This document shows, one piece after another, positions 1 to 64,000 of a stretch of 64,000 bases of DNA (position 1 is its first letter; every line of letters starts with the position of its first letter). Source of the DNA: Deinococcales bacterium (GTDB taxonomy: Bacteria > Deinococcota > Deinococci > Deinococcales > JAAFIG01); contig JANXTZ010000011.1 in NCBI GenBank assembly GCA_025352125.1, positions 1 to 64,000 of the forward strand, in the 5' to 3' direction. A model generated the notes under the pieces. That model worked only from the letters and a program-made list of their open reading frames with translations. It was not told the origin of the DNA and ran no database searches. The translations under genes and the position numbers were made by a program.

Positions 1-1
1 G

Positions 2-124
2 GCGGTACGGCATTTAGCTTTGAGTCTGCTGAAACGAGATAAATCGGTGAAAGGCGGTGTGGCAACGAAGCGGTTCAGAGCGGCTTTGGATGATGCTTAT
101 GTTTTGAGGTTGCTCAAATCATGA
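2..124 (+). pseudogene. C-terminal fragment of an ISAs1/DDE-type transposase, truncated by the window edge
   Basis: Frame 2 reads AVRHLALSLLKRDKSVKGGVATKRFRAALDDAYVLRLLKS*, which resembles ISAs1 transposase C-termini (RxxALNLLKxDxSxKxSxxxKRxxAxxDDxYLxxLL). Not in the ORF track because it is under 60 aa. Confidence 0.65.
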
Positions 125-217
125 CTTTGCGGTTGCCCTGCACTTGAAGCCTTGATGCTCGAGCAGGTTGAAGCAATTTAAGGTTGAAATATTTGGAGGT
201 TGAGGCGTGCCTCAGCC

Positions 218-832
218 CTACTTGGTGTTTTCTTCAATGTACTTGCGCAGACCCTCGAGCGTCTCTTTGAGGGCTTTTTCGTGGTTGCGTTTCACATACG
301 CCGTCAAGGGCTTAAATCGTGGCACGACAGTGCGGGTTAACGTGATTTCAGTCGCACCCTTAAAGGTTGCAAAGGCGAACGATTCCGCCATTCCGCCCAG
401 CACCCCCAAGCCGCCCCTGACCGCCTCGAGCGCAAAACCTTGAGGTTGGCGCAACATGGCGTAACGAAATTGGAACACGCCGCCCATGCGCATCGGCATC
501 ATGAACTCGAACATCGCGCCCTCAAAAGGTTTGGTTGGCACCGGAATGCCTTTGGCGGCGGCGATAAACTTTGAACGCAGGGCGTGTTTGTCCCACAGAC
601 TGCGTTTGCTCATATCGACAATCGCAAAATACGCCCGTTCTGGACGGGTACGTACCACGATCTTTTCGGTAAAGGTGATTGTTTCGGGCGCGGGACGCAC
701 CTTCTTTTTCTTTTTGCTCGGGTCTTCAACCAGGGGGGGCGCGGGTGGCGCGAGTTGTTCACGCAACTTCTTGGGAAGTTTACGGGTTTGCAATTGCTGA
801 AACGGTGGCTTGTTGCGGCTGGGTCTGGTCAT
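218..832 (-). CDS. SRPBCC-like (polyketide cyclase/START fold) hypothetical protein
   Basis: 204-aa ORF; EKIVVRTRPERAYFAIVDMSKRSLWDKHALRSKF... pattern. Confidence 0.55.
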   Translation of the reverse strand: MTRPSRNKPPFQQLQTRKLPKKLREQLAPPAPPLVEDPSKKKKKVRPAPETITFTEKIVVRTRPERAYFAIVDMSKRSLWDKHALRSKFIAAAKGIPVPTKPFEGAMFEFMMPMRMGGVFQFRYAMLRQPQGFALEAVRGGLGVLGGMAESFAFATFKGATEITLTRTVVPRFKPLTAYVKRNHEKALKETLEGLRKYIEENTK

Positions 833-887
833 GCTGAAAGAAGTTTACTCTGGAAAACCATTTTGGAATAGGTGGTCAACCCCAAGG

Positions 888-1292
888 TCAAGTTTGGTGC
901 TCCACCAATTCCATCAAAACCCCCTGCCCCCAACTCGGTTTTAAGAACACCACCCGCGTTCCAGCCCGTCCAGCTCGAGGAACATTGGAGACAAACTGTG
1001 CGCCAGTTTCTTCTAACCTGGCAATTTCAGCCTCGAGACTTTGCACCCCAAACGCGATATGGTGCATTCCCTGACCGCGTTTCGCCAGGAAAATCGCAAT
1101 TGGACTCTCGCTTGACGTCGGGCAAAGCAACTCGAGCAGGCTGTCTGCGGCTTGAAACGTCCTGACCGTGACCTGCTGGCTTTCAATGAATTCATCAAGT
1201 CCGACAACCGCAAATCCCAAGCTTTGGTAAGGCAAACTCGCAAGCTCGAGGTCTTTGACGGCGATGCCAATATGGTCAATCGGAAAATTCAT
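888..1292 (-). CDS. VOC-family protein, methylmalonyl-CoA epimerase-like
   Basis: MNFPIDHIGIAVKDLELASLPYQSLGF...GMHHIAFGVQSLEAEIARL; internal ATG preferred over the ORF-track start. Confidence 0.8.
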   Translation of the reverse strand: MNFPIDHIGIAVKDLELASLPYQSLGFAVVGLDEFIESQQVTVRTFQAADSLLELLCPTSSESPIAIFLAKRGQGMHHIAFGVQSLEAEIARLEETGAQFVSNVPRAGRAGTRVVFLKPSWGQGVLMELVEHQT

Positions 1293-1361
1293 GGGTTCAG
1301 TATGCAACACATTCACGTGTCACAGTTCTAACGAACCTTTTCATCAATTCGCGCTTAAAAT

Positions 1362-2066
1362 ATGGTCATGAACAAGAACCTGCCCATTGTCATTCCTGCC
1401 CTGATTGCCATAATCGTCGGAATGGTGGTATCTGGGGTCTTTAAAACTTCAAAACCTGACGCAACCTCGAGCCTAACCGTGACACCTCGGGTGTTTGAAG
1501 GCAGCGCTTTGTTTCCACTTCAAGCCCAAACGGTGCGCCTTGCCGCCATCGCCGGTGGTGTGGTCGTTGCCGAAAGCGCTGTAACGAATAACAAATACAA
1601 ACTCGAGCTGCCCGCCAAAATCCCCGCTACCGTTGCCTTCACGTTGCTTGATAACATCAGTTTGTTGCACGGCGAGGGGCATCTCAAAGCGGCGGACGGG
1701 GTGAAAGCCAGCGATGTCAAACTGGTGTTTTACCAAGACCTCAACAAGAACGCGACTTACGACACTGGCGAACCTCAACTCGAGGGAACACTGTTTCAAG
1801 CTGGGGCGAACCTCGAGTTGCAAGGATTTTTTCAGTACAAACTGATTCTTTTGAACGGCGCTGCAAGTTTGCAAGAATCGCAAGACACCGCCACCGGTAC
1901 AAAGGGTTATTACAAGTACAACCTCGAGCTTGTGCCTGGATGGGCTTTGATTCAAAGCGAACTCACGGGCAGTTTTGAAGTGACCCAAGCCAAGGGTTCA
2001 AAATGGGATGTGGTCATGCCACTTTTGAAGGGTGGGAAAGGCAGCCCGCCAACGTTCACGCCATAA
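1362..2066 (+). CDS. Membrane-anchored/secreted hypothetical protein
   Basis: N-terminal hydrophobic segment LPIVIPALIAIIVGMVVSGVF; ends just before attL. Confidence 0.6.
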   Translation: MVMNKNLPIVIPALIAIIVGMVVSGVFKTSKPDATSSLTVTPRVFEGSALFPLQAQTVRLAAIAGGVVVAESAVTNNKYKLELPAKIPATVAFTLLDNISLLHGEGHLKAADGVKASDVKLVFYQDLNKNATYDTGEPQLEGTLFQAGANLELQGFFQYKLILLNGAASLQESQDTATGTKGYYKYNLELVPGWALIQSELTGSFEVTQAKGSKWDVVMPLLKGGKGSPPTFTP

Positions 2067-2106
2067 GGAAAACCATCCTCGAGTTTCTAAAACCCGAAGG
2101 TGGTTA

Positions 2107-2153
2107 TTTGGTGGGTCCGTCGGGACTTGAACCCGAAACCAACGGTTTATGAG
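2107..2153. repeat. attL: 47-bp direct repeat, displaced 3' half of tRNA-Met(CAT)
   Basis: tttggtgggtccgtcgggacttgaacccgaaaccaacggtttatgag, identical to 18342-18388. Confidence 0.95.
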
Positions 2154-2269
2154 TCAAAGATTCTCAGACTTTACAGAGACTGATGAAGTCTAAAGGAGTC
2201 GTTGTACGCGCATTCTCGAGAATCGCACAGACTTTTATGGACTCTCAGGAACTGGCGAAAACGGGTGCG

Positions 2270-2291
2270 GTTGCACACGCGTTGCACACGG
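2270..2291 (+). repeat. Candidate integrase arm sites, 2x GTTGCACACG (left end of island 1)
   Basis: gttgcacacg c gttgcacacgg; same motif pair at 18253-18275. Confidence 0.55.
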
Positions 2292-2345
2292 TTTTCAACT
2301 CGAGCCATGATGCCAGAACATATTTTGCGCTCACCTCAAGTTGCT

Positions 2346-3365
2346 CTATGAAGTTGCCACTCGAGTTTTCTGTGAGCGTACTTTCAGGTGGTTGCGTTCT
2401 CGACTGTTTTGAACCCGACAGCTTTCGCTACACCATTTTGCTGGTTGCCCTCGACTTTTTCCGTGTGTAAACCATTCACCGCAACGTTGACAAGTTTTGA
2501 ATAACGATGTTCCAGTGATGGCTTCGTGAAATTGAAGCCACATGAAGGTTAAAAGGCTATCCGCATAGAGTATCCCTTGTTGTCGCTGCGTTGCTGCATC
2601 CCAGGTCAAACCAAGATGTACGTGATTAACTGTTTTCTCGTTTGTTGTACTGGTCTGACTGGTTTGGCTGGTTTGTGTCAATTGATGGTAGTGTTCCTGA
2701 AACAAATACACGTCAGCAGCTTTGACATAATCAAAACGCTCAAATCGAATAGCACGAAAATAGCTGCCAATAAAATGCGCCGTTTCATCTTCAACGGCAA
2801 TGTCTGCCATGTGGTGTGTGGGTGGCGGGTCTTGGACATGAAATTCTTCCAAGGGATGAGAATGAAACAACACCCATTCTCTTCCCTCAAGCGGACGACC
2901 CCGCAAATCTAGAGCAAAAGTATTGGCTTCCCACGATATATACCGCGTTAAAACATCAATATCGGGTGCGTCACGGTCTTTGATGGCTCGCCAAATCTCA
3001 ACGGCATACCGCATGACATGGATTTCTTTTTGCCAACGCTCGAGTGATTCTCCCGTCAGCAAGGGAATCCTGCTAGGTTCGCGGTATTCCAGAACCTCCT
3101 CACGTCCTAGCAGTCCGTATTGTTCGGCGAATTTGAGTATTGCATCTTGTGTTGGTGCAAGTTTTGCAAACCTTAAAAACAAAACATCTGGCGGTATAAG
3201 TTGGGGCTGTAGCGCGAGATCGGCTAGCTTTTCGTAGGCACTTTTCGTGTTGGACACTCTCTTTTTGATGATGTAATCGGATATCGGACCACCTTTGGTT
3301 TTCTGATGGGAGCGCCATTCAAGACTTTCAGGCTTTGTGTAAGTAAAGTGAACAACATTTTTCAT
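2346..3365 (-). CDS. Hypothetical protein with C-terminal CGNR-like zinc finger
   Basis: TCQRCGEWFTHGKSRGQPAKWCSESCRVQNSRER near the C-terminus. Confidence 0.6.
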   Translation of the reverse strand: MKNVVHFTYTKPESLEWRSHQKTKGGPISDYIIKKRVSNTKSAYEKLADLALQPQLIPPDVLFLRFAKLAPTQDAILKFAEQYGLLGREEVLEYREPSRIPLLTGESLERWQKEIHVMRYAVEIWRAIKDRDAPDIDVLTRYISWEANTFALDLRGRPLEGREWVLFHSHPLEEFHVQDPPPTHHMADIAVEDETAHFIGSYFRAIRFERFDYVKAADVYLFQEHYHQLTQTSQTSQTSTTNEKTVNHVHLGLTWDAATQRQQGILYADSLLTFMWLQFHEAITGTSLFKTCQRCGEWFTHGKSRGQPAKWCSESCRVQNSRERNHLKVRSQKTRVATS

Positions 3366-3477
3366 GTAACGATAAATTACGGTTTAATTGCTTCTGTTTC
3401 AAGCAGGGGTACGACTATTGTGACCGTGTTGAGTCGGACGCAGACTGATTCGAGCGACGATCACAAAGGAGAACCCT

Positions 3478-3651
3478 ATGGACAGGCTGACAGTTGATAC
3501 CAAGGAGATCATGCTCTTGACGCAATGGGGACGCGATTATGTCCGTCTTCTTGTCAGGAATGGAACGCTCCCAAATGTAGGCACGCAGAAACGAATTCTT
3601 GTACCACGAAAAGCACTTCAGGAATTTCTCGAACGACCACGAAGCCAGTAA
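3478..3651 (+). CDS. Small HTH/excisionase-like DNA-binding protein (57 aa)
   Basis: ATG after AAGGAG; MDRLTVDTKEIMLLTQWGRDYVRLLVRNGTLPNVGTQKRILVPRKALQEFLERPRSQ* resembles an HTH_17/Xis fold. Below the ORF-track size cutoff. Confidence 0.6.
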   Translation: MDRLTVDTKEIMLLTQWGRDYVRLLVRNGTLPNVGTQKRILVPRKALQEFLERPRSQ

Positions 3652-3752
3652 GCGCTACGGTCTAGCCATTTCAATCAAATCGAAAGTCGGAACACACGGT
3701 TACAAGGAGCGTGTTCCGACTGCGCTCCCTTATTGCTTGATGAAAGTGTTGC

Positions 3753-4688
3753 GTGTCTCGAGTCAAGTCACTGTGTACAACTTGTGGGACGCTCTTGATG
3801 CGCCTCGAGCATGTCAACGCAACGTATTGCGCAAATTGTCAAGCGACTTTACGAGATGGCTTGGTTGTGCCGCTCGAGAAGGTCTCGAAGGTACTTGCAG
3901 CCCTAAAATACAACACACACATAGATGCCAAACCAACACGTGTGAAACCGCTTGAACAAAAACAATGTGCGTGTCACGGTGAAGACTGTCAGGGGGCGTT
4001 GCAAGTTGCGCATCTCTTTTCGGTTGCGAGCCACGCGCATCACCCTTTTGTGCATCACGCGCACAACCGTGTGTCATTGTGTCGCAAACACCATCGGCGG
4101 ATACATCGTTTGGTCGATGGTTATGATTTTGTCACTCAGGCAAGACGCGAGAAAACATCACCCGGCAATGTCAGTGTGTTGTCGCTGGCATTCTTAAATT
4201 GGGTCATGACGCATATCGAACCTCGTAAACGGCTAGTCGCTTTGCGGGTTGGCATGATGCTCGAGGGTCGCACCTGTCAAAGACTGTGGATACCCAACGC
4301 TGTGCTCGAGGTGAGCCTGTACTGTCGTTGGCTTCGAGGCTGTGGTCTCGAGCGTATACAGGACTTCAAGGGCATTGTGTTTCAGTACAATGAATTGGGT
4401 TATGAACGTCCTGGGAAAAACGGTGAACCAGGCTCGAGTAGAACGTACAGCATTTATCCTGAAGTCATGCAGGCGTTAAGAAAAGGCGCGTTCCTCGAGC
4501 CAACTGAAACAGACCTTCGCGCATTGCTGGCATGGTCGCTCGAGTGCAGGGGTAAGTCACGCAAAGAGATCGCGGAACTGATTAGAACAAGCAACAACAC
4601 AAAACCCAATCGAACAACCATCAGCAAATGGGTTTCTCGAGCAAAGCACTTGATTCAACACGCTCGAGATGCTTCTGAAGTGGTGTAA
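3753..4688 (+). CDS. Zinc-ribbon/HNH-like hypothetical protein with C-terminal HTH-like region
   Basis: CxxC pairs (CTTCG, CANC), H-N-x-VSLCRKHHRRIH segment, late RKEIAELIRTSNN...TISKWVSRA. Confidence 0.5.
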   Translation: MSRVKSLCTTCGTLLMRLEHVNATYCANCQATLRDGLVVPLEKVSKVLAALKYNTHIDAKPTRVKPLEQKQCACHGEDCQGALQVAHLFSVASHAHHPFVHHAHNRVSLCRKHHRRIHRLVDGYDFVTQARREKTSPGNVSVLSLAFLNWVMTHIEPRKRLVALRVGMMLEGRTCQRLWIPNAVLEVSLYCRWLRGCGLERIQDFKGIVFQYNELGYERPGKNGEPGSSRTYSIYPEVMQALRKGAFLEPTETDLRALLAWSLECRGKSRKEIAELIRTSNNTKPNRTTISKWVSRAKHLIQHARDASEVV

Positions 4689-5253
4689 CTCGAGAAGAAT
4701 GACCATCAAGTGTTATGACTTGCCGCCACCCTTGGTATGAGGTGAGGGTTGGATCAAGATGATTTGTTATTGTTGGGACGAGGATTTTGAGCAAGTCAGT
4801 TGAGCTTATCTGTGTTTAGGATATAAGCAGAGTCGTGATCCACGATCTACGATAAACCATCAATTCATTGTCACAGAAGCGAAAAAAACTTAACTCGAGA
4901 GTCATTGCCAAGAGCGAAGCTGGCTGAACCAGTTCTTTTTGAAATGAGCCACCCCTCAACCGTCTTCAACCAACATCTGCTTAAGCTCGAGCCATATTTG
5001 GGTTATGAAAAGGTGGTTCAAATTGGAATTCAACCGTCAAAAATCTCCAAATTCTGAAACCTATGAGCCATCCGCTGTCGAGGAAATTAACCATGAGCCA
5101 AAACAACCAAGATTTGTTCAATAGCCTTTGCTTTGCGTAAGCCGTTTTCAGTTGGGTGCCTCCGATGATAACTTCTTTTTGCCCTGGGGGTTCCATAGGG
5201 GTTATCGTTCGGTTGTCCTGGCTTCCATGGGGGGGTCAAGGTTTGTTATTAAA

Positions 5254-5283
5254 GGGCTTGAATGGGCTTGAATGGGCTTGAAT
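5254..5283 (+). repeat. 10-bp tandem repeat x3 (gggcttgaat)
   Basis: Three consecutive identical 10-mers upstream of hsdM. Confidence 0.85.
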
Positions 5284-5423
5284 TGGGCTGAAAGGGGTGT
5301 TGAAGTGGGCTTCACGAGAGTGGGCAAACCTCATCAAGCCTCAGAGTGCGTACTGCTCGAGGTTTCAAACCCTTTCTTGGCGTACACAGATTGCCTTTTA
5401 TGAGTTAATCTGGATTCAATCAA

Positions 5424-7529
5424 ATGAACACTCAAACCCACACCGAAATCGCTGGATTTATTTGGAGCATCTGCAACCTGCTGCGCGGACCGTACAAACG
5501 CAACGAGTACCGCAAAGTCATCTTGCCCCTAACGGTACTGCGCCGCTTCGATTGCCTGCTGACCCCCACAAAAGCCGCCACGCTCGAGGCACACGCCGCC
5601 ATCAAGGGTAAACCCGAAACGGTGCTTCGCAGCGTCCTCGAGAAAACCACGGGCTACCCGTTTTACAACCTTTCCAAGCTCGAGTTTGCGAATGTCCAAA
5701 AAGACCACAACACGCTGCTTGACGACCCGAACCAACTTGCGCCGAACCTGAACGCTTACATTAACGCGTTCTCGCCAAACGTGCGGAACATCATGGAAAA
5801 ATTTGCGTTCGATCAGCATGTCAGCCGCATGGCAGAGAAAAACTTGTTGTACGAGGTCATCAAAGCGTTTTCCAAGATTGACCTTTCACCCGCTCGAGTG
5901 GACAACACCCAAATGGGTTACGTCTTCGAGGAACTGATTCGGATTGGCGCAGAGCAAAGCAACGAAGAGGCGGGAGAGCACTTCACACCCCGCGAAGTCA
6001 TCAAACTGATGGTCAACTTGCTGCTGTCCCCCGAGCAAGACCTTGGGCGTAGTCACGTGGTCAAAACCATTTACGACCCCGCTTGCGGTACGGGCGGGAT
6101 GCTCAGTGTCGCGGAACAATACATCAAACTACTCAACCGAGATGCCGACCCGCATTTGTTTGGGCAGGACTGGAACGACGAAGCCTGGGCGGTCTGCAAG
6201 TCCGACATGCTGATTAAAGGCGAAGACGCGGACAACATCAAACTTGGGGACAGCTTTCTCGAGGATGGCTTTCAGTACAACCCAGACGGTACAAAAATCA
6301 CCTTCGATTACATGCTTGCCAACCCGCCGTTTGGCGTGGAATGGAAACAACAACAACGCGAACTCGAGAAAGAGCAATTGTTGGGATACGCAGGACGGTT
6401 CGGGGCAGGATTGCCAAGGATCAACGACGGGTCGTTGCTGTTCTTGCAACACATGATTTCCAAAATGCGTTCGCCAGACCGTGGCGGCAGTCGGATTGGG
6501 ATTGTCTTCAACGGCTCGCCCTTGTTCACGGGCGATGCTGGAAGCGGCGAGAGCGAGATTCGCAAATGGATTATCGAAAATGATTGGCTGGAAGCAGTCG
6601 TGGCGCTGCCCGACCAACTGTTTTACAACACGGGCATCAGCACCTACATTTGGGTTTTAAGCAACCGCAAACCCGAGTCCCGCAAGGGCAAAGTGCAACT
6701 GATTGACGCTCGAGGGTTTTACATCAAAATGAAAAAAAGTCTGGGCAACAAACGCCATAAGATCGGTGATGTTGCCGAGGGCGAACCCGACCAGATTGGC
6801 GACATTGCCGCGATTTACGGCGCGTTTTTGGACGGTGAATCTCGAGTGATAAACGACAAGGTGCAGGTGGTCAGCAAGATTTTTAGAAACGAAGATTTTG
6901 GGTATTTCAAGATCACCGTCGAACGCCCGTTGCGGCTCAACTTTAGCGCGAGTCTCGAGCGGTTAAACCGCATTGTGGACGAAACAGCGTTTAGAAACCT
7001 GGCAACCAGTCAGAAGAAACAAGACCAAGCAAGATTGCTGGACGTGGAAGCAGGCAAAACTCGACAAGAAGAACTTTACGCTCTGCTGACCGAGTTTCAT
7101 GCCGGTCATGGCGATAAGGTTTTTACCAACCGCGAAGTGTTTTTGGCACAATTAAAGATCGTGCAGAAAAGCACAGGCATCAATTTGAGCGCCCCAGAGT
7201 TAAAAGCTGTCATGAACGCCCTGAGCGAACGTGACCCGAGCGCCGACATTTGCAAAGACAAGAACGGCAATGAAGAATCCGACACCGATTTACGCGACAC
7301 CGAAAGCGTGCCACTCACCGAGCACATAGGAACGTATTTTGCCAACCAAGTTTTGCCGCACGTGCCAGATGCCTGGATTGACCACACCAAAACCAAAATC
7401 GGTTTTGAGATTCCGTTAAACCGTCACTTTTACCGTTACGAACCACCTCGAGACCTTGCCGAGATTGAAGCCGACATCAAGAACCTCGAGCGTGAGATTG
7501 TGGCGTTGTTGGGTGTGGTGACCGCATGA
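5424..7529 (+). CDS. hsdM: Type I restriction-modification N6-adenine methyltransferase subunit M
   Basis: YDPACGTGGMLSVAEQYI, NPPFGVEW; N-terminal HsdM-type IWSICNLLRGPYKRNEYRKVILPLTVLRR. Confidence 0.96.
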   Translation: MNTQTHTEIAGFIWSICNLLRGPYKRNEYRKVILPLTVLRRFDCLLTPTKAATLEAHAAIKGKPETVLRSVLEKTTGYPFYNLSKLEFANVQKDHNTLLDDPNQLAPNLNAYINAFSPNVRNIMEKFAFDQHVSRMAEKNLLYEVIKAFSKIDLSPARVDNTQMGYVFEELIRIGAEQSNEEAGEHFTPREVIKLMVNLLLSPEQDLGRSHVVKTIYDPACGTGGMLSVAEQYIKLLNRDADPHLFGQDWNDEAWAVCKSDMLIKGEDADNIKLGDSFLEDGFQYNPDGTKITFDYMLANPPFGVEWKQQQRELEKEQLLGYAGRFGAGLPRINDGSLLFLQHMISKMRSPDRGGSRIGIVFNGSPLFTGDAGSGESEIRKWIIENDWLEAVVALPDQLFYNTGISTYIWVLSNRKPESRKGKVQLIDARGFYIKMKKSLGNKRHKIGDVAEGEPDQIGDIAAIYGAFLDGESRVINDKVQVVSKIFRNEDFGYFKITVERPLRLNFSASLERLNRIVDETAFRNLATSQKKQDQARLLDVEAGKTRQEELYALLTEFHAGHGDKVFTNREVFLAQLKIVQKSTGINLSAPELKAVMNALSERDPSADICKDKNGNEESDTDLRDTESVPLTEHIGTYFANQVLPHVPDAWIDHTKTKIGFEIPLNRHFYRYEPPRDLAEIEADIKNLEREIVALLGVVTA

Positions 7530-8455
7530 GCGACATCAAATTGTTTCGTTTGACCCAAGGGAAAGCGAACGAGATTCATGGCATCACGTCCGACCTCGAG
7601 AAACCCTTGCAAACACTGATCGAATCGAACCTCGAGCCACTCTTGGGCGTGCGTTTTCTGGCAACCGAGTACAGCACTGGTAAAACCCACGCTGGACGAA
7701 TAGATACGCTTGGACTGGACGAAAACAACTGCCCTGTGATTATTGAGTACAAACGCTCGAGCGGCGAGAACGTCATCAACCAAGGTTTGTTTTACTTGGA
7801 TTGGTTGATGGATCACCAAGCAGAGTTTAAGTTACTGGTGCTCGAAAAATTTGGCAAACCGAGTGCCGACGCCATTGATTGGAACGCCCCGCGTCTGGTG
7901 TGCATTGCCGCAGATTTTACGAAGTACGATGGTCACGCAGTGCAACAAATAAACCGCAATATCGAATTGCTACGGTATCGCAAGTTCGATTCGGATTTGT
8001 TGTTGTTCGAGTTGGTGAATGCCGTAACCGCGCAAGTGAGCGCAAAAGATAACCCTGGCAAGCAAAAATCACCTGTTGTCAACACTTACAAAGATAAGAC
8101 GGTGACTGAATCGCTCGAGGAAATGACATCACCCATTCGTGAACTGTTTGAGTCACTTGAAGGGTACATTCTTTCTTTGGGTGACGACTTGCAGCGCAAA
8201 GACTTGGCATTGTACATCGCGTACAAACGCATCAAGAACGTTGTGACCGTACAGATCAAGAAAAGCAGTTTGCTAATCCATTTGCGTTTGAACCCCGAGA
8301 ATTTTGAAATGATTGAAGGTTTTACCCGTGACGTGCGGAAAATAGGACATTGGGGAACGGGCGATCTCGAGGTAAACCTAAGCAATTTAAGTGATCTCGA
8401 GCGGGCAAAGCCCTTGATTTTGCAAGCGTATGAGGGTGGTTTTGGTGCGGCTTAA
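7526..8455 (+). CDS. DUF91/NucS-like nuclease-fold plus DUF5655 protein in the R-M operon
   Basis: GRIDTLGLDENNCPVIIEYKRSSGENVINQGLFYLDWL (D-ExK-like) and a C-terminal DUF5655-like region; ATGA overlap with hsdM. Confidence 0.75.
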   Translation: MSDIKLFRLTQGKANEIHGITSDLEKPLQTLIESNLEPLLGVRFLATEYSTGKTHAGRIDTLGLDENNCPVIIEYKRSSGENVINQGLFYLDWLMDHQAEFKLLVLEKFGKPSADAIDWNAPRLVCIAADFTKYDGHAVQQINRNIELLRYRKFDSDLLLFELVNAVTAQVSAKDNPGKQKSPVVNTYKDKTVTESLEEMTSPIRELFESLEGYILSLGDDLQRKDLALYIAYKRIKNVVTVQIKKSSLLIHLRLNPENFEMIEGFTRDVRKIGHWGTGDLEVNLSNLSDLERAKPLILQAYEGGFGAA

Positions 8456-9818
8456 ACCTTACGAAAAGTACAAACCAAGTGGTGTGGAATGGTTGGGGGA
8501 TGTGCCAGAACATTGGGAAGTGAAACGAGGACGCTTTGCGATGCAGGTAAATCCTCGAGCAACTTATCTCAAACAACTTAGTGTTGATGACGAAGTCTCG
8601 TTTGTTGCAATGGAATCTGTGGGCGAGTTTGGTGGACTTAAACTTGATGTGACTCGAGTCATTGCGGATATTGGAAGTGGTTATACGGAGTTCCAAGAGG
8701 GCGATGTCGTCTTAGCAAAAATCACTCCATGTTTTGAAAATGTTAAGGGCGCAATCGCTCTGAACCTTGTCAATCGCATTGCCTTTGGCACTACTGAACT
8801 TCATGTTTTGCGTGCGTTGCCGAGTCTGGAGCGACGCTTTTTGTTTTACGTCAGCATCTCGTCTATGTTTAGATCAGCGGGTGAAGGGGAGATGTATGGT
8901 TCAGGTGGTCAAAAACGTGTACCATCCGAGTTTTGCGAAAATTTCCCGACGCCGTTACCGCCCCTTTTCGAGCAACGTGCCATCGCCAATTTCTTAGATT
9001 CTAAAACCGCAATCTTGGACAAACTCACCGCTAAAAAACGTGATCTTCTCAAGCGATTGCGGGAACAACGCACCGCGTTGATTTCCAGAACGGTCACAAA
9101 AGGTTTGCCAGAAGAGGAGGCTCGAGCGGCGGGTGTGGGGGTTATCTCGAGGTTTAAGGACAGTGGCGTGGACTGGTTGGGGGACGTGCCAGAACACTGG
9201 GAAGTGAAACCATTATTTCGAATCTGTTCCCTTATCCAAACAGGTCCTTTCGGCAGTCAGATACACGCTTCAGATTATGTGGATTTTGGGACACCAATTA
9301 TCAATCCTGCACATATTATTCAAGGGAAAATTGTTGCGGATGATGAATCTACCATCACGCCTGAAATGGCTGATCGGCTGTCACGCCATAGAATGCGTGT
9401 TGGCGACATCATTTTTGGAAGACGTGGAGAGATTGGGCGCTGCGCCGTTGTGACCGAAAATGAAGCGGGTTGGCTTTGCGGGACAGGTTCGCTTGTTCTG
9501 CGTCTCGAATCTGCACTTTCAGAATACATTTCTATTCTTTGTCGGAATTCTGGATTCTCGCAAGAACTCGAGCAACATGCTGTTGGTACGACGATGAAAA
9601 ACATCAATCCAACTATTTTAGGAAGAATGATTATTTCGGTTCCGCCCCTTCTCGAGCAACGGGCTATCGCAAATTACCTAGACCGCGAAACGGGGCGCAT
9701 AGACCATTTGATAACGCGGGTGGAAGCGGCGTTGGGGCAGTTGACGGAATACAGGGCGGCACTGATTACGGCGGCAGTGAAGGGACGAATTGACGTGCGG
9801 GAAGCTGGAAGTGTTTAA
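8430..9818 (+). CDS. hsdS: Type I restriction-modification specificity subunit S
   Basis: Two half-repeats GVEWLGDVPEHWEVK / GVDWLGDVPEHWEVK, and FEQRAIANFLD / LEQRAIANYLD. Confidence 0.96.
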   Translation: MRVVLVRLKPYEKYKPSGVEWLGDVPEHWEVKRGRFAMQVNPRATYLKQLSVDDEVSFVAMESVGEFGGLKLDVTRVIADIGSGYTEFQEGDVVLAKITPCFENVKGAIALNLVNRIAFGTTELHVLRALPSLERRFLFYVSISSMFRSAGEGEMYGSGGQKRVPSEFCENFPTPLPPLFEQRAIANFLDSKTAILDKLTAKKRDLLKRLREQRTALISRTVTKGLPEEEARAAGVGVISRFKDSGVDWLGDVPEHWEVKPLFRICSLIQTGPFGSQIHASDYVDFGTPIINPAHIIQGKIVADDESTITPEMADRLSRHRMRVGDIIFGRRGEIGRCAVVTENEAGWLCGTGSLVLRLESALSEYISILCRNSGFSQELEQHAVGTTMKNINPTILGRMIISVPPLLEQRAIANYLDRETGRIDHLITRVEAALGQLTEYRAALITAAVKGRIDVREAGSV

Positions 9819-9844
9819 ATTTTTTGGCAGTGCTAAAATAAACC

Positions 9845-10093
9845 ATGACACTTCAAATTGACGCTCAAGGGCGCGTGGTTATTCCAGAATCGTTGCGCGA
9901 ATCGTTGCACCTTCACAGTGGCGACCAGTTAAATGTTCGTCTCGAGGATGGACGGATTGTTTTAGAACCCGTCCCTGTCGGAAATTTGATTGAACAAGAC
10001 GGCATGTTGATCTGGACGGGCGCAATTGACAACACCGAAGACTTAATCGCGCAAGTTCGAGCAGAACGCGACCAGCAGGTTATGGGGTTGTGA
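9845..10093 (+). CDS. vapB: AbrB/MazE/VapB-type antitoxin
   Basis: MTLQIDAQGRVVIPESLRESLHLHSGDQLNVRLEDGRIVLEPV. Confidence 0.88.
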   Translation: MTLQIDAQGRVVIPESLRESLHLHSGDQLNVRLEDGRIVLEPVPVGNLIEQDGMLIWTGAIDNTEDLIAQVRAERDQQVMGL

Positions 10094-10515
10094 AACTCTT
10101 TGACACTTCAAGTTTGGTTGCGGCTATGCTTCAAGACCATTCGTCACATGCTGCCGCTCGAAAAGTTTTTGTTGAAGCACGAGATGCGGGTCTGGCTTGT
10201 ATTTCCGCGCATTCGTTGGCGGAATCGTACAGTGTTTTGACCGGAATGCCCAGAAATCCTCGAATCAGTCCAGCGACAGCCCAAAAAATGATTGATGTCA
10301 ACCTTGCGGCTTGCCGTAAGGTTACGCTCGAGATCATTGATTATGAAGCAGTCATGGCGCGGGTTGTGGGTTTGCAGTTGGCTGGCGGCATTATTTATGA
10401 CGCTTTAATCGCGCAGTGCGCGTTAAAAGTTGAAGCTACAGCTATCTTAACGCTCAATGCGAAGCATTTTGTTCGTTTGGGTGCTGATATTGCATCGTTG
10501 GTCATCGAACCATGA
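10090..10515 (+). CDS. vapC: PIN-domain toxin VapC
   Basis: MKLFDTSSLVAAMLQDH...; start overlaps the vapB stop. Confidence 0.9.
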   Translation: MKLFDTSSLVAAMLQDHSSHAAARKVFVEARDAGLACISAHSLAESYSVLTGMPRNPRISPATAQKMIDVNLAACRKVTLEIIDYEAVMARVVGLQLAGGIIYDALIAQCALKVEATAILTLNAKHFVRLGADIASLVIEP

Positions 10516-10590
10516 TGGTGACTTCGTTGTCCTCGAGCGGTTGTCGGCAGGCTTCTCGAAGAACACTATTAAAGTTTTAGCGCTAATCAT

Positions 10591-10613
10591 TTCATAGTGA
10601 AGTTTGCTATGAA
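10591..10613. promoter_or_regulatory. Candidate operator, inverted repeat TTCATAG-N9-CTATGAA upstream of hsdR
   Basis: Perfect 7-bp arms, 60 bp upstream of the hsdR start. Confidence 0.4.
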
Positions 10614-10672
10614 AGGTTACTTGCATAGCATCAAGCTCGAGCGTTCAATCAAAACCCAGAAAAGGACACTTC

Positions 10673-13600
10673 ATGTCGCAAACTTCAGAAGCCGCGTTTG
10701 AAACCAACATCATGAACACTTTGCTTAACCTTAGCGGCTGGCAGGCGGTGGACAGAAAGCTCTGGGATGTGGACGCGGCGTTGTTCCCAACAGAAATCAC
10801 AGGGTTTCTCGAGGTTTCACAACCCAAACTCTGGGCGCAAATGCGAACCTTGCACGGCACGGCGCTCGAGGGTCTGATGGTGGCGGCACTCATCAAAGAA
10901 CTGGCTTCCAAGGGTTGCTTGACAGTCTTGCGGCACGGTTTCAAGTTTTACGGGAAACTCTTTCGGATGGCGTTCTTCAAACCCGCGCACGGACTCAATC
11001 CCGAAGGGCAACGCTTGTACGACCTCAACCGCTTGACGGTGACGCGGCAGGTTCGTTGCAAACCAGGCGCGAACGATACTGTAGATGTACTGCTGGCATT
11101 GAACGGTTTGCCAGTGGCAACGATGGAACTGAAAAACCCAATCACGGGGCAAACATGGCGCGATGCAGTCTCGCAGTACCGGACAGACCGTGACCCTCGA
11201 GCGCCCCTGTTCTCGTTTTTGAAACGCGCCCTGGTGCATTTTGCGGTTGACCCGTTCGAGGTGTACACCACAACGCGCCTCAGCAACGACACGACCAACT
11301 TTTTGCCGTTCAACAGAGGCTCGCACCCTGGCGCGGTGCAATGCGGTGCGGGCAATCCGGCGCACGAGAGCGGCTATGCGACGGGGTACTTGTGGCATCA
11401 GGTCTTGCAACGGGACAGCTTCCTCGAGATTCTGGGGCAGTTCTTGTTTGTCCAACGCACCGAAGAAAAACAAGACGATGGTCAGGGTGGCGTCAAGCGC
11501 GTCATCAAAGAAACCATGATCTTTCCGCGTTACCACCAGTTGGATTCGGTACGCGCTCTGGTTGCCACGGCGCAACTCGAGGGGGCGGGACGCAATTACC
11601 TGATTCAGCACTCGGCAGGCAGTGGCAAGACCAACAGCATCTCGTGGTTGTCGCACCGTCTGGCAAGTTTGCATGGCGCAGATGACAAGCGCGTATTTGA
11701 TTGCGTGGTGGTCATCACGGATCGCACGGTCTTGGACGCGCAACTTCAAGACGCGATTTACCAGATCGAACACGCGCAGGGCGTGGTCAAGGCGATAAAT
11801 GAGGATTCCAAACAGTTGGCAAATGCGCTCATTGATGGCACGCAAATTGTCATCACGACCTTGCAGAAATTTCCTTTCGTGCTCAGGGGTTTGCTCTATG
11901 CCACTGGTGCAGAGACCCAGGAGGAGGCTACGGACCTCGAGAAAGCCCAGGCAAAAGTTTTGGAGGCTCAAATCTCGAGTCGGCGTTACGCGGTCATTGT
12001 GGACGAGGCTCATTCTTCACAGACGGGCGAGGCGGCACGGGAACTCAAACAGATTTTGGGCGGGGCAAGTTCACCGCTTGCAGAGGACGCGGACTGGGAA
12101 GATGGTCTAAACGCGGTCATGCAATCTCGAGGGCAGCAACCGAACCTCAGCTTTTTTGCGTTCACGGCAACACCCAAAGGCAAGACCCTCGAGCTTTTCG
12201 GACGGGTCAAAGGCAACATCACGCCCGAAGCATTCCACGTTTACAGTATGCGTCAAGCCATCGAAGAGGGTTTCATTCTGGACGTGCTAAAAAATTACAT
12301 CACGTATGACACGTACTTCAAGTTGCTAAAAGCCGCCGAGGATGACCCGAACTTGCCCAAGAAGAAGGCGGCTCGAGCGCTGGCAAAATTTATTGCGCTT
12401 CACCCGCACAACATCGAACAAAAAACCGAGGTGATCGTGGAACACTTTCGCCGCAGTGTCCAGCACCGTCTTGGAGGACGCGCCAAAGCGATGGTGGTCA
12501 CAACCTCGAGACTTGCGGCGGTACGGTATCGCTTGGCGGTGGACAGGTATTTAAAGGGCAAGGGTTACAGTGATATTCGGGCTTTGGTGGCATTTAGCGG
12601 CACGGTCACAGACCCAGACAGTGGACTCGAGTACACCGAAACGGGTATGAACGTTGACCTGAACGGCAAAACCATTTCAGAAAGCGCACTGACCGAACGG
12701 TTCACATCGGCTGATTACCAGTTGCTCCTTGTGGCGAACAAATACCAAACGGGTTTCGATCAGCCACTCTTGCAAGCCATGTACGTGGACAAGCGTCTTG
12801 ATGGCGTGCAAGCCGTCCAGACCCTCTCGAGACTCAACCGCAAAATTCCAGGCAAAGACGACACGTTCGTACTCGATTTCATCAACCAAGAGGAAGATAT
12901 TTACGGCGCGTTCAAACCGTACTTTGATAAAACACACTTGCAGGAAGTCAGTGACCCTGCAAGGCTCGAGGCACTTAAATTTGAACTGGACAGCGCAAAT
13001 GTGTACTTCAATTCAGAAATCGAGGCGTTCACCAAGATTTTTTACAAGCCTCTTATCATTCAAACCCCAGCCGATCACGCTCACCTCATGGGATTGACCC
13101 GCCCAGCACTAGATCGTTTTGTAGCCCTCGAGACAGAAGCAAGACTCGAGTTTCGAGAGGCTTTAAGTGCGTTTGTGACGCTTTACGCTTTCCTAAGTCA
13201 GATCATCCCTTACGCCGACGAAGACCACGAAAAGCTGTACAGTTTCGCTCGGGTATTGCTGCCTCAACTGCCCGTAAACGAATTCAATACGCCAGTAGCT
13301 CTTGGTGACGATGTTGCGCTGCAATTCTACCGTTTAGAACGGGTTTCATCTGGCGCAATCGACTTGAACGAGGGCGAATCCGAAGGGGTTCGTAGCCCTA
13401 CCGCAGTCGGAACGGGAGCGCTCGAGGAAAAGAAAGCCCCGCTCTCGGAGATCATTGAAACGCTTAACTCGAGGTTTGGCACAGCGTTTGACGATGCGGA
13501 CAGGTTGTTCTTCGCGCAAATCAAGGCGCAAGCCATCAAAAACGATCAAATTGTCTCCAGCGCCTGGGCAAACGAGCTGGACCGTTTTCAACTTGGCGTA

Positions 13601-13762
13601 AAGCGCCTGCTCGAGTCGCTCATGCTGGACAGAATGCAATTAAATGATGACATTGTGACGCGCTACATGGGCGACCCAGACTTTCAAGGTTTGGCATTAC
13701 CGATTCTGGCTCGAGAAATTTACGATTCGATTCGAGGTGATGGTACTTCACTCGAGGATTGA
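10673..13762 (+). CDS. hsdR: Type I restriction endonuclease subunit R
   Basis: IQHSAGSGKTNSISWL Walker A, VDEAHSSQTGEAARE, FFAFTATPKGKTLELFG; N-terminal nuclease-like ATMELKNPITGQTWRDAVSQY. Confidence 0.96.
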   Translation: MSQTSEAAFETNIMNTLLNLSGWQAVDRKLWDVDAALFPTEITGFLEVSQPKLWAQMRTLHGTALEGLMVAALIKELASKGCLTVLRHGFKFYGKLFRMAFFKPAHGLNPEGQRLYDLNRLTVTRQVRCKPGANDTVDVLLALNGLPVATMELKNPITGQTWRDAVSQYRTDRDPRAPLFSFLKRALVHFAVDPFEVYTTTRLSNDTTNFLPFNRGSHPGAVQCGAGNPAHESGYATGYLWHQVLQRDSFLEILGQFLFVQRTEEKQDDGQGGVKRVIKETMIFPRYHQLDSVRALVATAQLEGAGRNYLIQHSAGSGKTNSISWLSHRLASLHGADDKRVFDCVVVITDRTVLDAQLQDAIYQIEHAQGVVKAINEDSKQLANALIDGTQIVITTLQKFPFVLRGLLYATGAETQEEATDLEKAQAKVLEAQISSRRYAVIVDEAHSSQTGEAARELKQILGGASSPLAEDADWEDGLNAVMQSRGQQPNLSFFAFTATPKGKTLELFGRVKGNITPEAFHVYSMRQAIEEGFILDVLKNYITYDTYFKLLKAAEDDPNLPKKKAARALAKFIALHPHNIEQKTEVIVEHFRRSVQHRLGGRAKAMVVTTSRLAAVRYRLAVDRYLKGKGYSDIRALVAFSGTVTDPDSGLEYTETGMNVDLNGKTISESALTERFTSADYQLLLVANKYQTGFDQPLLQAMYVDKRLDGVQAVQTLSRLNRKIPGKDDTFVLDFINQEEDIYGAFKPYFDKTHLQEVSDPARLEALKFELDSANVYFNSEIEAFTKIFYKPLIIQTPADHAHLMGLTRPALDRFVALETEARLEFREALSAFVTLYAFLSQIIPYADEDHEKLYSFARVLLPQLPVNEFNTPVALGDDVALQFYRLERVSSGAIDLNEGESEGVRSPTAVGTGALEEKKAPLSEIIETLNSRFGTAFDDADRLFFAQIKAQAIKNDQIVSSAWANELDRFQLGVKRLLESLMLDRMQLNDDIVTRYMGDPDFQGLALPILAREIYDSIRGDGTSLED

Positions 13763-15366
13763 GCAAGAACATGATGTAACCATTGCTTTAATACGGCACT
13801 CTCTTCAACATTCGCAGCACGATTCTGAAACCCTCGAGCTTGCACCACCTGTAAGGTCACTGGATTGATCTCAACCGTGATTTCCTGCCTACCATTCTTA
13901 CGTATCGAAAAGATTGCCGATATGCCCCTAACGCATCGCCCTGCGTACCCAGCCACGCAATGCCGCATGACTGTGCCTTCAGCCGCCAGTTCCTCACTGC
14001 TCGAGAGTTCCAACACCTCCCACGTGCTGCCGTGCTCGTCGGTAAAGCTGAAATCCCAACCGTGCTTTGACCAAACAAACCGACCATAAGACTTACCAAT
14101 GTTTTGGGCGTACTCGAAACTGTAATGCAGTGCCGAACGCAGGTTCAATCCCCGCAAGCAAAACACGGGATGCTCGAGTTCGGTTTCGGTGCGAAGGTGG
14201 TACATCCAGTCGAGGATTTGACGGTACTCGAGGTCGCTGATTCCTTGAGCGTGTCGGATCAACCATTGAAACGCTGGTAGTAAAAAGTGTTGAATGTGCG
14301 GCGTGTCCAAGCCGTCACTTGGATCAACTTCAAAACGATGATCGCGCAAAATACGCTGGCAATCGGTGGCTGTCGCGCCAAGGCTGGGCAGCCACATGCC
14401 AAACATGGCGTGTGAAGCTCGAGTGTTCTGATGGCATTGCGCCAGGTGAGCTTGAGTTCGTTTGGGAATCCACCAATCGAACAAGCCAGCCGCTCGCTGC
14501 AAGCTCCCGCCTTGGGTCAGCAGGATAAACCAAACAAACCATTTGAGGGTGTGCTTGCTGTTTGATGCCCAGTCTTGAAGCAACAAGAATTCGGGGGCTT
14601 CATACACGCCAAACAAAGCTTTAACAAACGCAAGCTCGTCCAAACTCGAGTCACAAGTGAATGGGTTACGAACCCAGAATGGTGCGAACAAGCATGAAGC
14701 GGTTTTCAAGTACGGATTTTTGATGTGCCGTGCCACGAATGAGATTGCGTCAAAATCGCACCCCGAAAACAACAGTGCGGGCAATTGATTGGTTGGAATA
14801 TTTTGATCTGCAAGATAGAGCAAACCATCTACGAAATCAGCAAGGCGTTCCTCGAGTGGCATAACTTCGCTCGAGATGACTTCGGATTCTGGAATGACCA
14901 AATCGCGTAAGAATGTTGTGCTGCGGCGTTTTTGAAACCAGTCAAGCAAGATGTCAATACGGTACTGAGTTTGCGCTCCAGGTGCTTGCAGGAAGGCTTT
15001 ACGTGCTTCAGCCGCATTCTGCCCTTGGATTGGACAGTACACCTCCCGAGAAACTTCCAGTGTTTGACTGTTCGAAGACCACTGACCATTCCAAACTTCA
15101 AATACGTTGGTATTTCGCAAAGGGTCACGATCATCAACATGGGACGGTTGATAAAACGGACTTTCCCAATAACGACCAAAAGACAAACCTGATGGTGCAA
15201 CATCAAAACATCTCGTGTACAACATATTTACATCAACAAACTGCTTTGATTGCGATTGAATATCGGGATCAGCGAAGCGCGTGCGTAAGTACGAAGCTCG
15301 AGGTTCGTGCTTGCCGAGTGGTCGGTGCCAGTTTTGAATTTTTTGACCTGCGACCACTCGTTTCAT
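13720..15366 (-). CDS. PcfJ-domain protein
   Basis: C-terminal EGTVMRHCVAGYAGRCVRGISAIFSIRKNGRQEITVEINPVTLQVVQARGFQNRAAN. Confidence 0.8.
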   Translation of the reverse strand: MKRVVAGQKIQNWHRPLGKHEPRASYLRTRFADPDIQSQSKQFVDVNMLYTRCFDVAPSGLSFGRYWESPFYQPSHVDDRDPLRNTNVFEVWNGQWSSNSQTLEVSREVYCPIQGQNAAEARKAFLQAPGAQTQYRIDILLDWFQKRRSTTFLRDLVIPESEVISSEVMPLEERLADFVDGLLYLADQNIPTNQLPALLFSGCDFDAISFVARHIKNPYLKTASCLFAPFWVRNPFTCDSSLDELAFVKALFGVYEAPEFLLLQDWASNSKHTLKWFVWFILLTQGGSLQRAAGLFDWWIPKRTQAHLAQCHQNTRASHAMFGMWLPSLGATATDCQRILRDHRFEVDPSDGLDTPHIQHFLLPAFQWLIRHAQGISDLEYRQILDWMYHLRTETELEHPVFCLRGLNLRSALHYSFEYAQNIGKSYGRFVWSKHGWDFSFTDEHGSTWEVLELSSSEELAAEGTVMRHCVAGYAGRCVRGISAIFSIRKNGRQEITVEINPVTLQVVQARGFQNRAANVEESAVLKQWLHHVLAQSSSEVPSPRIES

Positions 15367-15447
15367 GCCCTAACCTTAACGAATGGAAGTGCCATGCTGT
15401 AAGCGCCATACAACGTAGTTCAATACGACAATTTACTTAGATTATTT

Positions 15448-16458
15448 TTAAACCGTTGACTTTTGTTGATTTTTGCGTATTTTCAGTTGCTTGTGTTTTT
15501 TTGCAAAGGCAACCTGCTCGAGCCAAGTTTCAATCTTGCCGCTCACGGTGAGCACCATGTCAAAACTTATGCTTGGAATCTCTCCATTGTTTTCTAAATA
15601 ACCCGCCAAGTAATACCAACTGTCTGGCTCGAGTCCCAGCCTCATGCAGACGATGTACGCAACACATTCGGCTTCAAATTCGGCACTGCGAACGTGATGA
15701 ACAAGGACATTATTGCGGTTTTTCCATGTGTCTACTGGACTTTCGTCTTCGACAGCCCCAAGATGCCCAAGCAAAACGTGTGCAAGTTCGTGAATCAGCG
15801 TACCAAATGTGCGAGAACTCTCTAGACGATCATTGAGTTCGATGATGTATCGAAGTTGTTTCGGGTTCTCGACTTTTACACGTTGTCCCTCGAAAAGCGG
15901 TGCGCTTTTATGATCCTCAATCACGTCCAGGAAACGACCTTGCTCGAGTTCAGAATGGTCAAGTGCGGTCATGGTGCGTGCCGTTCCATGATGAAGGGTG
16001 TGCATAGGGCGTGTGCAAACCAGAATGCCATGATTTCGAGCACTCTGTACAAGGTTCTGAGTCATCCATACAGGTGCGGTTTCGTGGCTGCGGTGGTGAA
16101 GGTGAACATGCTCGAGCAGTTCTTCGGGCGATTCTTGCCCTTCGGTATCGAAAAGATCGTAAACGACGTGTAATGGTGCAAATGGGAACAGTACAAGTAA
16201 GGGCTTGGCATCTGGTCTGATGTTACGTCCAAATTCTTTTCCCCACTGAGATGCTGTTTTGACAAAGCTGACTCGAGGGTTCTGAACTTGTAACAGGTAA
16301 GCGTTGTAGGGTTTCTGACTGCGGAAACGACTGAGAAAATTGATTGTTTCGAGAAAAGCTTGACTGTTTCTGTGGTGTATCGAGCGGGTGAATAGTTCGT
16401 CTAGCAGTAATTCTTTCTGTTGATCGGGATTGACGGTTTGAAAATCTTCGAGATACAT
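15448..16458 (-). CDS. ArdC-like antirestriction/ImmA-IrrE-type zinc metallopeptidase
   Basis: HELAHVLLGH zinc motif; N-terminal RFRSQKPYNAYLLQVQNPRVSFVKTASQWGKEFGRNI resembling ArdC. Start at 16458 preferred (AGAGGA SD) over the track start 16533. Confidence 0.65.
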   Translation of the reverse strand: MYLEDFQTVNPDQQKELLLDELFTRSIHHRNSQAFLETINFLSRFRSQKPYNAYLLQVQNPRVSFVKTASQWGKEFGRNIRPDAKPLLVLFPFAPLHVVYDLFDTEGQESPEELLEHVHLHHRSHETAPVWMTQNLVQSARNHGILVCTRPMHTLHHGTARTMTALDHSELEQGRFLDVIEDHKSAPLFEGQRVKVENPKQLRYIIELNDRLESSRTFGTLIHELAHVLLGHLGAVEDESPVDTWKNRNNVLVHHVRSAEFEAECVAYIVCMRLGLEPDSWYYLAGYLENNGEIPSISFDMVLTVSGKIETWLEQVAFAKKHKQLKIRKNQQKSTV

Positions 16459-16585
16459 AATTGATGTTCCTCTTTTCATTTGCATATTGATAAAAAGTTG
16501 GTAACGATTATTTAACGATAAATGCTTTGCCATGATGCTATCGCTTTCTTTAGGCTTATGGCGGGTTGAGCGGGGTGCAAAAGGC

Positions 16586-16643
16586 TTGACTCGAGCCTAA
16601 ATCATAGCCTATAGTCTGTTTATAGTAAATACTCTTGCTATAA
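16586..16643 (+). promoter_or_regulatory. Promoter/operator of the HTH-integrase operon
   Basis: TTGACT-N18-TATAGT, then TTATAG-N12-CTATAA inverted repeat. Confidence 0.45.
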
Positions 16644-16676
16644 CCAGTATGTGTTAAAGACCCACAGAATGGAGAC

Positions 16677-16910
16677 ATGATTGTGAAATGGCAACTGAGA
16701 AGATTCTTGGAACAACACCACACCACCGTTTATGCCGTGTGGAAAGCCAGTGGTATCTCTAAAACCACGCTGTACGCCATCACGAACGACAAGATGGACG
16801 GTGTGCAATTCGATACACTTGCCAAGTTATTAAGTGGACTCGAGCATATTCTTAAGCGTGCTGTACATATTGAGGATGTTCTCGAGGAGATACGCGATGG
16901 CACGACCTAA
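16677..16910 (+). CDS. Cro/C1-type HTH regulator
   Basis: MIVKWQLRRFLEQHHTTVYAVWKASGISKTTLYAITNDKMDGVQFDTLAKLLSGLEH. Confidence 0.8.
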   Translation: MIVKWQLRRFLEQHHTTVYAVWKASGISKTTLYAITNDKMDGVQFDTLAKLLSGLEHILKRAVHIEDVLEEIRDGTT

Positions 16911-18246
16911 GAAAAAGCAAGTCGTCAGTGACAAACGGGGTAACGGACGTGGCTCCATCAGTAAGTACAAAAGCAATCGGTTCAGATGGCAATTCCGTGA
17001 CGCTGATGGGGATACCCTGGCAAGTGGCATTGCAGAGTCTAAAGAACAAGCAGAAGATGCCCTCACCCAAGTGAAAAGCGATCACATACGCGGGATTCTG
17101 GCAAGCCCTGACCAGGTGACTCTATCCGAGTACGCTGATCGATGGCTCGAGCACATGGATGTCCGAGAAGTGACTCGAGAGATGTACAAGCATGAACTGA
17201 ACCTCATCATGCCAATGCTTGGTAAGAGGCGCTTGAAGGATTTAAAGCCCGTGGACATTAAGAACGCTCTCACCAAACTGGCAAACAGCAGCACCAAACG
17301 CAAGAAGGGCGGGAAGCTTGTCGAAACGGGCAAGCTCTACTCGAGCCGAACCGTAGGGCATGTCAGAACACGCCTCAAAACCGTGCTTCGGGAAGCCGTG
17401 ACCGATCAAATCCTTTACGTGTCACCCGCCGAAGCCGTGAAACCGATCAAGAAGCACCGCACAGAACAGCCTCACATGGCGCTTGACTTTGACCAGGCGG
17501 TAAGATTGTATGAAGTGGGTACGGGGTTGTACGAAGTTGGCTTGTGTCGGCTTTGGGTGGCAGTCTTTACAGCCGTCTCTCTTGGACTTCGCAAATCTGA
17601 AGTTATGGGCTTGCGTTGGCAAGACGTTGACCTCGAGAAAAGCTTGATTCGAATTCGTCACACCTCTGTCAATCATCAGCGTAAGGTCACTCGAGGAGAA
17701 CTCACCAAGACCGACCATTCGAGCCGTGACATTCTGATACCAGCAAGCCTTAAAGTGCTGCTCACACTTCATCAGGAAAAGCAACAAAAGGAACGGGACA
17801 CGGCACAAGATGCTTGGCAAGATACGGGCGCGGTCTTCACCACAAAAACAGGTGACTGGACTCATCCCGATAACCTCAAGTGTGCTCTCGAGGATATTGT
17901 GAAGTGGTCAAGTTGGAAGTTTTACAGCGAACTTGACGGGCGCGGGATTGCTCGAGGTCACAGGGTCTTCAAGACCACGATTCGACAAGGTATCGAAGCG
18001 TTAATCAAAGATGGTGAAGCCTTGCCGCACCTGACACCGCACGACCTTAGACACACGGCTGGCACATTGATGCTTCGCAGGGGCGTCCCTGTTGAGGTGG
18101 TATCCAAGACCCTTGGACATGCTGACATTGCAATCACCTACCGCGTGTACCGCCATGTGCTCGAGTCTGAAAAGCGTCAGTTTGTAATTGATCTATTCCC
18201 CGACCCCGTGAAGCCTCGAGTTGTTGGGGTTTCATCCCTGAATTAA
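16897..18246 (+). CDS. int: Tyrosine-type site-specific integrase
   Basis: Arm-binding-like N-terminus, catalytic LGLRKSEVMGLRWQDVD, PHDLRHTAGTLMLRRGVPVEVVSKTLGHADIAITYRVYRHV; start MARPKKK preferred. Confidence 0.95.
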   Translation: MARPKKKQVVSDKRGNGRGSISKYKSNRFRWQFRDADGDTLASGIAESKEQAEDALTQVKSDHIRGILASPDQVTLSEYADRWLEHMDVREVTREMYKHELNLIMPMLGKRRLKDLKPVDIKNALTKLANSSTKRKKGGKLVETGKLYSSRTVGHVRTRLKTVLREAVTDQILYVSPAEAVKPIKKHRTEQPHMALDFDQAVRLYEVGTGLYEVGLCRLWVAVFTAVSLGLRKSEVMGLRWQDVDLEKSLIRIRHTSVNHQRKVTRGELTKTDHSSRDILIPASLKVLLTLHQEKQQKERDTAQDAWQDTGAVFTTKTGDWTHPDNLKCALEDIVKWSSWKFYSELDGRGIARGHRVFKTTIRQGIEALIKDGEALPHLTPHDLRHTAGTLMLRRGVPVEVVSKTLGHADIAITYRVYRHVLESEKRQFVIDLFPDPVKPRVVGVSSLN

Positions 18247-18252
18247 CGACCC

Positions 18253-18275
18253 GTTGCACACGGCGTTGCACACGG
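18253..18275 (+). repeat. Candidate integrase arm sites, 2x GTTGCACACG (right end of island 1)
   Basis: gttgcacacg gc gttgcacacgg; same motif pair at 2270-2291. Confidence 0.55.
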
Positions 18276-18313
18276 TCGCTGAAAAGAGCAAAACTGGAGA
18301 AAACCTGAAATGC

Positions 18314-18344
18314 AAAAACCCCGTCAAGTGCGGGGTTTTCTTTT
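18314..18344 (-). terminator. Intrinsic terminator downstream of tRNA-Met
   Basis: aaaaaccccgtcaagtgcggggttttctttt. Confidence 0.8.
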
Positions 18345-18388
18345 GGTGGGTCCGTCGGGACTTGAACCCGAAACCAACGGTTTATGAG
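18342..18388. repeat. attR: 47-bp direct repeat inside tRNA-Met
   Basis: Identical to 2107-2153. Confidence 0.95.
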
Positions 18389-18420
18389 ACCGCTGCTCTA
18401 ACCGATTGAGCTACAGACCC
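18344..18420 (-). tRNA. tRNA-Met (CAT), elongator-type
   Basis: GGGTCTGTAGCTCAATCGGTTAGAGCAGCGGTCTCATAAACCGTTGGTTTCGGGTTCAAGTCCCGACGGACCCACCA; cloverleaf with CAT anticodon and encoded CCA. Confidence 0.95.
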
Positions 18421-18483
18421 GCGCTGGAAGATTGTACGGTTTTGGACGTTGAACAGCAAGGGTTTCTCGAGGTTACATATTTT

Positions 18484-18741
18484 CTATTGCCGAATGATTC
18501 GTTCGTATTCATCGTGTAGACCAATCCAAAACCACAGTAAACCGTGTTCAATTTCAACGGCTACAACACGGTGATCGTCAGCCACTCGAGCAGACCAGTA
18601 ACGACCCACTTTCTTAAAATGCAATGATGGATGCCGAGGATTTTGCTTGAGCAATTCAAAATTCTTATCTGTAAGGGTTTGTATGGTTTTTTGCAAGGCT
18701 TCGTAATTCGACCAGAAACTTCGTGTGGTGAAGTGATTCAC
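18484..18741 (-). CDS. ParE/RelE-like toxin
   Basis: LKQNPRHPSLHFKKVGRYWSARVADDHRVVAVEIEHGLLWFWIGLHDEYERII. Confidence 0.75.
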   Translation of the reverse strand: MNHFTTRSFWSNYEALQKTIQTLTDKNFELLKQNPRHPSLHFKKVGRYWSARVADDHRVVAVEIEHGLLWFWIGLHDEYERIIRQ

Positions 18742-18938
18742 AATTTTCTAAATTGCCCTGCTTGAAAATCCCGAATCGCTTGTTCAGCAAGCGCATCAAG
18801 CCGACCTGCTTTAACATCACGCTCAAACTCTTCATCCCAAAGCTTGGCTTCAAATTCTTTAAACCACCCTCGAAACTCGAGCAATTCCTCGGGCGTTAAG
18901 GCTTGTATTTCTTGCTCGAGTTGGGCAATTTTGCTCAT
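18738..18938 (-). CDS. Cognate antitoxin-like small protein
   Basis: 4-bp overlap with the downstream toxin; MSKIAQLEQEIQALTPEELLEFRGWF... Confidence 0.7.
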   Translation of the reverse strand: MSKIAQLEQEIQALTPEELLEFRGWFKEFEAKLWDEEFERDVKAGRLDALAEQAIRDFQAGQFRKL

Positions 18939-18961
18939 GTCAAAATCCTATCACTCGAGCT

Positions 18962-20071
18962 TCAAATTGATATGTTTTCTCGAAATTGCATACTCGGAAT
19001 ACTCAAAACCCGTTCACGAATAAACCCACCACCCAACAACCTCGAGCCATCATAAATCACAGCGCTTTGCCCTGCGGTAACCGCAAATTGCGGGTCGTCA
19101 AACTCGAGTTGAAAGCTGCTGTCATCGGCTTGAACCAATGTGGCACTGCTTGGCAGTTGACGGTAACGCACTTGCGCCATGACTCTGGTTGGCAAGCTCG
19201 CCACGTCTACCAAGTAATTCACGCCCCGCACCTCGAGCGTCTGCGTGTTGCATTCGGCTTTTGTTCCGACAATCACCTGGTTTTTTTCGGTGTCGAGCGC
19301 AATCACGTATCGCTCGAGGTGCGAATGAAAAAGTTTCATGCCTTTTTTCTGCCCTATCGTGTAAAACTGTGTGCCTTCATGCTCGCCCACAACGTTTCCT
19401 TGGGGGTCCACCACCGCGCCCATTTGAGGCTTGATGCGTTCGGACAAGAACTCTGCAATGGTGCCTGGCACAAAGCAGATGTCCTGACTTTCGGGTTTTT
19501 CAGCCGTAATCAAGCCGTAACCCCGCGCCAATTCGCGCACGGCGGGTTTCTCGAGATGCCCGACTGGAAACAAGACTTTCTCGAGCGATTCGCGCGGTGT
19601 TCCCCACAAGAAGTAGGTTTGGTCTTTTTTTGGGTCGTTGCCACGGTGAAATTCTGGACCTTTTGGCGTGTCAATACGGCGCACGAAATGCCCGGTGGCA
19701 ACAAAATCGCAACCCAGCATTTTGGCTTTTTTCACCAGGTGATCGAACTTGACTTTGGAATTGCACAGCACACACGGGTTGGGGGTGCGCCCCTCTTTGT
19801 ACTCGTTGACGAACGGTTCAATGATGTTTTTTTCAAACACGTCTCGGTAATCGAGCAGATAAAATGGAATGCCCAGCGAGTCCGCCACGCGCCTTGCCTC
19901 ATACGCCGCATCGGGCGAGCAGCAAGAATCAAAGGTGTCCACACGTTTTGCATCGGGCCAGAACCGCATCATCGCGCCAATGACTTCATACCCATCATCA
20001 CGCAAGAGCGCGGCACTCACGCTCGAGTCCACCCCTCCGCTCATGGCTGCCAGAACACGTCCCTTGCTCAC
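18962..20071 (-). CDS. mnmA: tRNA-specific 2-thiouridylase MnmA
   Basis: AAMSGGVDSSVSAALL, GRTPNPCVLCNSKVKF, SQDICFVPG. Confidence 0.97.
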   Translation of the reverse strand: MSKGRVLAAMSGGVDSSVSAALLRDDGYEVIGAMMRFWPDAKRVDTFDSCCSPDAAYEARRVADSLGIPFYLLDYRDVFEKNIIEPFVNEYKEGRTPNPCVLCNSKVKFDHLVKKAKMLGCDFVATGHFVRRIDTPKGPEFHRGNDPKKDQTYFLWGTPRESLEKVLFPVGHLEKPAVRELARGYGLITAEKPESQDICFVPGTIAEFLSERIKPQMGAVVDPQGNVVGEHEGTQFYTIGQKKGMKLFHSHLERYVIALDTEKNQVIVGTKAECNTQTLEVRGVNYLVDVASLPTRVMAQVRYRQLPSSATLVQADDSSFQLEFDDPQFAVTAGQSAVIYDGSRLLGGGFIRERVLSIPSMQFRENISI

Positions 20072-20174
20072 AAGCAGGCATTGTACAGGCTGCGGCGGGT
20101 TTTGTGGTGTTCAAGAGAACAGTTCGGGGATCTCGAGAAATTGCGCTGTCTAATTGAACTGTCAAATTGAACCC

Positions 20175-20873
20175 TCACATCAAGCGGTGCAGCCATTCCA
20201 CCAGAAGTTTTCGTTCCGCCGCACTGAACGTGGACTCGAGTTCAGGTAACAACGCGATCAGCGAGACAGCGTGTGTGGTCACCGGCGATTGGCTGGAGGT
20301 GTTGGCAGGTTTTGATTCAGAGGTAAGAATCGTGTTCAAGACAGACTCGAGCATTAGGTCTGAGAGTTTGGTATCTTTCACCTGGGAATTCAGCAAGCTC
20401 AAGGTTGTTCCCAAAGCTGCGCCGTGAATCATGACCGCAGCACGGTTAACATCCACCGTCAATCGTCCTGCTTCAGCCACCCGCCGAAGTACGTTGTGCA
20501 GGAGTCCAAAACTTTCCAGGGCGGCACGGGAGCGGGAATTGTCGGTCAGCACGCCGTACATGAGCTTGTAAAGATGCGGGTGGGTCAGCCCGAAATCCAG
20601 ATGCAAATTCCAGCCGTCGCGCAGTTCTTGTACCGGGTCGCTCAACCTTGTGCGCTTCGTCTTGGACTCGAGGTAGGCTGTAAAACCGGCGCTGGCAACC
20701 TCGTTCAGTAAACCCTGCATGTCACCGAAATGACGGTAAATCGTTGGTGGTTGAACATCGGCGGCGGCGCTCACCGCACGGGTGGACACAGCTTCGACCC
20801 CTCCAGCCTCGAGCAAACTGAGTGCAGCTTGGATGATTCTTTCTCGAGGCGTGGATGGTGCGTTTGAGGTCAT
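20175..20873 (-). CDS. TetR-family transcriptional regulator
   Basis: RERIIQAALSLLEAGGVEAVSTRAVSAAADVQPPTIYRHFGDMQGLLNEV. Confidence 0.93.
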   Translation of the reverse strand: MTSNAPSTPRERIIQAALSLLEAGGVEAVSTRAVSAAADVQPPTIYRHFGDMQGLLNEVASAGFTAYLESKTKRTRLSDPVQELRDGWNLHLDFGLTHPHLYKLMYGVLTDNSRSRAALESFGLLHNVLRRVAEAGRLTVDVNRAAVMIHGAALGTTLSLLNSQVKDTKLSDLMLESVLNTILTSESKPANTSSQSPVTTHAVSLIALLPELESTFSAAERKLLVEWLHRLM

Positions 20874-21014
20874 TTATCAATGCTAACATCAAAAGGTTAA
20901 CAGCTTGACATATCAATGGTTCATGTTTATTGTTATCACTGTAAACAAACCATTTCAGTTGTTCAAAAGAACGACAACGCCATCTCACAACGCAAGATGC
21001 AAACAGGAGCAAAC

Positions 21015-21875
21015 ATGATCTTAGTCACAGGCGCAACCGGACAGTTGGGCAAAACCGTTATTCATCAACTCTTAAAAAACGCCCCAGCCGACAATATCGC
21101 CGCTTTGGTACGTGATGAAACCAAAGCCGCCGACCTTAAAGACTTGGGCATCAACATCCGCGTGGGTCACTACGATGATTCAGTGTTACTCGAGCAAGCC
21201 ATGCAGGGCGTTGAACGGGTTTTGCTGATTGCTGGCACGAACGAGGACCGCCGCGTTCAACAGCACCAAAACGTTGTGAACGCCGCGAAAAAAGTTGGCG
21301 TCCAGGGCATCGCCTACACCAGTCGAACCCTGAAAGACGCCAGCAACACGGCGAACAAGCTGATGCTGGGACATTTTCAAACCGAGGATGCCATCAAAGA
21401 CAGCGGACTGTCCCATGCCATCTTTCGCAACGTCTTGTACATGGACACGATTTCGAACTTTGTCGGCGAAAAAGTGCTCGAGACGGGCATTTCGCTGCCC
21501 GCAGGTCAAGGTCAGGTTGCCTTTGCCCTGCGCAGCGACATGGGCGAGGCAATCGCCAACGCTTTGTTGGCAGGAGCTTGGAATCAAACGATTTACAAAC
21601 TGACGGGAAGCAAAGCATATTCTTTTGAAGACGTTGCGGCAGCATTGACCAAACTCTCAAATCGTGAAGTGAAATACACGCCCGCAGACCCGGCAGCCTT
21701 CGCGGCAAAAATGCTCGAGCGCGGCGTACCCGAGATCGTGGCGGGGCGGGTCGTTGGGTTTATGACCGACATCAAAAATGGGCAAGAGGACGAGATCAGC
21801 CCAGACCTCGAGCAACTGCTTGGGCGCAAACCCGCGACGCTCGAGCAGGGGTTGAAAATGCTGTTCAAGTTGTAG
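21015..21875 (+). CDS. NmrA/SDR-family NAD(P)-binding protein
   Basis: MILVTGATGQLGKTVIHQLLK; divergent from the TetR gene. Confidence 0.93.
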   Translation: MILVTGATGQLGKTVIHQLLKNAPADNIAALVRDETKAADLKDLGINIRVGHYDDSVLLEQAMQGVERVLLIAGTNEDRRVQQHQNVVNAAKKVGVQGIAYTSRTLKDASNTANKLMLGHFQTEDAIKDSGLSHAIFRNVLYMDTISNFVGEKVLETGISLPAGQGQVAFALRSDMGEAIANALLAGAWNQTIYKLTGSKAYSFEDVAAALTKLSNREVKYTPADPAAFAAKMLERGVPEIVAGRVVGFMTDIKNGQEDEISPDLEQLLGRKPATLEQGLKMLFKL

Positions 21876-21893
21876 AGAAATCAAGCAAAAGAT

Positions 21894-21925
21894 AATGGTC
21901 AGCACCTTTCACAATGCTGACCATT
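21894..21925. terminator. Hairpin between convergent genes
   Basis: aatggtcagca-N10-tgctgaccatt, 11-bp perfect stem. Confidence 0.7.
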
Positions 21926-21948
21926 TCGATTCTCGAGCTTAAATCACC

Positions 21949-24873
21949 TCAAACGCTGGCGGCTCGAGATTTACGGTACAGGTTGTACAACTTAAAGTTC
22001 GATGCCCTGAATCGGCTCATGGCGTCTTCGGGCGTGATGCGCAGTTGCGTGGCAGCTTCCGCCATTTTCACCCCTTGACCGTTGACCAGTTTTAAAAGTT
22101 GCGCGGTGGTCGGGTCAAAGGTTTGCGCGAAAGGCTCAAGTTCAGTCCAGGCGGGTTTTTCAACTGGCGCTTTGACAACTTTGGGTTTGCTGACTTTTTT
22201 CGTGGCTCGAGTTGGGGCTTTTTTAGTCGTGGTTTTGGCTCGGGTCGCGGTTTTTGTAGTGCTGGTTTTTGTTTTGCTGGTTGCCGCCGTCTTGGTCGTG
22301 GCGGTCTTTTTGACGGGTTTGCCTTTTGGCAGCTTGGCGCGTTCGTTAAAAATATCTCGAGCGCGGTCCGCGTCAAGGTCGTCTGGGCGGTCGCCTGCCC
22401 GTAACCAGGCGTTCATCTCACCGTCGGACAGGTACGGTCCAAAACGTCCGTCGCGCAGTTCGATGGGTTTGCGGTCTTCAAACTCGAAGACTTTGGCGGG
22501 TGGTTTGGGCGCGGCGCGACCCCTGGTTTTGGGTTGGGCGAACACCGCTTCGGCTTGCTCTGGCGTGATGCTGAACAACTCTTCGTGACTGGAAATGGTT
22601 CTCGAGTCACCCTTGTCCTCTTGTCCGCCGCGTTTGATGTACGGTCCAAATTTGCCGTTGAACGCCCAGACTTCCTCGCCTTGGGAAACACCGACGTAAC
22701 GGGGCAATGAAAGAAGCTTTAAGGCGTGCTCGAGCGTGATCTCTTCAATTTTGTCGTTCGGGAAGAGGCTGGCATTTCTGACACCGACCTCGCCAGGGTT
22801 GCCGAGGCTGACGTAAGGTCCAAAGCGTCCCGATTTGGCGCTGACCGTCATGCCAGAGTGCGGGTCAAGTCCCAACTCGCGTTCATTGGATTTTTGGGTC
22901 AGCAGTTCCTCTGCCTTCTCGAGTGTGAGGTCATCTGGTGGGAAGTCCTCTGGAATGTTGCCTTTTTGGTCGCCGCGCTGCATGAAACTGCCGTAGCGTC
23001 CAACCCGAACTTCAATACCGCTGCCCTCGAGGCGCGGTATAAAAATGGTGGCGATGGCTCGAGGGTCGATGCTCTCGAGGTTTTCGGCAATCATGGGTTT
23101 TAAACCATCTTTGGCAGCGAAATAAAAGTTGTTCAGGTACGGACTGCGTTTTTGCTCGCCGTTGGCGATGCCGTCAAGGTCATCCTCGAGTTTGGCGGTG
23201 AAGCTGTAATCGACCAGTTTGGTGAAGTGCTTCTCGAGCAGCGTGACCACCGAAAAGGCGATGAAGGTCGGAATCAAAGCCGTGCCGCGTTTGAAGACGT
23301 AACCACGGTCTTGGATTGTTTGAATAATGCTGGCATACGTGCTCGGGCGTCCGATGCCTTTTTCCTCGAGTGCCTGCACCAAGGATGCCTCCGTGAACCT
23401 GGCGGGGGCTTGGGTGCTGTGACCCTTCGGTTCGAGCGTCTTGTCCGTCACACGGTCATTTTGCGCCAAAGCTGGCAAATTGATTTCACGGTCCTCGAGT
23501 GCGGCTTCGGGATCGTCTGAACCCTCGACGTAAGCCCGTAAAAAGCCTGCAAAGTCGATGGTTTTGCCCGATGCGGCAAAGACCGTTGCGCGACCATCGC
23601 TGGCGTTCGCCCCGATTCTGACGGACAGCCTGCGCCCTCGAGCATCTGCCATCTGCGATGCCACGGTGCGTTTCCAGATCAGGTCGTAGACTTTCCATTC
23701 GTCCTCGCCCAGCTCGCCTTTTAATGCTTGTGGCGTGCGAAATTTCTCGCCGGCAGGTCGAATGGCTTCGTGTGCCTCCTGGGCGTTTTTAACTTTTTTC
23801 TCGTAAGTTCGCGGCGTTGGATGCAGGAAGCTCTCGCCGTAAAGGTCACGCACCTGTTCTCGAGCCGCGTTGAGTGCCTCTTTGGAGAGGCTGGTGCTGT
23901 CGGTACGCATGTACGTGATGTAGCCGCCCTCGTAAAGTCGCTGCGCGGTTCTCATGGTGCGCTGGGCAGTAAAGTTCAGCTTGCGCCCACCCTCCTGTTG
24001 TAGGGTGCTGGTGATGAACGGTGCATACGGACGCTGCGTGAACGGTTTTTCTTCGGTGCTTAAAACCTTAAAATTTGCACCCTTCAAACCGACCGCCAGC
24101 GCTCGAGCCTCGAGTTCATTGAGGCGCACAATTTTGTCGCCGCCGACAAATTCGCCTTTGGGATTAAAGTCTTTGCCCAAAGCAAGGCGCTTCCCCTCGA
24201 GTTCGATCAGGCTGGCAGGGAATTCTTCGTGTTTCAGGGTTTCAAACTTGGCATCAATGTCCCACCAACTGGCGGGCGTGAAACCCATGCGTTCACGCTC
24301 GCGTTCGACCAACAAGCGCGTTGCCACACTCTGCACGCGTCCTGCCGAGAGTTGCGGTTTGACTTTCTTCCACAAGACTGGCGAAACCTCAAAACCGTAC
24401 AAGCGGTCAAGCGCCCGACGCGTCTCTTGGGCTTGAACCAAATTTTCGTCCACCGACCTGGGGTTTTTGATGGCGTTCAGAATGGCTTCTTTGGTGATTT
24501 CATGAAAGACCATGCGCTTGATCGGCACTTTGGGTTTGAGTTCGTCCAGCAAATGCCAGGCGATGGCTTCACCCTCGCGGTCCTCGTCTGTCGCCAGAAT
24601 CACCTCGCTCGAGTCTTTCAAGAGTGCCTTGAGTTTGGCAACCTGCTGGCGTTTGTCGGCATTGACCACATACAAGGGTGCAAAATCATTGTTGACATCA
24701 ATGCCCAGTCGCGCCCAGGGTTCGCCTTTGAACTTGGCGGGGACTTCATCGGCATTGCGTGGCAAATCACGAATATGCCCGAAGCTCGACTCGACTATGT
24801 AACCCGCACCCAGAAATTTTGAGATGGTTTTCGCCTTGGCAGGTGATTCCACAATAATTAAGGTTTTTGACAA
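21949..24873 (-). CDS. topA: DNA topoisomerase I
   Basis: LIIVESPAKAKTISKFLGAGY, EDREGEAIAWHLL, ITYMRTDST; Lys/Thr/Ala-rich C-terminal tail. TTG start after GGGGAAG likely (track start 24915). Confidence 0.97.
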   Translation of the reverse strand: MSKTLIIVESPAKAKTISKFLGAGYIVESSFGHIRDLPRNADEVPAKFKGEPWARLGIDVNNDFAPLYVVNADKRQQVAKLKALLKDSSEVILATDEDREGEAIAWHLLDELKPKVPIKRMVFHEITKEAILNAIKNPRSVDENLVQAQETRRALDRLYGFEVSPVLWKKVKPQLSAGRVQSVATRLLVERERERMGFTPASWWDIDAKFETLKHEEFPASLIELEGKRLALGKDFNPKGEFVGGDKIVRLNELEARALAVGLKGANFKVLSTEEKPFTQRPYAPFITSTLQQEGGRKLNFTAQRTMRTAQRLYEGGYITYMRTDSTSLSKEALNAAREQVRDLYGESFLHPTPRTYEKKVKNAQEAHEAIRPAGEKFRTPQALKGELGEDEWKVYDLIWKRTVASQMADARGRRLSVRIGANASDGRATVFAASGKTIDFAGFLRAYVEGSDDPEAALEDREINLPALAQNDRVTDKTLEPKGHSTQAPARFTEASLVQALEEKGIGRPSTYASIIQTIQDRGYVFKRGTALIPTFIAFSVVTLLEKHFTKLVDYSFTAKLEDDLDGIANGEQKRSPYLNNFYFAAKDGLKPMIAENLESIDPRAIATIFIPRLEGSGIEVRVGRYGSFMQRGDQKGNIPEDFPPDDLTLEKAEELLTQKSNERELGLDPHSGMTVSAKSGRFGPYVSLGNPGEVGVRNASLFPNDKIEEITLEHALKLLSLPRYVGVSQGEEVWAFNGKFGPYIKRGGQEDKGDSRTISSHEELFSITPEQAEAVFAQPKTRGRAAPKPPAKVFEFEDRKPIELRDGRFGPYLSDGEMNAWLRAGDRPDDLDADRARDIFNERAKLPKGKPVKKTATTKTAATSKTKTSTTKTATRAKTTTKKAPTRATKKVSKPKVVKAPVEKPAWTELEPFAQTFDPTTAQLLKLVNGQGVKMAEAATQLRITPEDAMSRFRASNFKLYNLYRKSRAASV

Positions 24874-25120
24874 GGACTTCCCCCTCGAGAGATACCAAAC
24901 ACCACGTTTTGGCATTGGTTCAAAAAATGCTCGAACGACCCTCGCTCGAGATCAGGCACGCGGGTAGGGTAGCACACGAGACATGAAAAGTAAGAAGCTC
25001 GAGCACAATCTGGCATTGATGGTCGATCAACCTCAGATTTTTTGTACTCGAGTTTAAATCGCAAATATATTTGCGAAGGGCACAAAACCCAAGATTTGAG
25101 TCTTTTTGGCACAACCAAAG

Positions 25121-26875
25121 TTAAAAAATGATACCAAGTTTAAAATCTTTGGCGTACAAGCCAAGCTCCGGAAAGTCTGGGCACTGCACATCGAACAACC
25201 AATGCTCGAGCAGCGTCTTGGCATCAGTTCCGGCAAGTTCCAAGGTGAGGTTTACAAAATCCTCAACGCTGGCGTTGCTGAACTTGTATTTCTCGAGGTA
25301 GGCGCGAAGGAGTCCAAAGAATTTTTCGTCACCAACTTTTAAACGCAGCGCATGAAGCGTCATCGCGCCCCGCAGGTACACGCCATCGTTGAAAAGATCG
25401 TCACCGATTTTCAGCGTTCCTGGCGGAGTATAGATGCCCGAGGCAGGTGTATTGGGCAAAATACCGCCCGTCAAGCGAATCAGTTCGATGCGTGAGGGCG
25501 TACCCAATCGAACCGAAGTGAAATTCCAGCGAGAAACCAAATCTGAGATTTGAAGGATGGTCGCACCTTTTGGAAATTTTGCCGTGACCTCGTCGTGAAA
25601 CTGTTGTGGCAAAGTGCCTTCAAACATCAACCCAAGTGCCCGCTCGAGCGTATCTCCAACCAAAATCGCATTGCCGTAACGGCTGCCTCGCAAGCGTTGA
25701 AGCAACTGATATTTGCTGACTTGAAGCACCGCACTTCCAACGGCAAGATTGGGATAATCTTTTTCGATCTCTGCCTTTAAGGTTGCATCCTTGTCGTTGG
25801 CATTGAAATTGGAGTACAACCAACCGAAATACTCGGCGAAACCCTCATGCACGAAGATGTCCTTGTGCGATTTGAACGTCACATCAGCCCCAAACCATTG
25901 ATGTGCCAATTCGTGCGCCACAGTTTCAACGTTTGATTCCAGGTCATTGCTCCAAGAGACTGGTAAAGTCACCAACGATTGCGTCTCGAGCGCAAAGCCG
26001 AGTTGATTGTCAACAGTCAGCACGCCAACCTCAGAAAACGGGTACGCGCCAAGTTTATCTTCCAGAAACGAGATAATTTTTGGTGTCTCGAGCACCGCCG
26101 ATCTCATGACGTTCGATGTTCTGGGCGACAGATAATGACGAACCCGAACCTTGCCGACTTTCCCCTGATCTACAAGCTTGAATTCACCTATTGCCAGCAC
26201 CACAAAATAAGTTGAAGTCGGCGTGTCAATTCGGTAATTGCTGGTTGCCGTGCCGTCGTTGTTCTCAACCCTTGAGATCAATACGCCGTTGGTGATGGCT
26301 TGCTCCTTGCTGGGGGCATTTAAATGAAAAGAAAAAGTGGCTTTGTCGCTTGGATGATCATTTACTGGACTCCAGGCGAACATGGCGCTGGGTTCGGACA
26401 GCACGGTCAACTGATTTAAAGATGCCATCCAGAAATTTGCCCCGCCGAAAGCGCTGGTGTTGACCGCCACCGAACCTGGCTTGCCCGCATACGTCACACT
26501 GACTTTAAAGTTTTCACCTTTTAGAATTGCCTTTGTGGGCGTGATGCTCAACTCTGGATCGGCTTGCGCAAAACCTGCCATGTCACCGTTCACAATCACA
26601 CTTGTCACGGTCATCGAACCAAAATCGAGATTAAAACCACTGAGGTCTTGGGTCGCCACCGCCGTCATGGTGGTTGCACCCTGTTCCGTCTGATGATCTG
26701 AACTGATTTTTAGGGCAATATCGTAATCCTGCGCGTCATAACCACCATTGCCCATGAACGCAAAAATAGGGTCATTCAAACTCGAGCTGCCCGCCGTTTG
26801 AGCGAAAACAAACGTGGAAAACCCGAGCAGCAGGGTTGAAACTCGAGCGACGGTTTTAAAAGTACGACTGAACAT
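25121..26875 (-). CDS. M1-family metallopeptidase, secreted
   Basis: Signal peptide; VAHELAHQWFGADVTF...VHEGFAEYFGWLY. Confidence 0.93.
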   Translation of the reverse strand: MFSRTFKTVARVSTLLLGFSTFVFAQTAGSSSLNDPIFAFMGNGGYDAQDYDIALKISSDHQTEQGATTMTAVATQDLSGFNLDFGSMTVTSVIVNGDMAGFAQADPELSITPTKAILKGENFKVSVTYAGKPGSVAVNTSAFGGANFWMASLNQLTVLSEPSAMFAWSPVNDHPSDKATFSFHLNAPSKEQAITNGVLISRVENNDGTATSNYRIDTPTSTYFVVLAIGEFKLVDQGKVGKVRVRHYLSPRTSNVMRSAVLETPKIISFLEDKLGAYPFSEVGVLTVDNQLGFALETQSLVTLPVSWSNDLESNVETVAHELAHQWFGADVTFKSHKDIFVHEGFAEYFGWLYSNFNANDKDATLKAEIEKDYPNLAVGSAVLQVSKYQLLQRLRGSRYGNAILVGDTLERALGLMFEGTLPQQFHDEVTAKFPKGATILQISDLVSRWNFTSVRLGTPSRIELIRLTGGILPNTPASGIYTPPGTLKIGDDLFNDGVYLRGAMTLHALRLKVGDEKFFGLLRAYLEKYKFSNASVEDFVNLTLELAGTDAKTLLEHWLFDVQCPDFPELGLYAKDFKLGIIF

Positions 26876-26942
26876 GATGCGAACCTCCGTGTTTGGATAG
26901 TTTACCCAGGGCGCGTTAAGGTTTCTTGAAGCTCGAGCAAAT

Positions 26943-27542
26943 TCAGAAACGCGCGTAACGGTTCAAGTACACCCACGTGTTGCCTTCTCGACCAATCGCC
27001 TTCAAACCCGCCGCCTTTGCCCAGGCATCAGTCTGTTGTGAAGTCACGTATTCTGGCTCAAACAATTCTTGCGAAATGACGATATGCCCACCAGGTTTTA
27101 AGGCTTTCAAACACTGCTCCAGGGCTTTGACGGGCATTCGAATCTCTGGCAGCACCGAAATCAAAACGATCACATCGGCAACCCCGTAAAGCTCGAGTTC
27201 GCAGACATCGACGGCAAGAAACTCGAGGTGAGGCAAGTCTTCGGTTTTACTTCTGGTTTGCGCCAAATAGCGCGGTTCAATGTCTTGTACGATCAAATGC
27301 TTGCACCTGCCGGCGAGCGCACGGGTGAACAGACCAGAACCGCAACCAATCTCGAGCACGGTGTCGGAGGGCTTAATCAGGCATTGGTCGGCTGTGCGCT
27401 TCGGGTTACGGTACTGTTTGCGCCACGGATTCTCGAGCAACCAAGACCAGCCGAAAGGAATGGCTTGCGGGGAGAGTCGAAGCCAAACTCGAATAACGAT
27501 TTGAAAGACGATCAGACCAAGAACCAGGAAAACGAGTGGCAT
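26943..27542 (-). CDS. Class I SAM-dependent methyltransferase
   Basis: VLEIGCGSGLFTRALAGR. Confidence 0.9.
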   Translation of the reverse strand: MPLVFLVLGLIVFQIVIRVWLRLSPQAIPFGWSWLLENPWRKQYRNPKRTADQCLIKPSDTVLEIGCGSGLFTRALAGRCKHLIVQDIEPRYLAQTRSKTEDLPHLEFLAVDVCELELYGVADVIVLISVLPEIRMPVKALEQCLKALKPGGHIVISQELFEPEYVTSQQTDAWAKAAGLKAIGREGNTWVYLNRYARF

Positions 27543-27607
27543 GGTGTAGTTTACGTTTTCTGAGTAACTGATGTTTTTGACGTAACATTAAGAACTCGAG
27601 AAACGAC

Positions 27608-27637
27608 AAAAACCCCGTGATGAACGGGGTTTTCTTT
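27608..27637 (-). terminator. Intrinsic terminator downstream of tRNA-Thr
   Basis: aaaaaccccgtgatgaacggggttttcttt. Confidence 0.8.
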
Positions 27638-27712
<75 letters not shown>

Positions 27713-27754
27713 AAACTAAGTTAACCTCAAAGGTTAATTGAATCCGTCTAGCAG

Positions 27755-27781
27755 ATTATAGGCTTAAAGATTTGCTGTCAA
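27755..27781 (-). promoter_or_regulatory. Element-borne promoter for the reconstituted tRNA-Thr
   Basis: Minus strand TTGACA-N15-TATAAT, 42 nt upstream of the tRNA 5' end. Confidence 0.65.
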
Positions 27782-27868
27782 GATGTTTAACTCGAGATTC
27801 CAGTTCTAAATTGAAATCAACTTGTCACATAAGTTTAATCAGGTGGTCAGAAAGTTTTGAGGGATTTC

Positions 27869-28744
27869 ATGGCAATTCAAGATTTCATAAACGAATTTCT
27901 TTCAGATGTAAAATTTAGAGGTTTATCCCCTAGGACACATGATTTTTATGAGGATACTCTAAGAAGATTTCAGGTATTCACAACAAAAAACGGAATACTT
28001 GAACCTCAAGATATTCAATCAAATCACTTGAAAACATTTTCAATTGAATTACAAGCACGAATGTCAATTGGAGGTGTGAATGCTTATTTACGTGGTGTTC
28101 GGGCATTTTGTGGATTTTTAGTTAAAGAAGAGTTTCTTCAAAAGAACCCATTCACAAAATTTAAACTTCTTAAACAACCTCAATTAAACATGCCTCACGT
28201 GAAATTTGAAGAGTATGAAACGTTGATGATTCAAGCCCGTTTAGGAAAAAATCCTTTACGTAACCAAGCAATTGTTGGACTTTTATTTGATACTGGACTT
28301 AGAGCTTCTGAGTTAACAGGTTTACAGGTTTCTAATTTATTCAAAGATAAAGGGATGTTGAAAGTTTTAGGTAAAGGGAATAAAGAAAGAGTAATTCCTA
28401 TCTCTCGAGTTACGGTTAAAAGAATCCAAAATTATATTTCAAATGAACGAGAAAAGACTTATCTTGCTGAAATCTTTTTAGTAGATAAAGAAACATCACT
28501 TAATTATAATTCTTTAAGATTGATGATTCAAAGATTATTTTTACGTGCAAATTTAGAACATAAGTCATTACATTGTTTTCGTAGGGGTATGGCTGTACAG
28601 TTTATAAAGAATTCAGGAGATGTTTTTAGTCTCTCGAGAATCTTAGGTCATACAACTCTTCATATGAGTAATAAGTATGCTGTTTTAGATTCTGAGGATT
28701 TAAAGGAGATTCATATAAGAGCATCACCAATACGAAAGTTTTAG
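27869..28744 (+). CDS. Tyrosine recombinase (XerC/D-like)
   Basis: LLFDTGLRASELTGLQVSNLF, HCFRRGMAVQFIKNSGDVFSLSRILGHTTLHMSNKYAVLD; track start 27857, ATG at 27869 also possible. Confidence 0.92.
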   Translation: MAIQDFINEFLSDVKFRGLSPRTHDFYEDTLRRFQVFTTKNGILEPQDIQSNHLKTFSIELQARMSIGGVNAYLRGVRAFCGFLVKEEFLQKNPFTKFKLLKQPQLNMPHVKFEEYETLMIQARLGKNPLRNQAIVGLLFDTGLRASELTGLQVSNLFKDKGMLKVLGKGNKERVIPISRVTVKRIQNYISNEREKTYLAEIFLVDKETSLNYNSLRLMIQRLFLRANLEHKSLHCFRRGMAVQFIKNSGDVFSLSRILGHTTLHMSNKYAVLDSEDLKEIHIRASPIRKF

Positions 28745-28796
28745 AGTCTCGGGATTTTATTTTGTGGAATTCTTGAATGAATTAAAAGAGGTTTAG

Positions 28797-29126
28797 ATGA
28801 AGAAAGTTATATTACCAATTAGTGTATTTTTAATTTTTTGTTCTTTAGCATTTGCACAAAAGTTTCCAAACGACCCTTTAACGTTGAAATTACTAAAAGA
28901 AATTAAAGGTACTTTAATTAAAGTAAAAGATGATAGATGTGGAGATGCAGTTTCGATAAAAGTATCATCAATTGATAAGGCTTTGGATAAAATAAATACT
29001 TTTTTTATAAGTCGTGGATATTTGAAAAATGACCAACAACAATATACTGGATATATTTCACTTGTAGGAAAGGATTATATGTTTTTTGTAGGATTTTCAA
29101 ATATTCTTTGTATGACAGCTAGTTAG
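28797..29126 (+). CDS. Secreted hypothetical protein
   Basis: Signal peptide MKKVILPISVFLIFCSLAFAQ. Confidence 0.65.
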   Translation: MKKVILPISVFLIFCSLAFAQKFPNDPLTLKLLKEIKGTLIKVKDDRCGDAVSIKVSSIDKALDKINTFFISRGYLKNDQQQYTGYISLVGKDYMFFVGFSNILCMTAS

Positions 29127-29188
29127 TTTGAATATTAATTTTACTGTAATATCGTTTACACTAATAGCTATGCCATAGGGGAGAATTT

Positions 29189-29704
29189 ATGAGGAAAGTA
29201 ATTTTAGTAATTGGATTTATTGCTGGAATTTCAAGTATTATTCTAGCAAATGCGCTTAAAATAGGAATATGGACTGTAGAAATAGAAAACGATTCAATTT
29301 CTGGTCAAACTGTAACAGCTTCTACTACAGCAACTTCAGGAAATAATCTCGGTCAAACTCTTTCTTCTGATGGCAAAGAACTTATTATTAGATGTGATAT
29401 TGATGGTGCTGCAATTTATTATCACATTGATACTTTTTTTAGTTCCTCTTATTCTGAACTTCCTGTAATCTGGAAAATAGATTCAAATAAACCAGTAAAA
29501 GAAAATTGGGGGATGGCATCCTCTTATCGGGCAATTTTTATGCCAGATGAAAGTCTCAAATCATTCTATAAACAGGCACTAAAAGGCAAATTGTTAAAAA
29601 TCCGAGTAAATGTTGCACCAGGAATTCCAGGTTCTGACAATGATTACACTTTCAAGTTAACTGGACTTACCAAAGCAGCAAAATACTTAAAGTGTTTCAA
29701 GTAA
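29189..29704 (+). CDS. Secreted hypothetical protein with weak TagO/VasI-like pattern
   Basis: Signal peptide; LIIRCDIDGAAIYYHIDTFF...PVIWKIDSNKPVKENWGMASSYRAIFMPDESLKSFYKQALKGKLLKIRV. Confidence 0.55.
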   Translation: MRKVILVIGFIAGISSIILANALKIGIWTVEIENDSISGQTVTASTTATSGNNLGQTLSSDGKELIIRCDIDGAAIYYHIDTFFSSSYSELPVIWKIDSNKPVKENWGMASSYRAIFMPDESLKSFYKQALKGKLLKIRVNVAPGIPGSDNDYTFKLTGLTKAAKYLKCFK

Positions 29705-29950
29705 ATAAAACCCAACTTCAAAAATAGGGTTGGTTACTCAGGAAGAAATAACCCCTGGGTACGTCAATCCTGATAGCCTTAAAATCTTATTTAATTAAAT
29801 CTAGGTGTTAGTGAGCCTGGATTTAATTTTTGATGCTTAAAATTGAACTGAAAACTCTAATGATTAGGGTGTAGAATCCTCTAAGAAGAAAGGAAAACTT
29901 GAGATGTTCAATCTAATATGAGATAATACATCTAAGAAATAAAGGAATAG

Positions 29951-30187
29951 GTGATTAGTATAAGTAACTATGAATTATATATTTTGGCAAATTGTGGTTT
30001 TGACTGGGAAACACTAGCAGAAATCTATTTTAAAGTTAGGGGGTATAAGACAAGTGAAAGAGCATTGTACTTAAAATGTTATAGAGAATCTAAAGAATTA
30101 CAATATCAATTTAATCAAGTTGAAATTATTGAGATTGCAACACAAATTATTGAGAAGTACAAAATTAAAGAAAAGTTAGCAAATTAA
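29951..30187 (+). CDS. Small hypothetical protein (GTG start)
   Basis: 78-aa ORF, composition consistent with the element. Confidence 0.45.
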   Translation: MISISNYELYILANCGFDWETLAEIYFKVRGYKTSERALYLKCYRESKELQYQFNQVEIIEIATQIIEKYKIKEKLAN

Positions 30188-30223
30188 GAGAGAATACAAA
30201 TTTAAGGAAAAGGTAAACATAAT

Positions 30224-30382
30224 ATGGCAATTACAGAATTTGAAACCAAGCAAACAAAGACAGGAACACAAGTTAAGAAAGTTTACAAAGATGGTGGTGT
30301 AGATACTACTTCTACCTATGAAATTGATAAACATGGAAATTGGATACTCGTAAAAACTGAAACTAAGGAATCAAAAGATTAG
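30224..30382 (+). CDS. Small hypothetical protein (52 aa)
   Basis: AAGGAAAAGG upstream; MAITEFETKQTKTGTQVKKVYKDGGVDTTSTYEIDKHGNWILVKTETKESKD*. Below the ORF-track cutoff. Confidence 0.5.
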   Translation: MAITEFETKQTKTGTQVKKVYKDGGVDTTSTYEIDKHGNWILVKTETKESKD

Positions 30383-30424
30383 ATAGTTTCTCGAGAATTC
30401 ACATACTTTTCGGCAAAACATAAA

Positions 30425-30464
30425 AAGAGTTAGTTTCTAGGTTCTCACTTAAAAACTAACTCTT
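30425..30464. terminator. 12-bp perfect stem-loop upstream of the Rep-like gene (terminator or replication origin)
   Basis: aagagttagttt-N16-aaactaactctt. Confidence 0.6.
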
Positions 30465-30497
30465 CAAAAAATCACCACTTTCACGCTACCACACGTT

Positions 30498-31196
30498 ATG
30501 GAGACTGCTTTACTTATGACTAATTGTACCATATTTACCGAAGATTTTCTAGTAAATCCGCAAAAAAGAAAAGACCTTCAAGAACTTTTTAACAATGAAA
30601 AATACCAAAGAGTTGATAAATCTACAGGTGAGATTATTGGTTACTATCTTCATGATGCCGTAAGGAACAAGAGTAATTTTACGGCAAAGAAAGCATTATC
30701 AGAAAGCTCGAGATTCACAAATTTCAAGAATAAAACAGAAAGTCTTTATTCTTATGTTCTAAACCTCAAAGATATAAACCCTGAAAGAGCTAAATTAGAA
30801 AATCTTTATGATAAGAGAAAATACAATGCACTTATTGGAATCTTAGATAAAATCATTCAAGGGTCTTACATTGCAACTCTTGAATACGGAGTACAAACAG
30901 GTATTCATGCACATATTCTTTGTCAGAAACAAACCAGTGAAAACTTAAAATCTGAATTTAAGATTACAGAAGAAAGTTATGTAAAAACCATTCAGTATCT
31001 TAAAAAAGGAATCTTATCACCTGTGAAGAAAGGTGAATTTAGAATCAACTATGAAGAAATAAAATCAGATTATGAGGTAATTGCAGGAAGGATTATTGAA
31101 CTTCGGAAGATGAAAAGGAAACGTTCAGCACAGGTAATTTATAGGACAAATAGAAAGATTACACGTCTGTATTCAAAAGTATCTCCGACAAACTAA
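30498..31196 (+). CDS. Putative HUH-type rolling-circle Rep-like protein
   Basis: ATLEYGVQTGIHAHILCQ (HxH) followed by ESYVKTIQYLKKG (Y...YxxK-like). Confidence 0.4.
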   Translation: METALLMTNCTIFTEDFLVNPQKRKDLQELFNNEKYQRVDKSTGEIIGYYLHDAVRNKSNFTAKKALSESSRFTNFKNKTESLYSYVLNLKDINPERAKLENLYDKRKYNALIGILDKIIQGSYIATLEYGVQTGIHAHILCQKQTSENLKSEFKITEESYVKTIQYLKKGILSPVKKGEFRINYEEIKSDYEVIAGRIIELRKMKRKRSAQVIYRTNRKITRLYSKVSPTN

Positions 31197-31624
31197 TCGT
31201 TATTCCTTTTTACTCTTGGTTTAGGAATTCTATTTAGTTTCTCTTGGTACTCTTTGAATGCTTCTTCAAATTCTTTATCATCTAATTCTTCTAAGTTCTT
31301 GCTTATCTTCTTCTTTTTAGTTTGATTCAAGAATCCGTTATTCATAGAATGCTTTTCTAAAGTGAACCACTCTTGTATAGACACTAAATCCATTATTACG
31401 AAATCTTGTATTAACCCTTTGTTATCTTTCCGAGGCTGTTCTATTTTTACTGGTTTTCCATCTGAAACTGAGAAATATCCATCAGGCAAGATGTTTTTCA
31501 GTTCTCCATTTTTGATTGCTTCCCTGATTTGAATACCCAAAGTTCGATAAACAATCATTGTACCCTTTGAAGATTCTTTTTCTAGGAACTCGAGCAGGAA
31601 ATCTGAAAGTTTCAATCTAGGCAT
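31193..31624 (-). CDS. Hypothetical protein, convergent with the Rep-like gene
   Basis: 143-aa ORF with overlapping stop codons. Confidence 0.5.
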   Translation of the reverse strand: MPRLKLSDFLLEFLEKESSKGTMIVYRTLGIQIREAIKNGELKNILPDGYFSVSDGKPVKIEQPRKDNKGLIQDFVIMDLVSIQEWFTLEKHSMNNGFLNQTKKKKISKNLEELDDKEFEEAFKEYQEKLNRIPKPRVKRNND

Positions 31625-31936
31625 GTGATAGATTATACCTGAATACCTAAGCCTGTGCTACGTCTCGTAGGATGCTCGAGAAGACCCTTACAATCTTTTT
31701 CGGGAGTTCAGATACCCTAAACAGATTAAAGCTAATTTAAGAACACCAAGAAGAGAATCAGGTGATTCAAGTTTAAACACTAAATTAAGAGGTAAAAAAG
31801 AACACAAAACTTAGAGTTGACAAAAAACAAGATTCAGGCTTAAAGTACGAAAATGAAAACAATCAGATAGTCATAGAGATAAGACTGAATGATTGAATGT
31901 TGTTCTAAACGGGATTATTTGAGATTTAGAGTTAAA

Positions 31937-31978
31937 ACTGATTACGAATCAGTTGCTCTACCCCTGAGCTACTTCGGC
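31937..31978. repeat. att of element 2: displaced 5' half of tRNA-Thr
   Basis: 42-bp identity to 27671-27712; lacks the 3' half of the tRNA. Confidence 0.95.
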
Positions 31979-31999
31979 GGTCGGCTCGAACCTCAGAAG

Positions 32000-32026
32000 A
32001 TTATCGGCTCGAGCATCACCTGTCAA
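32000..32026 (-). promoter_or_regulatory. Orphaned original host promoter of tRNA-Thr
   Basis: Minus strand TTGACA-N15-GATAAT, 21 nt upstream of the displaced tRNA 5' fragment; spacer contains CTCGAG. Confidence 0.6.
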
Positions 32027-32028
32027 GT

Positions 32029-33201
32029 TCAGATTTTTGAAAACTCGAGTGCGGTTTTTGCCAACAATTCTGCGGCAAGCGGCAGGGCGCGTTCGTCATC
32101 GAAGTCAAAACCTGGGTGATGGTGGGCTTTGTCGCGTCCGGTGGCGGCATCGTTTGAACCCACAAAAAAGAACACGCCTGGTTTTCGTGCCAGAAATTCG
32201 GCGACATCCTCTCCGCCCATCGTCTGATCGGCGGTGCTGACGCTACCGTTCACGTCTCGAGCGACCTGTTCAAAAAGACTGGTCAGGCTGGAATCGTTGA
32301 CCACTGGCGGTGGACCATCGACCCAATCAATGCTACCCGTTGCACCGAACGCACTCGAGAGGGTCACGGTCATTTCTTTAATGCGGTCTGTCAACCTCGA
32401 GCGCAACTCGCTTTCGAAGGTGCGCAGTGTGCCGCGCAATTCGGCGCTTTCGGGAATGATGTTGCTCGCGCCCTCGCCCGCTTTGAGGCTGGCAATCGTG
32501 ACCACGGCGGTGTTGGTCGGGTTGGTTTCACGGCTGACCAGGGTTTGCAGCGCGGTGATCAAGTGTGCGGCGACCACCACGGGATCAATCGCTTGGTGCG
32601 GCGATGCGGCATGTCCGCCCTTGCCTTTAATCGTGATCGTGAAACTGTCGGCTGCTGCCATGACCGCCCCTGCCCGAACGCCGACCCAACCGACGGGTTT
32701 GTCATTCCAGAGGTGCAAGCCCACCACCGCGTCCACGTCGTCCATCAAATCGGTTTTCTGCTCGAGCATCGCGCTTGCGCCGCCCACGACCTCCTCGGCG
32801 GGTTGAAAAACAAATTTGAACGTTCCTGAAAGTTCATTTCGGTTCTTTGCAAAGACTGTGGCGACATGCGCGGCAATGGTCGCATGACCATCGTGACCGC
32901 AGGCGTGCATCACCCCAGGGGTGCTCGAGGCATAGCTTGCGCCAGTGGTCTCAAAAATTGGCAGCGCGTCGATGTCGGCGCGAATCATCACGGTTTTGCC
33001 TGGTTTTCCGCCCCTCAAATATCCAATGATGCCCGTGATGCCGACATTGCGTTCGACTTCAAAGCCAAGTTGCTCGAGGTGATCGCCCAGAATTTTGCTG
33101 GTGCGAAACTCTTGAAAACCAAGTTCTGGATGGCTGTGAAAATCACGACGCATGGCGACCATGCTGGGTTGTAACGCCTCAAGCTCCAATTTGATGTTCA
33201 T
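32029..33201 (-). CDS. M20-family amidohydrolase/carboxypeptidase
   Basis: MHACGHDGHATIAAHVATVFA, MGGEDVAEFLARKPGVFFFVG. Confidence 0.93.
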   Translation of the reverse strand: MNIKLELEALQPSMVAMRRDFHSHPELGFQEFRTSKILGDHLEQLGFEVERNVGITGIIGYLRGGKPGKTVMIRADIDALPIFETTGASYASSTPGVMHACGHDGHATIAAHVATVFAKNRNELSGTFKFVFQPAEEVVGGASAMLEQKTDLMDDVDAVVGLHLWNDKPVGWVGVRAGAVMAAADSFTITIKGKGGHAASPHQAIDPVVVAAHLITALQTLVSRETNPTNTAVVTIASLKAGEGASNIIPESAELRGTLRTFESELRSRLTDRIKEMTVTLSSAFGATGSIDWVDGPPPVVNDSSLTSLFEQVARDVNGSVSTADQTMGGEDVAEFLARKPGVFFFVGSNDAATGRDKAHHHPGFDFDDERALPLAAELLAKTALEFSKI

Positions 33202-33223
33202 AATGGCAGTCTAGCATCTGGTT

Positions 33224-34069
33224 TTAAGGCGCAACCGTTCGCAATTCGACACTCCAACCCTCGCCGCTCGAGACGCCAAAATGACCCGCAAAACTCGAGC
33301 AATTCATGCCGAGGCTGGCGTTCAGGAGGCTGTTGACGTACACCAGGCGCTCGCCCAATTTCACATGCCCAAAACTTGGCACGTAAGGCAGGGTTTCTTG
33401 ATAAACCTGTTGATGGTGTTTGAAGACCCGCACCTCGAGGTGATCGCCCAGTTTGACACCCAAGTCGTCCAATAAATGCTTTGGAATATTCGTCCAGACG
33501 TTGCCAAATTGAATGTCCAGCACCGGAATCACGCCGCGTATAACGTTCTCAACCCGTGTCGGGGCTTCAATCTCGAGTCGGGTGATTTTGGGCAGTGTTT
33601 CGCCAATCTTGCCAAACTCGAGCAAGCCAGACGCCAGTTTTGCCCCTACAAAAGCGTACAAATCGCGTCCCAGAAAAGTGTAACTCTCGCTCGAGCCTGG
33701 AAGGCGGTGCATGATCTCGTCAATTTCAAACGTTTCGAGCGGACCGAATTCGTCCTCGATCAGCGTCAGCAGACCATTGTCTGGACAAACGTAAATCCTC
33801 CCACCCGTATCTTTTGCCGCCACACTTTTGCGGTTCGTGCCAACGCCAGGGTCAACCACGATCACGAAGACCGTGCCAGCCGACCAGTACGGCGCGGTTT
33901 GCCGCAACCTGTACCCACCCTCGAGAATGTTGAACGCCGGAATCTCGTGGGTCAGATCAACCACGTCCAAAGTTGTGTTGACCCCTCGAGCCACGCCCTT
34001 CATGGCTGCCACCGCGCCATCACGAAGTCCAAAATCGGTCATCAAGACCAACGCTGATAAATTGTTCAT
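33224..34069 (-). CDS. SAM hydroxide adenosyltransferase/DUF62-family protein
   Basis: LVLMTDFGLRDGAVAAMKGV, VIVVDPGVGTNRKSVAAK; start MNNLSAL preferred. Confidence 0.9.
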   Translation of the reverse strand: MNNLSALVLMTDFGLRDGAVAAMKGVARGVNTTLDVVDLTHEIPAFNILEGGYRLRQTAPYWSAGTVFVIVVDPGVGTNRKSVAAKDTGGRIYVCPDNGLLTLIEDEFGPLETFEIDEIMHRLPGSSESYTFLGRDLYAFVGAKLASGLLEFGKIGETLPKITRLEIEAPTRVENVIRGVIPVLDIQFGNVWTNIPKHLLDDLGVKLGDHLEVRVFKHHQQVYQETLPYVPSFGHVKLGERLVYVNSLLNASLGMNCSSFAGHFGVSSGEGWSVELRTVAP

Positions 34070-34302
34070 ACTGACACCCTCGCACCCGAGCGACTTCAAA
34101 TGTCGGCGGCTAGCCAAGCGGAATCGAACCGTCGGCTGCCACAAGCGCGATGAAGGAGTTTAACCCGAATTGTGACCCGAGAATCAAGTTCTCCGAAGTG
34201 ACGCCTTGGAGTTTGAAATTTTCAAAGTGACTGAAACGAACCCAGCTCGAGATTGTGGTTTCAAATGACCTTGAATTCACAAATCTTTGCTATCGTTTTG
34301 CC

Positions 34303-35883
34303 ATGAAACCCAACGCTCGACTGCTGGTGGTGACGGGACTCGGTTTGGCATTGCTTGGCGGGGCGATGGCGGGCGTTCGACTTATCAGTGTTGGCGAAAC
34401 CCGCCCAATGTCAGCGCATTCGCACAGCGCCTGGCAGGGCAATTTGAACGCCAGTTTGCCGCCAGTGCTGCCCTACATTCCCACCTACTACGGTCACGTC
34501 CGTCCGATTCTCGAGGCAAAATGCACGGGTTGTCACACCGATGGCGGCATCGCGCCGTTCAGTTTGACCGATTCTGAAACCTCTACCTCCCACGCTCGAG
34601 CCGTTCAGTTGGCGGTGCAAAGCAAAAGAATGCCGCCGTGGTTGCCAGCAGGGGAGAGTCCAGCGTTTAAAGACGCTCGGGTGCTGACCGACGAAGAGAT
34701 TGCGATTCTGGCAAACTGGCAGTGGGCGGGTTCGCCCCTTGGGAAGCTCGAGGATGCCGCGCCGGTGGTCGCAAAAGCGGTTCAAGCCAAACCCGATTTA
34801 AGCGTGGACACCGGACGCGATTTTTCGCCAGACCGCAACCTGACCGACGAATACCGTTGCTTTCTGATTGACCCAAAACTCGAGAAACCGCGCTACATCA
34901 CGGGTTACAACATTGTGCCTGGCGACCCGAGCGTGGTGCATCACGTGATTTTGTTCTCGATTCAGGGCGTAACCATTCAGGAAGCCAAACAACGCGAGGC
35001 GGACAGTGACGCTCGAGGTGGCTGGACTTGCTTTGGCGGTCCAAACGTCGGCAATCAGGCACTGCGTGACGCGGCAAGCGACGCCGCCAAGACGGGCGAT
35101 ACCACCAAAGCCGAGGATGTGCTGGGTTACGCGGGTTCATGGGTTCCAGGCTCGAGCGCGATTCAGTTCCCCGAGGGCACGGGCATTTTGCTCAAACCTG
35201 GCACACAACTGGTGATGCAGGTGCATTACAACCTGCTGGCTGCCAAAGCCGATAAGGTGCTCAAAGACCGCACCACCGCCCAGTTTTACCTTTCCCCAGA
35301 GGGTGCAACCCTCAAACGTTTGGGCATGGCGGGCGCTGCCGCCAGCGTCGAAATTCCTTGTGCTGGAACGTATCCAACCGACTCGAGCGACCCTTGCAAC
35401 CGCGATGCGGCGTACAAAACGGTCAGCAAATACCAAGAGCCGTGGTTGACCAAAGTTTTGCAGAGCGGTTTGATGGCAACGGTTTGCAAACACGACTTAC
35501 CAGTCAACGGTGTAAATTCAAATAAAGTCGTGACGCATTGTGATTTTCCAGTCAGCAGAGACCTGCTGGCGATTGGCGCCCAGGGACACATGCACACCAG
35601 GGGTTTGAGTGTCAAGCTCGAGATCAACCCGAACAATCCAGAAAAACGCATCGTCGCACTGGACATTCCGCACTGGGATTTTCACTGGCAGAGCGCGTTT
35701 TATTTTGAGAAACCCTTCAAGATTTTTAAGGGCGACACCCTGCGGATTACCTGCACCTACGACAACAGCTCAGCCAATCAGCCCTGGATCAACGGCGTCC
35801 AAGAAAAACCGCGTTATATCGTCTGGGGCGAAAGCACCCAGGATGAAATGTGTATTGGAAACATCCAAGGGGTGCGGGAGTAA
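34303..35883 (+). CDS. Copper type II monooxygenase-like protein with N-terminal c-type haem motif
   Basis: RPILEAKCTGCHTDGGIAPF (CxxCH); VVHHVILFS, MQVHYNLLA and GAQGHMHTRGLSVKLE His-rich segments. Confidence 0.7.
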   Translation: MKPNARLLVVTGLGLALLGGAMAGVRLISVGETRPMSAHSHSAWQGNLNASLPPVLPYIPTYYGHVRPILEAKCTGCHTDGGIAPFSLTDSETSTSHARAVQLAVQSKRMPPWLPAGESPAFKDARVLTDEEIAILANWQWAGSPLGKLEDAAPVVAKAVQAKPDLSVDTGRDFSPDRNLTDEYRCFLIDPKLEKPRYITGYNIVPGDPSVVHHVILFSIQGVTIQEAKQREADSDARGGWTCFGGPNVGNQALRDAASDAAKTGDTTKAEDVLGYAGSWVPGSSAIQFPEGTGILLKPGTQLVMQVHYNLLAAKADKVLKDRTTAQFYLSPEGATLKRLGMAGAAASVEIPCAGTYPTDSSDPCNRDAAYKTVSKYQEPWLTKVLQSGLMATVCKHDLPVNGVNSNKVVTHCDFPVSRDLLAIGAQGHMHTRGLSVKLEINPNNPEKRIVALDIPHWDFHWQSAFYFEKPFKIFKGDTLRITCTYDNSSANQPWINGVQEKPRYIVWGESTQDEMCIGNIQGVRE

Positions 35884-35915
35884 AATCACGTGCCTCAAAA
35901 AAAATCAGGAGTGTT

Positions 35916-36227
35916 GTGGTTTCAGTCTCCAACCTCGAGATTATCGATAACAAAGATTTAAATCGTTTTGAAGCTCGAATTCAAGACGAACTGGCGGTGC
36001 TCGAATACCATTCGAGTTCAAACGTCTTGATCCTCAATCATACCCAAGTCCCACAGAAGCTTGAGGGACAGGGTGTGGGCAGTTCTTTGATCAAATTTGT
36101 GCTCGATGAAGCTCGAGTCAACCACTACAGCATTGTGCCCATGTGCCCATTTGTGGCGGTGTACATTCGTCGTCATCCAGAGTACCGTGACCTTGTGCCA
36201 GAACGATTTTTGTACATGGTCAGTTAA
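35916..36227 (+). CDS. GNAT-like N-acetyltransferase (YjdJ-like)
   Basis: VLILNHTQVPQKLEGQGVGSSLIKFVLDEARVNHYSIVPMCPFVAVYIRRHPEY; GTG start after AGGAG. Confidence 0.82.
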   Translation: MVSVSNLEIIDNKDLNRFEARIQDELAVLEYHSSSNVLILNHTQVPQKLEGQGVGSSLIKFVLDEARVNHYSIVPMCPFVAVYIRRHPEYRDLVPERFLYMVS

Positions 36228-36243
36228 ATCTTGAGGTGATGAT

Positions 36244-36648
36244 GTGAAAGCTGGCAAAGCCAATACCAGTCCAGAAATCACCGTGTTTTTTGACTCGAGT
36301 CGCTGCATTCACGCCGCCGAATGTGTGCGTGGTTTGCCTGAAGTGTTCGATGTCACAGCGCGTCCCTGGATTCGAGCCGATCACGCCAGCGCCCAAGAAT
36401 TGATGGAAGTCATCAGCCGTTGTCCGTCGGGGGCATTGCAATTTGAAAATGCGAACGGTGTGCCTGAAATCCCAGCAACGCCCACAACCTTTCGTCTCCT
36501 TCAAGACGGTCAACTCGAGGTGCGGGGCGATCTGTCGTTCACGAATGCAGGCGGCGAAACGATGTTTGGCACCCGCGCGATCCTCTGAACCTGTGGACGA
36601 TCAAACAACAAGCCATTTTGTGATAACAGTCATCAAAAACTGGCGTAA
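36244..36648 (+). CDS. YjdI-like 4Fe-4S/CDGSH iron-sulfur protein with in-frame TGA (36586-36588)
   Basis: ORF to 36588 has the Fer4_19-like part (FFDSSRCIHAAECVRGLPEVFD...ISRCPSGAL). Reading through the TGA gives ...GTRAIL[TGA]TCGRSNNKPFCDNSHQKLA*, a CDGSH motif. Confidence 0.75.
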
Positions 36649-36779
36649 ATCCTCTACACAATCCACCTCGAGTTGAATAAACCCGAGGTCTGGAGCGTGT
36701 GATGTTTGCACAAACCGTATCTCGAGCGTAAACTTAGACCAAGTTCAAAAATCTTGTTCTCGAGTATCCTAGGAGCACC

Positions 36780-39068
36780 ATGAAGATTAGAAAAGCTGCC
36801 GTTGTCGGTTCTGGAACCATGGGCGCTGCCGTTGCCGCGCACCTCGCCAATGCTGGAATTCCTGTTTTGCTGCTCGACATCCTCAAAGACGGCGCAAAAG
36901 ACCGCAACGAAATTGCCAAAGCCGGACTCGAGCGAGCCTTAAAAGCCAAACCTGCCGCGTTCATGCACCCTGCTGCCGCCAAACTGATTACGCTGGGCAA
37001 CGTTGAAGACGATCTGCGCAAATTAAAAGACGTGGACTGGGTGTTTGAAGCCATCTTGGAGCGTCTGGATGTCAAACGCGAATTCTGGGCAAAAGTCGAA
37101 ACCGTCGCTGGAGCGCACACGATTCTCAGTTCCAACTCGAGCGGCATTCCGATGAAAGACCAGATTGAAGGGCGTTCGCCCGAGTTCAAAAAACGTTTTG
37201 TCGGCACGCACTTTTTTAACCCACCGCGTTACCTCAAACTGCTCGAGGTGATTCCGACTGAAGATACCGATCCTGCGGTTATCAAAGCCATCTCCGAATT
37301 TGGCGACAAGGTGCTGGGCAAAGGTGTGGTCGTCGCCAAAGACGTGCCAGGATTTATTGCCAACCGCATCGGCGTCTGGGGCATGGGTCAGATCACCCGC
37401 GATGCCGTCAACCTTGGGCTTGCGCCCGACGTGGTCGATGCCTTGATGGGACCGATCATCGGTCACGCCTCGAGCGCCACGATGCGAACCAATGATTTAA
37501 GCGGTTTGGACATTGGTTTGATGGTCGCCAAAAACCTTGATGCCGCCACCGAATTCGATTACACACCAGCTCCAATTCTCGAGAAACTTGTTAGCCTGGG
37601 TCGTTTGGGCGAAAAAACGGGCGAGGGATTTTTCAAACGCATCAAGGGCGCGGATGGCAAAAGCGTTATTTTAACTCTCAATTACGAAACTTTTCAGTAC
37701 GAAGACAAAGGCAAAGTTCGTCTGCCCGAACTCGAGCCAATTCGCGGTTTGCCCTTGATCGACCGCATTCGAGCCATGCTCAAACTCGAGGGCGCTGCCG
37801 GCGATCTGGTAAGGCGTAGCACCTACGGGCTGATCTGGTTCGCCGCCAGTAACATTCCCGCCTGTGCCGACACCGTGGTCGAGGTGGACAACGCCCTGAA
37901 ATGGGGGTTCGCCTGGGAAATCGGTGCGTTTGACTTATGCGACGCACTCGGAATCGAGAACGTGATTGCAGGCATCAAAGCGCTGAATCTCGAGATTCCC
38001 AAACTCTTAAGCGATCAACTTGCATCTGGCAAGAAATTTTACGACGGTGGCTCGAGCGCCAAAGACGGCATCATCATCCTCAAAGACCTTAAAAAAGACA
38101 GCTCGAGAATCGTCAAAACCATGCAAGGCGCAAGCCTGATTGACCTTGGCGATGGCGTCGCGCTGCTCGAGTTTCATTCCAAAATGAACAGCTTGGGTGA
38201 GGATGCCATTCGCATGATGCAGTTCGCCATGAAAACAATTCCAGAGCAATTTGTGGGCTTGGTTGTCGGCAATCAGGGCGAGCATTTCAGCGCTGGCGCA
38301 AACCTGGCGGTTTTATTGATGCAAGCCCAATCTGGCGAGTTTGACGAGATCGACCAGGGCATTCGGTTGTTCCAAAAAATGACCACCAGTATGCGCTTCA
38401 GTCCGTTCCCAACCGTTTCCGCGCCGTTCAGCCTCGCCTTGGGCGGCGGCACAGAAATGAGCCTTTACGCCGATCACGTGCAAGCCCACGCGGAAACCTA
38501 CATGGGCTTGGTCGAAATGGGTGTTGGGCTGATTCCCGCCGGCGGCGGCACCACCGAAATGGTCACGCGATTCACCGATCAACTTCTGCCAGGCGAGGAT
38601 GCGTTCATCGCCATTCGCAAAGCCTTCGAGCAAATCGCCCTCGCCAAAACCAGCACCAGCGCCCTGGAGGCTCGAGCTTTGGGATACTTGCGAAACTCGG
38701 ACGGCATCACCATGAACCGTGACCGCCTGATTAGCGACGCCAAACAAAAAGTGCTCGAGTTGGCACCCAATTACATTCAACCCCAACCTCGAGTTGACAT
38801 TCCCGCGCTGGGCGAGGCGGCATACGCGAATTTGATGGTCGGGATTGATGCGCTCAAACTCTCAAAACAGGCGTCCGAATACGACGCCGAACTGGCAAGA
38901 CACCTGGCAAAAATCTTGTGCGGCGGCAATGCCAACCGCACCATGCAAGTCAGCACCCAATACCTTCTCGACCTCGAGCGGGAAGCGTTTTTGACCTTGA
39001 CGGGCAAGAAGAAAACCCAAGAACGTATTGCCCACACGTTGAAGACTGGTAAACCGTTACGGAATTAA
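36780..39068 (+). CDS. fadB: 3-hydroxyacyl-CoA dehydrogenase/enoyl-CoA hydratase fusion
   Basis: KAAVVGSGTMGAAVAAHLANAGIPVLLLD; HFFNPPRYLKLLEVIP; hydratase VVGNQGEHFSAGANLA. Confidence 0.94.
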   Translation: MKIRKAAVVGSGTMGAAVAAHLANAGIPVLLLDILKDGAKDRNEIAKAGLERALKAKPAAFMHPAAAKLITLGNVEDDLRKLKDVDWVFEAILERLDVKREFWAKVETVAGAHTILSSNSSGIPMKDQIEGRSPEFKKRFVGTHFFNPPRYLKLLEVIPTEDTDPAVIKAISEFGDKVLGKGVVVAKDVPGFIANRIGVWGMGQITRDAVNLGLAPDVVDALMGPIIGHASSATMRTNDLSGLDIGLMVAKNLDAATEFDYTPAPILEKLVSLGRLGEKTGEGFFKRIKGADGKSVILTLNYETFQYEDKGKVRLPELEPIRGLPLIDRIRAMLKLEGAAGDLVRRSTYGLIWFAASNIPACADTVVEVDNALKWGFAWEIGAFDLCDALGIENVIAGIKALNLEIPKLLSDQLASGKKFYDGGSSAKDGIIILKDLKKDSSRIVKTMQGASLIDLGDGVALLEFHSKMNSLGEDAIRMMQFAMKTIPEQFVGLVVGNQGEHFSAGANLAVLLMQAQSGEFDEIDQGIRLFQKMTTSMRFSPFPTVSAPFSLALGGGTEMSLYADHVQAHAETYMGLVEMGVGLIPAGGGTTEMVTRFTDQLLPGEDAFIAIRKAFEQIALAKTSTSALEARALGYLRNSDGITMNRDRLISDAKQKVLELAPNYIQPQPRVDIPALGEAAYANLMVGIDALKLSKQASEYDAELARHLAKILCGGNANRTMQVSTQYLLDLEREAFLTLTGKKKTQERIAHTLKTGKPLRN

Positions 39069-39117
39069 ATTTATCAAAGGGTGAAAATACGAATGCTCGA
39101 GAATCCAGGAGGATTAT

Positions 39118-39330
39118 ATGATGCCAACAAATCCACCCAAAACGATTGTTGATGAAGCGGGAAGAACGAATGTTCTTTTGTCTCTCGAGGAGTACGAAGC
39201 GATCTTGGAAGAACTCGAGGATGCCCGTGATGCACGAATTATTGCTGAACGTAGACTAAACCATGAAAATTCCATATCACTCGAGGCTTTTGCGGAGGAG
39301 TTGAAGCTTGAGGGGCGAATTTCAGGTTGA
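39118..39330 (+). CDS. Phd/YefM-like antitoxin
   Basis: PKTIVDEAGRTNVLLSLEEYEAILEELED. Confidence 0.8.
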   Translation: MMPTNPPKTIVDEAGRTNVLLSLEEYEAILEELEDARDARIIAERRLNHENSISLEAFAEELKLEGRISG

Positions 39331-39568
39331 ACTTCCAAACCGCGTTCGCAAAGAAATGCGAGCATTGCCAAATGTCATTCTCGAGCGCATCATTGAAGCC
39401 CTAAGAAATTTAGCATTTGATCCGTTTCCGCAAGGGTTCAAAAAGTTGCAAGATCGTTCAGAATACCGAATTCGGGTTGGAGATTACCGCATTTTGTACG
39501 AAGTCGATACCAAAGCTCGAGTGATCGTCATTTCGGCTGTTTTGCATAGAAGTGACGCATACGGTTGA
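39308..39568 (+). CDS. relE: RelE-family toxin
   Basis: VRKEMRALPNVILERIIEALRNLAFDPFPQGFKKLQDRSEYRIRVGDYRILYEVDTKARVIVISAVLHRSDAY. Confidence 0.92.
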   Translation: MRGEFQVELPNRVRKEMRALPNVILERIIEALRNLAFDPFPQGFKKLQDRSEYRIRVGDYRILYEVDTKARVIVISAVLHRSDAYG

Positions 39569-39669
39569 AAACTCACGTGATCTTTTGATTGTTGAAGCGC
39601 TCGAGATGGCTGTTAGAGATTGATTTACAGTCTACAGCCTCTATGTAGAACTGGGTAAATTAAAAAATT

Positions 39670-40194
39670 ATGGATGAAAATTCAAATCAAACAAAATTAC
39701 TACTACAAGCATTTTTTGATTTTCGCAATCAAGGTTTGCTTCTTGCTAAAAATATTAAATCTAAAGAAAATTACCATCTTTCATGGTCTAACTATACGGA
39801 TTTCAGTCAGTTTCCAAATCTGGAAAATACTTACGAGCTAAATCATGGTTTTTATTTAGATTGTGGTGCAATTGGTAGGATTGGTTGGTCAATACACTTA
39901 ATTTGGAACGATTTTTGGCACGTGATTGGGCATTCAACCTTTTCGTTTCCAGAAGAGCCGTATCAAACTCTTCGTTTTAATTTGCCCGTAAAAAAATCTA
40001 GTTCGATAATTGATTGCACTCAAAGTATTCACGCCATTGCTCAAATTTTGATCGACGATATGAATATGTTTTTTTTAAACCCGCACGATAAAGACATTAG
40101 TGATTTTTTTGATGAAGCTCGAATGCAACCAACATATATGGGATTAATGAAATTGCCAGATGGATTATCTAAAGAGGAGTCTCGAGATGAATGA
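39670..40194 (+). CDS. AT-rich hypothetical protein
   Basis: 174-aa ORF between relE and fadA; 3' end overlaps the fadA start. Confidence 0.55.
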
Positions 40195-41362
40195 AGCCGT
40201 AATCGTATCCACCGTTCGCACGCCCGTAGGTCGTGGGCAAAAAGGCACGCTCACCAATACTCGAGCCGATGATTTGGCGGCATTGGTTTTAAAAGAATCT
40301 GTCGCTCGAGCTGGCATTGATGCGTCTCTGGTCGAGGATGTCTACCTGGGTTGCGCCATGCCCGAAGGTTCGCAAGGGCTTAACTTTGCGCGTCTCTCGA
40401 GCTTGCAGGCTGGGTTGCCGGACTCGGTGGCGGGTGTAACGATCAATCGGTTTTGCGCGTCTGGCTTGCAGACCATTGCGATGGCGGCGCAGGCGGTGCG
40501 CTCGGGCATGAATGACGTGCTGATTGCGGGTGGTGCGGAAAGCATGAGCATGGTTCCCATGTCAGGTTTTCATTTTTCAGCGAATGCGCAACTGGTGGAT
40601 TCGCGTCCTGGGGCGTACATCGGCATGGGTCACACCGCCGAGAACGTGGCGGACAAGTACGGGGTGTCTCGAGCCGATCAGGATGCTTTTTCTGTGGAAT
40701 CTCACGCTCGAGCGGCGGCGGCGATAGATGCTGGAAAGTTTAAGGATGAGATTGTCAGTGTGCCTGTGCGGGTGGACAAACTCAAAGGGACGAAATTGAT
40801 TTCGGAAACAATTCAGTTTGACACCGACGAACTCCTCAGGCGCGAAACCTCGCTTGAGGGTCTGGGCAAGTTGCGACCTGCCTTCCGTGAGGGTGGCAGC
40901 GTCACGGCGGGCAACTCGAGTCCGTACTCGGACGGCGCGGCGGCGAGTGTCATCATGAGCGCAAGCAAAGCTGAGGAGTTGGGCTTGAAGCCGATGGCGC
41001 GGTTTATCTCGTTCGCGGCGGTGGGCGTTGATCCAGAAATCATGGGTATCGGTCCGGTGGCAGCCATTCCCAAAGCCCTCAAACTCGCGGGACTCGAGCT
41101 TTCAGACATTGATTTGTTTGAACTGAACGAGGCGTTCGCGGCGCAGGCATTGGCGGTGGCTCGCACGGTGGGCATTCCGCTCGAGAAACTGAATGTCAAC
41201 GGCGGCGCAATTGCGCTCGGGCATCCGCTCGGGGCGACGGGCGCGAAACTGACGGCAACATTGCTTCACGAGCTTCGGCGGCGCGGCGGGCGTTACGGCA
41301 TGGTCACCATGTGCGTCGGCGGTGGGCAGGGCGCGGCTGGTATTTTTGAGTTGCTGAATTAA
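40187..41362 (+). CDS. fadA: Acetyl-CoA acyltransferase (thiolase)
   Basis: [46 protein letters not shown]. Confidence 0.96.
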
Positions 41363-41380
41363 ATTCAAACTCGAGTTTTT

Positions 41381-41414
41381 GGGTTCGTTACTTGAGGGTA
41401 GCGAACCCTTTTTG
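41381..41414 (+). terminator. Intrinsic terminator after fadA
   Basis: gggttcgttacttgagggtagcgaaccc + ttttt. Confidence 0.75.
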
Positions 41415-41673
41415 TTGCCCTGAACGCTTGACCGAAATCTCAAATTAAAAGCTCAAAGTCAGACTTTGGTTTGTGTTCTCGAGTTTACTTTTTAAATGGA
41501 AACGTTTACATCAGCAGCGAACAATAATTGATCTTGAAAGTGTGAGCCAATCATGTTTTTCATTGGTCATTTTCCACGTCTCGATTGTCTTTCGGGTGCT
41601 AAGTTCAGTGTGGTAGGAAGTTTTTCAAGACAACTTGTGGCGGTATGTCACGAAATGAAGAGGGAGAATAAAC

Positions 41674-42039
41674 ATGGCTAAAATAATCGTTTGTGATGAT
41701 TCGCTGGCAGAGTTAAAACTTGTGGAATCCGTACTCAGCGCCGGTGGGCATCAGGCTATTTCATGCGTCAATGGTGACGGCGTCGAGGCTCTGGCAAGCA
41801 GTGAGCAGCCAGATTTGATCTTTCTCGATGTGGTCATGCCAACCCGCAACGGTTACGAGATTTTGCGCAAATTGCGGCGCGACGAGACCACCAAAAACAT
41901 TCCGGTTTGCATCTTGTCATCCAAGCAAGAACCGACCGATATCGAATGGGGCAAACGTCAAGGGGCGAACGATTACCTGACCAAACCCTACACTTCCGAC
42001 GCCTTGCTGGGCGTGGTCAGGAACTTAACAACCAAATGA
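41674..42039 (+). CDS. CheY-like response regulator (PilG/PilH type)
   Basis: IIVCDDSLAELKLVESVL, DLIFLDVVMPTRNGYE, YLTKPYT. Confidence 0.94.
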   Translation: MAKIIVCDDSLAELKLVESVLSAGGHQAISCVNGDGVEALASSEQPDLIFLDVVMPTRNGYEILRKLRRDETTKNIPVCILSSKQEPTDIEWGKRQGANDYLTKPYTSDALLGVVRNLTTK

Positions 42040-42506
42040 ACAGCGCCGCCAGCAAAACAAAAGCCCAGGCTCGAGCTTGTTTGTTCGAGCTGAACAATGT
42101 TTTGTTTGCCGTACCTGGTCAGTACACCCGTCAGATTCACACGCTTCAAACCATCACCCGTGTCCCTCGAGCGCCGACAGACCTGCTGGGCTTGTTTGCG
42201 GTGCGTGGACAAATTTTCCCGCTGGTGCGAATCGAAAATACGTTGGGGCTTAGAACCGGTACCGGCGAGGCAAAACTTGCCGTGCAAATTGAATTTGAAT
42301 CCAAGCACATGGCATTTGTGATCGATAACGTGATTGGTTTTGACCATGTACCCTCGCAACTCGAGCCTGTGCTCGATGCGCGTTTTTTGGCGTTGACCCT
42401 GGGGCAGGTCTTGGTGGCGGGGCAGGTTGTGGTTGTTTTGGATGTCGCCAAATTGGTGCAATCCCTGGCGGCACGAATTGATGGACGCGAGTTGGCTCAA
42501 GCCTGA
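42036..42506 (+). CDS. CheW/PilI-like coupling protein
   Basis: [20 protein letters not shown]...[27 protein letters not shown]-coupled to the response regulator. Confidence 0.88.
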
Positions 42507-42526
42507 GTCTTGTAAAGGAGTTCCTG

Positions 42527-44812
42527 ATGGATGCAATCAAACCCGGTCGCCCACGTGCCGAAAAGTCTGCGCTGATCGACACTGATACCCGAGCGACGAT
42601 TGAGCTTAAAGCGCCAAGAGGCGAATTTAATTTTGCCAATTTGCGAGTGCCAATAAAATTGGCATTGATCGTGCTGCTTCTGGCATTGCCATTGTTGTTC
42701 TTTGTGGTGCAAACCCTGCAACGCCAAAACGAATCGACCAGCGTTTTGACCCAGGAATCCAAAGGCGTGGTGGTGCTTGGGGATTTGTCCAACATGTTCG
42801 CGTTGTTGGTCACGCACCGTGCCGAGTCCGGTTTGTTGGCTGCCGAGGGCAAGGACATGTCTGCCATGAAACCAAAGTCTGATCAAATCGCGCTCGAGAT
42901 TGATCGGTTGATTGACCAGAACACCCAAACCCAAAATGAGTTTGGTCTGGCAGAATCTTTAACTGAATTGAAAACCGCCTGGGTTGCCGTTGCGGGCGAA
43001 ATCCCCACCATGAAAACAACGCGAACCTTCGAGGTGCAAACAGATTTTATTGAGACGCGTTTCATGCCGATTTTTGGTCGCTTGGCTCGAAATTCGGGTT
43101 TGACGCTCGAGAATCAACTGGATTCCTTGTCGATTCAAGACCTGCTGGTGAATCAAATTCCGACAACGATTGAAGCGTTCAGCACCTTGCGGACTTTCGG
43201 CTCCAATTTGTTGCAGGCGCGTGGTGGCACACCCAATCAACGGACCACTTTGGCGGGTTATTTTGACCGTTCAAAACAAGGTTTTGCCAATGTTTCTCGT
43301 TTGATTGAAGACATTGCCCTGGCAAATCCATCGTTGCGTCCTGAGTTGGAGGCGCTTTTGCAACCGCTCGTTTTGGGTTCCACTTCGGGTTTGCGTGCGG
43401 CTCAGTTCGATTTGATTGAAAGTTTGAGTTTTGCCAGAGCGCCCAAGGAATACTATGCTTCGTTTGCCAAGACCATTGTCGCTTACGAAAACATGTCAAA
43501 TTTTGGGATTCAGACCCTGCAAAAAAACATCTTGCAACGCACGCTCAACTTGCAGCGCTCTGGTTTGGCGAACTTGTTGTTGTTGATCGGTCTTTTCTTG
43601 CTGGCGCTGCTTTTTACGGGCATTGTGATCAATTCAATCACCACGCCGTTAAACGACATGGGTGCGGTGGTGCAAAAGTTTGGTGCTGGCGATCTGTCAC
43701 AGCTCATTCCGGTGCGCTCTCGAGACGAGTTGGGTACGCTGGCGGGGTCGTTCAACAACTCGATCTTGCAACTTCGGGAGTTCTTGGGTCGTCAAGATGA
43801 GGAACGCCAGCGCAGTATGCAGTTGCAATCCAACATCGGCGAGTTTTTGAACGTGGCTATGGACATCTCCGGCGGCGATCTGACCAAAAAAGGTCGGGTC
43901 ACCGAGGACGTTCTGGGCAACGTGGTTGACGCGATCAACCTGATGACCGAAGAGATTGGGTATCTCTTGAAAGACGTGCAAGACGCGACCACCAAGGTCA
44001 ATCAGGGCGCGAACAGCGTGACCCAGGTGTCCATGGGCATTGTGATCGGTGCGCAGAACCAAACCGAAATTGCGCGTCAAGCCCAAACACAAACCGCCCA
44101 GGTCACCACCTCGATGGTTCAAATGTCCGACGACGCGCAAAAGGCATCAGTTTCGGCAACCAAGGCGCTCGAGGCTTCACAGGCGGGTCAACAGGCGGTG
44201 TTGCAAACCCTGGAGGGGATGCAGGGCATTCGCCGTGAGGTGCAAAATATTTCCAAGGGCATCAAATCGCTCTCCGACCGTTCGCTCGAGATTTCAGAGA
44301 TTGTCGATACGATCTCGCAGATCACCAGGCAAACCAATTTGATCGCTTTGAACGCCGCCATCGAGGCATCGGGTGCGGGCGATGCCGGTGCACGGTTTGC
44401 GATTGTTGCCGATGAGGTTCGCAACCTTGCAGAGAACGCCGCCAGAGCCACATTGTCAATCACAGGTTTGATCAAAACCATTCAGCTCGAGGTTCAGGCG
44501 GCGGTGGTTGGTGTCGAGAACGGAACCCGAGAGGTGGAGGAGGGGTACCGCATTGCGACCGGTGCGGGTGAGCGTCTGCAAGAAATTTCGGTGCTGACCG
44601 CTCAATCGGCGGCGTTCGCCGAAAACATTGCCGCCAGCAGCCGTATTCAGGTGGGTCAGATCAACAACGTGGCACAAGCCGTGCAAGACATTGCGGGGAC
44701 GGCAAGTCAAACCGCCAACGATTCACAGCAGGGGCAGGTTTCGGCGCAGGGTTTGGTGAAGCTTTCAGAGCAATTGACGCAATCTTTGCAACGTTTCCAA
44801 TTGCCCAATTGA
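42527..44812 (+). CDS. Methyl-accepting chemotaxis protein (PilJ-like)
   Basis: TM/HAMP/signalling domain [45 protein letters not shown]. Confidence 0.94.
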
Positions 44813-44842
44813 GCCTAAGTTTTGGTTTCTCGAGGAGATAAC

Positions 44843-46780
44843 ATGCAGCAAACCCCCAAATTGTATGAAAATAGGGCGCGTCAATCGGTGGCACAGTCCG
44901 TTGGTGCTCGAGTTGGTTTTTTGGACAACCTGCCGTTCTTGTACAAGATTGCCGTGATTGTTCTGGTCTTGTTTGTTGGAACCGTCGTGATTGCGCTTGT
45001 GAACTCGAGTGGTCTGAAAACCATGCGTTACCACATTGACAATATTTACAATTTCATGCTTATTCCCATTGTCAGCCTCACCGATGCCCGTAAGAATGTT
45101 TTGATCACCGAGCAAAATCTGGAAACGTTGGAAAGCTCTATTGATTCTCAAGCCGTAAAGTCAAAAATTATTGCTGACATCAACATCGATCAAAAAATTA
45201 TTCAAGATACCCTCGACAGGTACAACAAAGAGTGGGTCACAACAACCAGTTCTCAATTTACGGCAACGCTGGCTTCGGCTGGGGCGCTTGACAAGCAAAA
45301 AACCGAGGTTGCAACCCTCGAGACGCTGAACAAAGATTACAGTGAGATATTGATCAAATTGTCTAAATATCTTGATTCGGTGAATGCCAATGTTTCAAAC
45401 CGAAACCTTAAATCTGAATTGATCAATCAATTCAACCGCATGAGCGACCAATTTTCAGCTTTGATTGATGTTAACAAAGCTTTTGCCAGTATTTCAAATG
45501 ACGATGCAATTCGTTCTTTCAATTCAACAAATTTGATCAACTTGTTGCTGACCGGACTGACCTTGATGCTCGGTCTGATGCTGGCACTGACGGTGGCGAC
45601 ATCGACCAGGTTGCGTCTGGCAAAGCTCGAGAATGCCGCCAACACGTTGCGCAACGGCAATTTCGGTGTGCGGGTCAATGTCGTTGGTCAGGATGAAATC
45701 GGCACGGTCGCCACTGCGTTCAACACGTCCTTGGGTCAATTGCAAGAATTGCAGGTGGCGCGTGAACTCGAGCTTCAAAAGGGCGTGAAACTTCAAGAAA
45801 ACGTGTCTGACTTCTTGCAGGTGGCAATGGATATTTCCGGCGGCGATTTGACCAAAAAAGGTCGGGTCACCGAAGATGCGCTTGGCAACGTGGTTGACGC
45901 GATCAATTTGATGACCGAAGAGATTGGCTATCTCTTGAAAGACGTGCAAAATGTCAGTTCCGAGGTCAACCTTGGCGCGAGCAACTTGTCTCAAGTCTCG
46001 ACCAGCATTGCCTTTGAGGCGCAAGAACAATCCAAAATCTCGACCTCGGCGCAGGCACAAACCCTGGAAGTGACCACCAACATGCGTCAAATGTCTGAAG
46101 CGGCAGAGGTCGCCGCGCAGACGGCGCAAGAGGCATTGCAGGCGGGTCAGGCGGGGCAAAAAGCCGTGGCGGACACCTTGATTGGTATTCAAAACATCAG
46201 GCGCGAGGTGCAAAACATTTCACGCGGTATGAAATCGCTCTCAAACCGTTCGCTCGAGATTTCGGAAATTGTCGAAACCATTTCGGGCATTGCCGCCCAA
46301 ACCAACCTTCTGGCACTGAACGCCACCGTCGAAGCCTCGAGTGCGGGTGAGGCTGGAGCGCGATTTGCGACGGTCGCCGATGAGGTTCGTAAACTCTCCG
46401 AGGAAGCCGAACGTGCCACCAGCCGTGTGACCAGTCTGGTGCGTGCCATTCAAACCGAAACCCAGGCGGCGGTGGTCGGCGTGGACGTTGGCGCTCGAGA
46501 GGTGGAGTTGGGTTATGAAATCGCTACCGGCGCAGGTGTACGCCTTCAAGAAATCTCGTTGTTGACCGCCCAGAGCGCCAACTTTGCCCAGACCATCGCC
46601 AGCAGCACCCGCAATCAACTCGACCAGATCAACAACGTGGCGAGGGCGGTGCAATCGATGGCGGGCACGGCAAATCAAACAGAACAAGAATCCAAGCAGG
46701 GGCAAGATTCCGCGCAAGCCCTCGTGCAACTCTCCGAACGCCTCTCGCAGTCACTCTCGCGCTTCCAGTTGCCCTCGTAA
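44843..46780 (+). CDS. Methyl-accepting chemotaxis protein (PilJ-like)
   Basis: IVETISGIAAQTNLLALNATVEASSAGEAGARFATVADEVRKLSEE. Confidence 0.94.
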   Translation: MQQTPKLYENRARQSVAQSVGARVGFLDNLPFLYKIAVIVLVLFVGTVVIALVNSSGLKTMRYHIDNIYNFMLIPIVSLTDARKNVLITEQNLETLESSIDSQAVKSKIIADINIDQKIIQDTLDRYNKEWVTTTSSQFTATLASAGALDKQKTEVATLETLNKDYSEILIKLSKYLDSVNANVSNRNLKSELINQFNRMSDQFSALIDVNKAFASISNDDAIRSFNSTNLINLLLTGLTLMLGLMLALTVATSTRLRLAKLENAANTLRNGNFGVRVNVVGQDEIGTVATAFNTSLGQLQELQVARELELQKGVKLQENVSDFLQVAMDISGGDLTKKGRVTEDALGNVVDAINLMTEEIGYLLKDVQNVSSEVNLGASNLSQVSTSIAFEAQEQSKISTSAQAQTLEVTTNMRQMSEAAEVAAQTAQEALQAGQAGQKAVADTLIGIQNIRREVQNISRGMKSLSNRSLEISEIVETISGIAAQTNLLALNATVEASSAGEAGARFATVADEVRKLSEEAERATSRVTSLVRAIQTETQAAVVGVDVGAREVELGYEIATGAGVRLQEISLLTAQSANFAQTIASSTRNQLDQINNVARAVQSMAGTANQTEQESKQGQDSAQALVQLSERLSQSLSRFQLPS

Positions 46781-46812
46781 ATTCATTCTCGTCTGGTAAA
46801 AGGAGTAATTTT

Positions 46813-47568
46813 ATGACCCACCTGCACAACAATTACGATCCAATTCTCGTTTTGTTCTCGTTTTTGGTTGCCATCGTCGCCTCGAGTTCGGCGCTGACCT
46901 GTCTCAACCGCATGAGAACCGATCCAAGCCACCGCATCCAGTGGCAACTGGCTGGGGCATTGTCGTTCGGTTTCGGCGTTTGGACCATGCACTTTGTCGG
47001 CATGGCAGCCTTGAGGTTGCCGGTTTTGGTCGCCTACAACCTGCCGATTACGGCATTGTCCATCGTGTTTATTTTTATTGCCGCTTGGCTGGCGTTTGGT
47101 ATTGTCGGCGTTCAACAAACCAGCCTTGCTCGTATTGTCTTTGGCGGCACGTTGCTCGGCGCTGGTGTAGGCGCGATGCACTATACCGGAATGTTTTCCC
47201 TGCGCTCGGGCGCAGAAATGATTTTGAACCTGCCAATGGTCGGCGTGTCCGCGTTGGTCGCCGTCCTGTTGTCGTCGGTAGGTTTGTGGTTACTGAACAA
47301 CAACCTCTGGGCAAATTTGCCGTTTCGCAACGTTTTGGTCACGGTGGTGGTCGGTTTGGCGGTTCCTTTGATGCACTATACAGGTATGCTGGCAAGTCAA
47401 TTTGATGTTTCAGAACAGGCAAAAAACTCTCTCGCAACAGTAACAGATGGTGTGCTTTCGCTCGATTTGTTCTTGCTGTTCGCGCTTGTCACGGTGGTGG
47501 TGCCGCTCTTGGCAAATGCCGTGATCCCAAATGCGAGTGAAGATTTCCAGCCTCAACAGATCGCCTAA
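46813..47568 (+). CDS. MHYT-domain integral membrane protein
   Basis: MHFVGMAAL, MHYTGMFSL, MHYTGMLAS. Confidence 0.93.
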   Translation: MTHLHNNYDPILVLFSFLVAIVASSSALTCLNRMRTDPSHRIQWQLAGALSFGFGVWTMHFVGMAALRLPVLVAYNLPITALSIVFIFIAAWLAFGIVGVQQTSLARIVFGGTLLGAGVGAMHYTGMFSLRSGAEMILNLPMVGVSALVAVLLSSVGLWLLNNNLWANLPFRNVLVTVVVGLAVPLMHYTGMLASQFDVSEQAKNSLATVTDGVLSLDLFLLFALVTVVVPLLANAVIPNASEDFQPQQIA

Positions 47569-47698
47569 GCTCGAGTTTGTTTTGGTGCCCGCAATCTCAC
47601 TGCAAGAATCTCGTTGAAGTTGCACACTACATTTTAAAACACTACGTTTTAAAACGGTGCGTTTCAAATTGGAGAGGCAGCAAAAAAGAGGTTTTTGT

Positions 47699-49648
47699 AT
47701 GCAGCGTATAAAAAGCGGTAAAGATGCGTCAGAAAAACAAAGGGTGTCGGCAAGTTTAGCCCAGACCTCGACGTTGGGTCCGAGACAAACCGCCAATTGG
47801 CTGGACAACTTGCGGTTGCAACCCAAGCTTGGGTTGATTGTGGCGGCTCTGGGGTTGGGATTTTTGATCACCGCCATCTCGGTTTTTATCGGTTTTAACA
47901 ATCTCAAGAACCAGTTGACCAATGTTTCTGAAGTCACGTTACCGAGCATTGACCAATTAAACCAGGCAAACACCGCTTTTGCCGATACCCAACGCGCTTT
48001 GTTGGTGCTAGAGAATGCCACGCTCGAGACGGCACAAAAAAACACGTACATTGAACAGATCAACAACAATGACATTCTGATCAAAGATGTGATCAAACAG
48101 TACCAAGACGTCTGGCAGATCAGCAGACGACCAAACATCATGTCTCGTGTTGGTGAGGACACCGTGCAAACCGAGCAATCTGCCTTGGGGTCTTTGTCGG
48201 CTGTCTATGACAATGCCAATCTTGACATCAAAGCGTTCCTCGAGACGGTCAAGAAGGGCAAACCCATTTCTCAACTGGCGGACGGTGCCATCAGGCGCTC
48301 TGGCGAATCTCGCGCCGGTTTGCAAGCCCTGCTGGGCACCGCTTCGGAGGTCGCAGGAATTTCGACCGAGGTTTCGCAATCGATTTTTCAAAACACCCTG
48401 CTTCAAATTGGTTTGAGCCTGCTGGTCAGTGTGGTGCTGGGTTTGGTCTTGGCATTTGTTATTTCCCGTTCGATCACCTCGCGTCTGAGCAGTCTCGAGA
48501 CCCAGGCGCAGTCCCTGCGTGAGGGTAACTTTACTGCGGTGGCTGATTTGCCAGGGCGCGACGAGATCAGTGTTGTCTCAAAGGCTCTGGGAACTTCGGT
48601 CACCCAACTTCGTGAGTTCATCGGTCGCCAGGAAGACGAGCGTCAACGCGGTCTGGCACTCCAGCAAAACGTTTCAGAATTTTTGGATGTTGCCATGAAC
48701 ATTGCGGGCGGCGACTTGACCCAGCGTGGCAAAGTCTCCGAGGACGCTCTGGGTAACGTGGTCGATGCAATCAATTTGATGACCGACGAATTCGGTTATC
48801 TCCTCAAAGACGTGCAACGCGCCGCCGTTCAGGTGGGTTCGTCGGCAACCTCAATGACAAAGACCTCTTCGGGCATTGTCAGCAACGCCCAAACCCAGTC
48901 GGATACCGCAGAAACAACCAACACCCAGGTGCTCGAGGTCACGAATGCGATTCGCGGTCTGGCGACCCGTGCGCAGGAAACCGCGCTGGTCGCGCAGCAA
49001 ACCCTGCTGGCTTCGCAGTCAGGTCAGGCAGCGGTGAGCGCCACGCAGACTGAGCTTGGCAACATTCGAGATCAGGTGCGCAGTTTGACCACCGGTATGA
49101 GCACATTGGCGCTGCGATCATCTGAGATCAGCGAGATTGTGCGTACCATTTCACGCATCTCGAGTCAAACGAATTTGCTGGCGCTCGGCGCTTCGCTCGA
49201 GGCGGCAGGGGCGGGCACGGCGGGTTTGCGCTTTGCGGCGGTGGCGGACAGCGTTCGTAAACTTGCGGATGACTCGGCGCGTTCGGCGCAGGCGGTGGCA
49301 AACATCGTCAAAGCCGTGCAATCTGATATTCAGAACATGGTGGAACGCGTGCAGGGCAGTGCGGGTCAGGTGGAACAGGGTTACAGCGTTGCCGCTCAGG
49401 CGGGTGTGCAGTTGACCCAAATTGCGAAACTGGCAACAAGGTCGGCGACAGAGGCTTCAAGTATCTCGAGTGAAGCCCAAAACCACGCCAGAAGCGTCGA
49501 AAAAGTACGTGAAGCTGTCGCCAGCATCAGTTCCAGCGCCATGCAAACCCAGAGCGCCAGCCTGGAAGGTCAGAACACCGCAGAAACCCTGCGTGCTCTG
49601 GCAGAGCAATTGAACAAGAGCCTCTCGAGATTCCAATTGCCGGCATGA
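47699..49648 (+). CDS. Methyl-accepting chemotaxis protein, divergent hairpin tip
   Basis: IVRTISRISSQTNLLALGASLEAAGAGTAGLRFAAVADSVRKLADD. Confidence 0.92.
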   Translation: MQRIKSGKDASEKQRVSASLAQTSTLGPRQTANWLDNLRLQPKLGLIVAALGLGFLITAISVFIGFNNLKNQLTNVSEVTLPSIDQLNQANTAFADTQRALLVLENATLETAQKNTYIEQINNNDILIKDVIKQYQDVWQISRRPNIMSRVGEDTVQTEQSALGSLSAVYDNANLDIKAFLETVKKGKPISQLADGAIRRSGESRAGLQALLGTASEVAGISTEVSQSIFQNTLLQIGLSLLVSVVLGLVLAFVISRSITSRLSSLETQAQSLREGNFTAVADLPGRDEISVVSKALGTSVTQLREFIGRQEDERQRGLALQQNVSEFLDVAMNIAGGDLTQRGKVSEDALGNVVDAINLMTDEFGYLLKDVQRAAVQVGSSATSMTKTSSGIVSNAQTQSDTAETTNTQVLEVTNAIRGLATRAQETALVAQQTLLASQSGQAAVSATQTELGNIRDQVRSLTTGMSTLALRSSEISEIVRTISRISSQTNLLALGASLEAAGAGTAGLRFAAVADSVRKLADDSARSAQAVANIVKAVQSDIQNMVERVQGSAGQVEQGYSVAAQAGVQLTQIAKLATRSATEASSISSEAQNHARSVEKVREAVASISSSAMQTQSASLEGQNTAETLRALAEQLNKSLSRFQLPA

Positions 49649-49661
49649 GGAAAGTCTCAAC

Positions 49662-52586
49662 ATGATGACCACACCCACAACAGAAATGCTCGAGATGTTC
49701 CTGACCGAAGCCTGGGACACGGTTTCGGTCTTGGAACGCACCAACGAATTGCTGCCCGATCCCGTGCAGTCTCGCAAGTTGGTGGTTGCCGCGCACCGCC
49801 TGAAGGGTTCGGCGGGCATGTACCAATTTCCCGAAATCGCAAACTTGGCGGGTTTGCTCGAGCGTGTTTTTGAAAGTGCAAGTGAGTTTACAAGCTCCCA
49901 ACAAGATTTGTGCAATCAATTTGCCCAGACCTGCGGCGCGATTTTTGCCGAGTCCCTGGAACGAATCTCCCAGCGCGGCGACGAGGGCGAGGTCGGGCTG
50001 GAACTGGCGCGTCTGGGCGGACCAGAATTACTGGCGCGACTCTTGAAGGCGGGCACCAGCAATTTCACCCGCAAGTCGCCCGAAGAGCTGGCAAACGCTC
50101 GAGACTTGGCACTCGTTCCCGATTTCACCCGTGCGCAACGAATGCCAGTTCGCAAATCCATGCCCCAAGAATTGCGCGAGTATTTTGCCCAAAATCCGGA
50201 GGTCTGGGAGTATTTTGCGCCCGAGGTGCTCGAGCATCTTGAAAGCGTGCCAGCCGCAATTGAGCGTTTTGACCCGCTCAACCCGAGCGACACGGTCAAC
50301 ACCGTGTTTCGCGCCATGCACACCATCAAAGGCGCGGCGTACAGCGTGGGCTGCCAGCCCGTTGGCAAGTTGGCGCACCGCCTGGAGGACATTCTGGTCA
50401 AAGTCCGCGACGGTGATACCGCCTGGTCAGACCCGATTGCCCAAGCCATCGTGCAAGGCTCGGACACGTTAAGCATGATGCTGCACACCGCCGAGGGGCG
50501 TGACACCAAACTCGAGCAATCGATGCGCGACACCCAGGGGCAGCTCGATGAGTTGCTGGGCGTGGAATCTATTATTGATGCCACCAACGATGATTTTATC
50601 GAATCGAACTTGCCGCCGATGTTGCCGGTCGCTGCTGAACCAGTCAAAGAACCCACCGCTCCAATCGCCACGATTCGGGTCGGCATCAACCGTTTGGAAT
50701 CGGTCATGAACATTTCTGGTGAGGTCCTGCTGACCCGTGCGCGACTTGACCGCATGAGCAGCGAATTTGTCGAGCTGTCGTCACAACTTGAAAGCTCGAG
50801 GATGCGTCTGTTGCAAGCCGCCACCGAATTTTCATTGCGTTACGGCGATTCGAGGTTGCAGACCACCGACCCCAATGCGATGGGTGTCTCTTCACAAGCT
50901 CCAAACCCCGAATCGGTCAAGTCCGAACAATCAGGACTTGAAGGCGATGTCACGTCCGACATTCAAAGCGCCTTCTCCGAACTCGAGTTTGACCGTTACG
51001 ATGACCTGTCCCTGATGTCTCGAGGGATTTCGGAGTTGACGGCGGACTTGGGCGAGATTGGCGAGCAATTCCAGAAGCTTTCGCTCAACTTCAAGCGCGA
51101 AACCACCAGTTTTGAGCGCACCACCCGCAACTTGCGGCTCGAGGCTGGGCGTTTGCGCATGGTTTCAATGGGTCGGTTTTACCAGCGATTGCGCCGTCAG
51201 ATTCGGCAGACCGCAAACGAACTCGGCAAGTCGATCAACCTCGAGCTGTTCGGCGAAAATGTCGAGGTGGACAATCTGGTGCTCGACGGTCTGGCAGATT
51301 CACTGATTCACCTCATGAACAACGCCGCCGTTCACGGAATCGAATCGCGTGAGGGACGCCTTAAGCGTGGCAAGCCGATAGCGGGTTCGATTCGGGTTTC
51401 CGCGACACGTCGCGGCAATTATCTGGTGATCGACATTCAGGACGACGGCAATGGCATGGACGTTGGCGTGATCAAACAGACCGCCGTCGCCAGGGGCTTG
51501 CGCCGCGCCGAGGATGTCATCAAACTCTCCAACGAGGAGGCACTCGAGCTTATCTTTCTGCCAGGGCTGTCCACCGCCAGCACGGTTTCTGACCGTGCGG
51601 GTCGCGGTGTCGGCATGGACATCGTGTACTCGAGCGTCCGCAAGCTCAAAGGTGAAGTCTCGATTCAGACCGAGCCAGGTTTTGGCACGCGCATCAGCTT
51701 GCGGATTCCCGCCACCATGATTATCTCCGACGTTCTGATGCTCGAGACGGCGGGTGAGCGTTACGCCCTGCCTGGCGAGGCGGTTCGCGCCCTGCGCAGC
51801 GTTCTGGTCAGCGAGTTGCGATTTGAAGCCAGCAATCCCAAACAAGCCAAGTACGACTTTCAGGGTGAGCGCCTCGACCTCTTAGACCTCTGCGAATTGC
51901 TCGGCTTGCCAAAATCGGACCTGATCGAAAAACGCATTTCAATCGTGGTGCTCGAGACGAACGATGGACGCATTGCGCTCAAGGCCGACCGTTTTCTGGG
52001 TTTAGAGCAAGCCCTGGTTCGTGCGCTCGAGGAACCGTTCAGCGCCATCAAACACGTTTCTGGCGCGATGGTCGGCACGGACGGCGAGGCGGTGATTCTG
52101 CTCGACCCAACCGGTTTGGAACGACTCGAGCGCAGTACCTTGGTCAAAGACGTTACGCCGATTGACCGTTCCTTGCCGCATGTTTTGCTGGTCGATGATT
52201 CCCTCAGTGTGCGCCGCGTGGTCTCGCAGATCATTCGCCGCATGGGTTACGAGGTGACCACCGCCGCCGATGGTCAAGACGCGATCAACGTGCTCGCCAA
52301 TCAAGACTTCATGGCGGTCATCACCGACCTGGAAATGCCGCGCGTCAATGGTTTTGAATTGCTCTCCGAGTTGCGCCGCCGATCAAATTATGCGACAGTG
52401 CCAGTCGCCATGTTGACCACCCGCACCAGCGACAAACACCGCGACTTTGCCATGCGCCTGGGTGTCAGCGAATATTTCAACAAGCCGCTCGATGAAAATC
52501 AATTGCGGCGCTTTCTCGAGACTGCCCGTCAACACCATGAGAGCCTTAGCCCTCGAGCACCCGTCATCGCCGGAGCCAGCGCATGA
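49662..52586 (+). CDS. CheA/ChpA-type hybrid histidine kinase (two Hpt, HATPase, CheW, REC)
   Basis: AHRLKGSAG, MHTIKGAAY, DGLADSLIHLMNNAAVHGIESREGR, C-terminal LLVDDSLSVRRVVSQII. Confidence 0.95.
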   Translation: MMTTPTTEMLEMFLTEAWDTVSVLERTNELLPDPVQSRKLVVAAHRLKGSAGMYQFPEIANLAGLLERVFESASEFTSSQQDLCNQFAQTCGAIFAESLERISQRGDEGEVGLELARLGGPELLARLLKAGTSNFTRKSPEELANARDLALVPDFTRAQRMPVRKSMPQELREYFAQNPEVWEYFAPEVLEHLESVPAAIERFDPLNPSDTVNTVFRAMHTIKGAAYSVGCQPVGKLAHRLEDILVKVRDGDTAWSDPIAQAIVQGSDTLSMMLHTAEGRDTKLEQSMRDTQGQLDELLGVESIIDATNDDFIESNLPPMLPVAAEPVKEPTAPIATIRVGINRLESVMNISGEVLLTRARLDRMSSEFVELSSQLESSRMRLLQAATEFSLRYGDSRLQTTDPNAMGVSSQAPNPESVKSEQSGLEGDVTSDIQSAFSELEFDRYDDLSLMSRGISELTADLGEIGEQFQKLSLNFKRETTSFERTTRNLRLEAGRLRMVSMGRFYQRLRRQIRQTANELGKSINLELFGENVEVDNLVLDGLADSLIHLMNNAAVHGIESREGRLKRGKPIAGSIRVSATRRGNYLVIDIQDDGNGMDVGVIKQTAVARGLRRAEDVIKLSNEEALELIFLPGLSTASTVSDRAGRGVGMDIVYSSVRKLKGEVSIQTEPGFGTRISLRIPATMIISDVLMLETAGERYALPGEAVRALRSVLVSELRFEASNPKQAKYDFQGERLDLLDLCELLGLPKSDLIEKRISIVVLETNDGRIALKADRFLGLEQALVRALEEPFSAIKHVSGAMVGTDGEAVILLDPTGLERLERSTLVKDVTPIDRSLPHVLLVDDSLSVRRVVSQIIRRMGYEVTTAADGQDAINVLANQDFMAVITDLEMPRVNGFELLSELRRRSNYATVPVAMLTTRTSDKHRDFAMRLGVSEYFNKPLDENQLRRFLETARQHHESLSPRAPVIAGASA

Positions 52587-52596
52587 AAGCCACTGC

Positions 52597-53331
52597 GTGA
52601 AAGCCATGATCGTCTCGAGCGACATTGCTCGTGCCAGAGCTTTGATGCTCGACATGCAGTTTGAAGGCTTTCAAGCCGAAATTGCGCCCAGCGCCATGTA
52701 CGCCACCAGCATTCTGGAGCGGTCACAACCCGATGTGGTGGTCAGCGACCTCGAGTTGCCAGACTTGAGCGGCGCGGATTTGCACGAGATTGTTCGAGGC
52801 GATCCGGCATTAAAAGCCACCGCGTTTATTTTGCTGGCAGACCAAAAGCCCGAGGGTCTGGAAACAAACAACAACGACATTGTGCTGCCCCTCTCGAGCA
52901 CGGTCAGTGAAATCAGTTTGATTGCCAAGCGTCTGGTCGAGGAGGTCATGCGTCAGGTCAATTTTGAGGTGTCCATGAGCAGCATCCGCGAGCCGTCCAT
53001 CGGGGGGTCGCTCGATGATGCGGATTTACTCAACCTGTTGCAGTGGTTGGCGAAATCGGGCAGCACCGGCAAATTGCGGATTCAACTGGGCGATCAAAAC
53101 AGTTTTATTTTCTTCGTCCAGGGACGCCCGATTCATTCAGAGCACCAGGGTCGAATTGGCGAGGAAGCCGTGCTGCGCCTTTGCGTCCACGCCAACGACT
53201 CGACCAACGGACGGTTTTACTTTGAAACCCTAGAACCCGTCAGTCTGGAGTTGCAAACCAAAACCATTCGCAAGAGTTTGTTTCAATTGCTGCTCGAGTT
53301 ATCCAGTTTTGAATCGCATCCAACAAAATAA
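52597..53331 (+). CDS. Receiver-like plus DUF4388 (PatA-like) protein
   Basis: AMIVSSDIARARALMLDMQFEGFQ...DVVVSDLELPDLSG; DADLLNLLQWLAKSGSTGKLRIQLGDQNSFIFFVQGRPIHSE. Confidence 0.8.
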   Translation: MKAMIVSSDIARARALMLDMQFEGFQAEIAPSAMYATSILERSQPDVVVSDLELPDLSGADLHEIVRGDPALKATAFILLADQKPEGLETNNNDIVLPLSSTVSEISLIAKRLVEEVMRQVNFEVSMSSIREPSIGGSLDDADLLNLLQWLAKSGSTGKLRIQLGDQNSFIFFVQGRPIHSEHQGRIGEEAVLRLCVHANDSTNGRFYFETLEPVSLELQTKTIRKSLFQLLLELSSFESHPTK

Positions 53332-53358
53332 AAAGGCGCAGATCACTGCGCCTTTTTT
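53331..53358. terminator. Bidirectional terminator
   Basis: aaaaggcgcagatcactgcgcctttttt between convergent genes. Confidence 0.9.
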
Positions 53359-53372
53359 GTTACCCACCGTTT

Positions 53373-55886
53373 TTATGCCCGTGTGCTTGGCGCTTGGGAT
53401 TTAGTTTTGCGGGGCGTCTTTGGTTTGATGTCGCTGATGACCGTTCGCTCAAGCGCTTTCAACCCTCCAACCAGCGCAATCTCGAGCGCCTGATCGAGGT
53501 TTTCGACGGCGTGAAAGCCCATGTTTCGCCGCAGGTGCGCCGGAATTTCTTGCAGGTCTGCCTCGTTGGCTTTGGGCAAGATCACGTGCTTGATGCCCGC
53601 GCGTCGTGCGCCCAAAACTTTTTCTTTCAGTCCGCCAATTGGCAGCACACGCCCCGTCAAGGTGATCTCGCCGGTCATGCTGACATCGTGGCGGGCTGGA
53701 ACGTTCGTCAGGGCGCTGATGAGGCTTGTGGTCAGCGCCACGCCCGCACTCGGTCCTTCCTTGGGGATTGCCCCCGCAGGAATATGAACATGAATTTCGG
53801 ATTCATCGATGTGCGAGGCTGGAATGTTAAACCTTGCGGCGTTTTTCTTGGCGTAACTTAAGGCCGCCCGAGCGCTCTCTTTCATCACGTCGCCGAGTTG
53901 CCCCGTCAAGACCAGACCGCGACCTGGCATGACGCTGGTTTCGACGAACAAGATATCGCCGCCGACTGGCGTGTAGAACATGCCGGTGCTGACGCCAACC
54001 ATGTCTTCCTTGCCCTCAACCTCAATCTGATGTCGGGACGGTCCAATAAATTTTTCCAAGTCATTCTCGCCGATTCGCACGCGTTTGATGTCACCCGTCG
54101 CAACCTTGCGTGCCGCTTTGCGCAATAACGTCCCAATCTCGCGCTCGAGGTTGCGCACGCCAGCCTCGCGGGTGTAATTCTGAATCAGTTTTTGCAGCGC
54201 GGCATCGGTCACCAAAATCTGGTTGTCTTTCAACCCATTCTCGAGCGTCTGACGCGGCATCAGGTATTTCTTGGCAATCTCGAGTTTTTCGGATTCGATA
54301 TAGGAGTTAAACTCGATAAATTCCATGCGGTCCAGGAGCGGCGCGGGAATTTGCTCTGGGTAATTGGCGGTGGCGATGAACATGACCTCGGAGAGATCAA
54401 ACGGCACGCCGAGGTAATGATCGACAAACGTCGAGTTTTGCGCTGGGTCGAGCACCTCGAGCAGCGCACTGCTCGGGTCGCCCTGATAAGAACTGCCGAG
54501 CTTGTCAATTTCATCGAGCAAGAAGACAGGATTTTTCGTGCCCGCCGTTTTTAAACCCTGAATGATCCGCCCAGGCAACGCGCCAATGTAGGTGCGCCGA
54601 TGCCCGCGAATGTCCGCCTCGTCTCGAGCGCCGCCCAACGAAATGCGCACGTACTTGCGCCCCAAGGACTTGGCAATGCTTTTGGCAATGCTGGTCTTGC
54701 CCACGCCAGGCGGTCCAACGAACACCAGAATCGGACCCTTGTTGACCTCACTCGCCTCGAGTTCGCCCTTGGCGGCACGGGATTTGCGCAGTTGACGCAC
54801 CGCCAAAAACTCGAGGATGCGGTCTTTGACTTTCTCGAGTCCAAAATGATCCTCGTCCAAGATTTTGGTCGCATCACTCAACTCGAGTTGATCGTCACTT
54901 CTGGCGTTCCACGGCAGTTCGGTGATCCAGGTCAGGTAGGTCCGAATCACGCTGGCTTCGGCGCTGTCGGGGTGCATTCTCGCCATGCGGTTGATCTCAC
55001 GGTCAACCTCGCGCTGCACCTCCTCGACCAGACCGAGCGCCGCAATCTTGGAACGGAACAATTCAACCTCGTCCTCGCCGTCCTCCTCGCCGCGCAATTC
55101 CTTTTGAATCGCCTTCATCTGCTCGCGCAAGAAATACTCGCGTTGGTTCTTGTCGATCTCGTCCTTGACCTGCCCCTGAATGCGTTTTTGCATCTCGCCC
55201 AGCTCGAGTTCGCTGTCCAAGAGCACCAACACCCGCTTCAAACGATCACGCACGTCGAGCGCCTCGAGAATTCCCTGACGGTCATCGAGTTTTAAATCCA
55301 GGTTGAACGCAATGTTGTCGGCAAACTGCCCGGGATGCTCGAGTCCGACGATAAAACCGACCGTGTCCACGGGCAGGTTTTTGCCGTTTTTCAGAACATC
55401 GTTAAAGCGCCGATCAAGCTCGCGTTTTAAAGCTTGCGTCTCAATTTCTTCGACGTGGGTGTCCTCGAGAACCTCGAGTTCGGCTTCAATGTACTCGACG
55501 CCAAAATGATACCTCAGCACGCGCACGCGGCTTTGGGCTTGCACCAGCGTCTCCACCGTGCCGTCAGGATTTTTGCGCATTCTCAAAATATTGCAGAGCG
55601 TGCCGATCACAAACAAATCGCCCGCGCCAGGATTTTCGATGTCCTTGTCGCGCTGCGAGACGATCAAAATGGTTTTTGCGCCGTCCACCGCCGCCTGAAT
55701 CGCGTTGACGCTGATCGGGCGTCCCGCCGCCACCGACTGCATGATGCCAGGATAAATCACGCTGCCCAAGACTGGACAGACTGGAGCCCTTAGCGTGTCG
55801 GCGCTCGGGTTTTTGTTTTTTGGTTTGGGTGTTTGAACGTTGACTATAGAATCGTCGGTTTTTTTCTTGCGCGGTGCTCGAGGCAT
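53373..55886 (-). CDS. lon: ATP-dependent protease Lon
   Basis: [66 protein letters not shown]. Confidence 0.98.
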
Positions 55887-55991
55887 GGTTGCTCCTTCTT
55901 GAAAGCGGCTAAAACTTGAGTGTAGTTATATCAAGGTTTCTGGGTATGTGTTTGTGAACTAGGTGAAGATTCGTTGAGGATGAGCGGTCAG

Positions 55992-56687
55992 CTAAAAACC
56001 TTCGCCTGCGGTCAACGCGCCAAGAATCGCTATCGGCGCGGTTTCTGCGCGTAAAATCCTCGGTCCCAATCCAACCCGAACAAAACCTCGGGTCTCGAGC
56101 CATTGTATTTCAGAACCCGAGAAACCACCCTCACAACCAGTCGCAATCGTTATCGGCACAGCCCAATCATAGGCTTCTCGCGGTTTCAAACTCGAACCAG
56201 GATGCGCCACCAAGCCGCAAGTGACAGGCTCGAGGTTTTTGAGTTTGATGGGGGAGAGGACGAGCGGGGTGACAGCGCGGCGGCATTGCTTGCTGGCTTC
56301 GAGTGCCACCCGCTGCAAACGCTCGAGTTTTTGCGCACCGATTTCTTTGAGGTCGCTGTGTTCGGTAACAAGCAACTGAAACCTCATTACGCCCAATTCT
56401 GTCGCGCCACGCACGACCTCGGCAAGTTTGTCACCTTTTAAAAGCGCGATGGCAAGGGTAATTTCTTGTGGCGGCTCGAGGTTGACGACCCGAGATTCCC
56501 CAACTCGCAATGTGATTGTAAAATCCTCGAGCGCCAATATTTTTGCGTCCGCCTCGAGTCCCGCGCCGTCGAACAGCGTGATGGTATCGCCGACGTCAGC
56601 CCGTAAAACCCGCAAATGCGCCGCCTCAGCACCCGTTAATTTGGCTTCAGGCTCGAGCTTGGCTACAAATGCCCGATGCGACCTCAT
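55992..56687 (-). CDS. rsmE: 16S rRNA (uracil1498-N3)-methyltransferase
   Basis: RLQRVALEASKQCRRAVTPLV, IATGCEGGFSGSEIQ. Confidence 0.93.
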   Translation of the reverse strand: MRSHRAFVAKLEPEAKLTGAEAAHLRVLRADVGDTITLFDGAGLEADAKILALEDFTITLRVGESRVVNLEPPQEITLAIALLKGDKLAEVVRGATELGVMRFQLLVTEHSDLKEIGAQKLERLQRVALEASKQCRRAVTPLVLSPIKLKNLEPVTCGLVAHPGSSLKPREAYDWAVPITIATGCEGGFSGSEIQWLETRGFVRVGLGPRILRAETAPIAILGALTAGEGF

Positions 56688-57916
56688 TTCAGCATCTCGA
56701 GCGCCCTCAACAGAATCAGATCACGACCTTGCGACAACGCTGCCATGTCGTCCGTCATGACCACATCGGGAGTCACGCGTTCAGGGTGGGGCACTCCCGC
56801 CAAATTGCTCGAGCGTCCGCTGGTCACGGCAAGGCTCGAGCCTCCTGGTAACGGGAAAATCGAGGTGCTGGTGTTGAGCACACCTGCCGTAGACTCGCCA
56901 ATCACCTTGGCACGCTGCGTTTCCTGCAAGAAAAACGCCATGTACTCGGCGGCGCTTCTCGAGATGTGATTGGTCAGCACCACCACAGGTTGCGTCCAAT
57001 TTGCGGGATCGACAATTTTAAAACCGCTGTTGGCAATTTCGCCATTTTGATAGACGATCTTGCCTTTGCCTCGAACACTTTCAAACTGCGTGCCGACAGG
57101 CTCAACGAAGGCTCCAGCCGCCGCCACACTCTCATAGCCGCTGCCGCCACCAGAACCGCGCACGTCCAGAATAATGGCTTTGGCTTTGGCGGCTTGGGCT
57201 TGCTTGACAAATTTGTGAACGCTCGAGGCAATCAAACCACCAGTCAGGTACTGATAAAAAGTGATGATCGCCACGCCGTCAGACCTTAATTCATAACTTG
57301 GCAACCACGGTTTTAATTCGGCAGGCTCAAGCTTCACGGTTTTATGCTCATTGCCAAGATGCGAAACCTCGAGCGCGATGGTCTGCTTGTCAAACTCGAG
57401 TTTGGTGATGGCGTTGACGGCTTCGCTGGCGGATTTGAATTGCTCGAGTGAAACGCCACCCACCGCCCAGACCAGATCGCCGCGCTCGATTCCCGCCAGT
57501 TTGGCAGGACTGCCCTCGAGAAGCCGCGTCACCACCAGGGCGCTGGCATCGGGCAAGGGCGCAAACTTCAGACCAACCATCGGCAGCGGCGCATTGTCCG
57601 AATTAGCCACAAATTGCGCCCAGGCAATCGGCGTTAACCGAAAGGTATGCCCGTCAGCGACGCTCGAGAGGACACTATCTAGCGTTGTTTCGCCAACAGA
57701 AAATGGACACGGCAAAACGTCTTTGCAGGCAAGCTCGAGCCTGGCACTGGCATTTTGATTTAAAGCATTGAAGTCAATTTGTGCAAAGCCAAAATAGCGT
57801 TCCTCGAGCGTTGTTAACGCCTCGTCGATCAGATACTGCGCCGGACTTGGCGCTTGCGCGATTGAAAAGCTTGCCAGTGTGACGATTGAGACCAAAACAG
57901 CCAGGAACTTACGCAT
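56684..57916 (-). CDS. S41-family (C-terminal processing) peptidase
   Basis: Signal peptide, PDZ-like segment, AIILDVRGSGGGSGYESVAAAG. Confidence 0.88.
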   Translation of the reverse strand: MRKFLAVLVSIVTLASFSIAQAPSPAQYLIDEALTTLEERYFGFAQIDFNALNQNASARLELACKDVLPCPFSVGETTLDSVLSSVADGHTFRLTPIAWAQFVANSDNAPLPMVGLKFAPLPDASALVVTRLLEGSPAKLAGIERGDLVWAVGGVSLEQFKSASEAVNAITKLEFDKQTIALEVSHLGNEHKTVKLEPAELKPWLPSYELRSDGVAIITFYQYLTGGLIASSVHKFVKQAQAAKAKAIILDVRGSGGGSGYESVAAAGAFVEPVGTQFESVRGKGKIVYQNGEIANSGFKIVDPANWTQPVVVLTNHISRSAAEYMAFFLQETQRAKVIGESTAGVLNTSTSIFPLPGGSSLAVTSGRSSNLAGVPHPERVTPDVVMTDDMAALSQGRDLILLRALEMLK

Positions 57917-57944
57917 GTTTAAAGTCTACCGCCCCAACCTGAGA

Positions 57945-58775
57945 TCAGACTGACTTTCGCGCCTCGAGCAAGACCCAATCGCCATCTTGAACGCGCCGCA
58001 CAAATTCAAACCTTTCACGGTCTAGCGCCTCCATCACCATCGTCTCGCGTCCGCTCGAGGTGTCCCAGGTCACCTGCTCGCCCGCATCGGCTTGACCCGT
58101 TCCCGCCATGATGCCCGTCATCAGCAGCAAGCCTCCAGGCTCGAGTGCAACCTTGTACTGAGACATCAACAGGTCGTGCAACTCGGCAAACAAATTTGCG
58201 ACCAGCACATCAAATGGCGCTCGAGGCAGCACCGTCTCGAGGATGCCACCCACAAATTCGGCATCAACATTGTTTTTCGCGGCGTTGTCTCGAGCCACAG
58301 GCACGGTGCTTGCGTCGTTGTCCACAGCCAGAACCTGCGCCCCAAGTTTCGCTGCCACCAGCGCCAGAATCCCACTGCCCGAACCGACATCGAGCACCCG
58401 TTTATGCTCGAGATTGTGATCTTGCAACGCTAAAATCGCCATGCGCGTCGTCTCGTGCTGACCCGTGCCAAAGGCAAAACCAGGCTCGAGATCAATCACG
58501 ATCTTGTCGCTGGTCGCCTTGAGGCTCAAATCCCAACCGGGATTGATGATGACTTTTCCAATCGTGACCGGTTTCAAACTTGCACGGTACTGCGCGATCC
58601 AATCGGTGTCGTCCGCCTCGAGCCACGTGCCAGCAAACGGTAACTCGAGCCGAGATTCAAAATAGACCAGCACCTGCCCGTCACGCTCCTCGAGTCCCTG
58701 CGCCCCAGCCTCCCACAGGGCAGGCGTGAGGTGATCAAGGGTCTCGAGCGATCCTGGAATTTGGTAAATTAGCAC
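57945..58775 (-). CDS. prmA: Ribosomal protein L11 methyltransferase
   Basis: PGFAFGTGQHETTRMAILAL, VLDVGSGSGILALVAAKLGA, NLFAELHDLL. Confidence 0.93.
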   Translation of the reverse strand: MLIYQIPGSLETLDHLTPALWEAGAQGLEERDGQVLVYFESRLELPFAGTWLEADDTDWIAQYRASLKPVTIGKVIINPGWDLSLKATSDKIVIDLEPGFAFGTGQHETTRMAILALQDHNLEHKRVLDVGSGSGILALVAAKLGAQVLAVDNDASTVPVARDNAAKNNVDAEFVGGILETVLPRAPFDVLVANLFAELHDLLMSQYKVALEPGGLLLMTGIMAGTGQADAGEQVTWDTSSGRETMVMEALDRERFEFVRRVQDGDWVLLEARKSV

Positions 58776-58877
58776 CCGCGCATTCTGACACGCTTGAGAA
58801 CGCTCGGGTTTTTATTCGAGAATTCGTGTGCCGTTTAAGGTGAAAGCCTCATCCAGACCGCACACGAATTTTGCGGA

Positions 58878-61379
58878 TCACTTCCCAAGCACCAATTGAT
58901 ACTTCCAGGTGTAATTCTCGTCCGAGTTTAGACTCGAGCCGTCCATCGTCAGCCCGTCGCCACCCACCTGTTGCCACCCCTGCGAGAATGGGTCGTAAAC
59001 TGGCATCCAGGTGAAAGCCTGGACATCTTGAGGGGCGGGAACGGTGCTGTCGGGCGGGCAGTTGACCTCTTTGACTTGATAGGGCTTGTTGACCAACGAC
59101 ACGCCAGCAAAAGTGTAAGCCCGGTAAGCCTTGCCGCTCAGGATGCCCGAATAGACCAGCAGACCACCCGTGCTCGGAACATTGCCGCTCGAGCTGCCCT
59201 GAAAACTGCATCCATCGCCAGCATCGCCAGAAACCGTGATGCTGGCAGAGCCGGTGCTCGCAAGAAAGGTGTAGCCGATAAAAAAGTGTTTTTTGCCCGT
59301 CGCGTCGCTCGCAGCCCCTCCCTGCCCGGTGGCGCTAAAATTTTGGACTGCGATTTCCTCGTGCTCCAACATGGCGCTCGGACGGCTTTTGGCGGTCATG
59401 CCGCCGCTCGGCAGTTTGGCGCAACCCATGTTCGAGGCGTACATTTTTGGTCCCAAGCCGTCCACGTTGACCGGACCTCCAGTTGGATTGCTGACGATCA
59501 ACACGATTTCATCGAGCTGTTCGCTGGGCTTGTCGCGGCAAAAAACCTTCACGGCATCTTTTGACCAGTCCTCATATGCCTGCCACACCCCGCCAATTTT
59601 GACCAGCGCCTGTGTGACCAGACCGTTGGGTTGCGCCGCGTCGCTGGCGACGAAAGTTTCACCGTCCGGCAGGGCATATGGTTCGCCCAAGTCCTTCATG
59701 TTTTCTCGGCTGACTTTGAAATTCGCGCCGTTGTAAAAAGCCACCGTGCGAGCCGTGTCGCTCGAGAATTTAAGGTCAAAATAGGCACTCGACAGACGCT
59801 CGAGTTTGGCGGGCAGTTCAAGGTTCTCGATTTTATCTGGAGACAGCGCACCAATTTCGTGCTTGACCTTGTTAAAATCGGTTTGTTCGTTAAACGGACG
59901 GATGCCCAATTGATCCCACGCCGCAAACGATTTCTCACCGTTGGCGCTCGAGTTCCACTCGCCATTCCACAGGCGGCGGGCGAATTTTGGAAATTGTTCG
60001 GTCAGTCCTCCCGACAGCGCCTTGTCCACAGCAAGAAGCGATTCGCTGGTGCTGGTGGTGTTTTCCCAAATGGCAGCGACCTTGGTTTCAGCTTCGGTTT
60101 TACCAACAAAAAATGGAAACAAGTACGCGCCGTAATCGCGGTGGCTGGTCTGATCCTCCAGCGAGAGCTGTGGGTTGAACGCGAACAACTCGAGTGCCCC
60201 TGGTGGACTTCGACGCTCGAGGTTGGAGTTTGGGTAGACGGCTTGGGTCGCCCAGGTGGCGCTGGCTTCGATCAACCAACCGTAATCCCAGTGGGCTGCT
60301 GCGGTGTTGTACGCCCATTGGCTGGCGTGCATGAATTCGTGCGCCGTGGTGGCGATCAAATCGTCGTTGGACAAAATTTTGTTGTCGATCAGAAGGTAAA
60401 CGCTGGCAAAACGATCCGCTGGGTATTTCTTGTCGGTTTCAGCCAAATCGCTGACGTTCTGCCCGTAAAACCGCATGTCCGCCAGGTAAATGTCGAGCTT
60501 GCCATTGCCACCACTGCACGGCGTCAAGCTGTCATCCTTGGGCGGAATCATGTGCACCCTTCCTATCAAGGCGGTCCAGATCGTGCTGTCAATTTCTGAC
60601 GCGATCAATTTGGCTCGAGGGGCGTCGATGCTGGCGCGGTCATGGGCGTACCAGACTTTGGCGTGAGTCCCCTCAATCGAATCCCAGGCGGGATCGACGC
60701 CAGCCACACAGTACGGCGGTGTACCACCCTCTGAGCCTGATGCCCTGCTGCCCGAGCGCGATTTGATGGCTGGATGCGAGCGATTCCAAAGCCAACTGCC
60801 CTGATAGGCGGGCGGGGTCAAAAACGGGGCAACAATATCTTGCGCGGCAGCGCTCAAACTGGCATACGACTTGATGGCAGCTTCCACGCCCGAAGACTCG
60901 AGCGATTCTGTGCCGCCCTGAAACTTGGCAGGCAAACGCGGGTCACCAAAATCGGCGAACAACTTGTACTCGGTGGCTTGCTCTGGTTGCAAATCACCTT
61001 TTGCCAGCGCCGCATCGATCAAATCTGCACTCGAGGGGCTGCTCGGGGTGTTGGCATCAACCGTGAGGCTCGTGCTGGCTTGACTCGAACCGCTTTCATT
61101 TGTGGCACTCAGGGTGTAGCTGACACTTGCCTTTGGTTGCACACCGATGCTGGACTTGCCGGTGACATCGCCCACGCCCTGGTCAATGCTGACGCTGCTG
61201 GCATCGGTCACGTTCCAGGTCAGGACGCTCGACCCTCCTGGCGCGATGCTGCTCGGACTGGCTGTAAACGCAACGATGCTGGGTTTGGCTTTTGGCGCTG
61301 GGGGACAGGCGGTCAACACACCGCAAAGAAATACTCCCAAAACGAAAATGGCTTTGCTGGACATTTGAATCCTCCTCAA
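58878..61379 (-). CDS. Lipoprotein with Ig-like domain and HExxH metalloprotease-like region
   Basis: Lipobox GVLTACP; PSIVAFTASPSSIAPGGSSVLTWNVTDASSVSIDQ; TTAHEFMHASQWAYN. Confidence 0.72.
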   Translation of the reverse strand: MRRIQMSSKAIFVLGVFLCGVLTACPPAPKAKPSIVAFTASPSSIAPGGSSVLTWNVTDASSVSIDQGVGDVTGKSSIGVQPKASVSYTLSATNESGSSQASTSLTVDANTPSSPSSADLIDAALAKGDLQPEQATEYKLFADFGDPRLPAKFQGGTESLESSGVEAAIKSYASLSAAAQDIVAPFLTPPAYQGSWLWNRSHPAIKSRSGSRASGSEGGTPPYCVAGVDPAWDSIEGTHAKVWYAHDRASIDAPRAKLIASEIDSTIWTALIGRVHMIPPKDDSLTPCSGGNGKLDIYLADMRFYGQNVSDLAETDKKYPADRFASVYLLIDNKILSNDDLIATTAHEFMHASQWAYNTAAAHWDYGWLIEASATWATQAVYPNSNLERRSPPGALELFAFNPQLSLEDQTSHRDYGAYLFPFFVGKTEAETKVAAIWENTTSTSESLLAVDKALSGGLTEQFPKFARRLWNGEWNSSANGEKSFAAWDQLGIRPFNEQTDFNKVKHEIGALSPDKIENLELPAKLERLSSAYFDLKFSSDTARTVAFYNGANFKVSRENMKDLGEPYALPDGETFVASDAAQPNGLVTQALVKIGGVWQAYEDWSKDAVKVFCRDKPSEQLDEIVLIVSNPTGGPVNVDGLGPKMYASNMGCAKLPSGGMTAKSRPSAMLEHEEIAVQNFSATGQGGAASDATGKKHFFIGYTFLASTGSASITVSGDAGDGCSFQGSSSGNVPSTGGLLVYSGILSGKAYRAYTFAGVSLVNKPYQVKEVNCPPDSTVPAPQDVQAFTWMPVYDPFSQGWQQVGGDGLTMDGSSLNSDENYTWKYQLVLGK

Positions 61380-61478
61380 ATCTTGGCTCGAGCATCATCT
61401 TAAAGTCCAGGCGTTATTCCAACGTTATCCAGAACTCAAGTGTTTTGATCAAAATAACAGCACCGAACAAAAGTGGCA

Positions 61479-61985
61479 TCAAGCTCGAGATTCGAGGGTT
61501 TTGAGATAAGGCGCGAGCGCGACATCCCACCAGGATTTGCCGTTGGAAGACGCGTAGCGCCGAATTTGATGGTTTTTGACGTGTAATACCCGCATCTCGA
61601 GTCCAGAATTGTCATATACCGCAAACACATCTGCAATTTTGGCTGCGTGCGGAAGATTGACCATTGAACGTTCAAAACGCCGTTTAATGTCCTTGAGCGG
61701 AACTTCGTGCCGACCGTGTTGAACCCTTTGTTTTACGCGTTGAATGTTTCTTTGAACAACGTCCAAACCAACATATGCAAGGTCTAACAACCCAGCTCAG
61801 ACTTTTTGCAGTCTGCATCAACTCGAGATTGCCCTTGCTCGAAAGCTTGATTTCGAGCGTAAAATTTTGTCCCAATTTGAGATAATCCTGTTGACTTCCC
61901 AGCACGATTCGAGCAGCTTGAATGGCTGATCTGGACGTATCAATAGGGTTTAAATCTCGAGCGATGGCATCAGGATCAAGAATGC
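61479..61985 (-). pseudogene. Zeta-toxin-like P-loop protein, frameshifted and N-terminally truncated
   Basis: LDPDAIARDLNPIDTSRSAIQAARIVLGSQQDYLKLGQNFTLEIKLSS...MQTAKS in one frame, LAYVGLDVVQRNIQRVKQRVQHGRHEVPLKDIKRRFERSMVNLPHAAKIADVFAVYDNSG in another; no P-loop upstream. Confidence 0.72.
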
Positions 61986-61991
61986 GGTGTC

Positions 61992-62255
61992 TTAACCTGC
62001 ATTCAAACGACTCAATTCGCGCACAATATCAAAATCGGCTTTTGGTTTACCCGTGAACCGAATTTCAAAACGATCACCGTTTGGTTTTTCCAAAGCATGA
62101 ACTTTCAAATACGCAACGAAATAAAAAATATCAAGCCCTTTGCTTTGTAACCTGGCGATTGCCTCCAACGACGCGTCTTGAGCCGCAAAATCATCATCAC
62201 CAAACAACTCTGGCAAGTCTTCAACCTCGAGTTGCGAAATTGGGTTATCGATCAT
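61992..62255 (-). CDS. Small acidic hypothetical protein, possible partner of the zeta-like remnant
   Basis: 87-aa ORF immediately upstream of the remnant. Confidence 0.5.
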   Translation of the reverse strand: MIDNPISQLEVEDLPELFGDDDFAAQDASLEAIARLQSKGLDIFYFVAYLKVHALEKPNGDRFEIRFTGKPKADFDIVRELSRLNAG

Positions 62256-62273
62256 GATAAACCTCCAAAAAAA

Positions 62274-62888
62274 TTATAATCCCTCGAGAATCACCCTGGC
62301 AGGTGCACCATCCGCACCAATCAAATTGAGTGGCAAACAAATCAAACGGTACTTTCCAGGCTGCACATGCTCGAGCGCCAAACTCTCGAGGATGCAGACG
62401 CCAGATTGTGCCAGCGCCTTGTGCCCAGGCAAGTCTTTGCTCTCGAGCGCATCGGCACTGGGTGCGTCCGTGCCGATCAAATTCACACCGCGAGCGGCAA
62501 GAAACGGTGGCAAGCTTGGGTCGGTGATCGTCCAAATTCTGGGGAACTCTTGCCAAGCATTCGGCTGTCCAGTCTTGAAAATCACCTTGCTCACGCCCGT
62601 CAAATCCTGTCCCTCGAGCAAATCTGGGGTCAAACTCGAGACTCCAAATGCGTTCAGCACCAGGCAGGTTCCAACCCAAGTTTCGAGCGGAACCTCGTGA
62701 AGTTTGATTCCAGCGTCATCGTAATGCCACGGCGCATCGACGTGCGTTCCCGTGTGGGTACTCATGCTGATGCTGCCAATGTTGGCAGTTGCGCCACCCG
62801 AGATTTTGACTGGCGTTTGGTAATTCACTGGCGTGTCGCCAATCCAGTTTGGCGCGGCGTTGTGAATCGCTCGGGTAATGTCAATCAT
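62274..62888 (-). CDS. Cyclase/arylformamidase (KynB-like)
   Basis: MIDITRAIHNAAPNWIGDTP...STHTGTHVDAPWHY...IGTDAPSAD; start 62888 preferred over the ORF-track extension. Confidence 0.88.
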   Translation of the reverse strand: MIDITRAIHNAAPNWIGDTPVNYQTPVKISGGATANIGSISMSTHTGTHVDAPWHYDDAGIKLHEVPLETWVGTCLVLNAFGVSSLTPDLLEGQDLTGVSKVIFKTGQPNAWQEFPRIWTITDPSLPPFLAARGVNLIGTDAPSADALESKDLPGHKALAQSGVCILESLALEHVQPGKYRLICLPLNLIGADGAPARVILEGL

Positions 62889-62924
62889 GTATTGCAGTCT
62901 ATCCCGAGGTAAGCTCGAGTCAAT

Positions 62925-63803
62925 ATGAAGCTGACTGTTGCATTTCTTTTTTGTGCCGCGCTCCTCGCCTGCGATGGACTTACTGCCCCGCAGACCGCCG
63001 TGCTGGTTGGCGCTGGCGACATTGCGGGTTGCAACAGTTCTGGCGACGAACAAACCGCCAAATTGGTGACCGGCGTGCTGACCCAAAACCCAGGTTCGAG
63101 TGTTTTTACTTTGGGTGACAACGTTTACCCCAATGGCACAAGTGCAGAATTTGCGGATTGTTACAACCCAAGTTGGGGCAGCTTTAAAGCCAGAACCCGC
63201 CCCGTTCCAGGCAACCACGATTACAACACGACCAATGCCACGGGATATTACGGTTATTACGGCGCAAAAGCGGGCGACTCGAGCAAAGGTTATTACTCGT
63301 ACAATTTCGGGGCGTGGCATATCGTGGTGGTCAACAGCAATTGTTGGGCGGTGGGCGGCTGTCAGACAGGCTCGAGTCAAGAAAAATGGTTGCGCAACGA
63401 CCTGAAAACCAGTTCTGGCACTTGCCAGATTGTCATGTGGCATCATCCCCGATTCTCGAGCGGCGTGGAACACGGCAACGCCGATTTTATGCAAGACATC
63501 TGGAAAGCGGTTGCCGAAAATCATGTCGAACTGGTGTTGAACGGTCACGAGCACACTTTTGAGCGGTTTGCACCGATGAACGCGGCAGGACAGGCAGACC
63601 AGGGCGGCACAACCGAAATCATTGTCGGTTCTGGCGGGATCAGCCATTACCATTTGGGCGTGACAAAACCAAACAGCCTCATCTTCAATTCAGACACCTA
63701 CGGCGTTTTGAAACTCGAGCTTGCCACATCGGGTTACAAGTTTGAATTCTTGCCCGAACCTGGAAAAACTTTTTCCGACTCGGGTGCTGGAACGTGTCGT
63801 TAA
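62925..63803 (+). CDS. Secreted metallophosphoesterase (acid phosphatase-like)
   Basis: LVGAGDIAGCN, LGDNVYPNGT, PGNHDY, LNGHEHTFERF. Confidence 0.92.
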   Translation: MKLTVAFLFCAALLACDGLTAPQTAVLVGAGDIAGCNSSGDEQTAKLVTGVLTQNPGSSVFTLGDNVYPNGTSAEFADCYNPSWGSFKARTRPVPGNHDYNTTNATGYYGYYGAKAGDSSKGYYSYNFGAWHIVVVNSNCWAVGGCQTGSSQEKWLRNDLKTSSGTCQIVMWHHPRFSSGVEHGNADFMQDIWKAVAENHVELVLNGHEHTFERFAPMNAAGQADQGGTTEIIVGSGGISHYHLGVTKPNSLIFNSDTYGVLKLELATSGYKFEFLPEPGKTFSDSGAGTCR

Positions 63804-64000
63804 GAACGCTCGAGATTTGAATGCTTAAAATCTTGGACATCTGAACGGTTTCAAACACTGTTTTCCGAAGTGAAAATGTTTGCCAATTGCGATCAAAGTA
63901 CACTCGAGCCACTAACGCTTGGAATCCTCGAGACGGATTGTTACGCCAAGTGTTACAGGCATCGAATAAGATTTGAACAGTGCAAAGGAGTTTCATGAAG

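What the first reader, a model, noticed from the sequence alone, without database searches (positions are those of the whole stretch)
36244..36648. In-frame TGA exactly at the first Cys ligand of a CDGSH iron-sulfur motif
The annotated ORF stops at 36586-36588 after ...GTRAIL. The same frame continues TCGRSNNKPFCDNSHQKLA* to 36648. CDGSH proteins read ...LCRCGxSxxKPFCDxSH, so the TGA replaces precisely the first cluster-ligand Cys. Sequence on both sides is intact and family-like. It is either a selenocysteine/UGA-recoded CDGSH protein or a single-base nonsense mutation (TGC/TGT to TGA). Other ORFs in the window end normally at TGA, so UGA is not generally reassigned. I found no convincing bSECIS hairpin by eye, only a weak ATCA...TGAT stem around 36600-36624.
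Basis: partly seen in the sequence, partly recalled or inferred. Interest (0 to 1): 0.72.

Follow-up and report, generated by a model that had tools for sequence, protein, structure and literature searches.

The report
Stop codon truncates CDGSH iron-sulfur protein
A small iron-sulfur protein gene carries a single stop codon where its relatives have a cluster-binding cysteine, and because no selenocysteine machinery was found in the genome this is most likely an ordinary truncating mutation (or a base error), not a new selenoprotein.

Summary
Frame 36244-36645 reads through one TGA (36586-36588) as a two-domain protein, Fer4_19 plus zf-CDGSH, both above Pfam cut-offs. The TGA sits exactly on the first CDGSH cluster cysteine. 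The selenocysteine reading is not supported. In the window's own genome (92.5% complete) there is no selA; the selB, selD and tRNA-Sec matches are below cut-off, and those examined are IF-2, LepA, a PurM-type segment and ordinary tRNAs. None of 60 relatives has a selA above its cut-off. The predicted fold after the TGA is no more stable than shuffled sequence. RF2 is present, and 13 of 35 other likely window genes end in TGA. Every relative's CDGSH motif that I read has Cys (TGT or TGC) there, including the syntenic orthologue in the same family. Among about 140 CDGSH matches in 112 genomes of the phylum, this is the only one with an in-frame TGA. The simplest account is a recent one-base Cys-to-stop change, or a base error in an 84-contig assembly, leaving a 114-aa protein with the Fer4_19 domain intact and the CDGSH cluster site missing. 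Downstream DNA is still 89% identical to the relative's over 35 bases, so the change looks young. I rate this ordinary.

The parts
35850..36227 (+). GNAT acetyltransferase gene (Acetyltransf_CG, YjdJ-like) immediately upstream; start codon uncertain
   Evidence: Pfam PF14542, 93.8 bits. A similar gene lies directly upstream of the intact homologue in relative G003 (by reading the translation).
36244..36588 (+). Truncated gene: 114 aa, Fer4_19 domain intact (residues 10-67), with the first part of the CDGSH domain but no cluster ligands
   Evidence: The Shine-Dalgarno-like GAGGTGA at about 36233-36239 is read directly.
36586..36588 (+). In-frame TGA at the first CDGSH cluster cysteine
   Evidence: Alignment; genome search.
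36589..36648 (+). Remnant of the CDGSH cluster motif (TCGRSNNKPFCDNSHQKLA, stop TAA), presumably untranslated
   Evidence: DNA 89% identical to G003 over window 36592-36626.

Best explanation
This is a YjdI-like iron-sulfur gene (Fer4_19 plus CDGSH) downstream of a GNAT acetyltransferase gene. A single-base change turned the first cluster cysteine codon into TGA. RF2 terminates translation there, giving a 114-aa protein that keeps its Fer4_19 cluster domain and loses the CDGSH [2Fe-2S] site. It is a recent truncation, fixed or segregating in the population, not a recoding event. Shown: the stop, the homology, Cys in relatives, the syntenic relative, and no detected Sec machinery. Inferred: that the base is real, and that the truncated protein may still work as a Fer4_19 protein.
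For: selA absent. The selB matches are below cut-off; the two best are IF-2 and LepA. The selD match is a PurM-type segment. tRNA-Sec hits are below cut-off and are tRNA-Ser, Leu and Phe by ARAGORN. No selA above cut-off in 60 relatives. RF2 present. 13 of 35 likely genes in the window end in TGA. Relatives carry TGT/TGC at the position, and G003 has the same gene order with Cys. Only in-frame TGA among about 140 CDGSH matches in 112 phylum genomes. No SECIS-like stability: z = -0.63, 59 of 200 shuffles fold as well. The downstream frame ends four codons after the ligand His, where the relatives continue with G-F or G-W.
Against: The three other cluster ligands (C, C, H) and the KPFCD core are intact, so no decay can be seen apart from the stop and the short C-terminus. 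Reads were not available to confirm the base. The genome is 92.5% complete, so absence of genes is not absolute.
Confidence: 0.66

Rival explanations
1. The TGA is a sequencing or consensus error in the assembly, and the organism has an ordinary intact Cys-containing gene.
For: The genome is an 84-contig, 92.5% complete assembly. One base separates TGA from the TGT/TGC of relatives. The rest of the frame and all other ligands are intact, with 89% DNA identity to the relative just downstream.
Against: No other disrupted frame was noted in the immediate neighbourhood. Substitution errors in consensus assemblies are generally rare (general knowledge).
Confidence: 0.22
2. UGA is read through at low level by a near-cognate tRNA without selenocysteine, so that a small fraction of protein is full length.
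For: The stop is UGA followed by A, a context I recall as leaky in E. coli. The downstream frame is intact.
Against: Read-through by tRNA-Trp would insert Trp, which cannot bind the cluster. RF2 is present. No relative shows the arrangement.
Confidence: 0.07
3. A selenocysteine-containing CDGSH protein in which Sec ligates the [2Fe-2S] cluster, decoded by a SelB/SECIS system.
For: TGA lies exactly on a ligand Cys and conserved sequence follows.
Against: selA, selB, selD and tRNA-Sec not found in the genome. No selA above cut-off in relatives. No stable hairpin after the UGA. No TGA in any other CDGSH gene of the phylum sample. CDGSH is not mentioned in a 2026 review of prokaryotic selenoproteins (PMC13188914).
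Confidence: 0.03

Closest known systems
Fer4_19 + zf-CDGSH two-domain proteins (annotated '(4Fe-4S)-binding protein' or 'CDGSH iron-sulfur domain-containing protein'), e.g. Deinococcus and haloarchaeal plasmid copies
   Same: Same length and domain order, 43-48% identical over at least 90% of the query, and the same upstream GNAT gene in relative G003.
   Different: First CDGSH cysteine codon is TGA, and the frame ends four codons after the ligand His.
E. coli YjdI/YjdJ pair (from memory)
   Same: Fer4_19 protein next to a small GNAT acetyltransferase. YjdI has no CDGSH domain, so a Fer4_19-only product is plausible.
   Different: Here the CDGSH part was present and is cut off by the stop.
Bacterial selenoproteins with Sec replacing a metal-ligand or redox Cys (e.g. 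(2Fe-2S)-binding CopZ-family forms listed in PMC13188914)
   Same: An in-frame TGA at a Cys position of an iron-sulfur protein.
   Different: No Sec machinery found in the genome, no SECIS-like hairpin, no Sec form in relatives.

Membership tests
Bacterial selenoprotein | Genome encodes SelA, SelB, SelD and tRNA-Sec | tested here: not met
   the assembly is 92.5% complete
Bacterial selenoprotein | SECIS hairpin just downstream of the UGA | tested here: not met
   Fold no better than shuffles, stem starts over 20 nt after the UGA; no dedicated bSECIS program was available
Bacterial selenoprotein | UGA aligned with Cys in homologues, with conserved sequence on both sides | tested here: met
Bacterial selenoprotein | UGA conserved in other members | tested here: not met
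   Only in-frame TGA among about 140 CDGSH matches in 112 genomes; no same-genus genome was available
Fer4_19 family (PF06902) | Profile match over the curated cut-off, entirely before the stop | tested here: met
   79 bits against a cut-off of 24, residues 10-67 of the truncated product
CDGSH / NEET family (PF09360) | C-x-C-x2-S-x3-P-x-C-D-x-S-H ligand set encoded in the product | tested here: not met
   All four ligand positions (first Cys = TGA) lie at or after the stop; the read-through frame matches at 45.4 bits, but the product as terminated has no zf-CDGSH match

The most novel reading that the evidence does not exclude
The UGA is decoded as selenocysteine, or by another UGA-reading tRNA, to make a CDGSH protein with a selenium-ligated [2Fe-2S] cluster, using machinery in the unassembled part of the genome or not recognised by the known models.
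Probability: 0.03. Interest if true: 0.8.

Novelty: already known. Interest (0 to 1): 0.1.

Why it matters
A natural selenocysteine-ligated CDGSH cluster would be a notable new selenoprotein class, but the evidence points to a single nonsense change or base error. The case mainly shows that a stop at a ligand cysteine is not enough: about one in six random nonsense changes in this gene would hit a cysteine codon.

Tried and rejected
UGA reassignment was rejected: RF2 is present and TGA is a normal stop. Phage (5 partial matches, Fer4_19 part only), plasmid and PDB searches gave only ordinary relatives. A first translation of the relatives forgot to reverse the minus-strand loci and was redone. 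A literature search for CDGSH with selenocysteine listed mainly ferroptosis reviews among the top 20 of 67 papers.

Full report
Observation. The frame starting at GTG 36244 ends at TGA 36586-36588 after 114 codons and is open again for 19 codons to TAA 36646-36648. The read-through product matches Pfam Fer4_19 at residues 10-67 (78.7 bits) and zf-CDGSH at 89-131 (45.4 bits, cut-off 29.5). Searching the whole genome with zf-CDGSH independently finds this place with one internal TGA, plus one intact CDGSH gene on another contig. In alignment the TGA falls on the first cysteine of LCRCGxSxNKPFCD.

Selenocysteine test. No selA match exists in the genome. SelB matches are all below the cut-off; the two best are IF-2 and LepA. 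The only selD match is a short PurM-type segment. The tRNA-Sec matches are all below the gathering score and ARAGORN reads them as tRNA-Ser, tRNA-Leu and tRNA-Phe. The genome is 92.5% complete, so loss of all four genes in the gap is possible but unlikely, and none of 60 relatives in the order has a selA above its cut-off. Rfam finds only two tRNAs in the window. The 63 bases from the codon before the UGA fold no better than shuffles (z = -0.63; 59 of 200 as good), and the predicted stem begins more than 20 nt after the UGA.

General UGA use. RF2 (prfB) is present, and 13 of 35 likely genes in the window end in TGA. UGA is therefore an ordinary stop here.

Relatives. The four Fer4_19+CDGSH relatives in the order, the genome's own second CDGSH protein, and a further two-motif CDGSH protein all have Cys at the first ligand, TGT or TGC where the codon was printed. 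The closest taxon with the gene, G003 of the same family, has the same type of upstream acetyltransferase and TGT at this site. Across 112 genomes of the phylum about 140 zf-CDGSH matches were listed. Besides this gene only one shows any internal stop (a TAG in G047), and none shows a TGA.

How it probably came about. A third-position change of a Cys codon to TGA explains everything. Just downstream, 35 bases are still 89% identical to G003, and the remaining ligands are intact, so the change is recent or is a base error in the assembly. The frame also lacks the G-F/G-W that follows the motif in the relatives. Of 37 possible single-base nonsense changes in this frame, six hit cysteine codons, so the coincidence with a cysteine is about one in six and with this exact ligand about one in 37.

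Function. The terminated product retains the whole Fer4_19 domain (79 bits) and has no CDGSH match. E. coli YjdI (from memory) is a Fer4_19-only protein next to a GNAT gene, so the product could still function; this was not tested.

Limits. Reads, same-genus genomes and a dedicated SECIS program were not available. A 2026 review of prokaryotic selenoproteins does not mention CDGSH.

Noticed in passing
window 39118-39568 +: Overlapping small gene pair; the second encodes a ParE-family toxin (PF05016, 43.6 bits) and the first (70 aa, no Pfam match) is probably its antitoxin.
   Followed up: no
window 34255-35883 +: Copper type II monooxygenase-like protein with a weak cytochrome c-like match at its N-terminal part.
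   Followed up: no
window 33224-34144 -: SAM hydroxide adenosyltransferase (PF01887 and PF20257).
   Followed up: no
L001 1501-1641 - (G000:C63:34861-35001): Second, intact CDGSH gene in the same genome (LCRCGHSKNLPFCDSSH).
   Followed up: partly
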